Positions 1-64,000 of a DNA stretch of 64,000 bases are shown here, in pieces (the first letter of the stretch is position 1; the number at the start of each line of letters is the position of its first letter). The translations under genes were made by a program, and so were the position numbers. The notes under the pieces were generated by a model. It saw only the letters and a program-made list of their open reading frames with translations. It did not search any database and was not told where the DNA came from. This stretch comes from Acidobacteriota bacterium (GTDB taxonomy: Bacteria; Acidobacteriota; Terriglobia; Terriglobales; SCQP01): contig DAHUYO010000011.1 in NCBI GenBank assembly GCA_027315185.1, positions 1 through 64,000 on the forward strand, read 5' to 3'.

Positions 1-69
1 CATGGACGGGGCGAGGTCCTTGCCGAACGGGGTGCGGGTGAACCCGTAGTGGTTTTTCAGGTCGATCAT
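1..69 (-). CDS. ExeA/TniB-like AAA ATPase of a transposable element, N-terminal fragment
   Basis: Only the first 23 codons are inside the window; the gene runs off the left edge. The N-terminus reads MIDLKNHYGFTRTPFGKDL. It matches the conserved start of the AAA ATPases that accompany DDE transposases in IS elements (HYGFTR-PFG-DLAP). These ATPases help target-site selection or strand transfer. The start is well supported: a GGAGG ribosome site lies just upstream, and the ATG follows the TGA of a preceding reading frame by one base, as expected for a transposase-ATPase operon. The call rests on a short stretch. Confidence 0.6.
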   Translation of the reverse strand, partial: MIDLKNHYGFTRTPFGKDLAPSM

Positions 70-70
70 G

Positions 71-290
71 TCAGTCCTCCAGTGCGGTGATGCCGGCGGC
101 GGCCAGCAGCGCGGCGGCGTCCGCTGTTTCGCGGGCGCGGGCGGCGGCCTGCCGGGCGGCGGCGCCGGACGGCGGGACGAGGTTGGCCACTCCGGCGTCT
201 ATCCCATGTCCGGACCGCATCCCGCCGGACCGGCGGAGTTGCGCTCGGCGGCGGCATGGGGCCAGGGCTCGCGCGGCGCGCGGGGCTATG
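71..290 (-). mobile_element. possible 3' end of the transposase gene preceding the ATPase
   Basis: On the minus strand an open frame ends with TGA at 71-73, one base before the ATG of the transposition ATPase, in the usual position of a transposase stop codon. Its last residues (…LLAAAGITALED) look like a genuine C-terminus. Further upstream the frame lies antisense to the DUF5335 gene and no DDE motif is visible, so the transposase must be truncated or decayed. No terminal inverted repeat was recognised. The upstream limit given is a guess. Confidence 0.3.
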
Positions 291-715
291 AGGATTCCGG
301 CCGATCGTCCTTGGTCTTCAGCCAAGGCGAGCTGCTCGGCGGGTTGGATACCGGCGCCCCGGGTTCGCCGCCCGCGCCCGCCCTGGCGGTTCCGGAGGCA
401 GGCTGGACCAAGCTGCTGGATGAGTTCAGCCGCCAGCATAAAGGATGTTGGGTGACGGTCGAGGTAATCACCGGCTTGGGAGCCGAATTGCAAGCCCGCG
501 GCGTGCCGCTGCTCGGCGTCGGTGCGGAGATTCGTGACGGCCGGGCCAAGGCCTACGTCCAGTTGGGCGATGAGCATCGCGATGTCCTCACCCACATCGT
601 CAACGCACCCATTGCTGTGCGCTTGCGCCCGCCCGGCGAGCTGGAAATAGACGATGCCAATAACGTGCGCACGCTGATTCGGTGCATCGGCCACCGCCCC
701 AGCTTGGTGCGATGA
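206..715 (+). CDS. DUF5335 family protein
   Basis: A 169-residue protein from the ATG at 206. Residues from about 70 onward match the DUF5335 family. The pattern is W-x-x-L-L-D-E-F-S-R-Q-H-x-G, then V-T-V-E-V-I, then I-V-N-A-P in a DxxTHxVxAP-like context, and finally EIDDAN near the end. The biochemical role of the family is unknown; members often sit beside Hsp20 and universal stress genes, as here. The first 60 or so residues are low-complexity and overlap the IS remnant on the other strand, so a later start (TTG 311 or TTG 344) is plausible. The stop lies 86 bases before the Hsp20 start. Confidence 0.65.
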   Translation: MSGPHPAGPAELRSAAAWGQGSRGARGYEDSGRSSLVFSQGELLGGLDTGAPGSPPAPALAVPEAGWTKLLDEFSRQHKGCWVTVEVITGLGAELQARGVPLLGVGAEIRDGRAKAYVQLGDEHRDVLTHIVNAPIAVRLRPPGELEIDDANNVRTLIRCIGHRPSLVR

Positions 716-728
716 TCCGGACTGGCGA

Positions 729-744
729 TGGCCCGCGGCGTGCA
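729..744 (+). promoter_or_regulatory. candidate sigma-54 promoter of hsp20
   Basis: TGGCCCG, four bases, then GTGCA: the -24 GG (730-731) and -12 GC (742-743) are separated by exactly 10 bases, as sigma-54 requires. Ten positions agree with TGGCACG-N4-TTGCA, with two mismatches. Predicted transcription start is near 755, leaving a 47-base leader before the ATG at 802. Confidence 0.45.
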
Positions 745-801
745 TGCCAGAGTGGGTCCGGCGCCGCGGCGGGACCGCGGCAAACCGGAATGGAGGACGC
801 T

Positions 802-1287
802 ATGTTGGGACTAATGCGCCGGGATCCAGATGATCTCGCCTTTCAAGACTTGTTCACATTCCGCAAATCCTTCGATGACGTGATGGAACGCCTGTGGGGC
901 GCTCTGCCCGCCGCCCGGGTGACGGCGGACCTGCCGCCGGCGGAGTCGTATATTGAGGACGGCAAATTCCACCTCAAGCTCCAGACGCCGGGCCTGGATC
1001 CGAAGAACGTCACCATCGAGGTGCACGGCGATCAGTTGCACATCGCGGGTGAGCAGCGCCACGAGTCGGAGTCCAAGACGCGCCGCTACCTGACGCGCGA
1101 ATTTTCCTACGGCGCCTTTGAGCGCTGGCTGCCGCTGCCGGAAGGCGTGAAGCCCGAGCAGATCGAAGCCAGCTACAAGAAGGGCCTGCTGGAGATCATC
1201 GCGCCGGTCTCGGAGAAGAGCGTGCCTCGGAAGATCGAGGTCAAGACTCTTCCCGAGGAGGCGCCCAAGAAGCCGCAAGCGGCGTAA
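802..1287 (+). CDS. Hsp20/alpha-crystallin small heat-shock protein
   Basis: A 161-residue ATP-independent holdase chaperone that binds unfolding proteins in the cytoplasm. The alpha-crystallin domain spans about residues 48-148: it opens with PPAESYIEDGKFHLKLQTPGLDP and includes the EVHGDQLHIAGE strand pair. The family's C-terminal beta-strand motif A-x-x-x-N-G-x-L is seen as ASYKKGLLEI. The start is the ATG at 802 because GGAGGA lies 5 bases upstream and the N-terminus (MLGLMRRDP) is of normal length. A candidate sigma-54 promoter lies at 729-744 and a perfect 19-bp terminator hairpin follows the gene. The single-gene unit fits stress control. Confidence 0.95.
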   Translation: MLGLMRRDPDDLAFQDLFTFRKSFDDVMERLWGALPAARVTADLPPAESYIEDGKFHLKLQTPGLDPKNVTIEVHGDQLHIAGEQRHESESKTRRYLTREFSYGAFERWLPLPEGVKPEQIEASYKKGLLEIIAPVSEKSVPRKIEVKTLPEEAPKKPQAA

Positions 1288-1367
1288 GTACGCCGCCCAT
1301 GGCAGCGGCGCAGTGCTGGCGCGGCCGGTGGCGACATCGGCTGAGGAAGGGGCGCTGGCGCGGCGCT

Positions 1368-1427
1368 AATAGGGGCCGGCGGGCGGTGGGTGCAAGCCCG
1401 TTTCCGCCGCCCGCCGGCCCCTATTTT
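1368..1427 (+). terminator. Rho-independent terminator after hsp20
   Basis: Bases 1368-1386 and 1407-1425 form a perfect 19-bp inverted repeat (AATAGGGGCC… paired with …GGCCCCTATT) around a 20-base loop, followed by a T run through 1427. The AAT/ATT ends extend the stem so that it could work in both directions. Confidence 0.8.
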
Positions 1428-1535
1428 CCGCCGTCCGCCCGCGGCGCGGCGGGAAGCGTTGCGGCGCGCCGCAATTGTCTTCCCGGCACAGGTTTACGAG
1501 CCGGCGGCCGGGCCCGAACCCATGGAGGCAATCCA

Positions 1536-1742
1536 ATGGACCGAACCCAAAGCACCAGCGCCCCGCCCGTGGACGCCACGCGAGCGGATCCCCTGCGCTG
1601 CTGGGATTGCGGCCGGCAGCTGCCGCGCTGGCGCGAAGGGCCGGCATTCTGCCGCTGCTGGCGCTGTGAGTGGTTCCATGTTCGCTTTGGCGGCCAAGCC
1701 GACAGCATCCACGCCCATGGCATGGGCGTGCGCTGGGGCTAG
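1536..1742 (+). CDS. small zinc-ribbon-like protein
   Basis: A 68-residue protein with two cysteine pairs, CWDC near residue 22 and CRCWRC near residue 38, arranged as a small zinc ribbon. It is tryptophan- and arginine-rich between the pairs. A GGAGGC ribosome site lies about 8 bases before the ATG. It has no further domain, and its function is not known to me. Its position between Hsp20 and the membrane peptide, inside the stress island, is the only functional hint. A chance open frame cannot be excluded, but the spaced CxxC pairs and the ribosome site argue for a real gene. Confidence 0.55.
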   Translation: MDRTQSTSAPPVDATRADPLRCWDCGRQLPRWREGPAFCRCWRCEWFHVRFGGQADSIHAHGMGVRWG

Positions 1743-1916
1743 CGCCGCCCCCTTCCCAACCAGGCGTGCAGGCGCCTCAGCTCCGGAACCCTGCGCCGGC
1801 AGCCCAAAGGTTCGCCCGCTCCCGGTTTGCGCACCGCCGCCCTGCCCGCCGCTGCGGCCCGTCCACACCTGAGCGGCCGAGCCCTCCCTACGCTACAATC
1901 AAGAAGTTGTCCCCGC

Positions 1917-1993
1917 GCGCCCTTAGCTCAGCTGGATAGAGCGTCTGGCTACGAACCAGAAGGCCGGGGGTTCGAATCCCTCAGGGCGCGCCA
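1917..1993 (+). tRNA. tRNA-Arg (anticodon ACG), CCA encoded
   Basis: A 77-base cloverleaf. The acceptor stem GCGCCCT pairs with AGGGCGC, discriminator G is followed by an encoded CCA, and the D arm AGCTCAGCTGGATAGAGC and T loop TTCGAAT are canonical. The anticodon stem TCTGG/CCAGA encloses the loop CTACGAA, giving anticodon ACG, which is read as ICG after deamination and decodes CGU/CGC/CGA. A TACAAT box at 1894-1899 is a reasonable -10 element. Confidence 0.97.
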
Positions 1994-2575
1994 CGCTTTT
2001 CCCCGGCCGATCGGGCGCTCGGCCCGCGCTCTCCTCGCTGATCCCAGAAGACGGGTTGCCTGCCGTCCAGCCACGACCGCACGCGGCCCGCCGAGGCGCG
2101 GTGAAGGCCGCAAAGCCCGAAACTTGGGCGCACCCAGCGATGACTCTGGTCGGGCGCGCCCGAACAGGCGCGGGTCCGCCGGCGGCCCAAATCAACGCGA
2201 CCACAGACGCCGCGCCGTCTTTACCGGCAGGAAGAACCCGTGCGGCCGCCGGAGCAAAAGCGCGAAGCCGAACGCTGTTTAGCGCCGCGCCGCCCGATCG
2301 GCGATGGCGTTGGCGACAGTCACCTAAGCGGAGCCAGGGTGCAATCGGCGGCGGCTCGCAGACGCTCTGTGTGCCGGCCACCGCGCGCCGCCGCCTAGCT
2401 ACAGCCCCGCTATCGGCGCGTCGTCCAGAGCCCGGCGCCGGAGCCGGATTTCGCCACGCTTTACTGCCGGGCTTATGATGGCGGTGAAGCTGCGCCGCCC
2501 GAGCCGGTCCGAGGGCGGGCAAGAACCCGCCCAGCGCGCTGGCTCCTCCGGCGACGCAAGCCGCGAGGAGGAACT
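1994..2575. other. intergenic stretch with no recognised gene
   Basis: About 580 bases of GC-rich sequence with no convincing reading frame on either strand. The open frame antisense to the tRNA is the known tRNA artefact. The only feature noted is a weak TGGC-N8-TGC pair at 2479-2493 with sigma-54 spacing upstream of the membrane peptide gene. Confidence 0.5.
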
Positions 2576-2860
2576 ATGAAGCTGTCCATTCGCGGATTGG
2601 CGATCGCCGCGGGCCTGTTGTGGGGTGGCTGCATTTTCTGTGCCGGCCTGGCCCATCTTGCGGCACCGGGCTACGGCGGCACGCTGCTGGCCGTCGCCGG
2701 CTCCATCTATCCCGGCTTCCATGGCGGCCGCGACTTTGGCGACGTGGTCGTCGGCACGCTCTACGCCTTGGCCGATGGCGGGGTGGGCGGGCTGCTGCTG
2801 GCTTGGCTGTACAACGTCTGTGCCGACTCCGCGCCTCGATCTGCCGCCGCGGCGAAATAA
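2576..2860 (+). CDS. small two-helix membrane protein ('bacteriophage holin'-type hypothetical)
   Basis: A 94-residue protein with an N-terminal hydrophobic helix (residues 5-30) and a second helix near 60-85 that ends in LLAWLYNV. The pattern G-Y-G … SIYPG-H/F-G … VVVGTLYALADG…GG…AWLYN is conserved in short proteins often labelled bacteriophage holin in Acidobacteria and other phyla, without phage context. GAGGAG lies 6 bases before the ATG. It is probably an inner-membrane protein of unknown role. A weak sigma-54-like box lies about 85 bases upstream. Confidence 0.75.
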   Translation: MKLSIRGLAIAAGLLWGGCIFCAGLAHLAAPGYGGTLLAVAGSIYPGFHGGRDFGDVVVGTLYALADGGVGGLLLAWLYNVCADSAPRSAAAAK

Positions 2861-3487
2861 TCTTCCATTGCGACAACTTGGAAATGCCCGGAGCGCCACC
2901 TGGAGCTCCGCCGCCGCGGTACGCGGCTTCGGACTGGAAGGCGGCCTCCGCGGTTGGCCGCCGCACACGTCCAGCGACCAAAGGGAGCGTTCCAAGAGGC
3001 GCCAAGCGGGAGCGCGAAGAAGTTTTGCGGCTGAACCCATCGAGCACGCCGGTTAACCGGCGATGGGGACTATGGCCAATTACCGGGGCGAAGCGCCCAG
3101 CCGCGGCGTGGCTGCGAATTGTGCCGCTCAGTTCCGATGCCGCTCACGCATTCCACTCAAGCGGCGCATTGCGCCTCCATGGCCCAGTTGCGGCCAAGGA
3201 ACGTCGTTCTGGAAGTGCGCATGCAACCAGATGGTGTGGTCGAAATCCCCAGGAGTCGAGACAATTCCCTCAACGCGGGACAGGGTTGGGGGTTCGCCGC
3301 CGTCCTGCCCTCGCGGCATTGCTTACTTGGGAACGTGCCCTCGAGCACGGTGACGGCGCTGGCGCGGCGATGCGGTGGCGCCGCGAATGCATCCGGGACC
3401 GGCGCCGCCACGGACGCCATCCCGCCCCTATCTCGCAGCCACTGTGGGCCAGAACCAACCAGCCCGGAACTGAAGGAGAACAATTCC
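2861..3487. other. long leader region of the phosphoketolase operon
   Basis: About 630 bases without a supported gene. It contains a perfect 16-base palindrome at 3047-3062 (CGCCGGTT|AACCGGCG), a weak TGG-N9-TGC pair at 3210-3224, and a better candidate sigma-54 promoter at 3376-3391. Open frames that extend the phosphoketolase upstream have no family similarity. Confidence 0.5.
3376..3391 (+). promoter_or_regulatory. candidate sigma-54 promoter of the phosphoketolase operon
   Basis: TGGCGC, six bases, then TGCA. GG (3377-3378) and GC (3389-3390) are 10 bases apart, the sigma-54 spacing. The -12 element reads ATGCA rather than TTGCA. The predicted start near 3402 leaves a leader of about 86 bases to the ATG at 3488. 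Confidence 0.4.
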
Positions 3488-5932
3488 ATGGCGAATTCCA
3501 CTGCAACCTCGCCGGAGCCGCCGCAGCCAGCCAGCATCGCCGCCTATGGACCGGCCCGCTCCACCGTCCCGGGAGCGCCGCTCACGCCCGACGAACTCCG
3601 CACCATGGATGCCTACTGGCGAGCCAGCCTCTATCTCTGCCTGGGCATGCTTTACCTGCGCGACAATCCCTTGCTGCGCGATCCGCTCACGCTCGACCAC
3701 ATTAAGCCGCGCCTGTTGGGCCACTGGGGTTCGGATGCCGGGCAATGCTTCACCTACATCCACTTCAATCGGCTAATTCGCAAATACGACTTGAACGCCA
3801 TCTACGTCGCCGGCCCGGGCCACGGCGCCCCGGCGGTTCTGTCCCAGGCCTACTTGGAAGGCACCTACTCCGAGGTCTATCCCGACAAAAGCGAAGACTT
3901 GGAAGGGCTGGGCCGCTTTCTGAAGCAGTTTTCCTTTCCCGGCGGCATCGGCAGCCACGCCACCCCGGAAACGCCCGGCAGCCTGCATGAAGGCGGCGAG
4001 TTGGGCTACAGCCTTTCGCACGCTTTCGGGACCGTTTTCGACCACCCGGATTTAATCACCTTGGTCATGATCGGCGATGGCGAATCCGAAACCGGTCCGC
4101 TGGCCACCAGCTGGCATGGCAACAAGTTCCTGAATCCGATTACCGACGGCGCCGTCCTGCCCGTACTGCACCTTAACGGCTACAAAATCAACAATCCCAC
4201 GGTCCTCGCCCGCATCAGCCATGAGGAGCTGGAGGCGTTATTCCGCGGCTATGGCTACACCCCGTACTTTGTCGAGGGTAGCGACCCCGACAGCATGCAC
4301 CAGGCCATGGCCGCCACCATGGAGCACTGCGTCCTGGAGATTCACCGCTTCCAGCAGGAGGCCCGCCGCGCCAATCAGCCCTTTCGCCCCCGCTGGCCGA
4401 TGATCATCCTGCGCAGCCCAAAGGGCTGGACCGCGCCGCGCCAGGTGGACGGCCATTACCTGGAAGGCTTCTGGCGCGCGCACCAAGTGCCGCTTACCGA
4501 TGTCGCCGCCCGTCCCGACCACCTCAAGCTGCTGGAATCGTGGCTGCGCGGCTATAAGCCGGAGGAATGCTTCGATGACGCCGGCCGCCTCATCCCCGAG
4601 CTGAAGGCCCTGGCGCCCCAGGGCAACCGCCGTATGAGCGCCAATCCCATCGCCAACGGCGGCCTTTTGCGTGAGCCGCTGCGGATGCCGGACTTCCGCC
4701 AATTCGCCGTTGCCGTCCCGCGCCCGGGGGCCACCGTCGCCGGCAACGTGCCCACCTTGGGTACGTTCCTGCGCGAGGTGATGCGGCGGAACCTGCGCGA
4801 CTTCCGGGTCTTCGGCCCCGACGAGACCCAATCCAATAAGCTCGACGCCATTTATCAGGCGGGCAAAAAGGTCTGGCTAGGCGAATACTTCCCCGAGGAC
4901 GCCGACGGCGGCGAATTGGCCTGCGAGGGCCGCGTCATGGAGATGCTCAGCGAGCATACCGTCGAGGGCTGGCTCGAAGGCTACATCCTCAGCGGCCGCC
5001 ATGGGCTGATCAACAGCTATGAGCCCTTCATCCACATCATTGATTCCATGGTCAACCAGCACGCCAAATGGCTGGAAAAATGCAACGAACTACCCTGGCG
5101 CGCCAAGATCGCATCGCTGAACATTTTGATCACCGCCCTCGTCTGGCGCCAGGATCACAACGGCTTCACGCACCAGGACCCGGGATTCTTGGATGTGGTC
5201 GCCAACAAGAGCCCGAGCGTGGTCCGCATTTATCTTCCCCCGGACGCCAACTGCCTGCTCTCCGTCGCCGACCACTGCCTGCGCAGCGTCAACTACATCA
5301 ATGTCGTTGTCGCCGACAAACAGGAGCATTTGCAGTACCTGGACATGGACGCGGCCATCGCCCACTGCACCAAGGGCGCCGGCATCTGGGATTGGGCCAG
5401 CAACGACCAGGGCGCCGAGCCGGACGTGGTGATGGCCAGTTGCGGCGACGTTCCCACGATGGAATCCCTGGCCGCCGCCGCCCTGCTCCGCCAGATGCTG
5501 CCCGACATCAAGGTTCGCTTTGTCAATGTCGTGGATCTGTTCCGGCTGGTGCCCGCCACCGAACATCCGCATGGCATGACGGATCGCGAATTCGAGGCGT
5601 TGTTCACCCCCGACAAGCCCGTGGTTTTCAACTTCCATTCCTACCCCTGGCTGATCCATCGCCTCACCTACCGCCGGCCCAACCAGCACCATATCCACGT
5701 GCGTGGCTACAAGGAGAAAGGCAACATCAACACTCCGCTGGAACTCGCCATCAAAAACCAAACCGACCGCTTCAGCCTGGCCATGGACGCGATTGACCGC
5801 ATTCCCCGTTTCCAGGAAACCGGTTCAAGCGCGCGCGAGGCCCTGCACAACCAGCAGCTCGCCTGCCTCAGCCACGCCTACGAGTTCGGCGTGGACGCCG
5901 CGGCAATCACGCAATGGCGTTGGCCATTCTGA
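3488..5932 (+). CDS. xfp: xylulose-5-phosphate / fructose-6-phosphate phosphoketolase
   Basis: An 814-residue thiamine-diphosphate enzyme that cleaves xylulose-5-P (and often fructose-6-P) with phosphate to acetyl-phosphate plus glyceraldehyde-3-P (or erythrose-4-P). The length is normal for the family (about 790-830). It starts with the typical [15 protein letters not shown] region, carries GPGHGAPA near residue 116, the ThDP/Mg motif GDGESETGP at about 196, and WHGNKFLNP just after. The ATG at 3488 is chosen because AAGGAGAA precedes it and similarity starts shortly after; the frame stays open upstream without similarity. The proton ATPase gene follows by 18 bases, so the two are probably cotranscribed and link acetyl-P production to ion homeostasis. 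Confidence 0.96.
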
Positions 5933-5950
5933 CCGCGACGGAGAAAGCCC

Positions 5951-8458
5951 ATGAGTCAAAACAACAGCGGCCCTAGCGTCGCGGCCAAACCCTCGGTGGA
6001 GGATCTTTTCGGCCGTTTCCAGAGCAGCCCGCAGGGCCTGAGTTCCGCCGAATCGGAGCGGCGCTTGGCGCAACACGGCCCCAATGTTCTCAGGGAAGAG
6101 AAGGTCAACCCCCTGCTGAAGTTCCTCGGCTATTTTTGGGGGCCCATCCCTTGGATGATCGAGATCGCCGCCACCCTATCCGCCGTGGTGCGGCACTGGG
6201 TGGATTTGATCATCATTCTCGTCCTGCTCGCCTTTAATGCCGTCGTCGGCTTCTGGCAGGAGTTTCAGGCGGCCAACGCCGTCAACGCATTGAAGAAGCA
6301 GCTGGCCTTAAAGGCTCGTGTCCTGCGCGATCACGCCTGGCGGGACGTCGACGCCGCCAATTTAGTTCCCGGCGACGTGGTCCGTCTGCGCCTAGGCGAC
6401 ATTCTGCCCGCCGACCTCACCTTCACTGCCGGCGACTACCTCAGCGTGGACCAGTCGGCGCTCACCGGCGAATCCTTGCCGGTGGACAAGGCGGTCGGTG
6501 ATGAGGGCTACTCCGGTTCCGTGGCCAAGCAGGGGGAGATGACGGCGCTGGTGACGGCCACCGGCGCGCAAACCTATTTCGGAAAAGCCGCGCATCTGGT
6601 CTCCACCGCCAAGTCCGTCTCCCACTTCCAGAAGGCCGTTCTGGCCATCGGCGACTACCTCATCTATATCAGCCTGGGCTTGGCCGCCATCTTGGTTCTC
6701 ACCCTCCTATATCGCGGCGCCTCGGCCTTCACCGTATTCCAGTTCGCCCTCATCCTCATTGTCGCCTCCATCCCCGTCGCCCTGCCCGCCGTGCTCTCCG
6801 TCACCATGGCCATCGGCGCCGTCACCCTGGCGCGCATGAAGGCCATCGTCACCCGGCTGGAATCCATCGAGGAGATGGCCGGCATGGACGTGCTCTGTTC
6901 CGACAAGACCGGCACGCTGACGCAGAACAAGCTGACGCTGGGCCAGCCCGCGCTCTTCGCCGCCCAAGACGCCGGGGAACTGATTCTCGCCGGCGCCCTG
7001 GCCTCGAAGGAAGAAAACCGCGATGCCATTGACGACGCCATCATGCACGGCCTGGCCGATCCCAAGGCCCTGGCCCCCTATCACCAAACCCAATTCCTCC
7101 CCTTCGACCCCGTGCATAAGCGCACCGAGGCGGAAATCCAAGGCCCGGACGGCGCGCGCTTCAAGGTCGCCAAGGGCGCGCCGCAGGTGATCCTGCAAAT
7201 GTGCCAGCCGGACCAGGATCTCGCCGCGCGGGCGGCGGCGCAGGTGGATGCGTTCGCCCAGCAAGGGGACCGCACCCTCGGCGTGGCCCGCGCCGAGGTC
7301 GGTGCCGGCTGGCGCTTCCTCGGCATTTTGCCCCTGTCCGATCCGCCGCGCGTGGATTCGGCCGAGACCATCGCCCACGCCGCCGAGCATGGCATCCAGG
7401 TCAAGATGGTCACCGGCGACAACGTCGCCATTGCCCGCCAAATCGCCTCGCAGCTTCATCTCGGCGCCGACATCCATTCCGCCGAGGAATTCTTCGCTGC
7501 CGGCGATGGCCCGCAAGCTCTCGCGCCCGAACAGTTGGCTCAGGTCGAGGCCGCCGATGGTTTTGCCCAGGTCTTTCCCGAGCACAAGTTCGCCATCGTC
7601 AAGGCGCTGCAAGCCCGCGGCCATATCGTCGGCATGACCGGCGATGGCGTGAACGACGCTCCCGCCCTGAAGCAAGCCAATGCCGGCATCGCCGTCAGCG
7701 GCGCCACCGACGCCGCCCGCGCCGCCGCCGCTTTGGTGCTGACCGCTCCCGGCCTCTCCGTCATCGTCCAGGCGGTGGAATCGGCCCGGCGGATTTTCGA
7801 GCGGATGAACAGCTACGCCATCTACCGCATTACCGAGACCATCCGCATCATGCTGTTCGTGGTCGTGGCCATGATCGTGTTCCGCTTTTATCCCATCACC
7901 ACGGTCATGATCATTCTCCTCGCCTTGCTGAATGATCTGCCCATCATGACCATCGCCTACGACAATACCTGGCTCGATCCCAAGCCGGTCAGCTGGAACA
8001 TGCGCCGCGTCTTGAGCGTGGCCACGGGCCTGGGTTTAATGGGCGTGGTCGAAACCTTCCTGATCCTAGTCATTGCCCTCCATTGGCTGCGGCTCAGCCA
8101 GGCGCAGATCCAGTCCTTCATTTATCTCAAGCTGGCCGTCGCCGGCCATTTGACGCTGCTCGTCGCCCGCACCCGCCGTCCTTTTTGGACCCGTCCCTTC
8201 CCGGCGCGCATACTGCTCTTCGCCATCGTCGCCACCCAAACCATCGCCGCGATGATCGTCGGCTTCGGTTGGCTGGTCACCCCGATTCCCTGGGCCGATG
8301 TCGGCTTTGTCTGGGCCTATTGCCTGGCCTGGATCTTCCTTGAGGACCGGCTGAAGCTGCAGATCTACCGGCACCTCGAACTGCGCGGGAAGGAGCACCG
8401 CAATTTCCTGCGCCGGGTCAAGTCCCCATTGCACTCCCATGCCCCCATCCCCAGATAG
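5951..8458 (+). CDS. plasma-membrane-type proton-efflux P-type ATPase (type IIIA)
   Basis: An 835-residue ATP-driven cation pump of the inner membrane, probably exporting protons. It has an N-terminal cation-ATPase domain (GLSSAESERRLAQHGPNVL), helices near 60-100, and the actuator TGES motif in DQSALTGESLPV. The phosphorylation motif DKTGTLTQNK has its Asp at residue 318, TGDGVND lies near 563, and C-terminal helices follow. It lacks a CPx metal site, and the spacing fits the H+-ATPase branch rather than Ca or heavy-metal pumps. It follows xfp by 18 bases and overlaps the HAD gene by 20, so it is the middle gene of an operon. A role in acid or energy stress is inferred. Confidence 0.92.
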   Translation: MSQNNSGPSVAAKPSVEDLFGRFQSSPQGLSSAESERRLAQHGPNVLREEKVNPLLKFLGYFWGPIPWMIEIAATLSAVVRHWVDLIIILVLLAFNAVVGFWQEFQAANAVNALKKQLALKARVLRDHAWRDVDAANLVPGDVVRLRLGDILPADLTFTAGDYLSVDQSALTGESLPVDKAVGDEGYSGSVAKQGEMTALVTATGAQTYFGKAAHLVSTAKSVSHFQKAVLAIGDYLIYISLGLAAILVLTLLYRGASAFTVFQFALILIVASIPVALPAVLSVTMAIGAVTLARMKAIVTRLESIEEMAGMDVLCSDKTGTLTQNKLTLGQPALFAAQDAGELILAGALASKEENRDAIDDAIMHGLADPKALAPYHQTQFLPFDPVHKRTEAEIQGPDGARFKVAKGAPQVILQMCQPDQDLAARAAAQVDAFAQQGDRTLGVARAEVGAGWRFLGILPLSDPPRVDSAETIAHAAEHGIQVKMVTGDNVAIARQIASQLHLGADIHSAEEFFAAGDGPQALAPEQLAQVEAADGFAQVFPEHKFAIVKALQARGHIVGMTGDGVNDAPALKQANAGIAVSGATDAARAAAALVLTAPGLSVIVQAVESARRIFERMNSYAIYRITETIRIMLFVVVAMIVFRFYPITTVMIILLALLNDLPIMTIAYDNTWLDPKPVSWNMRRVLSVATGLGLMGVVETFLILVIALHWLRLSQAQIQSFIYLKLAVAGHLTLLVARTRRPFWTRPFPARILLFAIVATQTIAAMIVGFGWLVTPIPWADVGFVWAYCLAWIFLEDRLKLQIYRHLELRGKEHRNFLRRVKSPLHSHAPIPR

Positions 8459-9521
8459 CGACCGCCGGCCCGCCGCCGTTTCCCACGCGGGCCACGGCGT
8501 CCGCGCCCAGCCGCCCTCGCCCGCACCACCGCTCCCGCCGGCATCCTCGCTCCTGGCCTTTTCGGCGTTTCTCTTCGATCTCGACGGTGTTCTCACTACC
8601 ACGGCCCGCATCCACGCCCGCTGCTGGAAGCAAGTCTTCGATGAACTGCTTCGCGCCCGCGCCGGCGGCGCGTTTGTTCCCTTCACCGCCGCCGAGTACC
8701 AGCGCTTCGTGGACGGCAAGCCGCGCTTCGACGGCGTCCGCGCCTTTCTCGCCTCCCGCGGCCTGCGCCTGCCGGAACAGTCCCCGGCTGGTTCGAACGC
8801 CGATTCGGTCGCCAGCGTGGCTGAGCACAAGGACGCGCTCGTTGCCCAGGGCATCGCCGCCGGCGAAGCGCAGGCCTATCCCGGTTCGGTCGCCTTCGTG
8901 CGCTGGCTGCGCGCCGCGGGCCGCCGCGCCGCCGTCGTCTCTTCCAGCCATCACGCTCCGTTGGTGCTGGCCAAAACCGGCTTGGATGGTTATTTCGACG
9001 CCGTCGTCTCCGGCGCCGACATGGACCGCGAACACATCGCCGGCAAACCCGCCCCGGACATTTACCTCTATGCCGCGCGCCGCCTGGGTGCGTCCCCGCG
9101 CTCGGCCGCCGTCGGCGGCAATGTCAAGGACGGCTGCCATATCGCCTCCCTCGGGGGCAGTTGGATGGCCGCCGTTTACGGCATCGCTGGCATGCGCGAA
9201 GGCCGCGACGGACGCCTCGCCTTCGCTCCCCGTCCCTACGTGGACCGCCTGCGCTTCACTTTATTGGTGCGCGGCCAGCGCTTGCAGGTCGCCCTGGATC
9301 GCGGGTCCGTCGCCTATCGCCTTGCTGGCGCCGGCTTGACCATCACCCATGGCGGCGAAGAGATCGCCTTGCACGACGGCCAGCCCGTCACCCGTCAGAT
9401 TTCCGCCCCCGCGCCTCCGGTTGCCGCGCCGGAGCCCATTGGTCCCGCCGCCGCTCCCCGCCGGCCCCTGGCCCGCCGCCGTGCGCCCCGGGCTCGCCGC
9501 CCGGAAGGTGAAACCCGCTAG
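8439..9521 (+). CDS. beta-phosphoglucomutase-like HAD hydrolase joined to a GH65 C-terminal remnant
   Basis: A 360-residue protein. Residues 41-225 are a HAD-IA domain: the nucleophile motif FLFDLDGVL begins near residue 44, VDGKPRFDGV is typical of beta-phosphoglucomutases, the VVSSSHH motif follows, and Lys lies in GKPAPDIY. After AAV at residue 225 the sequence jumps to KDGCHIASLGGSWMAAVYG and LRFTLLVRGQRLQV. These belong to the end of the catalytic barrel and the C-terminal beta domain of GH65 trehalose/kojibiose phosphorylases. The usual HAD motif IV (E-D-A/D) and about 700 residues of GH65 are absent, so activity as a mutase is doubtful. The last 60 residues are Pro/Arg-rich. It is translationally coupled to the ATPase by overlap. 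Confidence 0.8.
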   Translation: MPPSPDSDRRPAAVSHAGHGVRAQPPSPAPPLPPASSLLAFSAFLFDLDGVLTTTARIHARCWKQVFDELLRARAGGAFVPFTAAEYQRFVDGKPRFDGVRAFLASRGLRLPEQSPAGSNADSVASVAEHKDALVAQGIAAGEAQAYPGSVAFVRWLRAAGRRAAVVSSSHHAPLVLAKTGLDGYFDAVVSGADMDREHIAGKPAPDIYLYAARRLGASPRSAAVGGNVKDGCHIASLGGSWMAAVYGIAGMREGRDGRLAFAPRPYVDRLRFTLLVRGQRLQVALDRGSVAYRLAGAGLTITHGGEEIALHDGQPVTRQISAPAPPVAAPEPIGPAAAPRRPLARRRAPRARRPEGETR

Positions 9522-9621
9522 CCGGCCGCCACCGGGTTCGCCGCTGCCCGCGCCCATGGGGAGCTCTTGGCGCCCCATCTTCTCGCTCCCCCGCGACACT
9601 GCCGTCACCGCTCGGACGAAC

Positions 9622-9660
9622 GGGGGCCCGAGGCCCGGTTTTCAACGGGCTCGGGCCCCC
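9622..9660. terminator. convergent terminator-like hairpin
   Basis: GGGGGCCCGAG and CTCGGGCCCCC form a long GC stem with one bulged base and a short TTTTCAA-containing loop. It lies between the phosphoketolase operon and the oppositely oriented gene that ends at 9695, so it probably serves both. No clear U-tract follows. Confidence 0.6.
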
Positions 9661-9694
9661 ACGCTTCCCTGGCCGCAACCGTGGTGATCGCTCG

Positions 9695-10111
9695 CTATCG
9701 CCTTCCGGCCCAGGCCGGCCGCCCCTGCTCATCGCGCAGGGTCAGCGTCTTGCCGTCCTTCACAACCTCGCGCGCCACGATGTAGTGATAGTGCTGTGTC
9801 GTCACCTTGGAGCCGGTGACCTCTACGTGGTCGCCGCGGCGGAACTGAAAGCCCTGCTGCCGGACAAACAGCACCGGACCGAGATGAACCACCGTGACGC
9901 CGCTTTCGTCACGTACCCGCAACTCCAGAATGTGAACCCGGCCGCGCGGCGCCCAAACATGCACGCCCACGACTTCTCCGCGAATGGTGGTCACCGTCGC
10001 CGGATTGTAGACCCGATGCTGGGGCCCCATGCCTTGCGCCATCGCCAGCGCCGCGACGCTTAAGATCGCCGCCGCCACCGCCAGCCGAATCAATACGCCT
10101 TGTTTCGTCAT
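9695..10111 (-). CDS. exported OB-fold-like small protein
   Basis: A 138-residue protein with a signal peptide (residues 1-24, ending ALAMAQG). The mature part contains GMGPQHRVYNPATVTTIRGEV, then VHLGP, QGFQFRRGDHVEVTGSKV and a closing VVKDGKTLTLRDEQGRPAW. This pattern belongs to a widespread family of small exported proteins with a probable OB-like barrel. It is annotated variously and its function is unknown to me; some members are called DNA-binding without support. GGGAGGAAG lies just before the ATG at 10111, which sets the start. It is transcribed toward the hairpin at 9622. Confidence 0.75.
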   Translation of the reverse strand: MTKQGVLIRLAVAAAILSVAALAMAQGMGPQHRVYNPATVTTIRGEVVGVHVWAPRGRVHILELRVRDESGVTVVHLGPVLFVRQQGFQFRRGDHVEVTGSKVTTQHYHYIVAREVVKDGKTLTLRDEQGRPAWAGRR

Positions 10112-10326
10112 AGCTTCCTCCCTGTTTGCACCACTCGTTAACCAATGCGGCAATCCCGGAACGCGCCATCGCGCTTCTTACTGTCCAACTCGCCATCAGC
10201 CGGTACCTTTGCCGCCCTTGCGGCCGCGACGGATGGGGTAGCCCATGAGTCCGCCGCGGCCAATCCCTCCGGTTGCCACAGCCGGCGCGCAGCCGTTGCA
10301 CTGCCTTGGGCTGTCCGACCATTGGC

Positions 10327-11046
10327 TTACTGCTGCGGCCGCATCGTTTGTTGGATGCGATCGAACCCTCGCTTGGAGTGCCCATACCGCACCGCGTCGT
10401 GAATCAGGCCATGCAATTCAGACGCCAGCCGGGCATTGGCTTTCGCCAGGGTTTTGTACTCTGCATTGAAGTGCAGGGGTCGGGCTTTGCTGTTGTACTC
10501 GGCGATGGTTTCTTCCATGTTGCCGGCCAATTCTTCTAGCATCGGCCGGAGTTGGTCCACCACCCCTTGCTGCCATGCCGCGCCGTTTTCCCGTTCGTCG
10601 CGCATTTGCTGCTCCAGCTTGCCCAGCTGGTTCACATGGTCGCGAATCATGTTCAACTGCTCTCCGTGCAGCTCGCGAGACGCCCGCACGGGGTGATACG
10701 CCTCCAGCTCATGCGCATCCCGCAACAACTGACTCGCTTGCAGATTGGCGTCCGCAAACAGCCGGTTCAGCTCCTCCGAGTCCTCTTCCGCCGCCGCGGG
10801 CTCCGCCGCCGCCCGTTCTTGCGCCTGCGTCGGCTCCCCCTGCTGAGCCGGCTGCGCCTGTTGCCCAGCCTCGCCCTGCTGGCCCTGTTGCGTCGGCTGG
10901 CTGACTTGCGGCTGGTTTTGATCCTCGCCGGACGATGTCGTGTCCTGTGCGACCGCTTGGTGAATGGTAAAGAACAGGAAGAAGACTGCCGCGGCTGTCG
11001 CCGCCCACTGGAACCCGATTCCACGCCTTGCGAACGCCGATTTCAT
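10327..11046 (-). CDS. secreted protein with Q-rich linker and coiled coil
   Basis: A 239-residue protein that I do not recognise. It has a signal peptide (residues 1-34, ending HQAVAQ), then a disordered Gln/Pro/Ala-rich segment (35-90), then a charged helical region (95-225) with HELEAYHPVRASRELHGEQ and repeated heptads that suggest a coiled coil in the periplasm. The ATG at 11046 follows GGGAGG by 8 bases. A candidate sigma-54 promoter lies at 11074-11089, which would give a very short leader. A 215-base gap separates it from the next minus-strand gene. Confidence 0.65.
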   Translation of the reverse strand: MKSAFARRGIGFQWAATAAAVFFLFFTIHQAVAQDTTSSGEDQNQPQVSQPTQQGQQGEAGQQAQPAQQGEPTQAQERAAAEPAAAEEDSEELNRLFADANLQASQLLRDAHELEAYHPVRASRELHGEQLNMIRDHVNQLGKLEQQMRDERENGAAWQQGVVDQLRPMLEELAGNMEETIAEYNSKARPLHFNAEYKTLAKANARLASELHGLIHDAVRYGHSKRGFDRIQQTMRPQQ

Positions 11047-11659
11047 GGTCGGAACCTCCCTGTGCTCCGCAATTGCACGGCAAGGGCCACGTGCCCCCCG
11101 GCTTGCAGGCGCTCGCCATCGCCGCCGCCCCTGCTGCCGCAAACGCCGTTCGCAGCCACGCGAGGGCGCAGTAGCGGATCGGCCCGTACTGGGCAGGCGA
11201 TTGCAGGTTAGGGGTTTCCGGTGCTTGGCGGCCTGCGCCCGCGCCGTTGGGCCGGCTCCGCTCGACCGGACATGCACCCGGCGGAAGGAGCGACGGAAGT
11301 CGAACGAGTGGTGGCTGCGCCCATCCCTGGGTTCCTCGACCCAGGTGGGCCTGTGTACGCACCCAGCGCTCGCCGCGCAACGAAGGGGGCTCGCATCGCA
11401 CGGAGCCGGGGTGCTGGCTGCGAGGGTACCCGGTTTTCATAGCCCCGAAACCGAAGCCCGGCTGTCGCTGCTTTTAGGTCGTGAAGCCCGGCTGCCCCAG
11501 CCTTTGAGCCATAAAGGCGGAATCGGAGCCATCGAGCAGAGGTTCGCGGAACTGCACCGAGCCGGGACAGTCAGCCTAAGCCGGAAGATGCCGGGCAAGC
11601 CCGCCTTGGGGGCCGTGGCGTGCGTGCAACGGCACACAGGCGCAGCATCCCGTTGGCGA
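11047..11659. other. divergent intergenic region
   Basis: About 610 bases between a minus-strand and a plus-strand gene. Apart from the sigma-54-like box at 11074-11089 (minus strand), I see only a short direct repeat (GAAGCCCGGCTG, near 11452 and 11482). Plus-strand frames are open through much of it but show no similarity, and the start of the downstream gene may lie anywhere in the last 150 bases. Confidence 0.4.
11074..11089 (-). promoter_or_regulatory. candidate sigma-54 promoter (minus strand)
   Basis: Read on the minus strand: TGGCCC (89-84), six bases, then TGCA (77-74). GG and GC are 10 bases apart. The -12 element is GTGCA, the same as in front of hsp20. The predicted start falls only a few bases before the GGGAGG ribosome site of the 11046 gene, so the leader would be very short. 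Confidence 0.35.
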
Positions 11660-12934
11660 ATGGGGCTCCTGTACGGAGAAAGCGCGGCAGAGCTGGGCAA
11701 TAATGGAGTTACTACGAAGACAACACGGTCCATTACGATAGTCGCGGCCCTAGCGTTGGCTGGCCTGGGCGTTCGGCTGCTCAGCCGCTCCGCGCAGCGG
11801 CCCACGGGGCGCGCTCCGCGTCTCCTGGCCGCGCTCGGCGCTGCGATGCCGTTGGGCCACCGCGCGGGCGCTGGGGGAGCGGGCGATGAACCCGCCAACG
11901 CGCCGCCGGGCACCGTGAACAAAGCCGCTTACAACGCCAAAATGCTGGCGCTGGCGAATCTTCCACCCTGGCGCAACTGCGCTCCTGTCGGCGCCGCTGC
12001 TCGTGCTCGGCGCAGCCCGGCCAAGCAGCAGCCGCGCATGCGGGCGGCGGTCCGGAAGGTTGCATCCCACCGACGCCTACGCCGCCAGGCCGCGCCGCTG
12101 CCGCCTTGCAAGCCCCGCCTCTGGCCCGTTCATACCGTCTATCCCAACGCCGGCGCGCTGCTGCCCTTCCAGCGGATTGTGGCCTATTACGGCAATTTTT
12201 TCTCGCCCCGCATGGGCATCTTAGGTGCCTATCCCCCGGCGGAGGTACTGGCTAAGCTCAAGGCCCAGGCCGCGGCGTGGGCCAAGGCCGATCCCACCAC
12301 ACCCGTGGTGCCGGCGATTGACTACATTGCGGTATCCGCGCAAGAGGACCCCGGCCGGAATGGGAAATACATTCTGCACATGCCGCCGGACCAAATCGAA
12401 AAGGCGCTCCAAATGGCGGACCGCATTCACGGGTTGCTGTTTTTGGATGTTCAGCCCGGTTGGAGCACGGTGCGTGCCGAGGTGCCTCGCCTGGCGCCGT
12501 ATCTAAGGCTGCCCAATGTCGAGCTGGCCCTGGATCCGGAGTTCGATTTGGTTCCCGGCAAGCGCCCCGGCGCATGGCGCGGCACCATGGGCGCCGCGGC
12601 CATCAACTTCGCGGCGCGTTACTTGGCGCGCCTTGCCGTGAAGAACCATCTGCCGCCAAAAATCCTCGTCATCCACCGCTTCACCCAGCGCATGGTCACG
12701 GATTACCGCGCCATTCGCCCTCTACCCGAGGTGGAGATCGTGATGGATATGGACGGCTTCGGCTCGCCATATCTAAAGATCTCCACGTACAAGAGCTTCA
12801 TCGCCAGCCAGCCGGTGCAGTTCACCGGGTTCAAGCTGTTCTACAAGAACGACCGTTGGCACGGCAGCCGACTGATGACCCCGGCCCAGGTGCTGCGCCT
12901 CTCCCCTCGCCCCATCTTCATCCTCTACCAGTAA
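11660..12934 (+). CDS. conserved exported protein of unknown function
   Basis: The C-terminal 270 residues form a family that occurs in several phyla and for which I know no function. Conserved stretches include YYGNFFSPRMGILGAYPP, HMPPDQIEKALQMAD, LLFLDVQPGWSTV, LALDPEFDL, ILVIHRFTQRMV, MDMDGFGSP and VQFTGFKLFYKND. A TIM-barrel-like fold is possible from the alternating strands and acidic strand ends. The N-terminus is uncertain: ATG 11660 has no clear ribosome site, a hydrophobic segment (IVAALALAGLGVRLL) begins about 23 codons later, and an Ala/Arg-rich linker follows. Export is inferred from that segment. Confidence 0.7.
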   Translation: MGLLYGESAAELGNNGVTTKTTRSITIVAALALAGLGVRLLSRSAQRPTGRAPRLLAALGAAMPLGHRAGAGGAGDEPANAPPGTVNKAAYNAKMLALANLPPWRNCAPVGAAARARRSPAKQQPRMRAAVRKVASHRRLRRQAAPLPPCKPRLWPVHTVYPNAGALLPFQRIVAYYGNFFSPRMGILGAYPPAEVLAKLKAQAAAWAKADPTTPVVPAIDYIAVSAQEDPGRNGKYILHMPPDQIEKALQMADRIHGLLFLDVQPGWSTVRAEVPRLAPYLRLPNVELALDPEFDLVPGKRPGAWRGTMGAAAINFAARYLARLAVKNHLPPKILVIHRFTQRMVTDYRAIRPLPEVEIVMDMDGFGSPYLKISTYKSFIASQPVQFTGFKLFYKNDRWHGSRLMTPAQVLRLSPRPIFILYQ

Positions 12935-13527
12935 CCGCTGCCAACCACCGCGCGGGTTGGGGAAGTGCCGGTCGCGGCGCCGAACGGGCCGCTCGCTCCT
13001 AGCCGCCTCGGTGCCCGCCGTGACGATGGTGACGACCGACGGCGGGCTGCTGGCGTCAGCACGCGGCATCGCTGCTGAGGGCGCAACGGCACGACGGGCG
13101 CGCGCGATCGGCGCGCCAGCGGCGCAGCCACCCAATCCCGGACGCCCCACCGGCACCACCCCAAGGCGCGCCGTTGCGTGTTGGGGACCCCGCGGGGTGG
13201 GGCTGCGGCTGGGCTTGGACGACCGGGAGCGGATGCACGCGGGCGCCCAGCGCATCTGCGCGTCGCCGCCAAGAGCAAATGTGCACAGCATCCAGTCCAC
13301 CATGAAGCCATATTGGATCAGGAGACTGTCGGCGTAGCGCGCTAGCGAGTCACGGAGCGGCAGCTGACCAGCCAGCCGGCAAGGGAGCCCCAGGCCAGCG
13401 TAGGCCGGGGAGGTTAGGCCGGTGGCCCAGAGGCGGGCGCCCGCGGTTTGGCCGCGCCGGGCGAGATGCGAACATCAACCGACGGGAATGTTCCCAGGCC
13501 GGAACGTTACACAAGGTAAATGGAGCC
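12935..13527. other. intergenic region before the Thivi_2564-type gene
   Basis: About 590 bases with no supported gene. The one structured element is an imperfect inverted repeat at 13487-13508 (AATGTTCC, six bases, GGAACGTT), 20 bases before the next ATG. Confidence 0.45.
13487..13508. promoter_or_regulatory. inverted repeat upstream of the membrane peptide gene
   Basis: AATGTTCC and GGAACGTT flank CAGGCC; seven of the eight base pairs match. The element sits between any promoter and the start at 13528 and could be an operator or a leader hairpin. Confidence 0.35.
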
Positions 13528-13719
13528 ATGCTGCTGATTCATATCCTGATCGTGTTGATTGTCGTAGGAGTGATCCTCGGGCTGATCAATCGCTATGTGC
13601 CGATGGCCGGCTCCATTAAAGCCATCCTGAACGCCGTGGTGGTGATCGTGGTGGTTTTGTGGCTGCTCAACGTGTTTGGCCTGCTTGGCGCGATCCGGGG
13701 CATGCACGTGACGAGGTGA
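13528..13719 (+). CDS. Thivi_2564-type small membrane protein
   Basis: A 63-residue protein with two hydrophobic helices (residues 1-22 and 36-55) joined by INRYVPMAGSIKAILNA. The N-R-Y-x-P-M-x-x-x-x-K-x-I-L-N signature is that of the Thivi_2564 family of small inner-membrane proteins, whose function is unknown. GGAG lies 5 bases before the ATG. Family members are often found in stress gene clusters. No neighbour is close enough for an operon. Confidence 0.8.
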   Translation: MLLIHILIVLIVVGVILGLINRYVPMAGSIKAILNAVVVIVVVLWLLNVFGLLGAIRGMHVTR

Positions 13720-13932
13720 CCACGGCCGGCGCCGGACGGCGTGCCGTGCCGCGCCCAGACCCTGCAGCAGGCGCCGGGCATGCGCCACGGCAGGTGTCGC
13801 TGGGGGCTATCCACGATGGTTTCGGTCAACGCCGCGATGGCTGGTGCAGAACGCCGTAGGTGATCGGCTTCCCGGTACGCGGTGGCCAAGGGCGGAGCCG
13901 GCTAATGGCCCGGCCTGGGCGAGGGAGCGAGG

Positions 13933-16218
13933 GTGGAAATGGCGACCGAGCCGAGGATTCAGAGAATCGCGTTTTTGGGCAACTATTTGCCGCGCCAGTG
14001 CGGCATTGCCACCTTCATGTCGGACCTGCTGACGGCGGTGGCGGCGGACCGCCCCGAGATCCAGTGTCTGGCCGTGGCGGTCAACGACGTGGCGGGGTGT
14101 TACGCCTACCCGGAGCCGGTGCGCTTCGAGATCGCCGAGCAGGATGCGACGTCGTATCAGCAGGCGGCGCACTTTATCAACATCAGCAACGTGGATATCG
14201 TTTGTCTGCAGCATGAGTTCGGCGTTTTCGGCGGTCCGGCGGGCAGCCATGTGCTGGCGCTGGCGCGGGAGCTGAATCCGCCGATGGTCACGACTTTGCA
14301 TACCGTGCTGCGAGAGCCCGGCTCCGATCAGCGGCGCGTGATGCGGGAGTTGGTCGCGCGCTCGACGCGTCTGGTGGTGATGACCGAGCGGGCGCGGCAA
14401 ATGCTTGGGGAAGTCTATCTGGCGCCCGCGCAAAAAATTGACCTGATTCCGCATGGCATCCCCGAGATCCCGTTCGTCGATCCCAACTTCTACAAAGACC
14501 AATTCGGCGTGGAGGGCAGAACGGTGTTGCTCACGTTCGGCCTGCTGTCGCCGAACAAGGGCATTGAGAACGTACTCAACGCCCTGCCCGCCATCCTGGC
14601 GGAGTTTCCTGACGTGGTCTATGTGGTGCTCGGCGCGACCCACCCCAACGAGCTGCGCGAGCAAGGCGAGGCCTACCGCCTTAGCCTGGAGATCCTGGCC
14701 AAGAAAAACCGCATTGAAAAGAGCGTGATCTTCTATAACCGCTTCGTCGAACGAGCGGAATTAACGGAGTTCATTGCCGCGGCCGACATTTACATCACGC
14801 CCTATCTGAACGAGGCGCAGATCGTCTCCGGCACCCTGGCCTGCGCCTTCGGCGCGGGCAAGGCCGTGGTTTCGACGCCCTACTGGCATGCGCAGGAACT
14901 CTTGGCCGGGGAGCGCGGGCTGCTGGTCCCGTTTGGCGACGCTCCGGCCATCGCCCGCGAGGTCTGCGGCCTGCTGCGCGACCCGGCGCGGCGCCATGCC
15001 ATGCGCAAGAACGCTTACAAATTAGGGCGGGCGATGATCTGGCCGGAAGCGGCGCGGCTCTACATCCGCAGCTTCGAGGCGGCGCGGCTCCAGGGCTCGG
15101 CGCTCTCCCGCAGATCCTTCGCCACCAAGACCCTCGACCGGCAGCCGCCAGGACTGCCCCGGCTCAAGCTCGATCATTTGATCCGCATGAGCGACGCGAC
15201 CGGCGTGTTCCAGCATGCCACGTTCACCGTGCCGAATTTTTCCGAGGGATATTGCACCGACGACAATGCCCGGGCGTTCATTCTGGCCGTGCTGCTGGAC
15301 GAACTGGGAGAGGAGCCGGCGCGCTGCCGCGGCCTGGCCACCACCTATGCCGCCTTTTTGCAGTACGCCTTCGACGCCGAAACCAAGCGGTTTCGCAATC
15401 ATCTCGGGTTCGACCGCCGCTGGGTGGGTGGTCCGGGCTCGGAAGACTGCCACGCCCGCGCGCTGTGGGCCCTGGGCACGGCCGTGGGGCGGTCGCCCCA
15501 CAGCAGCTTCCAGAGCCTGTCGGGTCAGTTGTTCGCCCGCGCCCTTCCAGCCGTGTGGGAGTTCACTTCGCCGCGGGCATGGGCGTTCAGCCTGGTGGGC
15601 ATTCATGAATACCTGCGCCGCTTGAGCGGTGACAGCGCGGTCAATCAAGCCCGCGAATGCCTCACGGCGAAGCTGATGGCGACCTTTGACCAATGCGAAG
15701 GGCCGGACTGGCCCTGGTTCGAAAACAGTCTGACGTATGACAACGCGAAGCTGGCCCACGCCTTGATTCTCAGCGGGGAGCCGGGCGGCGAGTCCGCGGC
15801 GCAGAAACGGGGCCTGCAAGCCCTGCGCTGGCTGGCCGAACTGCAGACCTCCGAGAACGGGCACTTCCGCCCCATCGGCAGCAACGGGTTTTATCCGCGC
15901 GGTGGCGAGCGCGCGCAGTTCGACCAGCAGCCGATCGAGGCCCAGGCGATGGTGTCCGCCTGTCTCGATGCGTACCGGGTCACCGCGGACGCCCAGTGGT
16001 ATCAACAAGCGCAACGCGCCTTCGACTGGTTTCTAGGCTGGAACGATTTGGGGCTAGAACTGTACTCGCCCAGCACGGGCGGCTGCCGGGACGCTTTGCA
16101 CGTGAGCCGTGCGAACGGCAATCAGGGCGCGGAATCTACGCTGGCCTTTCTTCTCGCCCTGGCGGAAATGAGACTTACGCAAAACACCATTACCGCGTTT
16201 CCCGAGCCGGGGGCCTAA
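13933..16218 (+). CDS. GT4 glycosyltransferase fused to an (alpha/alpha)-barrel-like C-terminal domain
   Basis: A 761-residue protein (759 if the ATG two codons later is used). Residues 1-385 are a GT-B glycosyltransferase of family 4. It opens with FLGNYLPRQCGIATFMSDL, the acceptor-side LQHEFGVFGGPAGSHV motif follows, the donor Rossmann fold starts with FGLLSPNKGIENVL, and a C-terminal segment reads EAQIVSGTLACAFGAGKAVVS. Residues 400-750 are helical, with repeats such as FSEGYCTDDNARA, YDNAKLAHALIL, FDQQPIEAQAM and GAESTLAFLLALAEM, resembling an (alpha/alpha)6 glycosidase toroid. GH130 follows after six bases, so the pair probably makes and remodels a mannose-containing glycan; the sugar is inferred from GH130. 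It is cytoplasmic, with no signal peptide. Confidence 0.85.
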   Translation: MEMATEPRIQRIAFLGNYLPRQCGIATFMSDLLTAVAADRPEIQCLAVAVNDVAGCYAYPEPVRFEIAEQDATSYQQAAHFINISNVDIVCLQHEFGVFGGPAGSHVLALARELNPPMVTTLHTVLREPGSDQRRVMRELVARSTRLVVMTERARQMLGEVYLAPAQKIDLIPHGIPEIPFVDPNFYKDQFGVEGRTVLLTFGLLSPNKGIENVLNALPAILAEFPDVVYVVLGATHPNELREQGEAYRLSLEILAKKNRIEKSVIFYNRFVERAELTEFIAAADIYITPYLNEAQIVSGTLACAFGAGKAVVSTPYWHAQELLAGERGLLVPFGDAPAIAREVCGLLRDPARRHAMRKNAYKLGRAMIWPEAARLYIRSFEAARLQGSALSRRSFATKTLDRQPPGLPRLKLDHLIRMSDATGVFQHATFTVPNFSEGYCTDDNARAFILAVLLDELGEEPARCRGLATTYAAFLQYAFDAETKRFRNHLGFDRRWVGGPGSEDCHARALWALGTAVGRSPHSSFQSLSGQLFARALPAVWEFTSPRAWAFSLVGIHEYLRRLSGDSAVNQARECLTAKLMATFDQCEGPDWPWFENSLTYDNAKLAHALILSGEPGGESAAQKRGLQALRWLAELQTSENGHFRPIGSNGFYPRGGERAQFDQQPIEAQAMVSACLDAYRVTADAQWYQQAQRAFDWFLGWNDLGLELYSPSTGGCRDALHVSRANGNQGAESTLAFLLALAEMRLTQNTITAFPEPGA

Positions 16219-16224
16219 CTGCCG

Positions 16225-17679
16225 ATGCCGCCTCCCGCCCTCCGCAGCCTTGACATCACCCTGCGCCCAGACCGGCGGAGAGTGCTGCTGCGCCCGTTTC
16301 ACTCCATGAGCGACCAGCGCGCCCTGGCCATTTGCGCCCGGGTGATGGCGCTGCCGGAAAGCCAGGTACGCCCCTTGCTAGCACGGCTGCTGGCCGCCTT
16401 CCAGGGCCGCCATCGGGGCCTACGCGAGTTCCTCAAAAAGCGATTCGACGAGGTTCAGCCCTACTTGCCGGCTGGCGAGCCGCCCTCGGAGGAACGCGCG
16501 TGGCTGCTGGGCGCATATTTCAGCAGTGAATTCGCGTTCGAAGGCGCGGCCTTGTTCAATCCTTCCCTGGTGCCGCACCCCGATCCGCGGGGCGCGGCGG
16601 CTGGATCGCTGCGCGTTCTGCTCAGCCTGCGGGCGACCGGTGAAGGGCACGTCTCCTCAATCGTCTTTCGCTCCGGAACGCTCGATGCCGGCGCGCGGCT
16701 CGTGCTCGACGCCGCCAGCGAATACGGCGCGGAGCCCGCCGCGGAGCCCGGCGCCAGCTTTGAGAAGACGGAATTCGAGCGGCAGCTGGAGGAACTAGGC
16801 TTGGCGGGCGGTCTCCGCCACCAGGTGCTCAAAGCCCTGGGGCCGCGGTTCACACTGCGCGAGCTCACCACCCATGTCCGCCTCGCTCTCCAGCAACTGC
16901 GCGCGCCGAATGCGGAGACAGAGGCCCAGGCTCGGCAAATCCTGCTGCTGGCGCGATCCAACTACACCGTGAAGTTCGATCCGGATTCGCCGCTGGCCGA
17001 ACGCGTGCTGTTCCCCGCAACCCCATCGCAAAGCAACGGGATCGAGGACGCGCGCTTTGTGCGGTTTCAGGATGAATCCGGACTGGGAACCTATTACGCA
17101 ACCTACACCGCCTACGATGGCCGGCGGATCCAGCCGCAGCTGCTTGAGACCTCCGATTTTCTCGAGTTCAAGTTCGTTACGCTCAGCGGAGCAGCGGTCC
17201 AGAATAAGGGCATGGCCCTCTTCCCGCGCAAGATCGGCGGCCGCTATGCGATGCTGGGCCGGCAGGACTACGAAAACATCTATCTGCTGTTCTCCGAGCA
17301 CCTGCATTTCTGGTCCACCGCGCAGCACCTCCTCGCGCCGGCCTTTCCATGGGAGTTCGTCCAGTTGGGTAACTGTGGCTCGCCCATCGAGACCGCGGCC
17401 GGCTGGCTGGTTCTGAGCCATGGCGTGGGTCCCATGCGGGAATATTGCATCGGCGCCTTTCTGCTTGATCTCGACGACCCGGGCAAGGTGATTGGGCGGC
17501 TGCGGGAGCCGTTGATTGCGCCTAATTCGCGGGACCGCGATGGCTATGTGCCGAATGTTGTTTATAGCTGCGGCTCTCTCCTGCATGAGGGACAGCTTGT
17601 GATTCCATACGGCGTATCGGATTGCACTGTGGCGTTTGCCGCCGTGCCGCTGGGTGACCTGCTGGCGGCCATGCGGTAG
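16225..17679 (+). CDS. GH130-family glycoside phosphorylase/hydrolase
   Basis: A 484-residue protein. The C-terminal 270 residues are a five-bladed beta-propeller of family GH130, with NGIEDARFVRF, YYATYTAYDGR, KGMALFPRKIGGRYAMLGRQD, NCGSPIETAAGWLVLSHGVGP and PNVVYSCGSLLHEGQLVIPYG. The family acts on beta-mannosides, either as mannosyl-phosphorylases or beta-mannosidases. The first 200 residues are a helical extension that is common in larger GH130 members. It has no signal peptide, so it acts in the cytoplasm. It starts six bases after the glycosyltransferase stop, so the two are cotranscribed. Whether it phosphorolyses or hydrolyses cannot be decided by reading. Confidence 0.88.
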   Translation: MPPPALRSLDITLRPDRRRVLLRPFHSMSDQRALAICARVMALPESQVRPLLARLLAAFQGRHRGLREFLKKRFDEVQPYLPAGEPPSEERAWLLGAYFSSEFAFEGAALFNPSLVPHPDPRGAAAGSLRVLLSLRATGEGHVSSIVFRSGTLDAGARLVLDAASEYGAEPAAEPGASFEKTEFERQLEELGLAGGLRHQVLKALGPRFTLRELTTHVRLALQQLRAPNAETEAQARQILLLARSNYTVKFDPDSPLAERVLFPATPSQSNGIEDARFVRFQDESGLGTYYATYTAYDGRRIQPQLLETSDFLEFKFVTLSGAAVQNKGMALFPRKIGGRYAMLGRQDYENIYLLFSEHLHFWSTAQHLLAPAFPWEFVQLGNCGSPIETAAGWLVLSHGVGPMREYCIGAFLLDLDDPGKVIGRLREPLIAPNSRDRDGYVPNVVYSCGSLLHEGQLVIPYGVSDCTVAFAAVPLGDLLAAMR

Positions 17680-18089
17680 CGGGCATAGGCCCGGCCTGGG
17701 CATCTTTCCGCTCCGCAGCCGGTCCGCGGCCGCCGCTCCCGCCCCGCCGGAGGTCCGATGCGGTGGTTCGAGCACCCGCCGCACACGGCGTCTCCATAGC
17801 GTGTTCACCGGCCTGCTGGCTGCGGTCCCGGTCCGCAACTGCCCCGCGGGGCCCGGGCTTCGGGCCTCGTCGGATGTTTGTGAAACTCGCCCACCGGAGC
17901 GTCGAACTCCGCGGTTCGCCCGGTCGAGACCGCGGAGATGTGCACCGCCAACGATCCACGCGCCGGTAGCCACAGCCATAGCGTCAAGTGCTGATACCCC
18001 TTTGCGCCCGGCGACACATGCGGCGCCCATAGGTCGGAACCGACGATGGCGCCTGAGCCGTTTGCGACTCTTGTCCACACGCTCATCAG
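17680..18089. other. non-coding stretch after the GH130 gene
   Basis: No intact gene was found. A minus-strand frame (about 17805-18098) may be the shifted continuation of the VWFA remnant described next, but its residues match nothing I recognise. Confidence 0.4.
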
Positions 18090-18402
18090 ATCGTCCATTG
18101 TCCAGAATTTCGATTTGGCTGCGGCGTAAGTTGGTCACTGGCCGCCCGGCCTGGCCTGTTGCTCGCAATACAAGTTGCACCGCGGTGCGGGTCACGCGGA
18201 ATGTCGCCCGCCCCCGCGGCACGGCAGCGGTTCGTTGCTGCGCGGCTGCGGGGACCGCGGCCGCCGCGATCACGCCCAGCACAAAGCCGCTGCGCAGCGC
18301 TCCGCGCGCGGCCCGCTTCCGGCTCCAGCCTGCCAGGCGCAGGGTGCCAGGGCCGCGGCGCCAGAGGCTACACAAGCCGGGGTAACGCTTGGCCTTGAGC
18401 AT
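18090..18402 (-). pseudogene. fragment of a VWFA-related protein gene
   Basis: The minus-strand frame from ATG 18402 has a signal-peptide-like stretch (VLGVIAAAAVPAAAQQ). It continues AVQLVLRATGQAGRPVTNLR and RSQIEILDNGR. This is the N-terminus of the acidobacterial VWFA-related family; the intact paralogue at 43894 has VMVDLVVTNRHGKIIKNLK and PDQLELLDNGQ at the same place. After DNGR the frame turns into arginine-rich nonsense and another frame opens, so most of the gene, including the VWFA domain, is lost. No ribosome site was confirmed. Confidence 0.5.
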
Positions 18403-18754
18403 CCGGTAGCTTCCAAGGCCATTTGGCGCGGCTCCGGCCGAACTGTCGAGCGGCGTGGCCGCCAGCATCCTGGCCGGCCGCCTTGCGTTCGCCCGGGTGA
18501 GGAGCGTCCGAGCACGACAGGATTTGCCAGTGGGCAACGGTTACCGCGCATTGGGACTGCCGCCGCTCGCCCCGGCCGGACCGACACCGTTGGCTGCCCT
18601 GCGACGGGCAAGGAGTGCCGTCCCGGTCCCCGCCTAGGCCCGGGCGCGGATGATTGGCCCGCTCCAGATGCGGGGCTCCCTCGCTAGAGCGGTGACGTCA
18701 CCGCCGGGCATGCGTGGGAGGTTCCGGTCCATCTTCAACCCGTAACTGGTGGCG
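18403..18754. other. intergenic, no recognised gene
   Basis: About 350 bases between the VWFA remnant and the degenerate receiver gene. I see no credible reading frame, repeat or promoter. Confidence 0.4.
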
Positions 18755-19372
18755 TTACCGGCGACCGGTGGCACCGTCCCCCGGATCGTCCCCCTGGGCG
18801 AGGGCCCGCCGGACCTGCTCCATCCAAATGTGCGGCTGGGTGACTGGGGCGTTGAAGTCCGCACTGGCCAGGCGTTCATGGGGACGATTGAGCGCCAAGA
18901 TTCGCGCCCCGGCATACCGCGAACGAATCCACTTCGCCATTTCCTCCCGCGTCGCTGCCAGGGCGTTATGGCCTAGGATAAACAGCAAATAGTGCTCCGA
19001 CGATTCCGATAGCACCCGCTGCGCCTGCTCATTACCAACCACCGTGACTGGCCGGAAGCCGTGCCGCAGCAGCTCCTCGGCGCGGCGGAACCCCAGCGCC
19101 CGAGTGTACGCCACTTGAAACATCCGCCCCCGGTGGTGCGGCGCCGGCGTTGGGGTATTGCGCTGGGCAACGACCTGTTGCGTGGCCGCGCAGACGGCGA
19201 GGCATTCATTGCGGGTACGTTTGGCCTGCAGCTCCAACGCCCGATGTGCCGTCTCCAATCCGGCGACCGACTCGCAGCGCACACGCACCCCAGTCGGCAG
19301 GACTTCAAAGATATCGAAGATGCTCTGCGGATCTTGAACTGCTGGCGTTCCCATGGTCCTTTCCACCGGCAT
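18755..19372 (-). CDS. degenerate receiver (CheY-like) domain protein
   Basis: A 205-residue protein from ATG 19372; ATG 19354 is an alternative. The first 75 residues (FDIFEVLPTGVRVRCESVAGLETAHRALE) resemble a small domain seen in acidobacterial orphan regulators. Residues 90-195 have receiver-like alternation: VAYTRALGFRRAEELLRHGF, then YLLFILGHNALA, then ILALNR. The stretch LLFILGH replaces the usual phosphoacceptor region, and no conserved Asp triad is visible, so phosphotransfer is unlikely. Acidobacteria encode many such 'FILGHS' orphan receivers. The partner is unknown; both neighbours are transcribed in other units. Confidence 0.6.
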   Translation of the reverse strand: MPVERTMGTPAVQDPQSIFDIFEVLPTGVRVRCESVAGLETAHRALELQAKRTRNECLAVCAATQQVVAQRNTPTPAPHHRGRMFQVAYTRALGFRRAEELLRHGFRPVTVVGNEQAQRVLSESSEHYLLFILGHNALAATREEMAKWIRSRYAGARILALNRPHERLASADFNAPVTQPHIWMEQVRRALAQGDDPGDGATGRR

Positions 19373-19720
19373 CGTTAGCTTGCCGGTGAACGCGGCGGGG
19401 AGATGCCTAAGCGCGGTTCTCCGCCCCGGTCTGCCGGCAACGGGCCCGCTCACCCGATTGCCTTTAGTATCGCTCCGGCGGCCAGCCTAGTCAGTTCCGT
19501 GATGACATTAATGCGGCGTACGGGAAGCCCCGACTGCTTTGCCCAACGTCGCCCCGCGGGTCTGCCCTTTGCGGCTCGTGTGCAACGGTATGGCGGTGTA
19601 GCACGCGAACCCGGGCCGCTGCCTTGCCGCCAGGCGGAAAATTCCACGCGCAAGACCGCCAGGCAGGCGTGGCGGAGGCGGTCCCGACGATGCGATAATG
19701 CCGCCTCAGGAGCCACCGTC
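19373..19720. other. divergent intergenic region upstream of the DoxX gene
   Basis: About 350 bases that should hold promoters for the receiver-like gene (minus) and the DoxX gene (plus). I found no convincing -35/-10 or sigma-54 pair and no repeat. Confidence 0.4.
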
Positions 19721-20146
19721 ATGTCCTCCTCCTCCGTGACGCCGGCAGCCACGGCGCCTAGTATGGGCGCCGGCCGGACGTGGGCTGGCCGCATCTTGCA
19801 GGCTCTGGTCGTACTATTTTTGCTCTTCGACGCCGTGACCAAAGTGTTCCGTTCGCCGCAGGTGATGAAAGCCGCGGCGCAGCTGGGCTTCACCCCACGG
19901 GAAATCGTGACCGTTGGCGGCATCCTGCTGATTTGCACGCTGCTATATGTCATCCCGCGAACGGCGATTCTCGGCGCGGTGCTGCTGACCGGCTATTTGG
20001 GCGGAGCCGTGGCGGTCGCCTTTCACGCCCGCATGCCGGTCTTCGAGACGCTGTTTCCGTTCTTGTTCGGCGTGCTGGTGTGGCTGGCCCTGTACCTACG
20101 TCATCCTCGCCTCGGCGGGCTGCTCTCCGGGGCATCGAACCTATAG
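19721..20146 (+). CDS. DoxX-like membrane protein
   Basis: A 141-residue protein with four hydrophobic helices, at about 22-42 (ILQALVVLFLLFDAVTKVF), 62-82, 88-107 and 112-130. The pattern LFDAVTKVFRSPQVMKAAAQLGF fits the DoxX-like family (G/D-x-x-K-L, then the P-x-V-xx-A/M-xx-LG segment). AGGAG precedes the ATG at 19721. These are inner-membrane proteins related to the DoxD/DoxX subunits of thiosulfate-quinone oxidoreductase, but most, like this one, have no proven substrate. Confidence 0.8.
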   Translation: MSSSSVTPAATAPSMGAGRTWAGRILQALVVLFLLFDAVTKVFRSPQVMKAAAQLGFTPREIVTVGGILLICTLLYVIPRTAILGAVLLTGYLGGAVAVAFHARMPVFETLFPFLFGVLVWLALYLRHPRLGGLLSGASNL

Positions 20147-20277
20147 TGCGCGGTCTGGCCACGCTTGCCTAAGCGCGGGAGCGGAATCCGCGGCGCGGAC
20201 ATGGCTAAACGGGCTGGGCTGGACGCGACATCACGTTAGAGGGCGGCGCAGGGCCGCCGCCTCCGGAAAGAGTCGTC

Positions 20278-21195
20278 ATGCACCGCATTACGCCGCATTT
20301 GTGGTTTGATCAGGAGGCCCGCGAGGCGGCGAGCCTTTACACGCAGCTGTTTTCCTCCTCGCGGCTGGAGAGCGTGACCCGCTTGCGCAACACTCCCAGC
20401 GGCGACTGCGACCTGGTGCACTTTACCTTGGCCGACCAGCCTTTCATGGCGATCAGCGCCGGGCCCATGTTCCGCTTCAACCCCGCGATTTCGTTTCTGG
20501 TCCGATGCGGGTCCGAAGCGGAGGTGGATGGCCTATGGGGCCAATTCGCCGAGGGCGGCAAGCCGCACCTGCCGCTGGGCGCCTATCCGTTCAGCCCGCG
20601 TTACGGCTGGGTGGCGGATCGTTTCGGCCTTTCCTGGCAGGTAATGTTAGGGGGCGCCGGCGGCGGCCAGAAGATAACTCCGGTGCTGATGTTCACCGGC
20701 GCCGCCGCCGGCAAGGCGGAAGAAGCGATCCATTTCTATGCGTCGGTGTTCCGCGATGCTCCCCCGCCGGCAGACGCCACGCTAGGCGGCGAGGAGAGCC
20801 ATGCGACGGTCCTCGCGCGCCATGGCGAATCCCAGGCGCCGGAGCGGCCGGGCAGCGTGCAGTTCGCCGTGCTGCGCCTGCGCGGCCAGGAATTTGCCGC
20901 CATGGATAGCGCCCGCGACCACGGGTGCACGTTCAATGAGGCGATCTCATTTCTCATTCCCTGCGACACGCAGGTGGAGATTGACTATTTCTGGAACCGG
21001 TTGGCGGCCGATCCGAATGCCGGCCAGTGCGGTTGGCTGAAGGATCGCTTCGGTGTCTCCTGGCAAGTGGCCCCGGCCATGATGCGGAAGATGCTGTGTG
21101 GCGATGCCCAAGCGGTGGAACGTGTCACCGCCGCATTTCTCGGGATGAAGAAATTTGACCTTGCCGCCTTGCGCCGCGCCTATGAAGGGCGCTGA
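20278..21195 (+). CDS. tandem PhnB-like VOC-fold protein
   Basis: A 305-residue protein with two copies of the PhnB / 3-demethylubiquinone-methyltransferase-like VOC domain. Copy one (1-135) starts ITPHLWFDQEAREAASLYTQLF and ends YGWVADRFGLSWQVM. Copy two (140-270) starts ITPVLMFTGAAAGKAEEAIHFYASVF and ends CGWLKDRFGVSWQVAP. The repeated G-W-x-x-D-R-F-G-x-S-W-Q-V is diagnostic. The VOC fold binds metals or hydrophobic ligands, but no activity is established for this group. GGAAAG lies just before the ATG at 20278. Confidence 0.88.
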   Translation: MHRITPHLWFDQEAREAASLYTQLFSSSRLESVTRLRNTPSGDCDLVHFTLADQPFMAISAGPMFRFNPAISFLVRCGSEAEVDGLWGQFAEGGKPHLPLGAYPFSPRYGWVADRFGLSWQVMLGGAGGGQKITPVLMFTGAAAGKAEEAIHFYASVFRDAPPPADATLGGEESHATVLARHGESQAPERPGSVQFAVLRLRGQEFAAMDSARDHGCTFNEAISFLIPCDTQVEIDYFWNRLAADPNAGQCGWLKDRFGVSWQVAPAMMRKMLCGDAQAVERVTAAFLGMKKFDLAALRRAYEGR

Positions 21196-21233
21196 GAAAA
21201 CGCCGCCGCCCGGCTCAAGGTCAAGCCGGCACG

Positions 21234-21782
21234 GTGCGGCCTAGGGTCCATGCGATGGTGATCGGCAGCGCCGGTCTGCTTCTGTGGCGGCGACGCGGAC
21301 AGGATTCCCGCGGCGGCGCGCCTCCTTCGCGGCCCGAAAACATCGAGGTGTTGCTGGTTCATTTGGGCGGACCGTTCTGGCGAAATCGAGACCAGGGCGC
21401 CTGGTTCATTCCCAAGGGCGAAGCTCTGCCGGGAGAGTCCCTCCTGCGCACCGCCCGCCGTGAATTCGGCGAGGAGACGGGATTTTCTAGCCCCGAGGAA
21501 CCGGTGCGCGATGACGCTTCCAGTCCTTACCTTCCGCTCGGCGCCGCCCGCGTCTCGCACGGCAAGCTGGTGGTTGTCTTCGCCTTCGAGGGCGATTGCG
21601 ATCCCGCCCGCCTGCGGAGCAACACCTTCGAAGTGGAATGGCCGCCGCGGTCGGGCCGGATGCGGACTTTCCCCGAGGCGGACCGTGCTGCCTTCTTTCC
21701 TCTCGCCGCTGCCCAGGCCGTGATTCATCCGTCACAGCGAATCTTCCTAGACCGGCTCTGGCGCCAGCTTCAGCCAAAATAG
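21234..21782 (+). CDS. NUDIX hydrolase
   Basis: A 182-residue protein with the Nudix box GEALPGESLLRTARREFGEETGF (about residues 62-84), which matches G-x5-E-x7-R-E-U-x-E-E-x-G-U and binds Mg for pyrophosphate cleavage. WFIPKGEALPGE directly before the helix, the unusually long proline-rich loop (PPSRPENIEV) and PPRSGRMRTFPEADRAAFF resemble the group annotated as NTP pyrophosphohydrolases that include oxidative-damage nucleotides. The substrate is not determinable. The start is GTG 21234; ATG 21255 would remove seven residues. Confidence 0.85.
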   Translation: MRPRVHAMVIGSAGLLLWRRRGQDSRGGAPPSRPENIEVLLVHLGGPFWRNRDQGAWFIPKGEALPGESLLRTARREFGEETGFSSPEEPVRDDASSPYLPLGAARVSHGKLVVVFAFEGDCDPARLRSNTFEVEWPPRSGRMRTFPEADRAAFFPLAAAQAVIHPSQRIFLDRLWRQLQPK

Positions 21783-22072
21783 CCATTGCCCGCGTGCTGG
21801 GCGGCCGGCGCTCGCTCGGCGGGTAGGGATTGGGGGATTGCGTATTTTGCCGCGCTACTGGGCGCTACCACCAAGGCTCGAGCCGGCTTCGGCGGGCAAA
21901 ACGCAAATCCATTCGCGGGAGCCGCGCCTTTGGGCCCGAGGGCAAAACAGGCGCGTATGCGGGACGCCCCGCCTGCGGCGCAGCCGGGGCCCGCGCCCAT
22001 CCGTGAGGTGACGGCGTCGGACCGCAGCTCGTTGATGGGCCTCCACGTGCAGCGGGTGCGGTGGGAGGGAAT

Positions 22073-23026
22073 ATGGCCGGCGACACGGTGGCATTCAACA
22101 ACATCCTGGTGATGACGGATTTCTCGCCCGCTTCCGACCGGACGCTGCGCTATGCAGCGGGCTGGGCCCGCGCTTCCGGCGCCATGCTGCACGTCGCGCA
22201 TTTCATACGGCCCATGGCGTACGCGCTGGCGGGCGACGCCTATGGCGAGTTGATGAATCGCTTATGGCAGGACGGGCGCGAGGGGCTGGCGGCACTGGAC
22301 CAGAGCGAGATGCTGCGCGACATTCCCCATGCCACCTGGCTCGATCCGGGCGAAATCCTCGATGGCCTGCCGTCGCTGATTTCCGCCCACCAAGTGGACC
22401 TCGTTCTGCTGGCCAGTTCCGGCCGGCGGGGAGTGGGCAAAGTGCTGCTGGGTTCGACCGCCGAGGCGGTCTTCCGCACCACCGGCTGTCCCGTGCTGAT
22501 CGTCGGTCCTGGCGTTGCCGATGCCCGCCTGCAAGCGCCGGGGGTGGTATTGCTGGCCACGGATTTCGGCGCCGCCGCGCAGCGAGCGGCGGCTTATGCG
22601 TTCGCCGTGGCCCAGCAGCAGCACGCGCGACTCTATCTCTTGCATGTCCTGCATCCGCCTGTCGAGGAGTGCTCGCTGTGCACCGCGGAGGTCAAGGCCG
22701 CGCAGGCGCGCTTGCTGGAGCTGGCGCCGCCCGGCGCGCCGCGGGCGGAACTCAACACCATCGTCCATTTTGGCCGGCCCGCAGAGGAAATCGTCAAAAC
22801 CGCCCGCGAGCTCACAGCCGATCTAGTGGTTCTGGGCGCACGGCAGCCACCCCAGTTCACCTTGTACTCCGGCTGGGCGACCGCCTATGAGGTCCTCGGC
22901 GACGCCCCCTGCCCGGTGCTAACGTTGCGCGCGCCTGGCGGGCAGCCGGACCGTGCGCAGACTCCCCAGCAATGGGCAGTGGGCAGGGACCAAGCCACGG
23001 GAATGGCCTACAACCGCGCCCGATAA
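22073..23026 (+). CDS. tandem UspA-domain universal stress protein
   Basis: A 317-residue protein with two Usp domains. The first (8-150) has ILVMTDFSPASDRTLRYA at its start. It keeps the ATP-binding G-x2-G-x9-G-S/T motif in GRRGVGKVLLGSTAEAV, followed by CPVLIVGP. The second (160-295) starts VLLATDFGAAAQRAAAYA and ends CPVLTL, but its nucleotide loop (GARQPPQFTLYSGWATA) is altered, so probably only one site binds ATP. The ATG at 22073 is preceded by GGGAGGGA. Usp proteins support survival under stress or respiratory arrest. A weak sigma-54-like pair lies at 22036-22050. Confidence 0.9.
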   Translation: MAGDTVAFNNILVMTDFSPASDRTLRYAAGWARASGAMLHVAHFIRPMAYALAGDAYGELMNRLWQDGREGLAALDQSEMLRDIPHATWLDPGEILDGLPSLISAHQVDLVLLASSGRRGVGKVLLGSTAEAVFRTTGCPVLIVGPGVADARLQAPGVVLLATDFGAAAQRAAAYAFAVAQQQHARLYLLHVLHPPVEECSLCTAEVKAAQARLLELAPPGAPRAELNTIVHFGRPAEEIVKTARELTADLVVLGARQPPQFTLYSGWATAYEVLGDAPCPVLTLRAPGGQPDRAQTPQQWAVGRDQATGMAYNRAR

Positions 23027-23318
23027 GGCGCGCGGTGCTGAAAGGAGCTACGTCCGTCGCCATTGCCAACACCGTGATTCCGCCGTGCCGCCGGCTGCGT
23101 TCCGCGAGCAGCCGTGGCGCGGATCCTCGGTCGCAGTTGCGCCGACCAGGGCGGATCGCATCCGGCCACGACGTTGGCCAAGGGGAGCGCGATCGCCGTT
23201 TTCCCCAGCCGGGTGATTTTCCCCGCCGCCACTGGGTGAAACCACCCGATTTTGTGAATCATCCCTAATTCCCGCCCGTCGCAAACTGTGTAAACGCTAT
23301 GGAATCAATAGATGCACG
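23027..23318. other. regulatory region of the cupredoxin/porin genes
   Basis: About 290 bases with no gene. This is where binding sites for a sigma-54 activator of the promoter at 23319 would lie, but I could not identify a clear dyad. Confidence 0.35.
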
Positions 23319-23335
23319 TTGGCCACATGCTTGCT
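23319..23335 (+). promoter_or_regulatory. candidate sigma-54 promoter of the cupredoxin operon
   Basis: TTGGCCACATGCTTGCT: GG at 23321-23322 and GC at 23333-23334, 10 bases apart, with both TTGGC and TTGC intact. This is the closest match to the -24/-12 consensus in the window. The predicted start near 23346 leaves a leader of about 25 bases that contains the GGAGG of the cupredoxin gene. Confidence 0.6.
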
Positions 23336-23370
23336 ACTAGCTAAGGCGTAGACGTTCCACGGAGGCATCC

Positions 23371-23997
23371 ATGATCAAGAAATCATTCGCAATCATCACC
23401 ATTCTGCTGTTGGGGACGCTGGTGGCGTTTGCCGCTACGGGCTCGATCAGCGGCAAGATCTCTGGTATTCCCAAACCCCAAACCCTGCCTGGCGCTTTTC
23501 CCGCGCCGCCGGCGCCGGCCGTTGTATATGCCGTGCCGCTGCCGGAGAAGCACTTCGCTCTACCCAAGAAGGTGTTCATCATCGACCAGAAGTACACGTC
23601 GTTCATCCCCCACGTTTCGGGCATCCCAGTGGGCGCGACGGTGGAGTTTAAGAACAATGACACCGTCAATCACAACGTCAACTGGAAAGCCATCGGCGGT
23701 GACAAGGCCTTGGCCAAGAATCTGGGCACCTTTCCCCCAGGGCAATCCGCCACCTATACCTTCAAGCATACGGGCGAGGTGCATTTGCAATGCTCGCTGC
23801 ACCCAGACATGAGCGCCTGGATCTATGTGGCCCCGACGCCCTATGTCACGGTCAGCAAGAGCAACGGGAGCTACTCGCTGGCGAACGTTCCCGATGGCCG
23901 GTATCGCGTCGTCGCCTGGCACAGCGGCACCAAGGAAGCCAGCCAAGTGGTGACCGTGGCGGATCATGCCGTAGTCAATCTGAAGCTGACGAAATAG
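23371..23997 (+). CDS. exported cupredoxin (plastocyanin/azurin-like) protein
   Basis: A 208-residue protein with a signal peptide (1-22, ending AFAATG). A type-1 copper site is visible: His101 in TVNHNV, then Cys141, His144 and Met147 in CSLHPDM. The cupredoxin domain covers about 45-160. The remaining C-terminal part (YVTVSKSNGSYSLANVPDGRYRVVAWH) is a small transthyretin/CarboxypepD-like beta domain. It should act as a periplasmic electron carrier. GGAGG lies 9 bases before the ATG and a strong sigma-54-type promoter is just upstream. The haem-bearing porin follows after 89 bases with a hairpin between. Confidence 0.88.
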   Translation: MIKKSFAIITILLLGTLVAFAATGSISGKISGIPKPQTLPGAFPAPPAPAVVYAVPLPEKHFALPKKVFIIDQKYTSFIPHVSGIPVGATVEFKNNDTVNHNVNWKAIGGDKALAKNLGTFPPGQSATYTFKHTGEVHLQCSLHPDMSAWIYVAPTPYVTVSKSNGSYSLANVPDGRYRVVAWHSGTKEASQVVTVADHAVVNLKLTK

Positions 23998-24009
23998 CTC
24001 ACCCTGGGA

Positions 24010-24040
24010 CGGGCCCGGTGCCGCCGGGCCCGCTTCCGTT
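24010..24040 (+). terminator. hairpin between the cupredoxin and porin genes
   Basis: CGGGCCCGG (24010-24018) pairs with CCGGGCCCG (24024-24032) around a 5-base loop and is followed by CTTCCGTTTGT. It may be a partial terminator that lowers expression of the downstream porin relative to the cupredoxin, or an mRNA-end stabiliser. Confidence 0.45.
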
Positions 24041-24086
24041 TGTAGGCCAGCCGTCAACCGAACCCTAGGGTCATTTCCATCCTGCA

Positions 24087-25442
24087 ATGAAATCTTCGCA
24101 CTCCATCCGCATCGCAACGCTCACCGCGGCGGCGGCGCTGTTTCTCGCCGGCGCGCCCCGCGTGTGGGCCATTCCCAGCTTTGCCCGTCAGACCGGGCTG
24201 CCATGCAGCCGCTGCCATACCACTTTTCCAGAACTGACCGAGTTCGGCCGGGAATTCAAGCTGAACGGCTATACCCTCAGCGGCAAGCACCGCAAGAAGA
24301 TCACCGCTCCCAGCGCAAAGAACAAGAGCGGGCTCTGGATCAACAACAACTTGCCGATCTCGGTGATGTTCCAACTCGCCGACACCCTGGTCGCCAAAAC
24401 CCAGCCGGGCACGCAGAACGGCAGCGTCGAGTTTCCGCAGCAGATGAGCCTGTTTCTGGCCGGCGAGGTCACGCCGCACCTGGGCACGTTCCTGCAAGTG
24501 ACCTACAGCGGCGCCGATGACCACTTTTCCATGGACAACAGCGATATCCGCTATGTCGGATACGGCACGCTGGCGGGCAAGCAGACGGTCTACGGATTGG
24601 ATTTCAATAACAATCCCACGGTCGAGGATCTCTGGAACGATACCCCGGCCTGGGGCTGGCCGTTCGTTTCGCCCGATTCCTCGCCCACGCCCATCGCCGC
24701 GCCGATTCTGGATGGCGGGTTGGCGCAGGACGTCGGCGGCGCCGGCGGCTACATGATGTGGGATCACCACTGGTACGGCGACGTTACGCTGTATCGCTCC
24801 ATGCACCTGGGCGGACCGCAGCCGCCGGATGGCATCGGCTTCGGCACCAACATCGCCGGCGTGGCGCCGTACTGGCGCGGCGCCTACCAAACCACCTGGA
24901 GCGGCGGCCTCAACTATCTCGAAGTCGGCACCTTCGGCATGCACCTGTCCAGCTTTCCCGGCGCGATCGCCGGGCCAGAGGACCACTTCACGGACACGGC
25001 CGCGGACTTCCAATATGAGCGGCGTCTTGGAATCAACTCCTTGTCCGTGCATGGCGCCTATGTTCACCAGAGCGCATCATTAGGCGGCCTTTTGGCGGCC
25101 GGCGAGGCGTCCCAGCTGGCCAACACGCTATCCAATCTGCAAGCCAACGCCATTTATCACTTCGGCGACCGGTACAGCTTGGGCGCGGGGTTTTTCCGCG
25201 ATTACGGTTCCCGGGATCCGGTGCTGTATGCGCCGGGGCCGGTGACGGGCAGCGCCAGCGGCAGTCCGGACTCCGGCGGCTATTTGCTCCAGGCCGGCTT
25301 TTGGCCGGCACAGAACGTGGAGCTCTCGATCCTGTACCAGGGATTCACCACGTTCAATGGCGCCAGCCAAAACTACGACGGCGCCGGGCGCAATGCCGGC
25401 CAGAACAACACGGTGTACACCAACTTGTGGCTGATGTTTTAA
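24087..25442 (+). CDS. outer-membrane beta-barrel protein with an N-terminal haem c motif
   Basis: A 451-residue protein with a signal peptide (1-28). Directly after it comes a single haem c site, C40-S-R-C-H44, in the context FARQTGLPCSRCHTTFPELTEFGREFKLNGY. The rest (60-451) is rich in alternating aromatic/polar strands with Gly/Asn turns and ends in a terminal aromatic residue (WLMF), as in an outer-membrane barrel. The family occurs in many environmental bacteria and is suspected to move electrons across or at the outer membrane; its real substrate is unknown. Its pairing with the cupredoxin supports an electron-transfer role. Confidence 0.75.
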   Translation: MKSSHSIRIATLTAAAALFLAGAPRVWAIPSFARQTGLPCSRCHTTFPELTEFGREFKLNGYTLSGKHRKKITAPSAKNKSGLWINNNLPISVMFQLADTLVAKTQPGTQNGSVEFPQQMSLFLAGEVTPHLGTFLQVTYSGADDHFSMDNSDIRYVGYGTLAGKQTVYGLDFNNNPTVEDLWNDTPAWGWPFVSPDSSPTPIAAPILDGGLAQDVGGAGGYMMWDHHWYGDVTLYRSMHLGGPQPPDGIGFGTNIAGVAPYWRGAYQTTWSGGLNYLEVGTFGMHLSSFPGAIAGPEDHFTDTAADFQYERRLGINSLSVHGAYVHQSASLGGLLAAGEASQLANTLSNLQANAIYHFGDRYSLGAGFFRDYGSRDPVLYAPGPVTGSASGSPDSGGYLLQAGFWPAQNVELSILYQGFTTFNGASQNYDGAGRNAGQNNTVYTNLWLMF

Positions 25443-25450
25443 GCAAAGCC

Positions 25451-25477
25451 CGGGGGCCGCGACGAGCGCGGCCCCCG
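25451..25477 (+). terminator. terminator-like hairpin after the porin gene
   Basis: CGGGGGCCGCG and CGCGGCCCCCG form an 11-bp perfect stem around ACGAG, 8 bases after the stop codon. No U-tract follows. Confidence 0.55.
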
Positions 25478-25517
25478 ACTAATCGAGCCTAGCGAGCACT
25501 TACCGAGCATTCGTTCC

Positions 25518-26417
25518 ATGGCCATCATTAAAGCCCAGGCCGAGCTGAACACCACGACGCACGCCGTCGCTCACCGTCGTGCCTGGGGTCCGCCGCCGGT
25601 GCTGGCGGCGCTGACCGATTTCTCCCCCCGCGCCACGGAAGCTGTAAAGCTTTGCGCGGCACTGGCCGCCCAACTCGAGACGTCCTGGCATTTGGCTCAC
25701 TTCATGCCGCCTGGGCCGCGTTCTTCGCTGCGGGAGTCGCACGCCGCGGTCCTCGCGCAGCGGCAGCGGCTGCATCAACTGGCGGCGGAATTCGCTGCCG
25801 GGGGCAATGCGCCCGTGGTGCATTGCGAACCCCATTCCCTCGCCGCCCGGCTCAATTCCTGGGTGCGGGAAAACGGTATCAGCGTCATCGTCTTGGCGAG
25901 CAGCAATGGCAGCGAGTTCGAGGCGCCGGTGCTGGGTCGCGTGGCGCTGGAGGTGTTGCGCCTGGCCCAGGTGCCGCTGTTGGTGCTCGGTCCCGGCAGC
26001 CAGACACCCCGCGTGCCCATTCGCCGCCTGCTTTGCGCCACGGATCTGCAACCAGGTGCGAAGGCGGCGGTTTGCGCGGCGCTGCCCTTGATGGTTGCGC
26101 GCAACGGCCGGGTGCTGCTTGTCCATGTGGCCGAGCCACGGCCGGACGATTGCCGCGCCTGCGGCACGGGCGCCGCGGATGCGGCGGCGCGCATGTGGGA
26201 GGTGCTGCCGCCGGAGCTTCGTTTCTTCCATGACGCCGAGGTGACGGTGCGCTTCGGACAAGCCGCGGACGCCGTCGTTGCCGCGGCCCATGGCGATGCC
26301 TCCGATCTCATTGTGGTGGGCGCGGGGGCGCCGCGTGCCGGCGCGGCTGCCGGTGCGATGCTGCCCGCGGTGCTGCGCCTGTCCACCTGCCCGGTTTTGG
26401 TTGCCGCCGATGCCTAA
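25518..26417 (+). CDS. tandem UspA-like protein, second copy
   Basis: A 299-residue protein with two Usp-like halves: VLAALTDFSPRATEAVKLCAAL to VPLLVLGPGS (about 28-155), then RRLLCATDLQPGAKAAVCAAL to CPVLVAADA (163-299). Neither half keeps a full G-x2-G-x9-G-S/T loop (LASSNGSEFEAPVLGRVA and GAGAPRAGAAAGAMLPAV are altered). It probably does not bind ATP and may serve as a scaffold. It lies 75 bases after the porin and 170 bases before the sensor kinase, all in one direction. Confidence 0.8.
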   Translation: MAIIKAQAELNTTTHAVAHRRAWGPPPVLAALTDFSPRATEAVKLCAALAAQLETSWHLAHFMPPGPRSSLRESHAAVLAQRQRLHQLAAEFAAGGNAPVVHCEPHSLAARLNSWVRENGISVIVLASSNGSEFEAPVLGRVALEVLRLAQVPLLVLGPGSQTPRVPIRRLLCATDLQPGAKAAVCAALPLMVARNGRVLLVHVAEPRPDDCRACGTGAADAAARMWEVLPPELRFFHDAEVTVRFGQAADAVVAAAHGDASDLIVVGAGAPRAGAAAGAMLPAVLRLSTCPVLVAADA

Positions 26418-26586
26418 AACCAACGTCCCCTCCGCGTCCCGTCTTTGTGCGCGCCCCGCCGTCGCGCCGCGCTGGACCCGCTCCCGGCTGCCGTCCGCGG
26501 TCGGCCGTCGGCTGGAGGGAGGGGGCCACGCGCCGCTCCCGGACGCCGCGATGCGAACGCGGAATAATAGAGACGCGAGGAACGTG

Positions 26587-28518
26587 ATGGGCAAGGATTC
26601 GCAGCTGGCGGCGGAGTTTCTAGACATGGTCGCGGATGCGGTGTTTCTGCGCGACCTTACGGGCGTGATCGGGTATTGGAACCGCGGCGCAGAGATCGTG
26701 TACGGCTGGGCGGCGGAGGAGGCGGAGGGCCGGCGCAGCCAAGATCTTCTCCACACCGAGTTCCCGACCTCCCGCGCGGCGGTGGAACGCGAAGTCTTGG
26801 AGACCGGTACGTGGCATGGGGAGCTGCGGCAAAGGCGGCGGGACGGCGCGCGGATCATGGTGGAGAGCCGCTGGTCGCTACGCCGGGATGCGCGCGGCCA
26901 ACCCAGCGGCATGCTGGAGATCAACACCGACATTACCGCGCGGCATGATGCCGAGATCCGCCAACAATTGCGGCTGGAGATCGGGGAACTGCTGGCCACC
27001 GCCCCGGATTGGCCGGCCGTGGAACAGGCTCTGCCGCGCATAGTGGGTGAAAAGGCGGGCGCGACCGTCGCGGAGCTGTGGGACGTCAGCCGGGGCGAGG
27101 CGCCGGCGCCCGGGCGGCACGCTTGGGTGGCGGAGGCATCCGGCGCTCCCCAGGCCGTGGACGCCGTTTACCCGCTGCGTCGCGGAGAAGGCGTGGCCGG
27201 CCAGGCTTGGGTGATGGGACAGGTGGAGGCGGCCGCGGAGCCGCCGGGCGCAACTATGGCCTTGCCAGTGCTGGCGCGAGGCCGCGTGGAGCGGCTGTTC
27301 GTTTGGCGCGTGCCGGAGCCGCCGCCGCCCGCCTGGCTGCCGATGCTGCGGGACGTCGGGCTGCAACTCGGCCTGTTCTACCACCGCGCCAACAGCGAAG
27401 AGGCGCTGCGCCTCAGCGAAGTGCGCTTCCGCAGCTTGCTGGACAGCGCTCCGGATCCGATCGTCATCGTGGATGGCAGCGGCACGGTCGTCTATGTCAA
27501 CCGCCGCGTCGAGGAGGTGCTGGGCTATGGCGCCGATGAGCTGGATGGTCAGCCGATCGAGCGGCTGCTCCCAGAACGGTTTCGCGGCGCTCACGTGGCG
27601 CTGCGCCGGGGTTTCACCCGCGCGCCGAAAACGCGGCCCATGGGCGCGGGGCTGGAGTTGTTCGCGCGTCATAAGGGCGGAGCCGAAGTGCCGGTAGAGA
27701 TCAGCCTCAGCCCGTTGCAGCTGGGCGGTTCGCTGTTGGTCACGGCGGTAATGCGCGACATCTCCGACCGGCGGCGCGTCGAGGCCGAGGCGCACCGCGC
27801 CCACACCCTGGAGCTGGCCCGCACCGAACACCTGGCCACCTTGGGCGAGGTTGCCGCCGGGCTGGCGCATGAAATCAAGAACCCTTTGGCCGGCATGGCT
27901 TCCGCGCTCGAGGTCTTATCCAGCCGGTTCACCGGACCGGAGCGCGAAGTCATGGCCGAGGTACGGCAGCAGATAACCCGCATTGGCGGCATCGTCGCCG
28001 ACCTGCTCAACTACGCTCGGCCTCGCCCGCCGCGCTTCGCCTTGGGTGATTTGAACGCCGCCGTGCGCCATGCCGCGGAAATCGCCACCCGCGCGTGTGT
28101 GCCCAAGCGGGTTCACCTGGAGTTTGTTGCCGGAACGCTGCCACCGGTCGTGCATGACGCCGAACAAGTGCAGCGCATGGTGCTGAATTTGGCCCTCAAT
28201 GCGCTGGACGCCGTGGCCGAAAATGGCCAAATCGCGGTGCTCACCGAACCTGACGGCGATGGGCATGTCCGGATTCGGGTTCGCGACAACGGCCCCGGAA
28301 TTGCCGCGGGTGATTTGCAGAATATCTTTCGCCCCTTCTACACCACCAAAGGCGGCAAGGGCAATGGTCTGGGGTTGCCGATGTGTCGCCGCATCGCCGA
28401 ACTGCACGGGGGCTCCATCGAGGTCGCCACGCAGCTCGGTCAAGGCACGATCTTTTCCATCGTGTTACCCGCCGCTGGCGGCGAAGCCTCCGCCGGCGCT
28501 GAAGGCAGCTCGGAATGA
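26587..28518 (+). CDS. PAS-GAF-PAS sensor histidine kinase (cytoplasmic)
   Basis: A 643-residue kinase without transmembrane segments. It has PAS 1 (about 8-118; DAVFLRDLTGVIGYWNRGAEIVYGW), a GAF-like region (130-275), and PAS 2 (285-395; SLLDSAPDPIVIVDGSGTVVYVN). The dimerisation domain has His428 in GLAHEIKNPLAGM, and the HATPase domain has NLALNALDAV, DNGPGIA and GGKGNGLGLPM. The H-E-I-K-N-P box places it with NtrB-type kinases that pair with sigma-54 activators. The start is ATG 26587 after GCGAGGAA; ATG 26551 is an alternative. Its last codon overlaps the regulator start (ATGA). It would sense an internal signal such as redox or energy state. Confidence 0.92.
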   Translation: MGKDSQLAAEFLDMVADAVFLRDLTGVIGYWNRGAEIVYGWAAEEAEGRRSQDLLHTEFPTSRAAVEREVLETGTWHGELRQRRRDGARIMVESRWSLRRDARGQPSGMLEINTDITARHDAEIRQQLRLEIGELLATAPDWPAVEQALPRIVGEKAGATVAELWDVSRGEAPAPGRHAWVAEASGAPQAVDAVYPLRRGEGVAGQAWVMGQVEAAAEPPGATMALPVLARGRVERLFVWRVPEPPPPAWLPMLRDVGLQLGLFYHRANSEEALRLSEVRFRSLLDSAPDPIVIVDGSGTVVYVNRRVEEVLGYGADELDGQPIERLLPERFRGAHVALRRGFTRAPKTRPMGAGLELFARHKGGAEVPVEISLSPLQLGGSLLVTAVMRDISDRRRVEAEAHRAHTLELARTEHLATLGEVAAGLAHEIKNPLAGMASALEVLSSRFTGPEREVMAEVRQQITRIGGIVADLLNYARPRPPRFALGDLNAAVRHAAEIATRACVPKRVHLEFVAGTLPPVVHDAEQVQRMVLNLALNALDAVAENGQIAVLTEPDGDGHVRIRVRDNGPGIAAGDLQNIFRPFYTTKGGKGNGLGLPMCRRIAELHGGSIEVATQLGQGTIFSIVLPAAGGEASAGAEGSSE

Positions 28519-29960
28519 AACCGAAGATCCTGATCGTGGATGACGAAAACCTGTTGCGCTGGTCGGCTAGCCAGAAGTGCGAGGAGTGGGGCTATGAGGC
28601 CGCCGCCGCCGCCAGCTTGGCGGAAGCGCGGGAGAAGATTAAGGCCGATCCGCCGGATCTGATCTTGCTGGATGTTCGCCTGCCCGATGGCAACGGCGTG
28701 GACTTCCTGGGCGAACTGCGGCGGGATGTGTTCGCGGGTCCGGTGGTGCTGGTCACCGCCGATCCCCAAATCGAAGACGTCAAGCTGGCCTTGCGCCAAG
28801 GCGCCTACGACTACCTCTGCAAGCCAGTCAACTTCGACGACCTGCAAGTGACGCTGGCAAATGCCCTCGAGACCAGCCGTCTGCGCTCGGAAGTTGCGGC
28901 GCTGCGCGACGAGGCCAGCGGCAGCCGGGAGCGGCTGGAATTCATCGGCCAGTCCACCGCCACGCGTCAGGTCTTGGACTTCGCCCGGCGGGTGGCGCGC
29001 AGCGAAGCCAGCGCCATCCTGCTGCAAGGCGAAAGCGGCACCGGCAAGGATCTGCTGGCCCGCTATATCCACCAGCAATCCTCCCGCAGCCGCCAGCCGT
29101 TCGTGCCGGTCAACTGCTCCGCGATTCCCGAAACGCTGCTGGAAGCGGAGCTGTTCGGTCATGAGAAAGGCGCCTTCACCGACGCCAAGGCGATGAAGAA
29201 GGGGCTCTTTGAAGTCGCCGATCACGGCACGCTGTTTCTGGATGAAATCGGCGAGCTTCCCCTGCCCTTGCAAGCCAAGATCCTCCGCGCCTTGGAGGAC
29301 CAGACGCTGCGCCGCATCGGCGGCTTGCGCGACCTACGCGTGGATTTGCGGGTGATCGCCGCCTCCAATCGCAACTTGGAGGATGAGGTGAAGGCAGGCC
29401 GGTTCCGCGCCGATCTGTTCTATCGGCTGATGGTCATTCCCATCTTCATTCCCCCCTTGCGCAGCCGGCGCGAGGATATTCCGGAGCTGGCCGCCTTTTT
29501 CATCGAGCAATTCAGCCGCCGCTTCGGCAAGCGCATTCGGGGACTGACCCCGGAGGCGGCGGAGATGATGCGCCGCTACGACTGGCCGGGCAATATTCGC
29601 GAGTTGAAGAACGCCATCCAGCGGGCGGTCATCCTCGAGGACGGGGCGGAGATTCGGGGCCTGAATTTGCCCTTCAGCCCGGATAGCGGCCAAACCCTAG
29701 CGGCGGCGTTTCCCACCAGCGATGAGCCGGCGGAGTTGGCCTCATGGCGGAAGCTGCCGGATGGCCGCTTCCTTCCAATATTGCACATTCCCACCGGCGG
29801 CACCTCGCTGGACGAGGTGGAAAAGCTGCTGGTCGCGGACGCGTTGCAGCAATCTGGAGGCAACCAGAGCCGCGCCGCGCGGCTGCTGGACACCACGCGC
29901 GACACCATCCGCTATGCCGTCAAAAAGCACCGCCTGGCGTCTTCCACGATCACGGACTAA
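28515..29960 (+). CDS. sigma-54-dependent NtrC-family response regulator
   Basis: A 481-residue activator. The receiver has Asp53 in LLDVRLPDGNG, with acidic residues in IVDDEN and Lys in CKPVN. The AAA+ domain has Walker A GESGTGKD (172-179), the sigma-54-contact loop GAFTDA (219-224) and Walker B GTLFLDEIGELP; arginine fingers follow in FRADLFYRL. A Fis-type HTH ends the protein (GGNQSRAARLLDTTRDTIRYAVKKH). The contact loop has Asp where GAFTGA has its second Gly; such variants exist in the family. Its start overlaps the kinase stop by 4 bases. It is the likely activator of the -24/-12 promoters in this window. Confidence 0.95.
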   Translation: MKPKILIVDDENLLRWSASQKCEEWGYEAAAAASLAEAREKIKADPPDLILLDVRLPDGNGVDFLGELRRDVFAGPVVLVTADPQIEDVKLALRQGAYDYLCKPVNFDDLQVTLANALETSRLRSEVAALRDEASGSRERLEFIGQSTATRQVLDFARRVARSEASAILLQGESGTGKDLLARYIHQQSSRSRQPFVPVNCSAIPETLLEAELFGHEKGAFTDAKAMKKGLFEVADHGTLFLDEIGELPLPLQAKILRALEDQTLRRIGGLRDLRVDLRVIAASNRNLEDEVKAGRFRADLFYRLMVIPIFIPPLRSRREDIPELAAFFIEQFSRRFGKRIRGLTPEAAEMMRRYDWPGNIRELKNAIQRAVILEDGAEIRGLNLPFSPDSGQTLAAAFPTSDEPAELASWRKLPDGRFLPILHIPTGGTSLDEVEKLLVADALQQSGGNQSRAARLLDTTRDTIRYAVKKHRLASSTITD

Positions 29961-29987
29961 GTAAGCCGGGCGGCGGCAAAAGCGGGC

Positions 29988-31796
29988 CTAGGGGAGTTCG
30001 GGCGCCGTCTCTTCGGCGCGCATTTCGTCCCGGTCTCCCGCCGCGTTCAGCGCTGCCAGTATGTCGGTTTGGCTGAGGATGCCTTGGAGCGCGCCGGCCG
30101 GGGAGACGATCACCAGCAAATGCTTTTCGTGCGCCATGAGCAGCCGCAGCGCATCCTGGAGCGTGCTGTCCGGATCCACCTGCGTCCAGGCCGGGTTCAT
30201 CACCGCACGCACCCGCGTTGTGCTCCATTGTCCAGGCATGACCCGGCTCAAGGCGGACAACGTCAGCGTGCCGACCACGCGCCCGTTATCCAGCACCGGA
30301 TACGCGGCGTGCGGATCCTGACGGGGCGTGGCCTCGGCCCATTGCGCCAGCGTCCAGTCCGCGCCAGCGGCGGTGATGTGGCGGCGCATGACGTCGCGGA
30401 CGCGGATCTTGGTCAGTTCATCGACGGTGACGCCTTCATGCAGCCGCTGGTCGCCGGAGGCCGAGGCCTGCCCGGAGATGGCGTAGGCCACTGCCGCGCC
30501 GATCAGGACGGGAATGATGTAGGCGTGGCCGCCGGTCGCCTCGGCGACGAACACCACCGCCGTCAATGGCGTTTTGTAGCCGGCGGCGATGAAGGCGGCC
30601 ATGCCCACGGCGGCGAACAGGTTCAGCGCGCCGGTGTGCACCACGCTCTGGGCGAAAGCCGTGCCCAGTGCCCCGCCGGTCAAAAACAGCGGCACGAACA
30701 TGGCGCTGACCCCGCCCACGCCGAGCGAAAACAGCGTCGCCAAGAGCTTCAGCACGGCGAAGGCGACCAGTTCGAGCGAGGTGTGAGCATGCTGCAAGAT
30801 GAGCGGCACCGCTTCATAGTTCGGTCCCAAGGGCACCAAATGCCCGGGAAAGAGCAACAGGAACGCCCAGCCGCAGAGCCCCGTCAGCACGCCGCCCACG
30901 GTCATCTTCAGCCAGTGCGGCGCCCGGTGCCGCACCACGAACTCCCGCAGGTGGCGGAAGGTGATGGTGAAGGGCATGGTGATCAGCCCGCAGCCCGCTC
31001 CCAGCAGCGCCGCCCACAGCAGGTCCTGGCGGGTGTAGGTGTGGCTGGCGGCGAAGTTGAACAGCGGCTGGGCGCCCATGAATGACGCCAGGGTGGCGAA
31101 GGCAGTGACCGAGGCCAGCAGCGCGGGCATCAGCGCCTCATGCGCCATGTCGTCCTTATAAGGCATCTCCAGCGCGAAGATGACACCAGTAAACGGGGCG
31201 CGGAAGACCGCCGACATGCCCGCCGCCGCGCCGCTGATCAGCAGAATGCGACGGTCCCGCGGCTCCAGTTTGACCCCCATGCGGCGGAACTGCCCCCACA
31301 GCCAGGAGCCGATCGCGCCGCCGCCATAGATGCTGGGTCCTTCCAGGGCGGCGCTGCCTCCCGAGCCCACCGTGGCGACCGCGGCCAGCAGCTTGGGGAC
31401 AAAACCGCGCATGCGAATGGCCGCCTGGCGCTCGTGATAACTGACGATGATTTCCTCGGTGGAGTGCTCATTGGGATTGGCCGTGAAATATTGCATCAAC
31501 AGTCCGGCGACCAGGAAGCCGGCGGCCAGGCCCGGGATGATGACCATGGGATGGGCAATGTACAGGCGCAGCAGCGGCGGCCAGATCCATTGCAAGATGA
31601 CCTTGACCAGCAGCGTGGTCAGCAAGCCAACGATGCCGCCCATGACCGGCGCGATGATGATCCATTTGTGCAGGTCGCGGGAATAGGTCGCCGCCAGATC
31701 ACGGTGCACCAGGAACCGGTAACGGCGCAGGATAGGGTACCGCCATAACCCGCGGGGCTGGATCGTGTCGTGATGTATTTCCGGCGAGGAGTCCAT
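29988..31796 (-). CDS. CLC-family chloride channel/transporter with C-terminal CBS pair
   Basis: A 602-residue inner-membrane protein. The CLC core (about 35-440) contains GGSAALEGPSIYGGGAIGS, the conserved G-x-E-G-P anion-pathway motif, then ISGAAAGMSAVFRAPFTGVIFALE. LGVGGVSAMFVPLFLTGGALG matches the G-x-F-x-P region, and KTPLTAVVFVAEATGG lies near the end. The glutamate gate position needs alignment to tell exchanger from channel. Residues 470-590 hold two CBS domains (IRVRDVMRRHITAA and TRVRAVMNPAWTQV) that may bind adenine nucleotides. The start is ATG 31796 (MDSSPEIHH); the ribosome site is weak. It converges with the sigma-54 regulator. Confidence 0.92.
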   Translation of the reverse strand: MDSSPEIHHDTIQPRGLWRYPILRRYRFLVHRDLAATYSRDLHKWIIIAPVMGGIVGLLTTLLVKVILQWIWPPLLRLYIAHPMVIIPGLAAGFLVAGLLMQYFTANPNEHSTEEIIVSYHERQAAIRMRGFVPKLLAAVATVGSGGSAALEGPSIYGGGAIGSWLWGQFRRMGVKLEPRDRRILLISGAAAGMSAVFRAPFTGVIFALEMPYKDDMAHEALMPALLASVTAFATLASFMGAQPLFNFAASHTYTRQDLLWAALLGAGCGLITMPFTITFRHLREFVVRHRAPHWLKMTVGGVLTGLCGWAFLLLFPGHLVPLGPNYEAVPLILQHAHTSLELVAFAVLKLLATLFSLGVGGVSAMFVPLFLTGGALGTAFAQSVVHTGALNLFAAVGMAAFIAAGYKTPLTAVVFVAEATGGHAYIIPVLIGAAVAYAISGQASASGDQRLHEGVTVDELTKIRVRDVMRRHITAAGADWTLAQWAEATPRQDPHAAYPVLDNGRVVGTLTLSALSRVMPGQWSTTRVRAVMNPAWTQVDPDSTLQDALRLLMAHEKHLLVIVSPAGALQGILSQTDILAALNAAGDRDEMRAEETAPELP

Positions 31797-31936
31797 GGCT
31801 CGGCGCGGCCCGAGCGCCTGCCCAACTCTGCGCGCCTCGGGCCGCCAAACCTCTATTGTACCGGGGGCGGCCCCGCGGCCGGTTGCGGGGCCCCTGCCTG
31901 GCCAATCGAAAAACCCAACGGCGTGATGTAATTTCG

Positions 31937-32812
31937 CTAACGGGCCCGCGCCGCCAGCCGCGCGAACACCGCCGCCGGCGCCAACTCCGGCGCTTGCAGC
32001 CCCTCGGCGCGGACCATGACCGTCTGCTCCAGCGCGTATTGCCCGCGCAGGACCGCATGGCTGACGGTGTCGGTGAAGCACAGCCAGGCCGAGCCGGGAG
32101 GAAACTGCCAAGTCGGATGCGCCGCCGACTGGAACTCCCGGTTGGCCTTGAGCCAATGATGAAACGCCAGCATGAAGCGGTCGTACGCCGGCCGGGGATG
32201 GCCCAGCTCCCCAAGGCGCTGCCCCAGGCTGGGGTGCAGCGCCCGCCGCAGCAGGCCGCTGCCGGCGGCATACTGCTCCGCCAATGCCGGAAACGCCGGC
32301 CCCGTGCGCCACACGCGCGGCGCGGCGGGATTGATATTGAGGAAGAACCGCAGAATCCGCCTGCCGTGCGTGGGCCGGGAGGGAAACGAGTCCACATGCA
32401 AGAGATCGTTGCGGGAACGCTCGGCGAGCTTGCGTCCCTGTTCCTCGATGCCCCGGAAGCTGGCGAAGTCGGGGTCCATGCGGTAGGGCGGCAGCAACTG
32501 CACCAGCAACTGGAGCGCCGATTGCGAGAACCGGCGCATCACGGCGCGCATGCGCTCGCCGTCGCCGCCAGCGTAACCGGTCACGCGGTCCGGCGCCGCC
32601 TTGTACGCAATGTTCTTGTGGTGCGGCCCGCGGCCTTGTTTCTGCCGCAACAGGAACGCCACGTCGTCCGCCGACACCGCCAGCGGCGAAGCGGGAAAAT
32701 ACAGGATCTCGCCCGCCTCCAGCGCCTGGCACAACGCTCGCCCTTCGGCCTGCCGCCGGTCCGGAGCCCAGGCCAAAAAGCCTGCATCCACGGTCCGCAA
32801 TGGCATGGCCAT
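31937..32812 (-). CDS. Kdo hydroxylase-like Fe(II)/2-oxoglutarate dioxygenase
   Basis: A 291-residue protein that matches the family hydroxylating 3-deoxy-D-manno-octulosonic acid of lipid A at carbon 3 to give Ko. Family hallmarks: KNIAYKAAPDRVTG (usual KNISYDP-x-x-x-xG), RFSQSALQLLVQLLPPY, DLLHVDSFPSRPTHGRRILRFFLNINP with the H-x-D iron ligands, RVWRTG, and FPPGSAWLCFTDTVSHAVLRGQYALEQT with the distal His. It acts at the inner membrane/cytoplasm on the LPS core. The start is ATG 32812 (MAMPLRTV); no good ribosome site is seen. It diverges from the membrane kinase gene. Confidence 0.82.
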   Translation of the reverse strand: MAMPLRTVDAGFLAWAPDRRQAEGRALCQALEAGEILYFPASPLAVSADDVAFLLRQKQGRGPHHKNIAYKAAPDRVTGYAGGDGERMRAVMRRFSQSALQLLVQLLPPYRMDPDFASFRGIEEQGRKLAERSRNDLLHVDSFPSRPTHGRRILRFFLNINPAAPRVWRTGPAFPALAEQYAAGSGLLRRALHPSLGQRLGELGHPRPAYDRFMLAFHHWLKANREFQSAAHPTWQFPPGSAWLCFTDTVSHAVLRGQYALEQTVMVRAEGLQAPELAPAAVFARLAARAR

Positions 32813-32904
32813 AACGCTAGCACAGGGTTGCCGGCTAAGCTGCCGGTAACTGTCCTTCGGGCCGGGTGATCGGGGTGCAATTCTAGTCAACCAAGCGGCG
32901 GCGA

Positions 32905-35178
32905 TTGCATGGTGGCGCGGCGTACAATCAACCCAACTTGTCACCCTGGCAGCCATTTCGGATCCGCGGCGCGTTCACCCCCGCCGCATTGGCGGCGCTG
33001 CTGCTCGCGGCGGCGAGTGCCGCTACGGCGCCTGCACCGCTGCGCACGGTGGCCTCCATTCGCCGCCTGCTGCCGGCGGCGGCGGCGCGCCATCTGCCGG
33101 CGCGGATCACGGGCGTGGTGACCTATTTCGGCCGCAGCACCGGCCGGGAGGGGGTGCCCCCGGCGCTTTACTTGCAGGACGCCACCGGCGGCATCTTCGT
33201 GGACCTGCAAACCCTGCATCCGCCCTTGCGGGCCGGGGATCGGGTGCGCGTGATCGGGCATACCGGCGCCGGTGACGTGGCGCCGATTCTGGTTGCTCGC
33301 CAGGTGCGCCTGCTGGGGGTTGGCCGCTTGCCGGCGGCGCAACCGGAGAATCTTCGCCAAGCCGAAACCGGCCTCGATGATGCGCAGTGGATCCTAGTCC
33401 GCGGGGTGATCCAAGCCCAGCGCTTTACCCCTAAGGGCCTGCGCCTCACCCTCAAGGAAAACTTGGCGCGCCTGGTCGCCCGGCTGCCGATCACGCCGGC
33501 GGATCACCCGCCGGTGTGGGTGGATGCCGGGGTTCGCGTCACCGGCGTTCTCGCCCATGTGATGACTCCCAGCCATCCCGCTCGCGTCGAACTGTTCGTT
33601 CCTTCCATCGCCGCCGTGCAGGTGGTTCAGCCGGCGCCGGCGCATCCCTTTCATCTGCCGCTGCAGAGCATCTCCGCCTTGCTGCGCTACACCGCCTGGG
33701 GCGTCTTCCCGCATCGCGTGCGGGTACAGGGGGTGGTAACCGCCGTGGGTGAGTCCGGCTTCGCCCTGCAAGACGCGACCGGCGGCGCCTGGCTGCAATG
33801 GGCGGCCGGCCGCATTCCAGCCGGGCGGTTGCGCCTCGGCGAGCGCGTGACCGCGGTGGGTTTTCCCAGTGTCAGCGAAGGCGGAGTCGTGCTCGACGAT
33901 GTGCTGGTCCAGGCGCTCGGCTTGGGCCCGGCGCCGCGGCCGGCGCGGTTGCCACGGACGGCGGCGGCGCAGCGGGTTAATGGCCAGCTCGAGTTTGCCG
34001 TCGCGCGGCTGCGTCAGGTGGTGATCACCCCGCCGGAAGGTCCAGCCCAAGAGATCAGCCTCTACTTGTCCCGCGGGGGGGCGCCGTTGCAAGCCGTCTT
34101 ATACGGTTCCGAGGCCGCGCGCTTGGCGAGACGGCATCTGCCGCCCGGCAGCGTGCTGCGCCTCACGGGCATCGCCGTTCCACTTCCCGGGTCCGGCGGC
34201 GGGCTTCCCGGAGCCGCAATGGCATGGCGCCTGTGGCTGCGCGGCAGTTCCGACGTCGTGGTGTTGCAGGCGCCTTCCTGGTGGACCGCCGAGCGGTTGC
34301 ATTGGCTGTTTTTTGGGCTGCTGCTGGTGGCATTGCTGGCGCTGCTGTGGAATTTGGTGTTGCGGCGCAGCCTGCGGCAGCAGGCGGCGACCATCTTGCG
34401 GCAAACCGGGGAACGCGTCGAGTTGGAGCGGCAATTGCAGCATGCGCAACGGATGGAGGCGTTGGGCCGCTTGGCTGGCGGCATCGCCCATGATTTTAAC
34501 AACCTGCTGACCGTTGTTTCCGGCCGCACCGCCATGCTCTTGGCCACCGGTTGCAGCGACCGCGAGCGGGCGGGGCTGGAAGCGATCCAGGGGGCTACCG
34601 ATCGGGCAGCCGCATTGACGCGCCAACTGCTCGCCTACAGCCGCCGCCAGACGTTTTCGCCGGCGCCCCTGGATTTGAACGCCATGCTCGCCGAGTTCTT
34701 GCCCATGCTGCGGGCCTTGGTGGGCGACAGCATCGAGCTGGTCACCGATCTGGCGCCGCAGTTGCCGCTCATCTTTGCCGACCGCGGCCCGCTGGAACAG
34801 GCAGTCATGAATCTGGTCATCAACGCCCGGGATGCCATGCCCAATGGCGGGCCGCTGCGCCTGGCGACCTTCCTGGCTCCGCCGGCGGAATCGCCCGCGG
34901 GCAAGCACCACGGCCGCCGGGTTTGCCTCCAGGTCACCGACTCCGGCGCCGGCATGAGCGAAGAGGTGCAGCAGCGGATCTTCGAGCCGTTCTTCACCAC
35001 TAAAGAGCCCGGGCGTGGCACCGGTCTGGGCTTGGCTTTGGTCTATGGCATCGTCGAACAGAGCGGCGGCGAAATCAGCGTCCGCAGCGCGCTAGGGCAT
35101 GGAAGCACCTTCACCATCCTTTTGCCTCTCGCCGGTTCGGGCGTGCCGCTCGCGGCGGCCGCCGCTCCCAACGCCTAA
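32905..35178 (+). CDS. membrane histidine kinase with periplasmic OB-like repeats
   Basis: A 757-residue kinase. A signal or anchor helix (22-45) precedes a periplasmic region (50-445) with several beta-rich units containing VTYFGR…[14 protein letters not shown] and [23 protein letters not shown]. The repeated LQDATGG motif suggests OB-type folds that occur in sensor kinases and nucleases. One helix (about 465-490) crosses the membrane. The DHp domain has His529 in [16 protein letters not shown] and the HATPase has [16 protein letters not shown] and [13 protein letters not shown]. No receiver domain or cognate regulator is adjacent, so it is an orphan. The start is uncertain: TTG 32905 or TTG 32938. 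Confidence 0.85.
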
Positions 35179-35578
35179 CCGCGCTCCCACCTCGCTTTGG
35201 TAGCAACCTCGCGAGGTCCTGCGCCCCGGCCGGCCTCCATCCTTGGCCTTGCGGCCCAGCCGCACGCCCGCCGCCGGCGAGCCATCGAGAATTGGCCGGC
35301 CGATCGCGCGGGCCCCGCCGGTTGCCCGAGGAGATACGGCCGGCGCGGGAGGGCCGCAAAACTCCCTGTGCGCCCACGGCGCACGAAAGAACGCCGCGGT
35401 TCGCCCCAGCGAGAGATGCAGCGGGGCTGAGGCGCGCGCTTATCCATACCAATGGCTCCCCGCGCCTGCCCACCCGGCGCCTGGCGTCCCGCACCCGCCC
35501 TGCATTACACTAGACACAGGCCGATTTTGCTGTGGCGCCCGGCACGGAGCGCACGGCGGGCGGCCAGGAGGAGATCCG
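35179..35578. other. intergenic, upstream of the Fe-S carrier gene
   Basis: About 400 GC-rich bases with no supported gene. The only promoter-like element is TTACACT near 35503-35509 upstream of the Fe-S carrier, without a clear -35. Confidence 0.4.
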
Positions 35579-35902
35579 ATGGCGATTACCGTGACGCCCA
35601 AGGCGGTGGCGAAGGTGAAGGAGATTTTGGCGCAGCAGACCCCGGCGCCGGAGGGACTGCGCGTCGCCGTGGTCGGCGGCGGCTGTTCCGGGTTTTCCTA
35701 TTCCATGCAGTTTGACGCTCCCGGCGCGCAGGACCAGACTTTTGAGTTGGAAGGCTTGAAGGTGTTCGTGGACCCCATGAGCCTGATGTACCTCGAGGGC
35801 TGCGAGGTGGACTACATCGAGACGCTGGAAGGCAACGGGTTCAAGTTCAACAACCCCAACGTCAAGCACACCTGCGGTTGCGGTTCTTCCTTCTCCGTCT
35901 AG
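35579..35902 (+). CDS. A-type iron-sulfur cluster carrier (HesB/IscA/ErpA family)
   Basis: A 107-residue protein with the three conserved cysteines of A-type carriers: one in VVGGGCSGFSY and two in the C-terminal HTCGCGSSFSV. It receives [2Fe-2S] or [4Fe-4S] clusters and passes them to apo-enzymes in the cytoplasm. AGGAGGAG lies just before the ATG. YSMQFDAPG, FVDPMSLMYLEGCEVDYIE and GFKFNNPN are typical. It is a single gene. Clients in this window could include MqnC. Confidence 0.95.
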   Translation: MAITVTPKAVAKVKEILAQQTPAPEGLRVAVVGGGCSGFSYSMQFDAPGAQDQTFELEGLKVFVDPMSLMYLEGCEVDYIETLEGNGFKFNNPNVKHTCGCGSSFSV

Positions 35903-36134
35903 CTAGACCGAGAGCGTTGCCCGGCCGCGCACCAGGGGTTTTGACCCCCCGCGGCAGGGCCGCTGTCACCGCTCGTGGGGCCCGCGTCCGGCAATCCATT
36001 TCGGATTGGACGCCGCGGAGCCGGCTGCGCGCGTTGCCTAGCCCCGTTCGCCCATTCCCAAGGAAATAATGCGCGCGCGAACCGCCGGTTCGCTCGCGGC
36101 CGCCCACGGGGGGGCCGCGTGCATCTCCATTGTC

Positions 36135-37316
36135 CTAGCCCGGATATGGCGCGCCCGGACGCACGATGCGGATGTCGTGATCGGTAAACAGATCATGCGA
36201 GCCGGGCAGGTGCACCTTGGGCATGTGGCAGGTTACGCAGTCATGCGTCGCCACCGGGCAGGCGGGACCGGGATGAGTCTTCCTTAGCGCCGCGGTCATT
36301 TTCTCGCCCTTCACCACGTGACATGCCAGGCAGGCGTGATCGTACGCGGCGGGCTGCGTCACCAGCGGCTTGTGCGGGTTGTGGCAGGCCAGGCAGGCGA
36401 TGCGGCTGTCAGTGGGGTTCCAGCATTCGCTGAGGGTCAGCCGGTACGGCTGGAAGCGAACATCGAGCGGGCCCGTCACCCCCATGGCCAGCACGGTCAT
36501 CGTGGTGCGATGGCAGGAGCCGCAAAAATTGACCAGGTCATTGGCGTTCAAATTACCGGGGTTAAAGATATGGAAGCCGCCGGCGAAGTCATGCGCCCGC
36601 ATGGCCGCGACATGAGCCGAGCCGGGCCCGTGGCACTCCTCGCACCTCACGCCTGAAGTGGCGCGTTGCGGGCGGAACTTGCCCCCCAAATAACTGCCCG
36701 TGGTATGGCAGACAAAGCAGGCCTTGGCTTCGTCCGGCGGCAGCCGCCGCCCCAAGGCATGCCAGAGCGTGTCCGGCGGCCGGGGCCCGTAGCCCATGGT
36801 CATGTCGAGGCCGCGCGGTTGGTTGAAAAAGCTGACGCGGCTTTCATAATAGCCGCCGTGTCGGCGGTAGACATACGTCTGCCCCGCGGCGCCCAGCCCG
36901 AATGCCCAAGACAGCAGGACCGCCACGCGCTGCCTGCCGCGCCGCACGCTGTAGCGATAGCGGCCGGACGGCGTTCGCGTCACTTGATAAGTGTCATGGT
37001 CCAAGGTGACGCGCAGCCGCGGATGGCGCCGCAAGATCGTCGCCCGCACCGGCCGATCGGAGGCATGGCCCATGCCCGCCCCCAGCTCGGTCCCATACGT
37101 GGTGTGGCAAGTGAGGCAAACGTTGGCGCCCACATAATGCAGCCCCGCCGGTCCGCCCATCGCCGGCCGCCATTCGCGGGTGAAGTAATGCCGCGGCTTG
37201 GGGGTTGCCGGTGCCGGCCGGCGGGCGCCCAACCAGGCGGACGCCGCCACGGTCAGCATCACGGCGGTCAACAGGGCGGAGCCGCGGCGGGCGAAATGAG
37301 TCGGTCCAGTGGGCAT
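36135..37316 (-). CDS. seven-haem periplasmic cytochrome c
   Basis: A 393-residue protein with a hydrophobic signal/anchor helix (about 12-32) and seven C-x-x-C-H haem sites in order: CLTCH, CFVCH, CEECH, CGSCH, CLACH, CLACH, CVTCH. The spacing and CEECHGPGSAHV…CGSCH resemble the doubled-CxxCH/cytochrome c554-like multihaem families that pass electrons in the periplasm. It has no catalytic lysine haem motif of NrfA. The start is ATG 37316; a TTG six codons upstream is possible and neither has a good ribosome site. No electron-transfer partner is adjacent, but the haem porin and cupredoxin of 23-25 kb may be functionally linked. Confidence 0.88.
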   Translation of the reverse strand: MPTGPTHFARRGSALLTAVMLTVAASAWLGARRPAPATPKPRHYFTREWRPAMGGPAGLHYVGANVCLTCHTTYGTELGAGMGHASDRPVRATILRRHPRLRVTLDHDTYQVTRTPSGRYRYSVRRGRQRVAVLLSWAFGLGAAGQTYVYRRHGGYYESRVSFFNQPRGLDMTMGYGPRPPDTLWHALGRRLPPDEAKACFVCHTTGSYLGGKFRPQRATSGVRCEECHGPGSAHVAAMRAHDFAGGFHIFNPGNLNANDLVNFCGSCHRTTMTVLAMGVTGPLDVRFQPYRLTLSECWNPTDSRIACLACHNPHKPLVTQPAAYDHACLACHVVKGEKMTAALRKTHPGPACPVATHDCVTCHMPKVHLPGSHDLFTDHDIRIVRPGAPYPG

Positions 37317-37580
37317 CGGCAAGCAGAACAGCAACGGACTTGCCGCTGATTATAGGCCGTATCTTCGCCAACTGAGCCCGAGTTCGCACCCGTCCCCCGC
37401 CGCCGCAGCGGCATCCGCCCATGCCTGGGGCAAAGGCCGTGTCGCAAAATGACCATCACTTTCCGCAAACTGGCCATTGACCGGACGGTTGGCTCGGACT
37501 AACGTAATCGGCGGCACGGTCGAAAAGGTCAGGTGGTGGCCGGGCCAAGAGTGCATTGCGTCACTGAGGAGACCATTCGC

Positions 37581-40500
37581 ATGCGGCAGTCCCTGAGCAC
37601 CGTTTTCGTCCGTTTCGCGGTTCGCGCCAGCGTGGCGCTGATCTTGGCCCTCGGCCTGGCCTTTGTTGTCGTGCCCCAGGCGCGCGCCCAGGCGCAGTAC
37701 GGCACCATCACCGGCACCGTCACCGATCCGAGCGGCGCCGTTGTCCCGGGCGCCAAGGTGGTGCTGACCAATCAGGCGACCAGCGAAACGCGAACGACGT
37801 CCACCGACGCCTCCGGCCTGTTCAGCTTCACGACCGTCCCTCGCGGCACCTACTCCGTGACCGTCAGCCATCACGGCTTCAAGGCGCTCAACAAAACCAA
37901 CATCGTGCTGACCGCCGGCGCCGAAATTGGGATTCCTGGGCTCACGCTGCAACTCGGCTCCTCGACCCAGACCGTCGAGGTCAGCGGCCAGGCATATTAT
38001 GTTGTTCCAACTACCACCGGCGCCAAGGAAGAGACGATCACCAGCGAGCAAGTGGAAAATATGCCTCTGGAAGGCCGCTCGGCGATTGGCTCCATCTTGA
38101 TTCTTCCCGGCGTGGTGAAGAACGGCTACAACCCCGAGGTCACCGGTTTCAACGGCACTGCCGGCGGCGTGGGTGGCTTTAATGTCAACGGCGGCCGCCC
38201 CGACGCGGTCTCCATCACCAGCAACGGCACCAACAACATTGACCCCGGCTGTAACTGCGGCGCGGCCATGATTCCCGACAAGGAAATGGTTTCCGAGGTT
38301 ACGGTTCAGACCGCCAACTTCAGCGCGGCCAATCCGCAAGGCCCGGTGGTCATCAACACGGTTACCAAGGCGGGCACCAGCCAGTTCCACGGCGAGGCGT
38401 ACTGGACCGGGCGGCGTCCTGGCTGGAACGCCAATGATTGGCTGAACAACCAATCGCATTTGGCGCGTCCCCAATCCACGTTCAACTACCCCGGCTTCAA
38501 CATCGGAGGCCCCATCATCATTCCCGGCACCAGCTTCAACAAGCACCGCAACAAGGCATTCTTCTTCTTCGGCGCGGAATGGATGCGGCAGACGCAGGAT
38601 TTGGGCGTGCATCAGGGCAGTGTGCCAACCCAGCTGATGCGGCAAGGCAACTTCACCGAGCTGCTCAACGGCAGCCCCTATCAGCAGTACTGGACCTCCG
38701 GCTTCACCAACGAGGGCAGCATCGCACCATGCACGGTCGGCCCGGTCTACGGCACGCCGCCGTCAAATGGAGCACCCGCCCCTATCCTCGACGCCGGCAA
38801 CCCCTTTTACGAGGGGACCAGCCAGGGCGACGCGACCCCGCCGAGCGGGCAATACGACACCTTCACTCCGACGTACAGCTTCGCCAACGGAGCCACGGTC
38901 CGCTGCACGACGCCGGGCGTCATCCCCTTCGGTCCGTCTGGTTCGGCGACGGCGATGGATCCGGCGGCGACCGCGTTCTTCAAGCAGATGCCGCTGCCCA
39001 ACCATACGCCGACGCAGGCTCTGCCGTTCAACTACATCAGCGACGCCACCGGCCCGGTCGACCACAACACCTATACCGGCCGCATTGACTACGATTTCAC
39101 CGAGAACACGAAACTCTACGTCACCTTGGATCACGAATCCGAGACGGCTGTGGATCCCTACGGCCTGTGGTGGGGCGGTTCGACCATCCCCTATCCCGGC
39201 ACCGAAACCGCGCAGCAGCACTCCAACGGCGTGACGGGCACGCTGGTACAGGTGTTGAGCCCGACGCTGACGAATGAAATCAATTTCGGCACTACGCGTT
39301 TGGTACTGCCGTGGGGCCTGGCCAACCCCGCATTGGATTCCACGGCCGCTTTGGGTTATCCCTATCAGGGCGTCTTCCCCAACACCACCGGCCTGATGCC
39401 CGGCATCACTTCTTGGGACAGCGGCTTCCCGACGCTGATCAACGGCGAGGGCAGCACCGTGCCCAACACCTATGCCGACAAATGGCTGAACCAGATCCGC
39501 GACGACTTCTCCCTGGTGGCGGGCAATCATCTGCTGAAGTTCGGTGTTTACTACGAACACGTCACCAACCAACAGCCGACCAGCGATCCGCGCGGCTTCA
39601 TCACCGATTCCCGTTGGGGAATCCAGTCCGGCAACGCCTACGCCGATCTGATGCTGGGGCAGGTGGACGGTTTTGGCCAATCGAACAAGCTCCTGTTGCC
39701 CAACCTCGCCTATAACGAATTCGATGGGTATATCGAGGACACCTGGCGCACCACGCCCCGGCTGACCTTGACCTACGGACTGCGCGTGGACCACATCGGC
39801 CAGCCGTTCGACCGGCTGGGCGAGATCAGCACGTTTAGCATCCCCGGTTATATCAGCGGTGGAGGATATCTCTGCCAAACCCCCGGCCCCTACGGCTGTG
39901 GCAGCGCCACCAACCTGTCGTTCACGGTCAACGGCCAGACCTACAATCTGACGGGGCAGCAGGCCGGCTATACCGGCGGCGCCGCGCCCGTCGGGGCCTA
40001 TCCTGGCCTGCAGCGTGCTGCCCTAAACCCCGGTGTTCCTCTTTCGGGCGTGCCCGGCTCCGGGATCCAATTCGCCCCAAATCTCGGCTTCGCTTACGAC
40101 CTGACCGGCCACGCCTCCACCATCTTGCGCGGCGGCGCCGGAGTGTACTATTACGAAAACCAGTTCAACGTCCCGGGGGCGGCGGTGGGAAATCCCCCGG
40201 TGGCGTCCACGGTCTCGCTGGGCGGCAGCCTGTACTTATCGCAACTGAACGCGAGCTACTTGCCCAATTGCAATGCCGCCAACGCCATCAGCAATGCCGC
40301 TTGCATCACCGGCATCACCGGCCTCAGCGCCACCAACAACCGCGTACCCTATACCGTTAGCTATAGCCTGAGTCTGTCGCAGTTGATGCCCTGGCGGACG
40401 GTGCTGGAAGCGAGCTACGTCGGCAACGTCAGCCGCAACCAAATGGGCCCCGGCGGCAGCGGCAACGGCGGCTTCAATTACAACCTGATCCCGCCGGGCA

Positions 40501-41528
40501 CCGAGACGCCGATGTGGCAGGCGTCCTGCGCGGCGCAGGGCTATACGCTGATGAACTGCCTTAGCCCCACGGAACCCAGTCAATTGGCCGGGGATCAGCC
40601 CTTCCGGCCCTACGCAGACTACGGCAGCATCATTTTCGACGCTCCCCAGTACTACCAAAACTACAATGCGTTCCAGCTGACCGCCACGCGCACGACGCCG
40701 CACCTGACGTATAGCCTCGCCTACACGTTCAGTAAGGCGTTGGGCGTCAGCGGTATCTTTAATGGTGGCGGCTTCCCGGTGGATCCGTTCAACTATCGCG
40801 GCCGCAGTTATGGCCCGTTGCCGTACGATGTGACCAACGCGTTGTCAGCGCAATACAACATCGTGCTGCCCAACTTCGGCCACGATCTATTCGGCTCCAA
40901 CTTCGTTGGCGATGAAGCATTGGACGGCTGGCAGATCACCGGCATCACCAGCCTCCAGCAGGGCTTCCCGCTCATCAACTCCAACCAGAACGGGGCCGCG
41001 GGCACCACCATGACCATCGTCGGCGCCAGCGTTTGTGGCGCGGGCGGCAATGGCGCTTGCCCTGGCAACTACAACGCCAACGTCATCACCGGCACGCCCG
41101 ACACCACGGTGCATACATTTGTTACCTGCAACCCGACGGCGAACTTGGGGCCGAATCAGATCTTCAACGCCAACTGCTTTGAGTCACCCGGTCCCGGCCA
41201 CAACGGCGACTACCAAATTCCGTACATCCACGGCCCCGGAATCGTGAACACCGATCTTGGCTTGTTCAAGAGCTTCGCCATTGGCAAGAGCGAGGTGCGC
41301 AAGCTCCAGGTTCGCGTCGAAGCGTTCAACGTCTTCAACCATCCCAATGGCATCTTGGCGGTCAACGGCACCCAAAGCCCGACGCTACAGATTCCGTATG
41401 GTGGCTATATGACGCAGCCGGCGATCGGCAGCGGAAACCCAGCGGTCAACGCGCAAAACATGCCCGGTTATCTGCATAGCTGGACCGGCCACCGGGAGAT
41501 GTCGCTGAGCCTGAAGTTCATATTCTGA
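37581..41528 (+). CDS. Oar-like TonB-dependent receptor with carboxypeptidase-regulatory domain
   Basis: A 1315-residue outer-membrane protein. It has a signal peptide (1-36, ending ARAQAQ), then a CarboxypepD-reg-like fold (38-125; GTVTDPSGAVVPGAKVVLTN…GLFSFTTVPRGTYSV), then a plug with GGFNVNGGRPDAVSITSNGTNN and a long 22-strand-type barrel ending MSLSLKFIF. This architecture is expanded in Acidobacteria, where it takes up large carbohydrate or peptide substrates through TonB. GAGGAG precedes the ATG. A hairpin at 41548 follows, then the TPR genes in the same direction, so partial read-through is possible. Confidence 0.93.
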   Translation: MRQSLSTVFVRFAVRASVALILALGLAFVVVPQARAQAQYGTITGTVTDPSGAVVPGAKVVLTNQATSETRTTSTDASGLFSFTTVPRGTYSVTVSHHGFKALNKTNIVLTAGAEIGIPGLTLQLGSSTQTVEVSGQAYYVVPTTTGAKEETITSEQVENMPLEGRSAIGSILILPGVVKNGYNPEVTGFNGTAGGVGGFNVNGGRPDAVSITSNGTNNIDPGCNCGAAMIPDKEMVSEVTVQTANFSAANPQGPVVINTVTKAGTSQFHGEAYWTGRRPGWNANDWLNNQSHLARPQSTFNYPGFNIGGPIIIPGTSFNKHRNKAFFFFGAEWMRQTQDLGVHQGSVPTQLMRQGNFTELLNGSPYQQYWTSGFTNEGSIAPCTVGPVYGTPPSNGAPAPILDAGNPFYEGTSQGDATPPSGQYDTFTPTYSFANGATVRCTTPGVIPFGPSGSATAMDPAATAFFKQMPLPNHTPTQALPFNYISDATGPVDHNTYTGRIDYDFTENTKLYVTLDHESETAVDPYGLWWGGSTIPYPGTETAQQHSNGVTGTLVQVLSPTLTNEINFGTTRLVLPWGLANPALDSTAALGYPYQGVFPNTTGLMPGITSWDSGFPTLINGEGSTVPNTYADKWLNQIRDDFSLVAGNHLLKFGVYYEHVTNQQPTSDPRGFITDSRWGIQSGNAYADLMLGQVDGFGQSNKLLLPNLAYNEFDGYIEDTWRTTPRLTLTYGLRVDHIGQPFDRLGEISTFSIPGYISGGGYLCQTPGPYGCGSATNLSFTVNGQTYNLTGQQAGYTGGAAPVGAYPGLQRAALNPGVPLSGVPGSGIQFAPNLGFAYDLTGHASTILRGGAGVYYYENQFNVPGAAVGNPPVASTVSLGGSLYLSQLNASYLPNCNAANAISNAACITGITGLSATNNRVPYTVSYSLSLSQLMPWRTVLEASYVGNVSRNQMGPGGSGNGGFNYNLIPPGTETPMWQASCAAQGYTLMNCLSPTEPSQLAGDQPFRPYADYGSIIFDAPQYYQNYNAFQLTATRTTPHLTYSLAYTFSKALGVSGIFNGGGFPVDPFNYRGRSYGPLPYDVTNALSAQYNIVLPNFGHDLFGSNFVGDEALDGWQITGITSLQQGFPLINSNQNGAAGTTMTIVGASVCGAGGNGACPGNYNANVITGTPDTTVHTFVTCNPTANLGPNQIFNANCFESPGPGHNGDYQIPYIHGPGIVNTDLGLFKSFAIGKSEVRKLQVRVEAFNVFNHPNGILAVNGTQSPTLQIPYGGYMTQPAIGSGNPAVNAQNMPGYLHSWTGHREMSLSLKFIF

Positions 41529-41547
41529 GGCAGAGCCCGCCAGCAAC

Positions 41548-41571
41548 CCGGGCGGCATCCCCCGCCGTCCG
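41548..41571 (+). terminator. hairpin after the TonB receptor gene
   Basis: CCCGGGCGGC pairs with GCCGTCCGGG (one G-T pair) around a short loop; GGTTTTAT follows at 41580. The hairpin lies just before the annotated ATG of the TPR gene, which argues for its own promoter: a perfect TATAAT lies at 41585-41590. Confidence 0.5.
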
Positions 41572-41573
41572 GG

Positions 41574-42689
41574 ATGTCCGGTTTTATAATGTCCGTCATG
41601 GGGTGTTTCTGCCGGCGGGGCGGGCCGTTGGTTACGTTCGCGGCGCTGGCGCTGATGGGTTCTGGCTTTGCCAGGGCCCAGGACGGGAAGGGCGCCGGGG
41701 CGAGGACCGCCGCTCAGCAGGGCGTGATGGCCGCGCGGCAGGGGCGTTTTGGCGCGGCGATTCGGGCGTATCGCCAGGCGCTGCGGCTTGACCCCCAGTT
41801 GGCGGCGGCGCGCATGGATTTGGCTTTGGCGTATTTCAAAACCGGCCAGCTCGAGGCGGCGGCGCGCAATTTCCAGGGATACTTGGCCCGCAAACCCGGC
41901 GCCTACCGCGCTTCCCTGCTGCTGGCGACCTGCGAACTGTCGCTGGGACACTACGCCGCGGCCATTGCCCGCACGGCGCCGTTCCGGACCCGCCACGCGG
42001 GCGACCTGGCGCTGGCCTATGTTCGCGGCACGGCGCTAATTCGGGCCGGTCACTTGCACCGGGGTGGCGCCTGGATCAATCGCATCATGAGTAAGGGCGA
42101 TTCGGCAGTCGTTCATCTCATGCTGGGCGACGCCTTCCGGGAGAGCCATAAATGGAAGCGCGCCATCGCGGAGTACAAGCAGGCGGTGAAAATGGCCCCG
42201 AAAATGCCGCTGGCCCATTTGTGGCTGGCCGAGGCCCAGCTCTTGTCGGGGGAGTCGGCGGCCGCTTTGGGCAATTTCGAAAAGGAATACGCGCTCGACC
42301 CCAACAACTACGAGACCAACTTTTATCTCGGCTTCTTGTACGCGCAACAGGGTGAGTTGGTGAAAGCCGCGCCCTATCTCCGCCGCGCCCATGCGATGGT
42401 TCCGGCCGCGTTCCAGCCCGCGTTGCAGCTAGCCCTGGTGGAGCAACGCCAGGGTCATCTGCGGCGCGCGCGGGCGTTGCTGGCGCCGGTTGTATGGGCT
42501 CATCCGAAAAATGCCCAAGGCCATGTGGTGCTGGGGGAAATCTATTACCGCTTGCATGAGCCCAAGCGTGGGGCAGAACAGCGGGCCATGGTCAGGCAAT
42601 TGGTCGCCGACCGGCAGAAGCAGGCGATTCAGCAGCGCCGGCGCGAGTCATTGCAACTCGCCGCGCACGGCGCCGGAGGCCATCCATGA
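41574..42689 (+). CDS. exported TPR-repeat protein
   Basis: A 371-residue protein with a hydrophobic export segment (about 18-36, VTFAALALMGSGFARAQ). It has about eight TPR units, e.g. AAQQGVMAARQGRFGAAIRAYRQALRLDP, AHLWLAEAQLLSGESAAALGNFEKEYALDP and HVVLGEIYYRLHEPKRGAEQ. TPR arrays mediate protein contacts, here in the periplasm. The start is unclear: ATG 41574, 41589 or 41598. A TATAAT box overlaps the second. It overlaps the next gene by ATGA, so the two are translationally coupled. Confidence 0.8.
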   Translation: MSGFIMSVMGCFCRRGGPLVTFAALALMGSGFARAQDGKGAGARTAAQQGVMAARQGRFGAAIRAYRQALRLDPQLAAARMDLALAYFKTGQLEAAARNFQGYLARKPGAYRASLLLATCELSLGHYAAAIARTAPFRTRHAGDLALAYVRGTALIRAGHLHRGGAWINRIMSKGDSAVVHLMLGDAFRESHKWKRAIAEYKQAVKMAPKMPLAHLWLAEAQLLSGESAAALGNFEKEYALDPNNYETNFYLGFLYAQQGELVKAAPYLRRAHAMVPAAFQPALQLALVEQRQGHLRRARALLAPVVWAHPKNAQGHVVLGEIYYRLHEPKRGAEQRAMVRQLVADRQKQAIQQRRRESLQLAAHGAGGHP

Positions 42690-43897
42690 GGGCGCGGCGG
42701 CCGCCAATCGCTTCCTGGCCGTGCCTGCTGGCGGTAATTGCATCCCTGGCGGTGTTCGCCGTCGCCGTTTCGCCAGCGCGCGCTGCCACGCCGTCCACGC
42801 CCGCCCAGCTCAAACACGCCGCTACCCGAGCGGTGGCCGCCGGCAAGGCTGCGCCGGCCATGCACGCCCTCGCCTCGGCCCTGCGCGCCGACCCCAATTG
42901 GAAGGAGGGCCTGTGGGATCTTGGCACGCTGCTCTATGAGGCCCACAATGTGCGCGGCGCGCGGCAAGCTTTTGGCCGCCTCACCCAGCTTGATCCCAAG
43001 CACGGCGCCCCCTGGGCCATGCTTGGTCTATGCGATTTCGAAGCGCGCGATTTCGGCCGTTCTCTTAAGCACCTGCAGGAAGGCCGGTCGCTGGGCCTGC
43101 CGAATCCGAACCTCCAGGCGGTGGCGCTGTACGATGAAGCGCAAGACCTGCTGATGCTGGAGCAGTTTCCCCAGGCGCGGCATCTGTTGCGCGGTTTCGC
43201 CCTCAACCATCGCACCTCGCCCGGCATCGTGCAGGCGTTCGGCCTTGCCGCCCTGCACCTGCCCGTTCTGCCCGCGCAGTTGGGTCGCGTGCTCTCCGCC
43301 CGCAGACGGCGGTTGGTGGACGCGATGGGCCTGGCGGTCTACCAGATGGAGGCGCGCAAGCCGCTGGCGGCACAAAAAGCGATGGCCGCCGTGGTGCGCG
43401 CTTTTCCCCGCGTGCCGTATGTGCAATATAACGACGGCATCCTGTTGATTCGCACCAGCCATTTGCACGCCGCCGCCATGGCCTTTCAGCGCGAGCTGCA
43501 AGTTCAGCCGCGCAACGTGCCGGCGCGCCTTCAGCTGGCGGCCCTGCGCGTGCAGAGTGCGCAGTATGCCCAGGCCATGTCCCTGGCGCGCCAAGCACTG
43601 CGTTTGCAGGCGGACAATTTCGCCACCCACTACATGGTCGGCTACATTGCCTTTCGTCAGGGTCGTTTCGCGGAAGCCGCGCGCCAACTGGCACGGGCCA
43701 AGGCCTTGGCGCCGGAGAATAGCCAAGTCCGCTATACGCTAGCCCAGACCGATCTCCGCCTGCACCGCGAAAAGGCCGCATTGCGGGAAGAACGGGACTT
43801 TCGCCGTTTGGAGCGCCTCAGCAGTTCCTTCCGTAACAACGGCGTGTTGCCCGCTTCCGTTTACCTCCACTCCCAGCCCCATTCAGGTACCCCATGA
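42686..43897 (+). CDS. exported TPR-repeat protein, second copy
   Basis: A 403-residue protein. The signal peptide (10-33, ending SPARAA) is followed by TPR-like helices, clearest in LWDLGTLLYEAHNVRGARQAFGRLTQLDP, YNDGILLIRTSHLHAAAMAFQRELQVQP, ARLQLAALRVQSAQYAQAMSLARQALRLQ and HYMVGYIAFRQGRFAEAARQLARAKALAP. It is linked by 4-base ATGA overlaps to both the preceding TPR gene and the following VWFA gene, which points to a stable periplasmic assembly of the three products. No enzyme motif is seen. Confidence 0.8.
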   Translation: MRARRPPIASWPCLLAVIASLAVFAVAVSPARAATPSTPAQLKHAATRAVAAGKAAPAMHALASALRADPNWKEGLWDLGTLLYEAHNVRGARQAFGRLTQLDPKHGAPWAMLGLCDFEARDFGRSLKHLQEGRSLGLPNPNLQAVALYDEAQDLLMLEQFPQARHLLRGFALNHRTSPGIVQAFGLAALHLPVLPAQLGRVLSARRRRLVDAMGLAVYQMEARKPLAAQKAMAAVVRAFPRVPYVQYNDGILLIRTSHLHAAAMAFQRELQVQPRNVPARLQLAALRVQSAQYAQAMSLARQALRLQADNFATHYMVGYIAFRQGRFAEAARQLARAKALAPENSQVRYTLAQTDLRLHREKAALREERDFRRLERLSSSFRNNGVLPASVYLHSQPHSGTP

Positions 43898-46110
43898 AGC
43901 TGATTTCCCTCCGCTCCTCCGTCCTTGCGCTTATCGCCGCCATGGCCATCCCCTCCGCCGGTGCGCAGACGCCAAAACCCGTGATTCGCAAGAACGTCAA
44001 CGAGGTCATGGTGGACCTGGTCGTGACTAACCGCCACGGCAAGATCATCAAGAACCTAAAACCCGATCAGCTGGAGCTGTTGGACAATGGCCAAACCCAA
44101 AAGATTGACAGCTTCCGTATGGTTTCGCGCTCGGTGCATCTCACCGGCGCGGATTTGGAAAAAGTCGGCTTGTCGCCGGCATTGCGCCCCCAGCCGTTCA
44201 ATTTGGTTCTCTTGGTCTACGACCGCGTGACCGGCGGCGGCCGGCAATTGGCGAAGCAAGCCTCGGATGATTTTCTCAGGCGCGATTTTGGCCCTGGCGA
44301 CTACGGCGCGGTGTACCGCATTGACAGCGTGCTCTACGCGCTGTCGCCGGTAACCAAGAACAAATCCAGGCTGGAAAAGGCCGTGCAGGTCGCGGTAGGC
44401 GGGACGGCGCAGCAATACCGCCAGACTTCGCTGACGGCGCAACAGGCGGCCAATCAGGCGCAGTCGGACCAAGCCCAGGCGCTGAGCATGGCGCAGCAGG
44501 CGGCGATGTCCACGGGCGTTCCCGCGGGCGGCCCCGGCGTGGCCGCGGGCGCGATCACCCAGGCCATCTTTAGCCAAATGATTGCCAACAGCCTCCAGCG
44601 CTCCGCCGCCATGGCCGGCGAGGACCAGGGCTGGCAAAGCCTGACCGCGCTGCGCTCGCTGGTGGACGGCTTGAGCCTGCTGCCCGGCCGCAAGGAAATC
44701 CTGTATTTCAGCCAATGGCTGGGCGTGAACAGCAACACGGTCTTCGTGCTCCGCGCCCTCATCCACGACGCCAATCGCAACCACGTCGCGTTTTACGCGA
44801 TTGATCCCACCGGTCTGTCCCTCCAGTCCAGCGCCAGCGAGATCACCCAGAGCATGCAACAAGCGGTTGGGACCGCGGACCAGCAGGACATGGCCGGCGG
44901 CCGGGGCGCCGTCAGCAGCGCCGAGGCCAATCTCGGCAACAGCGAGGAGAATATCTCCTACGCCGGGCGCTTGACTAACCTCCGGCAATTGGCGGATTCC
45001 ACCGGCGGCTTCGTGGCCTCGCGAACCAACGACCTCAATCCCTTCATGACCAAGATCGCCAACGACATCGGCAGCCACTACGAGCTGACCTATCAGCCGA
45101 CCACCACCGGCGCCGGCGGCTATCACGCCATCACCATCAAGGTAATTGGCCATCCGCATTGGATCGTCCGCGCGCGCAAGGGATATTACGCCACCCCACA
45201 ACTGGCCAATCCGACGCACAGCTATGACCAGCCGTTGCTGGCGGAACTCGGCGTTCAGCCTCCGCCGCACGATCTCGCCGTGGACACGGGCGCGCTGGCC
45301 TTTCCGTCCGGCGGCAACTTCGCGACCGTGCACCTGGAAACGCGCGTTCCCTTGCGCGATCTCGCGGTGACTCCCACCGGCGCGGCCCTAGCGAAGCGCG
45401 ACCCGAGCCTGAAGGGCAAGGATCTGGTCCGCTTTACCCTGCTGCAAGTGATCAAGGACGCGCAAGGGCGCGTAGTGGACAACTATAGCCATCCGTTCGG
45501 CTTTGCCGTGCCGCCGCAGGGCCTGGCCAAGTTCCGCAGCTCGTTTTCGCCGCCGTTCATTCGCACCGCGCTGCTGCCGGCCGGTGACTACACCGTGCAG
45601 ACGGTTCTCTACCAGGCCCAGCCCAAGAAGGCCACCGTCGTCACCCGCCCGCTCACGGTGCCCGCGGCGGGCAAGGTGCGGGTCAGCAGCGTCGTGGTGC
45701 TCGCCGGCGCCACTCCAGCCCAAAAGCGCGCGGCGAAGCAATATGACCCGCTGCACTATCAGAACTACCAGCTGGTGCCCAATCTCAGCGACCAGTTGGA
45801 GGCCAGCGCCAATCCCAAGAGCACCGTGGGCTTTTACTTCATTGCCGCCGTGCCCCCGGGCACCAGTGGCGCCACGGTGCAAATGAGCTTCGCCAAAAAC
45901 GGCACGACCTTCGTGCGCACGCCGCCCTCGCCGTTGCCCGCGCCGGACGCCCAGGGCCGCATTCCCTTCGTCGCCAACATCCCCTTGCACATTTTCCCGG
46001 CGGGGAAATATCAGGTGAAGATCACCGTGCAAGCGGCCGGCACGAGCGCCACCTCCGCGGCCAACTTCACCACCGTGGCGGCCACCGCGGCTGCGGGCAA
46101 GGCGGGCTAA
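43894..46110 (+). CDS. VWFA-related protein (acidobacterial type)
   Basis: A 738-residue exported protein. It has a signal peptide (1-24), then the family opening VNEVMVDLVVTNRHGKIIKNLKP and LELLDNGQTQKIDSFR. A von Willebrand A-like domain (about 95-390) follows, with FNLVLLVYDRVTGGGR in place of a standard D-x-S-x-S MIDAS and LPGRKEILYFSQWLG further on. The domain closes with NDIGSHYELTYQP and RARKGYYATPQ. C-terminal beta domains (430-730) follow. The domain binds proteins, often metal-dependently, but the loss of DxSxS makes metal binding doubtful. It is the last gene of the coupled trio and its stop overlaps the stop of the secretin gene by four bases. Confidence 0.88.
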   Translation: MKLISLRSSVLALIAAMAIPSAGAQTPKPVIRKNVNEVMVDLVVTNRHGKIIKNLKPDQLELLDNGQTQKIDSFRMVSRSVHLTGADLEKVGLSPALRPQPFNLVLLVYDRVTGGGRQLAKQASDDFLRRDFGPGDYGAVYRIDSVLYALSPVTKNKSRLEKAVQVAVGGTAQQYRQTSLTAQQAANQAQSDQAQALSMAQQAAMSTGVPAGGPGVAAGAITQAIFSQMIANSLQRSAAMAGEDQGWQSLTALRSLVDGLSLLPGRKEILYFSQWLGVNSNTVFVLRALIHDANRNHVAFYAIDPTGLSLQSSASEITQSMQQAVGTADQQDMAGGRGAVSSAEANLGNSEENISYAGRLTNLRQLADSTGGFVASRTNDLNPFMTKIANDIGSHYELTYQPTTTGAGGYHAITIKVIGHPHWIVRARKGYYATPQLANPTHSYDQPLLAELGVQPPPHDLAVDTGALAFPSGGNFATVHLETRVPLRDLAVTPTGAALAKRDPSLKGKDLVRFTLLQVIKDAQGRVVDNYSHPFGFAVPPQGLAKFRSSFSPPFIRTALLPAGDYTVQTVLYQAQPKKATVVTRPLTVPAAGKVRVSSVVVLAGATPAQKRAAKQYDPLHYQNYQLVPNLSDQLEASANPKSTVGFYFIAAVPPGTSGATVQMSFAKNGTTFVRTPPSPLPAPDAQGRIPFVANIPLHIFPAGKYQVKITVQAAGTSATSAANFTTVAATAAAGKAG

Positions 46111-48121
46111 AAGCCGGCGGCGCCGGTCGGCTGGGCCGGCCGGCTAGCCGGCGCCGGCGCTTGGCGCGGCTGGAAAAACGGGCTGTGCGACGCGGGCGGG
46201 CGCGGGCTTCCCGGTGGTGGCGCAACGGGCGGGGAGTACGGCGCCGGCGCATAGCCGCCTACGCGGAAGTCATCCGCCGGCAGCCAAATCGCCTGCGTCC
46301 TCGGCCGCCGGGCATGCAGGATATGCGGGGTGATCACCACCACCAGCTCGTCCTGCTGGCGGTTGGTCTGGCTGGTGCCGAAGGCATCCTCCAGACCGGG
46401 GATTTGTCCCAGCCCGGGCAGGGCCGTGTGGACGACCTGGTTCTGCCGCGACGCCAATCCCGCCACCAGCGCCGGTTCGCCGTCGCGCAGGTCCACCAGC
46501 GTGGATAGGCGATGGTCTTCCAGCACCGGAATGCCGTTATTGCTGGCGCCGCTCAATGCCTCTTCCCGCGCCTGCACCTTCACTAGGACGCGGCCGCGCG
46601 CATCGAGCTGCGGCGTCAGCTTGAGGCTCAGCCCCAAGTTGATGAACGTGAAGGACGGGAACGGCGGCTGAAACGTGCCGCTGCCCAGCACCTTGGAGAT
46701 CGCCGCGCTGTTCAGGATCGGCGAGAACGTGGCGTTCACCACCGGATAACGTTCGCCGATTTGCAGCGTCGCCGGCTGTCCGGCATCGGCGCGCAGCCAC
46801 GCTTCCTGCAAGGTTTCACCCCGCGAGGTGTTCAGGCTTAGGTGCAGCGTCGCCGGCGGCAGCGTCAGCGCCATCGCAGTCAGTCCGCCGCCAAACGTCG
46901 CCAGCGGCGTGGAGAGCAGCGGCGCGAGCTGGCTTTCCAGGCCCGCCAGTTGCGCCGTGAGCTGACCGGCGCTGAGCAGTCCATTCAACCCGCCGTTTTG
47001 GAACAGCGCCTGGAGGAGCTGCGATTCGCTGAGGTTGGCGCTGGAAAGCTGGCTGAGAATGGGCCCCAACGCCAGCGCCTGGAGCTGGTAGGGAGCGGTC
47101 ACGCCCAGTTCCCGCGCCAGGCTGCGATTGACCTCGGCCACCTGCACCTCGAACATCACCCCGCCCGGCGCCGCGCTCAAATTGAGCAGCAGGCGCTCCG
47201 CCGCGTCCACCACCGTCGGCTGGGCGCGCACGGTGATGCTTTGCGCCGCCGTGTTGCCCTGCACTTCGTACGGGTCCAGAATGACGCGCAGCATCTGCTC
47301 CAACTCCACCAGATCCGTCGGCTTGTCACCCAAGGCAGGTAGAACGTGCGCAGCTCCAGCGGCTGGAAGCTCCGCGCCTGGCTCGCCAGGCCGAAATAGA
47401 CCGTGTGCGGTCCCACCGCGGTCCAGGTGACATGGCCCAAATGCCGCAGCAGCTGTGCCGCCTGGCCGAAGGTCGCCTCGCCAACATGCAGGCGCACCGG
47501 CGCATCGGGCACCGTGTTTTGGATATACGCCCGCAGGCCGTAGGCGCCGGCGACGTCGCCGATAATCTGCCGCAGCCCGCCATGCAAATTGAAGCTGCGC
47601 GGCCGCCGCGGCAGCGCCAATTGCATCGGTGGCGCCGCGCCCCGCACCAGCATCGCGCCGGCCGTCGGGGCGGGCGCCAAGGCGAACAGACGCATTAAGG
47701 CGCGCCGCGCCACGCTGTTCTTGGGCTGGATCGCCAGCGCCGCGCGGTAGTCCAGTCCCGCCGCCAGGGCGTCACCCGCCTCCTGCTCACGCTGGGCCCG
47801 CAGCAGATGGGCGCGGACGGCTTGCTCCCCGAGCGCCGCCTGAACGGCGTGCAACAGTGCGGTCTGGCCATGGGCCTCGGTCGTCTGCTTCGCCAGCCAA
47901 TACGCCAAATCCCATTGCCGCCGCCGGGCGGCCCGCATCGCCGGCGCCAGCCAGCGGTGTTGTTGTTGCAGGCTTGGCGCTTTCACCCCGGCACGGGCCG
48001 GGGCCGGCGGGTGCAGGATCCGCGAGCGGGCAGGGTGCGCCGGCGCCGCATAACCGGGAGCGGCTAGGGCCGCAAACAGAAAGATGCCGCTCCAGCGAAG
48101 CACCTGTTTATTATCCGGCAT
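46107..48121 (-). pseudogene. TPR-secretin (type II/III secretion) gene with a single frameshift
   Basis: Two frames on the minus strand form one gene. The 5' part from ATG 48121 has a signal peptide, a TPR-like region (SVARRALMRLF) and a secretin N-domain (FNLHGGLRQIIGDVAGAYGLRAYIQ … LRTFYLP). At about 47333-47337 the frame is lost. It resumes one base out of register as GDKPTDLVELEQMLRVILDPYEV, with NolW-like and secretin core (FEVQVAEVNRSLARELGV; DGEPALVAGLASRQNQVV; GLGQIPGLEDAFG; ELVVVITPHIL) and a Pro-rich tail. One missing base after CTGCC restores it, giving about 671 residues. No slippery heptamer is seen, so mutation or sequencing error is likelier than programmed shifting. It would form an outer-membrane gated ring. 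Confidence 0.8.
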
Positions 48122-48375
48122 CGCCGCCCTGGCCCTGCGGCCAGCGTATCGCTCATCCACTTAGCGGCGAAGTTTGCCCGTCTGCCCGCGACACGGCCCC
48201 GGCCGACAGGGGGGCTGGGAGGGAGGCCGGGCCTGGGAACAGATCGGATCACGGGGCGGCCTGACGCCGTCATGCGGCCTGCGGCGGTCCGTCGTTGCCC
48301 GTGGCAGCCCGCCTGCCGGCCCCCCGGCGTGGTGCCCCGGGAACCGGGCGGGGCTGCCCGCGATGTGACCGCGGC

Positions 48376-48660
48376 CTATACGCGGGATCCGAACCCTTCG
48401 GGCTCCGGCTCCGGCTGCAAGGGAACCGGTTGCCGCACCTCCACCACGTCCACGATGCTGCGCCATTCCCGCCCCAGCTGCGCCAGCTGCATGGGCGTGA
48501 CCTCCAGCAGCAGCGTCGCCTGATGGAGGTCGCCGGCGGACTCGGCCAGCACGTACGGCAGGTCCAAGCCGCGCCGCGAGACCGCGTTCAGGATCCGCAA
48601 CAGCGCCCCCTGCCGGTTGTGGTAGCGAATCTCCACCCGATGCACCCCGGTTGCCGCCAC
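48376..48660 (-). CDS. ilvN: acetolactate synthase regulatory subunit (ACT domain)
   Basis: A 94-residue ACT-domain protein: VEIRYHNRQGALLRILNAVSRRGLDLPYVLAES is the valine-binding half, followed by ATLLLEVTPMQLAQLGREW. It is shorter than classical IlvN (about 160) and closer in size to IlvM. It confers feedback control on the catalytic subunit. The GTG start shares one base with the TAG stop of ilvB (TAGTG), so it is translated by re-initiation. It is the last gene of the ilvC-ilvB-ilvN unit. Confidence 0.85.
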   Translation of the reverse strand: MAATGVHRVEIRYHNRQGALLRILNAVSRRGLDLPYVLAESAGDLHQATLLLEVTPMQLAQLGREWRSIVDVVEVRQPVPLQPEPEPEGFGSRV

Positions 48661-50432
48661 TACTCCTCCTCCGTCAGCAACATCTCCGAAAGCGACGCGC
48701 CGGAAGGCACCATGGGGAAGACGTTGGCCTCCTGCGGGCAGCTATAGACCAGCATCGCCGCTCCCGGAGCCGCCAGGAAGTGCTCAATGGCCGCCTCGCC
48801 CTGGGCATCGGTGCCGGAAGGCGAGGCCGGATCGGCCTGGATGCGCTCGCCGGGGATGCCGTAGGCGGCGGCGATGGCGACAAAATCCGGGTTGTCGCTG
48901 AGGTCGGTTTCGGCGTAGTTGCGCTGATAAAACAGCTGCTGCCACTGGCGCACCATCCCCAGATATTGGTTGTCCACAACCAGGACCTTCAGCCCCAGTT
49001 GGCAGCGCCGGATGGTGGCCAGTTCCTGAATATTCATCTGGAACCCGCCGTCGCCGGAGATGCACACGACCGGGGTTTCCGGCCGCGCCAGTTGCACCCC
49101 GATCGACGCCGGCAGGGCGAAGCCCATGGCGCCGAGCCCGCCGGAGGTGATAAAGCCGCGGGGGAACGCGGCGCGGTAGCGCTGCGCCGCCCACATCTGG
49201 TGCTGGCCGACGTCGGCGACCACGAAGGCCTCCTCCGTCCTGCGCCGCAATTCCGCGAACAACCGGTCCAAAAAGCGCACCGGCGCCAGCCCCCGGGAGT
49301 TCGGCTCGGGGTCGGCGCGGTCCGCGCCGCAGGCCACGTCCCGCCAGCGGGTGTAGTCCGGCAGTTGGGCGCTGGCCAGCGCCGCGCGCAGTTGCGGCAG
49401 CGTCTGCGCCAAATCGCCGATCACGGCCAGATCGCCCCGCCGCACACGGTCCAGCTGCGCCGGGTCAATATCGAAGTGCACCACCCGCGCCTCCGGCGCA
49501 AAGCGTCCCGGATCGCCGGTGACGCGATCGTCCAGCCGCGCTCCGAAAATGACCAGCAAATCGGCTTCGTGCAGCGCGAGGTTGGCCCGCCGCGTTCCAT
49601 GCATGCCCACCATGCCCAGGGCGTAGGGCGCTTCGTTCGGAATTACTCCGAGTCCGTGCACCGTCGCCCCGGCGGGAATTTGCAGCCAATCGAGCAGCCG
49701 GCGCGTTTCCTCCACCGCTCCGGCCAGCTTGACGCCGCCGCCGATCAGCAGCACGGGCCGCTGCGCCTCCCGCAGCAGGGCGGCGGCGGCGGTGGCGGGA
49801 AAGCCCGGCGCGCGCTTGCGCCGCGGCGGCGTGTATGCCCCGCTGGGCGGAGCGCTGGTGCGCGCCTTCAACACGTCCACGGGCAGATCCACCAGCACCG
49901 GCCCGGGCCGTCCGGTGGTGGCGTGATGCATCGCCTCCTCCAGCACCGCGGGGATCTCATCGGCGCTCTTCACCAGCCGGCTCCATTTGGTCAGCGGCAG
50001 CGTCAAGTCGAAGATGTCGGTTTCCTGGAAGGCGTCGGTGCCCAGCAGGCTGCTGCGCACCTGGCCGGTAATGCACAGCAGGGGGACGGAATCCATCTTG
50101 GCGTCGGCGATGCCGGTCACCAAATTGGTCGCCCCCGGTCCACTGGTGGCGATCGCCACACCGCACCGCCCCGTCGCCCGGGCATAGCCCTCGGCGGCAA
50201 ACGCCGCTCCTTGCTCGTGCCGCGTCAGCACGTGGCGGACGCCGCTGCCTTCCAGCGCGTCATACAGCGGGATGACCGCGCCGCCGGGATAGCCGAAAAC
50301 CACCTCCACGCCCGCGGCCCGCAGCGTCGCCCACACCAACTCCGCGCCCACGCGGCTGGGCTGCGCCGCCGCCTCCCGCGCCGCGCCGGTCGCGGCCTGC
50401 GGCTCTACCGCGGCGTGGTGCGGCCGGCTCAT
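48660..50432 (-). CDS. ilvB: acetolactate synthase catalytic subunit
   Basis: A 590-residue ThDP/FAD enzyme that condenses two pyruvates to acetolactate (or pyruvate with 2-oxobutyrate) in branched-chain amino acid synthesis. The N-terminal ThDP glutamate lies in [21 protein letters not shown]-region motifs include [11 protein letters not shown], and the ThDP/Mg motif is [14 protein letters not shown] with N-x-x in [18 protein letters not shown]. The length is normal. Its ATG overlaps the ilvC stop by ATGA and its TAG touches ilvN. An extended frame upstream of 50432 is the shadow of ilvC. Confidence 0.97.
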
Positions 50433-51487
50433 CGCCGGCCCCCCGCCGCCACCGGTTCCGGCGCCGCCGCGGCCTGGCCCGCCTTTTCGCCGCCGGGTTG
50501 CAGCCAGCTCATCATGCCCCGCAGACGGGCGCCCACCTGCTCGATCGCCAGCGCCTTTTCCCGCTCCCGCAGCTTGCGAAACTGCGCCCCGCCGTCGTGA
50601 TTTTCGGCGATCCACTGCCGCGCGAAGCTGCCGTCCTGGATGCGGCCCAGCATCTCCCGCATCGCCCGGCGCGTCTCCTCGCCGATCACCTTCGGCCCCT
50701 GCGTCAGGTCGCCGTATTCGGCGGTGTTGGAAATGGAGTCGCGCATCCGCGCCAGCCCGCCCTCGTAGATCAAATCCACGATCAACTTCATCTCGTGGAG
50801 GCACTCGAAATAGGCGATCTCCGGCGCGTAGCCCGCCGCCGTCAGCGTTTCGAACCCGGCCTTGATCAGCGACGTCAGCCCGCCGCACAACACCGCCTGT
50901 TCGCCAAACAGGTCGGTCTCGGTTTCCTCCCGGAAGCTGGTCTCCAGCACGCCGGCCCGCGTGGCCCCGATGCCGGCCGCGTAGGCCAGCGCGTACTCCC
51001 GCGCGTTCCCGCTGGCATCCTGCGCCACCGCCAGCAGCGCTGGCACGCCCTTGCCTTCCGTATAGACCCGCCGCACCAAATGCCCCGGACTTTTCGGCGC
51101 GATCATCACCACATCCACATTCGGCGGCGGTACGATGGTGCGGAAATGAATGCTGAAGCCGTGCGCAAGACCCAGCACCTTGCCCGCCGTCAGGTGCGGC
51201 CGGATGGAAGCCTCGTAGACCGCCGCGTGGGTCTCATCCGGCAGCAAAATCTGGATCCAGTCCGCCCGGCGCGCCGCCTCCGCCACCGGCAGCACCTCGA
51301 AGCCGTCGGCCCGCGCGCGTGTGGCGCTGGCCCGGTGCGGCTCCAAGCCGATGATCACCTGCTGGCCGCTATCCCGCAGGTTGAGCGCATGGGCGTGCCC
51401 CTGGCTGCCGTAGCCGATGATGGCGATGGTTTTGCCCCGCAACAGCTCGGGCTGGGCGTCGGACGCGTAATAAATCGGAACGGGCAT
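50429..51487 (-). CDS. ilvC: ketol-acid reductoisomerase
   Basis: A 352-residue class I enzyme (NADPH, Mg) that converts acetolactate to 2,3-dihydroxyisovalerate. The N-terminal Rossmann motif is [39 protein letters not shown], then [17 protein letters not shown] and [23 protein letters not shown] carry the metal ligands (D, E, E). The C-terminal 25 residues are an Ala/Pro tail. GGAGGAG precedes the ATG. It is first in the operon, whereas ilvBNC order is more usual. A TetR-type dyad at 51501-51516 abuts the ribosome site and a TetR gene diverges. Confidence 0.97.
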
Positions 51488-51500
51488 CGAACTCTCCTCC

Positions 51501-51516
51501 TACCGACCGGACGGTA
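51501..51516. promoter_or_regulatory. candidate TetR-family operator at the ilvC start
   Basis: TACCGACCGGACGGTA is a 16-base dyad with seven of eight pairs matching. It resembles the ACCGACCGGTCGGT-type operators described for several TetR regulators. It lies between the divergent TetR gene and ilvC and touches the ilvC ribosome site, so binding would block ilv transcription. Confidence 0.55.
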
Positions 51517-51736
51517 AGTACCAGAATCGCAGCCCTGGCGCACCCTGTCAACGGGAAAATGCCCACCCCTGCCTTTTTCTGCTGTCCGGCGCGAAGGGGA
51601 TGGTAGCATGTGCCTTCCGTGTGATCAGCCGCCGAGGAAGCGGCCGGCGCACGAAAGCCCCGCCATCGCCCCGCCCCGCCTGCGGCGCGGCCAAAACCCG
51701 GGCGGCTGGGCCGCTTTAAAAAACGCGGAGGCGCCC

Positions 51737-52321
51737 ATGCCCGGCCACGATTCCCGCAAGGACATCCTGTTTACCGCCGCCCACCTGTTTCAGCAGCAAG
51801 GCTATGACGCCACCTCCATGCAGGATGTCGCCAGCGCCTTGAACCTGAGCAAGGCCGCCCTGTACCACCATTTCGAAAGCAAGGATGAAATCCTGTTTCA
51901 GATCATGAGTTACGGGATGGATATCTTCGAGACGCAGGTGGTGGCCGTGGTGCGGAACATCGCCGACCCCGAGGAGCGCCTGCGCGCCTGCATCCGCCTG
52001 CACATTGACGTGGTGGTCGGCGGGCGCGAGCGGGAAATCACCGTCATTCTGCATGAGAACCATGCCCTGCGCCCAGAGGAGAAGCGGCAGATCAACGCCC
52101 GCAAGAAGGCATATATCGTGTTTCTGGAAAACCTGATCGCCGAGGTGCAGCGCCGCCGCGGCGGCCGTTTTGCCGTCCGTCCCCGCGTCGCCGCCTTTGC
52201 CCTGCTGGGCATGATCAACTGGATGTATCAGTGGTGGCGTCCGGAGGGTGCGGTGAAGGGCGAGGAGATGGGCAAGGAATATACCGCCTTGTTCTTGCAG
52301 GGCATCTTCGCCAAAACCTGA
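51737..52321 (+). CDS. TetR/AcrR-family transcriptional regulator
   Basis: A 194-residue regulator. The N-terminal HTH (about 6-52) reads KDILFTAAHLFQQQGYDATSMQDVASALNLSKAALYHHFESKDEIL, with helix 3 SKAALYHHF. The ligand domain (60-190) includes EREITVILHENHALRPEEKRQINARKKAYI and FALLGMINWMYQWWRPEG, typical of the group tied to fatty-acid or acyl-CoA control. CGGAGG precedes the ATG. It diverges from ilvC, with the dyad between. The ligand is unknown; a branched acyl-CoA would make sense but is inference. Confidence 0.93.
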   Translation: MPGHDSRKDILFTAAHLFQQQGYDATSMQDVASALNLSKAALYHHFESKDEILFQIMSYGMDIFETQVVAVVRNIADPEERLRACIRLHIDVVVGGREREITVILHENHALRPEEKRQINARKKAYIVFLENLIAEVQRRRGGRFAVRPRVAAFALLGMINWMYQWWRPEGAVKGEEMGKEYTALFLQGIFAKT

Positions 52322-52361
52322 CCTGGAAGGGCGCGACGGGCCACCCGAGGCCGGTTCCCCC

Positions 52362-52859
52362 ATGACCAACGCCGAACTGCTTGATTTGATTGCGTATCAA
52401 GACTGGGCGCGCGAGCGCATTCTGCCCGCGTTGGAGCCGCTCACCACCGAAGAATGGCAGCGTCCCCTGGGCGGCAGCTTTGCCAGTCTGCACGCGACGG
52501 TGCTGCACATCCTCGGCGCGCAGGAGATTTGGGGCGCGCGCCTGCGCGGCGGGCAGAAGGGCTTTCCTGCCGCCGCCGAACTGCCCGACCTGGCCGCAAT
52601 GGGTTCCCGCTGGCAAGCCGCGACCGCCGGTCTGCGCGACTGGGTGGCGGCCCAGCCGGAGGGCGCCGCCGGCCGGGTCATCGCCTACACGCGCCAGGAC
52701 CAAGCCGTGGAAACGCCCGTCGCCGCGGTGATGTTGCAACTCAGCCATCACACCGCCTACCATCTCGGCCAGGTGGTGCATATGCTCCGCCAGCTGGGCC
52801 GCACGCCCGCCGATACCGGCTATATCTCCTACCAGCGCCAGCGCGCCGCCGCCGGCTGA
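52362..52859 (+). CDS. DinB-family four-helix metal protein
   Basis: A 165-residue DinB/YfiT-like protein. Its three histidine ligands are placed as usual: H in LHATVLHILGAQEIW and two in LSHHTAYHLGQVVHMLRQLG. The family binds Ni, Zn or Fe and some members are thiol-dependent transferases, but most have no assigned substrate. Conserved YQDWARERILPAL and PADTGYISYQRQ support the call. It starts 40 bases after the TetR stop, so it may be cotranscribed. Confidence 0.9.
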   Translation: MTNAELLDLIAYQDWARERILPALEPLTTEEWQRPLGGSFASLHATVLHILGAQEIWGARLRGGQKGFPAAAELPDLAAMGSRWQAATAGLRDWVAAQPEGAAGRVIAYTRQDQAVETPVAAVMLQLSHHTAYHLGQVVHMLRQLGRTPADTGYISYQRQRAAAG

Positions 52860-53011
52860 CCGCGCCGTCCCGCGGCTACGCGGCGGGTTCGGCACGCGGA
52901 CGGCGCCGGACGCCAGCCGTTCCCACCCGGCCGCAGCGACCCAGCGCGGACCCAAAGAGAGTTTCCAGGGCGGCCAAGGGGAGCGCCCAACAGCGGGCGG
53001 CGGAGCCCCTC

Positions 53012-53407
53012 CTAGGCGTTGGCCAGCACCGCCAGGCCGGGGACTCCCAGCAATCGCTGGTCCGCCGTCACCAGCACCAGCCCCATCACCTGCGCCGTCG
53101 CCGCCAGCAGCCGGTCAGCGGGATCCTGATGCGCCCAGGGCAGATCCGCCGCCGCCAGCGCGATCTCCGCCGTCATCGGCGCTTCACGCACCCCGGCCAG
53201 AGCGAGCCCAGATGGCAGCCAGGAACGGACGTTCGGTTCCAATCCGGCGCGCCGGCGCCCGGCCAACAAGGTGATCTCCCAGACGCTCACCGCGGAAAAC
53301 CAAACCTCCTGCTCGCCTGCCTGCACCAGGCGACGGATCGGCGCGCGCAGCCGTGTGTCTCCCGCCGCGTACCACAGCCAGATATGGGTATCTAGCAGCA
53401 GCCTCAC
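53012..53407 (-). CDS. vapC: PIN-domain ribonuclease toxin (VapC-like)
   Basis: A 131-residue PIN domain. Acidic residues: D in LLLDTHIWLW, E in SAVSVWEI, and D in WAHQDPADRLLAATA with LVTADQRL. The D-T-H-x-W-L-W and DPADR-x-x-AT-A patterns match VapC toxins, which cut tRNA or rRNA. The start is GTG 53407, which overlaps the antitoxin stop (GTGA); an upstream frame without similarity is ignored. It is controlled by the preceding antitoxin. Confidence 0.9.
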   Translation of the reverse strand: MRLLLDTHIWLWYAAGDTRLRAPIRRLVQAGEQEVWFSAVSVWEITLLAGRRRAGLEPNVRSWLPSGLALAGVREAPMTAEIALAAADLPWAHQDPADRLLAATAQVMGLVLVTADQRLLGVPGLAVLANA

Positions 53408-53673
53408 CGCTGTTCCGGCGGCTCCCACTCCCCGCGCATCGCATCGAAATCATCCGGATTCAGGACCGGGCTTACGATGTCCCCCGTGATGCGCACCGTT
53501 CCCTTTTGGAATCCGAAGGGCGCACGCGCGCGCTTCTGCTCGCGCGGCGGCACGATCTCCGCCACCGGGTGTCCGAAACGCGTCACCACCACCGGTCGGC
53601 CCGTCTTGCCCACGCGTTCCAGCACCGCCAGGCAGGTCGCCTTGAATTTCGAAATGGCAATTTCTTCCGCCAT
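53404..53673 (-). CDS. vapB: Phd/YefM-type antitoxin
   Basis: An 89-residue protein starting EEIAISKFKATCLAVLERVGKTGRPVVVTRFGHPVAEIVPP. This is the Phd/YefM fold (A-x-x-x-K-x-x-…-VxxT-x-x-GxPVA-x-x). The C-terminal half (VSPVLNPDDFDAMRGEWEPPE) should wrap the toxin. It binds DNA and represses its own operon. The ATG at 53673 is followed downstream by coupling to the toxin by GTGA. A tandem palindromic operator lies 23 bases upstream. Confidence 0.88.
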   Translation of the reverse strand: MAEEIAISKFKATCLAVLERVGKTGRPVVVTRFGHPVAEIVPPREQKRARAPFGFQKGTVRITGDIVSPVLNPDDFDAMRGEWEPPEQR

Positions 53674-53695
53674 GACACCAGCATAGCATTGTTAA

Positions 53696-53716
53696 GACCA
53701 TGGTCGGACCATGGTC
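53696..53716. promoter_or_regulatory. tandem palindromic operator of the toxin-antitoxin operon
   Basis: Two identical perfect 10-base palindromes, GACCATGGTC (53696-53705 and 53707-53716), separated by one G. The 11-base period places them on nearly the same face of the helix. A TTGACC (-35-like, minus strand) overlaps at 53713-53718, so binding would block the promoter of the antitoxin gene. This fits auto-repression by the antitoxin or the complex. Confidence 0.7.
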
Positions 53717-53840
53717 AATTACCGGCGCAGAAAGGGACGATTCGCGCAACTTGGAGATGTCCTGAGCCCCAGCGGGGATTCGTAGGTGGCGGGCTCAGCC
53801 AGGGCAACGCGGGCGCCCAGGACGGGGCGGCTGAGCCGCC

Positions 53841-55460
53841 TTACGCCGTCCGCCGCGCTTGCGTCACCAGGTAATCCCCAGCCCGCGCCGCGATGGCCTG
53901 GATCGTCAGCGCGGGATTGGCCGCGCCCTGCGTGACGAAGACGCTGCCGTCGGCGATATAGAGGTTCGGAATGTCGTGGCTGCGGCAAAACCCATCCACC
54001 ACGCTGCGTCTGGGATCGTTGCCCATGCGGCAGCCGCCCACAATGTGGGCAAAACGCAGTTGCGCCTTGATCTGGCTCGCCCCCGCCGCCTCCATTACCT
54101 CGACCGCCTTTTTCCGCGCCGCCGCCTCCAGTTTGCGGTCGTTTGCGAACAGATCGAAGGTCACCTGGCCAATCGGCAGTCCGAAGCGGTCCTTGGCGTC
54201 CTTGCCGCGCGCCAGCTCCACCCGGTTGCGTTCATCAGGCAGCATCTCTCCCAGCAAGCCGATCGCCGCGTGATGGTTGTAATCGCGCATCGTTTCCCGC
54301 AGCTCCTCGCCCCACAGTCCCTGTTCGGCCATCGCTTCCGCGAACTCCGCCGGCAACGGGCCGATGGTTTGCAGGCTGAACCCGCGCTTGAAGTCGTTTT
54401 TCGGATCGGTTTCGTAAAAATCTTCCGACACTGCCTGCGCCGGCGGCCCCTTGTAGGGGCGAACTAGATCGGCGAACCGGCCCATCACCTTGGTTGCGGC
54501 CTGGGCCATGAAATACCGTCCCACCACGCCGCTGCGGTTCGCCAATCCCTCGGGAAACAGCTTGGACGCCGAGTTCAGCAACAGCCGCGGGCTTTCGATG
54601 GCATAGCCGCAGACAGCCACATGCCGCGCCGGCTGCCGGTAGGCGCGTCCGGCGCGGTGAAAGCACAGCAGCGCATTCACCCTCCCCCGCGCGTCATGCT
54701 CGATGCGGCCGACAAAGGTATCGGCCCGAATTTCCACCCCGCGCCGGATGGCGCGCGGCAGCTGGTTGGTGATGGGGCTGGCCTTGGCGTTCGGCTTGCA
54801 TCCCAGCAGGCACATGCCGCGGTAGGTGCAGCGGGAGCGGCCATCGGCGCGCGAGCTGCCGTTCAAAATGGAAACCGGCCCCGGCACCCAGTGGATTCCG
54901 AGCCGTTGGCAGCCCAACTCAAATTTCATTCCCGGCGTCGAGATCAAGTGCGGCCCATTGCGGTACGGCCCGTGCGGCTTGCCCCAGGGATACCAGGGCG
55001 GACCGGAGATCGGCTCTTCGTCCTCCAGCCATTGGTAATACGGCTCCAAATCCTCGTAGCGGATCGGCCAATCCTCGCCCACGCCATCCAGCGTCCGCGT
55101 CCGGAAATCTGACGGGTGCAGCCGCGGCATGAACGCCGCCATGTGCACGCTGGATCCGCCCACGCAGCGCCCGCTGTTGTTCCGTCCCAGCGCCAGCGGC
55201 GTGCCGCCGCCGCTGATGCGGTCTTCATTCCAATACAACTCCCGCGACGCCAGCTCGTCGCTGACCATGTCTTCCAGCGGATCCATTACCGGTCCCGCTT
55301 CAAACACCACGATCTTCAAATGGGGCACCGCCGACAGCTTTTCCGCCAGCATGCTTCCCCCCGGGCCGGAGCCGATGATGGCGAAATCCAGCTCCTCGCC
55401 GCGCGGATAGCGCCGCATCCGCTCCTCCATCAGCCGCCGGATGCTGAGGTGCTCCCACAT
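53841..55460 (-). CDS. GMC-type FAD oxidoreductase
   Basis: A 539-residue dehydrogenase. The FAD site is DFAIIGSGPGGSMLAEKL (about 25-42), with ALGRNNSGRCVGGSSVHMAAF for the flavin loop. A C-terminal GGCRMGNDPRRSVVDGFCRSHDIPNLYIADGSVFV and NPALTIQAIAARAGDYL complete the fold. A cysteine-rich insertion (CTYRGMCLLGC) follows near residue 215. The family oxidises sugars or polyols, and the adjacent subunit-3 gene fits a gluconate- or sorbose-dehydrogenase-like complex. It has no signal peptide of its own; the partner may carry it by Tat. It ends the triad 56781-53841. Confidence 0.93.
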   Translation of the reverse strand: MWEHLSIRRLMEERMRRYPRGEELDFAIIGSGPGGSMLAEKLSAVPHLKIVVFEAGPVMDPLEDMVSDELASRELYWNEDRISGGGTPLALGRNNSGRCVGGSSVHMAAFMPRLHPSDFRTRTLDGVGEDWPIRYEDLEPYYQWLEDEEPISGPPWYPWGKPHGPYRNGPHLISTPGMKFELGCQRLGIHWVPGPVSILNGSSRADGRSRCTYRGMCLLGCKPNAKASPITNQLPRAIRRGVEIRADTFVGRIEHDARGRVNALLCFHRAGRAYRQPARHVAVCGYAIESPRLLLNSASKLFPEGLANRSGVVGRYFMAQAATKVMGRFADLVRPYKGPPAQAVSEDFYETDPKNDFKRGFSLQTIGPLPAEFAEAMAEQGLWGEELRETMRDYNHHAAIGLLGEMLPDERNRVELARGKDAKDRFGLPIGQVTFDLFANDRKLEAAARKKAVEVMEAAGASQIKAQLRFAHIVGGCRMGNDPRRSVVDGFCRSHDIPNLYIADGSVFVTQGAANPALTIQAIAARAGDYLVTQARRTA

Positions 55461-55487
55461 CGCCGCCTCGCCTCGCCGCCCGCGCGC

Positions 55488-56198
55488 CTAGGCCGCCGCC
55501 GGTTTCGCGCCGATCCGGCGCGCCGTCCGGTCCTCGCGGCCCTCCCAGGGCTCGGCTTCGCCATTCACCAGCCGCAAATAGCCGCGGGGATACGCCGGTC
55601 CGCCAAAGCCGATTTCGTTCCAAGCGTACGGATGGGCGTAGAAGATGGCCACCGTCGCCGTCGCCAAATGGTGCCAAAAATGCTTCGGGTTCAGCCGCCG
55701 CCATTTACCTCCCGGCAGTTCCTGCACTGCCAGCCGGCGGACGATCTCCCGCTGCTGCTCGCGGTCCAGGGCGGTGAACTCGCGGCCATACAGCCGCCGC
55801 GCGCTGTCATCCACCGCCGCCGCGCCCTGGCGGAACGCCTCCCGCATCGGCGGCATCCCGGCGAAGCGATAGCCGTCGGTCTGGTTGCGGTGCAGTTTGG
55901 CATCCAAAAAATGGATGATGGGCACGGTCCAGGGATCGCGCTCCGCATCCTGGCCCACGATGTGGTCGCAGAGCCGGCGATAGATCTCCGCCTCATGGCG
56001 GGTAAAAAACCTCAGCGGAGGAATCTCCTCCATCCGCCGGCGAATCGCTTCCCATGTCGGGTGATCCCAATGCGCCTGCTGGTCCAGCACGTCATAGCCG
56101 GGATAGTAGCCGGTGTTGACGTAATGGCTTGCGATGCGGCGTGCGCCCCGGCCGCGCGGCAGCGCCAGCTCCTGCCGGTGCGACGGCGGCGCCTTCAT
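55488..56198 (-). CDS. gluconate 2-dehydrogenase subunit 3 family protein
   Basis: A 236-residue protein. RRRMEEIPPLRFFTRHEAEIYRRLCDHIVGQD and VPIIHFLDAKLHRNQTDGYRFAGMPPMREAF match the subunit-3 family that accompanies GMC dehydrogenases. The N-terminus has no clear twin-arginine motif beyond RGRGARRIASH, so export is unsure. GAGGGG lies 4 bases before the ATG at 56198. It is 27 bases from the oxidoreductase gene and should form a complex with it. Confidence 0.85.
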   Translation of the reverse strand: MKAPPSHRQELALPRGRGARRIASHYVNTGYYPGYDVLDQQAHWDHPTWEAIRRRMEEIPPLRFFTRHEAEIYRRLCDHIVGQDAERDPWTVPIIHFLDAKLHRNQTDGYRFAGMPPMREAFRQGAAAVDDSARRLYGREFTALDREQQREIVRRLAVQELPGGKWRRLNPKHFWHHLATATVAIFYAHPYAWNEIGFGGPAYPRGYLRLVNGEAEPWEGREDRTARRIGAKPAAA

Positions 56199-56256
56199 CG
56201 CCGTCCCCTCGCGCCGCGGTGTCGCCGGCCGCGGCCGCATTGCCGCCCTCCTCCGC

Positions 56257-56781
56257 TCATCGCTGCGCCTGCTCGGCGCTGCGGTCCAGCAGCAGGGCCA
56301 GCAGGCCCACCGCGCCGGCGCCGGATAGAATCAGCGGCGCGAAGATCGGCGCTCCCGCCGCCAAATTTAAGATCGGCTCGTGGAATCCTCCGGGACGGCG
56401 GTGGATACCGCGGGCATGATAAAAAAGTCCCGCCAGCCCATCGCCGATCATGAGCCAACTGGCCAGGGGCATCCAGCGGCGAAACGCCGCCCGGCTGGTA
56501 AGCGCGGCGGTGCTGGCGGCCATCAACGCCGCGCTGCATGCGATCGGCGTCCACATGGACCATTGGTTGAAGCTGCCGCGATAATGCTCGATCGCCGCCT
56601 CCGAGCCGCCGATCAGCGCGCTGGCCACGGAAGTCACGGTCAGCAGTTTAGCCAGCCGCCGCGTCACGCGGGCCAGATCGCCGGTCTCGCCGCGCAGCGC
56701 CGCGATGGCGGTGCGTGTGCTCGCCACCAGCGGCTCATCCACGGCGCTGGTCGGGCTGGGTAGGGCCGCCATCCTCCGCAT
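56257..56781 (-). CDS. conserved membrane protein of the GMC dehydrogenase cluster
   Basis: A 174-residue protein with four hydrophobic helices (around 45-60, 75-95, 100-122 and 140-165). The stretch LMIGDGLAGLFYHARGIHRRPGG and LNLAAGAPIFAPLILSGAGAVGLLALLLDR is a pattern I associate with acidobacterial clusters encoding this dehydrogenase. It may anchor the complex or carry electrons to quinone. The ATG at 56781 is uncertain; a TTG 16 codons upstream and another ATG three codons on are alternatives. No haem or Fe-S ligands are seen. Confidence 0.72.
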   Translation of the reverse strand: MRRMAALPSPTSAVDEPLVASTRTAIAALRGETGDLARVTRRLAKLLTVTSVASALIGGSEAAIEHYRGSFNQWSMWTPIACSAALMAASTAALTSRAAFRRWMPLASWLMIGDGLAGLFYHARGIHRRPGGFHEPILNLAAGAPIFAPLILSGAGAVGLLALLLDRSAEQAQR

Positions 56782-57046
56782 GGACTCGCGCGCCTCGCGC
56801 CGCGTTGCCCTTGCCGCGGCGCGTTGCAAACGCCCGGGCGCCCGAGCGGATCCGCCGCTGGCCGCCCCCTAGACGCAGACCCGCCATCGGAAGGCCGTCC
56901 AAAACCGCGCACCCGCCCCGCCCTCCATACGTCCGTCCATCCTGGGTCGCCTTGCTGGGCCGCCGCCGAGGGGGCGCGGGCCCGGCCATTGGTCCCTGTA
57001 GGCGGCGGCCGTAGTACGCTAGCAGGTTCCCTGGAGGCCATTGCTG

Positions 57047-59305
57047 ATGTCCCGCCGAATCGCTGTTTGCGCCGCCCTGGGCCTTGCCGCCGCGTTGGCC
57101 CTGCCCGCCGCCCTCGCCGTGCCCGCCGCCGCGCAAGCGCCGCTCACCGTGCGCAAGATCTACGCCAAGCCGGGCCTAACCGGCTACGCGCCCAAGAGCA
57201 TCGAATGGAGCCCCAGCGGCCGGAAGCTCTCCTATTTGCTGCGTTTGCCCGGACACAAGCTGGCCAACCTCTATGTGGTCAATGTTGCCACCGGCCAAAA
57301 GTCCTTGCTCATTCCCGGCCGTACCCTGGCCGGCGCGGCTGAACCGCTCAGCGCCATCAAAAACCCCCTCAAGCGCGAACGCGTTTCCCGCTACGGCTTC
57401 GCCAGCTATTCTTGGTCGCCGAAGAGCGATTACCTGCTCTACATCAGCCAAAACCAGGTCTACCGCTACAATCCCGCCACCCGCGCCAGCCGCCGGCTCA
57501 CCAGTTCTCCCGGCGCCAAGACCCAGCCCGAGCTATCGCCCAATGAACAGTGGCTGAGTTATGTGGACCGCGGCGACTTGCAAGTCCTGCGCGTTCATCC
57601 CGCCCATCCCCGGCCTGGCCTGCCCATTCTGCCGCGGCGCACGAACGTCCTCAACGGCGGCATGGATTGGCTCTATCCGGAGGAGCTGAACCTGCGGCAC
57701 GGCTACGCCTGGTCGCCGAACAGCGACGCCATTGCGTTCATGCAGTTCGATGAGAACCCGGTCCACACCTACCCGCTGCCCAACTTCCTGCCCCACTTTC
57801 CCACCGTCGCATGGCAGCACTTTCCCAACGCCGGCGATCCCAACCCCATCCTGCATCTCGGCGTCTATTGGCCGGCCAGCCGCCAGGTCACCTGGATTCA
57901 CGTCGCCGGCATGCCGGACAACTATCTGCCGCGTATCGGCTGGCTGCCCGGCGGGCATCGCGTTTGGGCCATCACCTTGAATCGCGCCCAAACCCGCGAG
58001 CGCCTCTGGTTCGCCAACCCCCGCACCGGCCGCAAACGCCTGGTGCTGACCATCCGCAACCAATATTGGATCAACCCCACCTTCGACCATTACTTCTTCA
58101 AGACCAAGCCCTGGTTCATTTTCGGTTCCGCCCAGGACGGCTGGCATCATCTGTATCTCTACAACCGCGATGGCCGCCTCATCCGCAAGCTCACGCGCGG
58201 CCCCTGGAACGTCGGCGAATTTCTCGGCGTGGATGAAGCCCACGGCTGGGTCTATTTCACCGCCGGCGTTCTTGGCGCGGGAACTGCGCCCGGCCTGGTC
58301 GAGCCCTATGACACCGATCTCTATCGCGTCTCGGTCCATGGCGGCGCGCCGCAGCGGCTGACCCGCCGCGCCGGCGACTATCGCATTTCGCTGGCGCCCA
58401 ACGCCCGCCACTTCCTGGCGGCCTATTCCACCTCGACCAGGCCGCCCGAGCTGGTGCTGCGAGCGACCGAAACCGCCGAGCGCCATGTCCTGCGCCCCGC
58501 CGTCAATCTCGCCGCCTACCAGTTGCAGCCGCGGAAATATTTCCAGATCCTCGCCGCCGACGGCCGCACCAAGCTGTGGGCTTGGATGGAGACCCCGCCC
58601 CATTTCAATCCCGCCAAGAAATACCCGGTCATCATGAACCAGTACGGCGGCCCGCTCGCTTCCACCATTCAAAACGCCTGGGGCGGCGCCTCTACGTTGT
58701 TCAACAACATCTTGCTGCGCGACGGCTTCGTCCTTTTCGACGTGGACAACCGCGACAATACCTATGCTTCGCGCCCGCAGCAGGGCTTGATCAAGCATCA
58801 TTTCGGCCGTATCGCCTGCGCCGACCAGGTGGCGGCGGCGAAGTGGCTGAAGTCGCAGCCGTACGTGAACCCCCATCGCGTCGGCATTTGGGGCTGGAGC
58901 TACGGCGGCTACATCACGCTCTATGAACTGACCCACGCCCCCGGCGTATGGCGCGCCGCCATCTCCGTCGCTCCGGTCACCAAGTGGACCGACTACGACA
59001 CCGCCTACACCGAGCGCTACATGGGCCTGCCGGAGAACAATCCCCAGGGCTACCACGACAGCAGCCCAGTGAACTACGTCCAGAATCTCCGCGATCCTTT
59101 ATTGCTGGTCGCCGGCACCGGCGACGACAACGTGCACTTCCAGAACACGCTCCAGTTCATCCAGCAGATGATTCGCTACCGCAAGCCGTTCCAGTTGATG
59201 ATCTATCCCAACCGTTACCACGCCATCGCCGATCCCCCGGCGCGCATTGACCTGTTCACCCGCATGCTGCACTTCTGGCGGCGCCAGTTGCAGCCGCGGG
59301 CCTAG
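57047..59305 (+). CDS. S9 family prolyl oligopeptidase / dipeptidyl peptidase IV
   Basis: A 752-residue exported peptidase. A signal peptide (1-30, ending AAAQAP) is followed by a beta-propeller (40-500) containing YGFASYSWSPKSDYLLYIS and the S2-pocket motif DWLYPEEL that binds the substrate N-terminus. The alpha/beta-hydrolase domain has Ser618 in GWSYGGY, Asp693 or Asp694 in GTGDDNVHF, and His725 in NRYHAI. DPP4-type enzymes release X-Pro dipeptides, and the double Glu in the propeller supports that. GGAGG precedes the ATG at 57047. It is a single gene, likely periplasmic. Confidence 0.93.
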   Translation: MSRRIAVCAALGLAAALALPAALAVPAAAQAPLTVRKIYAKPGLTGYAPKSIEWSPSGRKLSYLLRLPGHKLANLYVVNVATGQKSLLIPGRTLAGAAEPLSAIKNPLKRERVSRYGFASYSWSPKSDYLLYISQNQVYRYNPATRASRRLTSSPGAKTQPELSPNEQWLSYVDRGDLQVLRVHPAHPRPGLPILPRRTNVLNGGMDWLYPEELNLRHGYAWSPNSDAIAFMQFDENPVHTYPLPNFLPHFPTVAWQHFPNAGDPNPILHLGVYWPASRQVTWIHVAGMPDNYLPRIGWLPGGHRVWAITLNRAQTRERLWFANPRTGRKRLVLTIRNQYWINPTFDHYFFKTKPWFIFGSAQDGWHHLYLYNRDGRLIRKLTRGPWNVGEFLGVDEAHGWVYFTAGVLGAGTAPGLVEPYDTDLYRVSVHGGAPQRLTRRAGDYRISLAPNARHFLAAYSTSTRPPELVLRATETAERHVLRPAVNLAAYQLQPRKYFQILAADGRTKLWAWMETPPHFNPAKKYPVIMNQYGGPLASTIQNAWGGASTLFNNILLRDGFVLFDVDNRDNTYASRPQQGLIKHHFGRIACADQVAAAKWLKSQPYVNPHRVGIWGWSYGGYITLYELTHAPGVWRAAISVAPVTKWTDYDTAYTERYMGLPENNPQGYHDSSPVNYVQNLRDPLLLVAGTGDDNVHFQNTLQFIQQMIRYRKPFQLMIYPNRYHAIADPPARIDLFTRMLHFWRRQLQPRA

Positions 59306-59440
59306 GGTGCCCCCCGCCCGTCCCCCCAACCGCGGCGAGTAATCCGGACGCCCGCCTGCGCGACGGGACCGGGGTCCGCGCCGGTCAATCGCCCAAACCA
59401 AACTAGGAATCAAGGCCGCGACCGCGGCTTAGTTGGAGGT

Positions 59441-59920
59441 TCAACCCGGCCGCCGGCCCGGCAGCTTGCGCTGCTCTTCCGCGGTGAACAGCTCCTCGAC
59501 GCCGGCCGCTGCCGCCAGTTGCGTGTAGTCCGCTTTGTCGAAGCCGACGATGGTTTGTGCGACGCGTCCATCCGCGCCCACCCAAAATACCGTGGGCACA
59601 TGGGCCAGTCCATAGGCGCGGCTGGCGGCGTATTCCGGAGCCGCGTCGAGGGCGATGGGGAAGCGCACGCCGTAGGTCTGGGCAAATTGCTGCGCCTCCG
59701 GCGCGTCATTTTGCGCCACGCCAAGCAGTTTTGGCCCGCGCTCCGGGACCTGCGCGAACAGCCGTTGCAGATACGGGAAGCTGAACTGACACACCGGGCA
59801 GTCCACCTTGAAAAACGCCAGGATCACCGCCCCCTTGGCCTGGGCCAACTGGAACCGCCCGCCTTGCAGCAACGGCAAGTCCAACGCCGGCGCCGCCATT
59901 CCTTCCGCCAGTGCGCTCAT
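59441..59920 (-). CDS. AhpC/TSA-Redoxin family thioredoxin-fold protein
   Basis: A 159-residue thioredoxin-like protein without a signal peptide. The active-site pair C-P-V-C lies in AFFKVDCPVCQFSFPYL; VPTVFWVGADGRV contains the conserved cis-Pro. The C-x-x-C at the resolving position and ALDLPLLQGGRFQLAQAKGAVIL put it with TlpA/Redoxin reductants rather than classical peroxidases. It probably reduces thiols or peroxides in the cytoplasm. It stands alone between the S9 peptidase and the PIN cassette. Confidence 0.88.
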   Translation of the reverse strand: MSALAEGMAAPALDLPLLQGGRFQLAQAKGAVILAFFKVDCPVCQFSFPYLQRLFAQVPERGPKLLGVAQNDAPEAQQFAQTYGVRFPIALDAAPEYAASRAYGLAHVPTVFWVGADGRVAQTIVGFDKADYTQLAAAAGVEELFTAEEQRKLPGRRPG

Positions 59921-60029
59921 TCCCTTAGTCTGCCACGCTCGCCCGGCGGCGCGCGGCCCGCCCTTCCGCGCCGCGCATGCCGCGGCATTTCGCCCTCAGC
60001 TGCGTCCGACTCCCCGGCCGGGATGGGGC

Positions 60030-60491
60030 TCAGGCGATCTGGGCCCATTCCTGGGCGGTGACCATGCGGCCCAGGTGGCCGACGTTGGTCGTGGCGGCAA
60101 CTACCGTGACCTCGGCCGCTGGCACCTTCAGCTCCAGGTGCGCCAACCGCGCCTGTGCCGCAAGGATGACATCGCCGTCCAGCGCGTGCGGGTGGGCAGT
60201 GGGCTGGCCGCCCTGACGGAGCCCGGCCCACAGGTCCGCTGCGAGCCGCATGGCCGCGGTGCTGATCGGAAGGTAGGTCATGGATCCGCGGAGTTGATCG
60301 AGTTTCTGGACGGAGCCGTTCGAACGCATGCGCAGTAGCTCTCGCCGCAGTTCGTAATCAGCGACCTCCGGCAGGCAGAAAGCGACGCCGGCCTCCGACA
60401 GCCGCCGGACCCATGCAGCGATCTCCGGCTGCTGCTTGGGGTGGACCAGCAAGCCAAGCACGCCCGTGTCGAGAATCACCGCCCTAATCAC
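60030..60491 (-). CDS. PIN-domain protein of a three-gene cassette
   Basis: A 153-residue PIN-domain protein: D in AVILDTGVLGLLV, E in VADYELRRELLR, D in ALDGDVILAAQA, and a last polar position in VAATTNVGHLGRM. A metal-dependent RNase toxin is the likely role. The start is GTG 60491 because it overlaps the preceding stop (GTGA) and places the PIN start correctly; the longer frame has no similarity. It is the third gene after the unknown 131-residue protein and the TIGR04255 protein. Confidence 0.82.
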   Translation of the reverse strand: MIRAVILDTGVLGLLVHPKQQPEIAAWVRRLSEAGVAFCLPEVADYELRRELLRMRSNGSVQKLDQLRGSMTYLPISTAAMRLAADLWAGLRQGGQPTAHPHALDGDVILAAQARLAHLELKVPAAEVTVVAATTNVGHLGRMVTAQEWAQIA

Positions 60492-60883
60492 GGGAACAGC
60501 TTGCGCTCGGACAAACGGTCCTCGTCCAGGGCCCGGGCGACCTCCGGCCATCGCTCCTCGTCCGCCGTCGCCGGCGCCTCCAGCCAGCCCTGCACCAATT
60601 TAGCGAGCGCGGCGCCCCGTCTGCGCCGCTCGGCAGCGCGCCGCTCCTCCGCGCTGCCGCCCCAGAGCGCCGCCGCCAATTGCGGGGCCAACTGGACAGA
60701 CAGCGCGAAGGCATCCGCTTCAACCTGGCGCCGCAACTCAGCCGAACGCGCTGCAGCAAGCGCGTCGGGCCCGTAGGTGGGGAGACCCGTCTGCGCGGTC
60801 GGAGGGGCCTCGCAGGCCCGGGCGCCCCGCAGGGGCTCCCAAGCCCGCATCAGGCCGAGGTCAAGGGGGCCAGCCGCCGTCAT
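60488..60883 (-). CDS. unknown small protein between TIGR04255 and PIN genes
   Basis: A 131-residue protein that I do not recognise. It is Ala/Arg/Leu-rich and mostly helical: ALAAARSAELRRQVEADAFALSVQLAPQLAAALWGGSAEERRAAERRRRG, with a charged tail PEVARALDEDRLSERKLFP. It overlaps the preceding gene by ATGA and the PIN gene by GTGA. Both position and helical charge fit an antitoxin for the PIN protein, but there is no known DNA-binding motif. The start is ATG 60883. Confidence 0.6.
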   Translation of the reverse strand: MTAAGPLDLGLMRAWEPLRGARACEAPPTAQTGLPTYGPDALAAARSAELRRQVEADAFALSVQLAPQLAAALWGGSAEERRAAERRRRGAALAKLVQGWLEAPATADEERWPEVARALDEDRLSERKLFP

Positions 60884-61644
60884 TGGGAGCGCCCCTCCAT
60901 AAGCGCGCGGAGCCGCGGGGCGGTGCTCTCCGAGAACACTGCCCACGCGAGGTCGTGCAGCAGCTCAAGCCTCGATCCCAGAGCTGCTGCGTCCGGCGAG
61001 GCGAAGCCATCCACGGTGCAGTCGATGTCGAATATCAGACCGGTTTCCCTCGCATCACCGCCCTCCGCCGCGGCCTCGCCCGCCGCCAAGGTCAGCGCCG
61101 CGGCGCAGCCAGAGGGGTTCCGGAACTGCGCTCTGTAGAAAAAACCGGGCTCGGAGTCGAGCACCGCTTGCGGAAGGTAAGCGCCGCTCCTCAGCCAATC
61201 GGCGGGCCGCTCCCGGGGACCAGCGGGAACCAGATTAACGTACCTGAGTCCTATTCCCGCTACCGACGTGGGCCGCGCAACGGTCGCCAGCCGCTCCCAG
61301 CTTCTCAGGACCTCCGCTCGGACCGACTCCCAGCCAGGATAGGGGGGGAGCTGGTTGAGGCCCAGCACGCCTTCGGAAAGCTGAAGCACGACGCTGGAGT
61401 CTGGTCGACGGAAGCGGAGCACCTGCCTTGGGGGAAGGATCGCCTGCCCGACGGCCCCGGGGGCGACGTTCACCTGAAGCCCAACGGCGACCGCTGGCTC
61501 GAAGATCGGAAAATCCCCACGCACCTCGGCCGCGAAGCGCGAAAACACGTCAGCGCTCCAGCCACCGTCGCGCTCGAACGCGATACGGCAAACGGCCTCG
61601 TGCACGGTCGGGCGCGGATAGGTGGGATGTTTTGGGCTCGCCAT
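60880..61644 (-). CDS. TIGR04255 family protein
   Basis: A 254-residue protein whose start, MASPKHPTYPRPTVHEAVCRIAFE, then FAAEVRGDFPIFEPAV and YVNLVPAG, matches the TIGR04255 family. These proteins are sporadically distributed and have no proven function; many sit beside small genes, and a role in defence or toxin control has been suspected. The start ATG at 61644 follows a TACACT box closely, which suggests a short leader. It overlaps the next gene by ATGA. It diverges from mqnC. Confidence 0.75.
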   Translation of the reverse strand: MASPKHPTYPRPTVHEAVCRIAFERDGGWSADVFSRFAAEVRGDFPIFEPAVAVGLQVNVAPGAVGQAILPPRQVLRFRRPDSSVVLQLSEGVLGLNQLPPYPGWESVRAEVLRSWERLATVARPTSVAGIGLRYVNLVPAGPRERPADWLRSGAYLPQAVLDSEPGFFYRAQFRNPSGCAAALTLAAGEAAAEGGDARETGLIFDIDCTVDGFASPDAAALGSRLELLHDLAWAVFSESTAPRLRALMEGRSQ

Positions 61645-61697
61645 CGCTGCGGATAGTGTAATCCCACCCGGCCCCCCGGCTCCTGCTACGCTAAATC

Positions 61698-62804
61698 GTG
61701 GCTGTTTCCGCCCCTGACCGCTCGGCTGGCCCGCTGGTCCAGCGCCTGACTGCCCGCCTTACCGCGGGCGAGCGCATCACCCCGGACGAAGCCGCAGCGC
61801 TGTGGCGCAGCGCCGGCGACGCCGAACTGCGCGCGCTGGCTGCCCAGGTCCGCGCCCGCCATCATGCCCCGGGCGATTGCACCTACCTGGTGATGCGCAT
61901 CATCAATTACACCAATGTCTGCGTCGCGCAATGCGACTACTGCGCCTTTTACGTCCTCCCCGGCCGCCCCGGCGGTTATCTGCTCAGCCGCGAGCAGGTC
62001 TTCGCCAAGCTGGATGAATTGCTCGCCCTGGGCGGCGACCTGGCGGGCTTCAACGGCGGGTTCAATCCGCATCTCCCGCTCGACTACTACTGCGATCTTT
62101 TCTCCGCCATTCGCCAGCGCTACGGCGACCGGCTGGAGTTCTATGCCCTTACCGTCGCCGAGTTCCTCTACCTCGCCGATCACGCCAAGCTGTCCCTCGG
62201 CCAAGCCGCCGAGCGCTTCCGCGCCGCCGGCGTGCGCTGGATCACCGGCGGCGGCGCGGAGATCCTGACCGACCGCTTCCGCTCCCGCCACAGCAAATTC
62301 AAGTACAGCGTCGCGGATTTTTTCGCCGCCCAGCGCGCCATCCTCGCCGCCGGCCTGCGCACCACCGCCACCATGGTGATCGGCTTCGATGAAACCATCG
62401 AGGAACGCATCGAGCATCTGGAGCGCACGCGCCAATTCCAGGACGAAACCGGCGGTGTGGCGAGCTTTCTCTGCTGGACCTACAAGCCCTACTCCACCGC
62501 CCTGGGCGGCGCCGAGGTCGCCAGCGGCGAATACCTCCGCCATCTCGCCCTTTGCCGCATTTATCTCGATAACATCCCCCGCATCCGCACCTCCGTGCTG
62601 ACGCAAAATGAGCGCGCCCTCGACGGACTGGGCTATGGCGCCGACGACTTCGATCTGCCCATCGAGGACGAAGTGACGCAAAAGGCCGGCGCCACCATCA
62701 GCCTGGACTTCGACCGTCTCCTCGCGCACGCCCGCGGCCTCGGCTTCAACCCCCGCTATCGCCACGTTGCGTCCGGCGCTGCGGCGAGCGTGGAACGATT
62801 CTGA
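61698..62804 (+). CDS. mqnC: dehypoxanthine futalosine cyclase (radical SAM, menaquinone synthesis)
   Basis: A 368-residue radical-SAM enzyme with the cluster motif C75-x3-C79-x2-C82 in NVCVAQCDYCAFYV. It cyclises dehypoxanthinyl futalosine to cyclic DHFL in the futalosine route to menaquinone. LAGFNGGFNPHLPLDYY, GLRTTATMVIGFDETIEERIEHLERTRQFQDETGG and DFDLPIEDEVTQKAGA support the MqnC/MqnE/CofH superfamily; the Q-D-E-T-G-G and the absence of CofH-specific extensions favour MqnC. The start is GTG 61698. It diverges from the PIN cassette. Confidence 0.9.
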   Translation: MAVSAPDRSAGPLVQRLTARLTAGERITPDEAAALWRSAGDAELRALAAQVRARHHAPGDCTYLVMRIINYTNVCVAQCDYCAFYVLPGRPGGYLLSREQVFAKLDELLALGGDLAGFNGGFNPHLPLDYYCDLFSAIRQRYGDRLEFYALTVAEFLYLADHAKLSLGQAAERFRAAGVRWITGGGAEILTDRFRSRHSKFKYSVADFFAAQRAILAAGLRTTATMVIGFDETIEERIEHLERTRQFQDETGGVASFLCWTYKPYSTALGGAEVASGEYLRHLALCRIYLDNIPRIRTSVLTQNERALDGLGYGADDFDLPIEDEVTQKAGATISLDFDRLLAHARGLGFNPRYRHVASGAAASVERF

Positions 62805-62829
62805 AGAATCGGGAACGGAGGTTTGTCAC

Positions 62830-63363
62830 ATGGCAAAGCTCGTGTATGGATTGAACCAGTCCCTGGACGGCTACGTTGACCACCAGCAATTGGGCCCGCC
62901 GGACCCGGTGCTCTTTCGTCATTTCACGGAGCACGTGCGCGGCTTGACGGGCATGGTGTACGGCCGCCGCATCTACGAGATCATGCGTTATTGGGACGAT
63001 GACGTGCCGGACTGGGACGCGGAGGACCGCGAGTTCGCGGCGGCGTGGCGAAGCCGGCCGAAGTGGGTTGTGTCGCGCTCGTCGCCATCGGTCGGTCCCA
63101 ACGCCACGCTTGTCGGCAATGACTTCGAGGCGGTAATCCGCGGGCTGAAGGCCCAGCTCGATGGGGAGATTGACGTTGCCGGACCGGATTTGGCAGGAAG
63201 CCTGACCAGCCTGGGACTTATTGACGAGTACCGACTCTACTTCCGGCCCATCGTGTTGGGGCGTGGCACGCCGTTCTTCGCCGGTCCCCGGCCGCCGCTC
63301 CGCCTGGTGGCCAGCGATCAACTCGGCGCGGACGTGGTTCGGTTGACCTACGTTCCTGCATAA
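62830..63363 (+). CDS. dihydrofolate-reductase-like (RibD C-terminal) protein
   Basis: A 177-residue protein of the DHFR/RibD_C fold. It starts KLVYGLNQSLDGYVD, contains GMVYGRRIYEIM and KWVVSRSSP, and ends VAGPDLAGSLTSLGLIDEYRLYFRPIVLGRGTPFF, all typical of the widely distributed YyaP/YwjB group rather than true DHFR. A nucleotide-dependent reductase is inferred; the substrate is unknown. GGAGG lies 8 bases before the ATG. It follows mqnC by 25 bases. Confidence 0.88.
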   Translation: MAKLVYGLNQSLDGYVDHQQLGPPDPVLFRHFTEHVRGLTGMVYGRRIYEIMRYWDDDVPDWDAEDREFAAAWRSRPKWVVSRSSPSVGPNATLVGNDFEAVIRGLKAQLDGEIDVAGPDLAGSLTSLGLIDEYRLYFRPIVLGRGTPFFAGPRPPLRLVASDQLGADVVRLTYVPA

Positions 63364-63509
63364 TCGCGCGACGCGCCCGACGGACCGCGGCAATTTGCCA
63401 GGCGCATTTTGGGTCACATCCGCGTTTCCCACGGAGACGCAGCCCGGCGGCGGAGCCTCCACTCCAATATCCGCCGCGCTGACCCGCCGCCCTATTCTAA
63501 AATCGCAAG

Positions 63510-64000
63510 GTGTCCGCTCCGCCCACCGAGCCTCGCAATGCCGCCGGTGAACCTTCGCCTGCCGGCAGACCAGCAGCCGGTGAGCCCTCCGGCGCGGGCG
63601 ATCCCTCCGCCCGGCCGCCCTCGGGGCGAGCCGCCGAACTGCCCAAGGAAGTTCCCCAGACTCCGCTGATGCGGCAGTACTGGGGCGTCAAGCGCCGCTG
63701 CCCGGAGGCGCTGCTGCTGTTCCGCCTGGGGGATTTCTATGAGCTCTTCTTCGCCGACGCCGTCACCGCGGCGCGGGAGTTGGAAATCACCCTCACCTCG
63801 CGCAACAAGGAAAAGGGCGTGCCCATCCCCATGTGCGGCGTGCCCTACCATTCGGCGCAGAACTATATCACCCGGCTGATCCAAAAAGGCTACAAGGTCG
63901 CCATCTGCGATCAGATGGAGGACGCCAAGCAGGCCAAGAAATTGGTGAAGCGGGAGATCACCCGCGTGCTCACGCCCGGCACCGCCGCCGCGCAAAGCGG
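63510..64000 (+). CDS. mutS: DNA mismatch repair protein MutS, N-terminal part
   Basis: The first 163 codons are present; the gene runs off the right edge. After a Pro/Ala-rich tail of about 50 residues, the mismatch-recognition domain begins with [34 protein letters not shown]. It includes the F-Y-E motif that stacks on mispaired bases, then [18 protein letters not shown] and [15 protein letters not shown]. The start is GTG 63510 after an AAGG-like sequence; a later start inside the disordered tail is possible. Confidence 0.93.

Follow-up and report, generated by a model that had tools for sequence, protein, structure and literature searches.

A probable switchable electron route through the outer membrane of an Acidobacteriota bacterium, related to the iron oxidase Cyc2

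Described cytochrome-porins and related electron-transfer systems

Cyc2 proteins of Acidithiobacillus, Mariprofundus and Gallionellaceae, together with Cyt572 of Leptospirillum, are cytochrome-porins. They are defined by a porin fold, a minimum length of 365 aa and the motif AXPXFAR[Q/K][T/Y] ahead of a single CXXCH haem site, with PXL behind it; iron-oxidising activity is verified for three homologues, and the functions of cluster 3 are the most uncertain among the Cyc2 clusters (PMC8406198). Acidobacterial relatives of the Leptospirillum cytochrome were noted earlier in a network study (PMC10654088). For A. ferrooxidans, one model joins Cyc2, cytochromes, bc1 and rusticyanin, a copper protein, in a chain that works in both directions (PMC8790237). 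Another related group is formed by the Rieske/cytochrome b complexes of Kuenenia, Kuste4569-4574 and Kustd1480-1485, which carry an NAD(P) oxidoreductase and a hexa- or octahaem cytochrome c and for which NAD(P)H production by bifurcation is proposed; an acceptor reaction had not been proposed for Kustd1480-1485 (PMC12954380).

Here we describe a locus in a 64,000-nucleotide stretch of the genome of an uncultured member of the Acidobacteriota (contig DAHUYO010000011.1, positions 1 to 64,000; hereafter, the window). It contains a cupredoxin-barrel pair, genes of universal stress proteins (Usp), a PAS kinase and a sigma-54 response regulator. Its gene content, motifs and predicted folds, the conserved pairing and the conserved promoter-like site were established computationally. 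The barrel is similar to Cyc2 in its signal peptide, single CXXCH, the AXPXFAR[QK][TY] and PXL motifs, a length above 365 aa and a 16-strand barrel. However, unlike in Cyc2 systems, its partner is a different cupredoxin, quinol-linked complexes are encoded alongside in relatives, and a sigma-54 two-component pair is present in the window. The set of a cytochrome-porin, a periplasmic copper protein and a bc-type complex makes the system similar to the A. ferrooxidans chain, with the bc-type complex present only in relatives and none beside the window pair; in contrast to that chain, the PDB matches of the cupredoxin include amicyanin and plastocyanin and no rusticyanin. Operons of relatives resemble those of Kuenenia in having Rieske, cytochrome b, subunit IV, octahaem cytochrome c and FAD/4Fe-4S NAD(P) oxidoreductase genes, but the Acidobacteriota version shares its operon with genes for a cupredoxin and an outer-membrane cytochrome-porin, and it is absent from the window locus. 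The Geobacter ext cluster (extHIJKLMNOPQS) likewise combines a porin-like outer-membrane protein with c-type and b-type cytochromes, whereas by its description it has no fused cytochrome-porin or cupredoxin. By analogy with MtrAB/MtoAB, electrons would cross the outer membrane via a barrel; those systems use a separate multihaem cytochrome, while the small barrel described here has a single haem fused to it and no multihaem cytochrome gene lies beside the window pair. The parts are thus of known kinds. In the literature searched, mostly outside subscription journals, we found no description of the plastocyanin-like dedicated partner, the link of the pair to Rieske/b complexes of the NAD(P)-linked kind, its control by a sigma-54 two-component system or the copper-to-haem exchange described below.

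The cupredoxin-barrel pair and its control

The two open reading frames named in the preliminary description lie where it placed them, the cupredoxin gene at 23371-23997 and the barrel gene at 24087-25442, both on the forward strand, as are all features of the locus given below. The cupredoxin is a secreted protein of 208 aa. PF00127 matches residues 76-149 with 22.0 bits against a cut-off of 21.2, and PF13620 (CarboxypepD_reg) covers the C-terminal residues 155-206. The complete His-Cys-His-Met site claimed for it is formed by H101, C141, H144 and M147, which together with the Pfam match makes it a predicted type I copper protein. It is neither plastocyanin nor amicyanin proper, as it scores far below the cut-offs of the plastocyanin/amicyanin NCBIfam equivalogs (21.7 against 87.85 and 20.3 against 110.2 bits). 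In the PDB the family profile hits 39 sequences, among them amicyanin, plastocyanin and, by their cupredoxin domain, nitrite reductases; none is named rusticyanin, which speaks against this assignment as well. Hence, the copper partner looks like a separate recruitment.

The barrel protein has 451 aa, 16 predicted strands and a terminal Phe. Exactly one CxxCH, at residues 40-44 (codons at 24204-24218), directly follows the signal peptide, as had been claimed. The full Cyc2 consensus (PMC8406198) is found once in the six-frame translation of the window, namely at residues 28-50 of this protein (24168-24236; AIPSFARQTGLPCSRCHTTFPEL, that is AIPSFARQT-GLP-CSRCH-TTF-PEL). Pfam, NCBIfam and PDB searches with the barrel sequence alone returned no family; therefore, the identification rests on the motif, the fold and full-length homologues. 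An AlphaFold2 model built with 45 homologues has 16 strands with pLDDT 74 and pTM 0.75, with the haem segment poorly resolved (pLDDT about 41-43). Foldseek matches the model to 16-strand general porins and OprP/OprO, with TM-scores of only 0.4-0.5. Since the diagnostic motif is present, the barrel is, by motif, length and predicted fold, a Cyc2-like fused cytochrome-porin. This corrects the preliminary description, where barrels of this type were called uncharacterised.

The pairing is conserved far beyond close relatives. A survey of 297 Acidobacteriota genomes gave 106 barrel matches, whose positions we compared with those of 136 listed cupredoxins using a 5 kb limit. At least 33 of the 106 barrel matches have a listed cupredoxin homologue within this distance, while about 0.25 would be expected for random placement in 3.5-Mb genomes. 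Co-occurrence across genomes, suggested in the preliminary description as a check, is thereby established. Seen from the cupredoxin side, a barrel is found no farther than 5 kb away for 23 of the top 30 matches, and no farther than 9 kb for 26. The retrieved loci contain 59 distinct barrel-side cupredoxins; every one retains the H..C..H..M pattern, 58 share the strand of the barrel, and the gap has a median of about 160 bp. In the family of the window none of the nine orthologous loci has lost the pair, with barrel identities as low as 63%; the barrel gene of one genome (G301) is split over two contigs. Each family is by itself widespread (barrels in 83 and cupredoxins in 167 of the 297 genomes), which is the one point in favour of chance neighbours. 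However, the co-localisation is about a hundredfold above expectation, the pair is kept in all nine family orthologues, and the pairing recurs across distant genera. We conclude that the pairing is not due to chance, the probability of which we consider negligible.

A putative sigma-54 (-24/-12) promoter, TGGCCACATGCTTGCT, is located at 23320-23335, 51 bp 5' of the cupredoxin start. A TGGC-N8-TGC[AT] site occurs 51-72 bp upstream of the cupredoxin gene in nine of nine family loci. The chance of such a site is 0.002 to 0.03 per locus, and the product of these values is optimistic, since the pattern was relaxed by one base after the first scan. A single site is weak evidence, as the window has four of this type where 1.6 would be expected. 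In the more distant family loci the flanks hardly align, yet a -24/-12-like site is present at the equivalent place. The scoring of sigma-54 sites over more remote loci gave a mixed picture. The genome also encodes rpoN. Thus, a GG/GC-spaced -24/-12 site, an enhancer-binding activator and rpoN occur together, as would be expected for a sigma-54-controlled operon, and the sigma-54-type control predicted earlier is supported in sequence terms by the site in all nine loci, rpoN and the NtrC-type regulator of the same gene run.

The regulator (28515-29960; PF00158, PF00072, PF02954) overlaps by 4 bp the gene of a PAS-PAS sensor histidine kinase (26410-28518), whose start in turn overlaps the end of a tandem-domain Usp gene (25518-26417; two PF00582 domains). 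In the genus, the cupredoxin, barrel, Usp, kinase and regulator genes form a row on one strand. Three other genomes of the family have the kinase and regulator genes as divergent neighbours. Both adjoin it in six of the nine family loci, and orthologues of the kinase are found beside the pair in G302, G301, G304, G299 and G300. A homologue of the regulator with 38% identity or more is found no farther than 5 kb from a barrel in 17 locus records, five of which are second copies of the same family loci, and more distant loci too have an NtrC-type regulator beside the pair. The window regulator has GAFTDA in place of the usual sigma-54-contacting GAFTGA loop.

Another tandem-domain Usp gene (22061-23026; two PF00582 domains) precedes the cupredoxin gene. 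Usp and the pair occur together only in the genus: the first Usp adjoins the pair only in L079, L098, L099 and L108, and the second is near it in the genus only. Both flanking Usp proteins have a CxxC in their second half (ECSLC and DCRAC), possibly a redox or metal site. The hairpin reported between the cupredoxin and barrel genes is real, a 10-bp GC-rich stem at 24010-24032, but it is modest (z = -1.8), and its conservation is seen only within the genus, where two congeners keep the stem and vary the loop. An Rfam search of 20000-30000 returned nothing.

Operons of relatives and exchange of the carrier

In many relatives one operon encodes the barrel, the cupredoxin, an FAD/4Fe-4S pyridine-nucleotide oxidoreductase, Rieske, cytochrome b, subunit IV, an eight-haem cytochrome c with eight CxxCH motifs and a further cytochrome c. 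Such operons, for example L034, have the gene set of an NAD(P)-linked Rieske/cytochrome b complex. This set is not found in the window. A Rieske/eight-haem module elsewhere in the same genome is not supported either, as a search of this genome, which is 86% complete, returned no eight-haem subunit. The best PDB matches of the relatives' Rieske subunit are the Kuenenia proteins Kuste4569 (9rk4, E 1e-21) and Kustd1480 (9rk3). For the cytochrome b there is a match, below the curated cut-off, to ExtP from the selenite/tellurite cluster of Geobacter. In a second clade, which includes the cultured Acidipila rosea DSM 103428 (L158), the neighbours of the barrel are Rieske and a cytochrome b to which c domains are fused. 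No cupredoxin is visible in the Rieske/cytochrome b clade of the barrel family. One barrel-Rieske-cytochrome b locus (L142, JAKATV010000186.1) is on a contig labelled Planctomycetota, which may be due to transfer or to wrong binning of an acidobacterial contig.

A second barrel, with 56% identity, is encoded on contig C258 of the window genome. Barrels close to this copy are found beside molybdopterin-like, 4Fe-4S, NrfD and pentahaem genes, or beside a NapC/NirT protein. We read the former set as an Alternative-Complex-III-like or Qrc-like complex; such sets lie near Cyc2-like barrels of Acidobacteriota at L110:4634-9565 and L120:11904-16315. The thread common to the barrel loci of relatives is the quinone pool. 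The window copy is a stripped form, with the pair, Usp, the PAS kinase and the sigma-54 response regulator.

Divergent from the second barrel is a gene whose product aligns with the cupredoxin on both sides of an insertion and has lost all four copper ligands. The insertion, at the first ligand loop, is a cytochrome c domain with CAVCH and a GSGMP Met. Carriers of this kind occur in G000, G302 and G300 (L003:2969-3988, L113:8797-9684 and L120:8743-9690, each on the minus strand). AlphaFold2 gives a good model of the cupredoxin and C-terminal halves and a poor one of the inserted domain, and Foldseek returns only matches with E about 0.01 or worse; the copper-to-haem swap is thus derived from the sequence alignment, by which this partner has lost its copper site and gained a cytochrome c domain. 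Plasmids of Caballeronia, Acidiphilium, Polymorphobacter, Methylocystis and Ideonella carry barrel homologues with 28-38% identity and a query coverage of at least 91%. In each of the five Pseudomonadota plasmid homologues examined, the barrel has a c-type cytochrome behind it, and the Caballeronia plasmid has a HiPIP upstream. Taken together, cupredoxin, haem-inserted and cytochrome c neighbours indicate that the barrel usually keeps a soluble carrier partner while the kind of carrier changes. The carrier is usually exchanged but not lost.

Plasmids of two acidophiles, pACRY03 of Acidiphilium cryptum (L183), typed conjugative, and CP084173 of A. ferrooxidans (H3), carry barrel homologues with 34.4% identity each over the same span, which suggests horizontal spread. 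In a quick maximum-likelihood tree the window barrel falls into a cupredoxin-only clade of eight rows (support 99). The haem-swapped clade lies nearby and the full-operon clade at a distance, the deep branches being weakly supported. As barrels of several separate clades have cupredoxins with them, the pair may tentatively be regarded as old and the window form as reduced.

Proposed mechanism and direction of electron flow

We suggest that electrons probably take a switchable route through the outer membrane by way of the pair. The path to or across this membrane put forward in the preliminary description agrees with the Cyc2 signature and the 16-strand model. Leaving direction aside, a two-piece, regulated conduit between periplasm and outside is the likely function. 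Cofactor loading, location, partner contact, direction and substrate are what we infer in the steps below.

As in Cyc2, the barrel would reside in the outer membrane and hold its single haem by the N-terminal segment, either inside the pore or facing the periplasm. Its dedicated periplasmic shuttle would be the cupredoxin, carrying single electrons between the barrel haem and respiratory components of the inner membrane. Most likely, the PAS kinase and the NtrC-type regulator switch the pair on from the sigma-54 promoter. As quinol-linked complexes (two designs of Rieske/cytochrome b, Alternative-Complex-III-like and NapC/NirT) accompany the barrels of relatives, the conduit most likely serves the quinone pool. 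The proposed path connects, in either direction, an inner-membrane quinol-linked complex, periplasmic carriers, the cupredoxin, the barrel haem and the outside, by analogy with the Cyc2-rusticyanin-bc1 chain of A. ferrooxidans. Haem-attachment and oxidase genes are present in the genome. The low confidence of the modelled haem segment, the low TM-scores to porins, the lack of a bc-type complex beside the window pair, the eight-haem subunit not found in the genome and the family members with no visible cupredoxin speak against this reading.

We slightly favour outward flow, from quinol to an extracellular acceptor such as Fe(III), over inward flow with Fe(II) oxidation, because the sibling complexes are quinol-linked and one kind has an NAD(P) oxidoreductase. 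In the outward case, to which we give about even chances, electrons would pass from quinol via bc, Alternative Complex III or NapC to periplasmic cytochromes, the cupredoxin and the barrel, and then to extracellular Fe(III) or a similar acceptor. In the full operons the NAD(P) oxidoreductase would allow the Rieske/b complex to bifurcate, with the high-potential electron leaving through the conduit. This agrees with the quinol-linked operon content of relatives, with the closeness of their Rieske subunit to complexes proposed to make NAD(P)H, one of them lacking a proposed acceptor, with the similarity to ExtP and with the listing of Acidobacteria among acidophilic iron reducers (PMC8790237). 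However, the characterised cytochrome-porins oxidise iron, copper proteins are usually of high potential, so that the acceptor must be too, and the window copy stands without the complex. A Cyc2-type iron oxidase, passing electrons from Fe2+ through the barrel haem to the cupredoxin in the role of rusticyanin and on to a haem-copper oxidase, would let a heterotrophic or mixotrophic host gain energy from Fe2+; we regard it as a plausible alternative of somewhat lower probability. The Cyc2 signature with its three verified iron oxidases (PMC8406198), two COX1 genes in the genome and the origin of close relatives from acid mine and peat, as judged by record titles only, are consistent with it. 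The quinol-linked sibling complexes, one type with the NAD(P) oxidoreductase, and the lack of a recognised oxidase gene beside the pair point the other way. RuBisCO was not found in the incomplete genome, which speaks only against an autotrophic iron oxidiser; heterotrophic use is compatible with it.

The cupredoxin, porin and Usp genes side by side could also be taken for stress genes that handle copper or toxic metals. We hold this to be very improbable, as Usp accompanies the pair only in the genus, the recurrent neighbours are respiratory with no recognised copper-resistance gene among them, and the copper site is replaceable by haem. Returning to outward flow, its most specific form is a speculative one, which we consider rather unlikely to hold in full. 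The Acidobacteriota cytochrome-porin and cupredoxin would be the extracellular exit of electron-bifurcating Rieske/b complexes, which make NAD(P)H from quinol and send electrons to a high-potential outside acceptor, for example Fe(III). The window pair would then be a stand-alone form under sigma-54 control, and the sister locus would have swapped the copper centre for a haem domain.

Acidobacteriota are abundant in soils and acid waters. Their role in iron cycling is unclear, and the conserved, regulated pair gives specific proteins to assay. The full operons of relatives suggest a testable acceptor route for a class of Rieske/b complexes of which at least one, Kustd1480-1485, had no acceptor proposed. 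Cyc2-like sequences are taken to mark iron oxidation; should this branch conduct electrons outward, such a marker would mislead. Last, the exchange of copper for haem within a single carrier scaffold would illustrate cleanly how nature replaces a cofactor.
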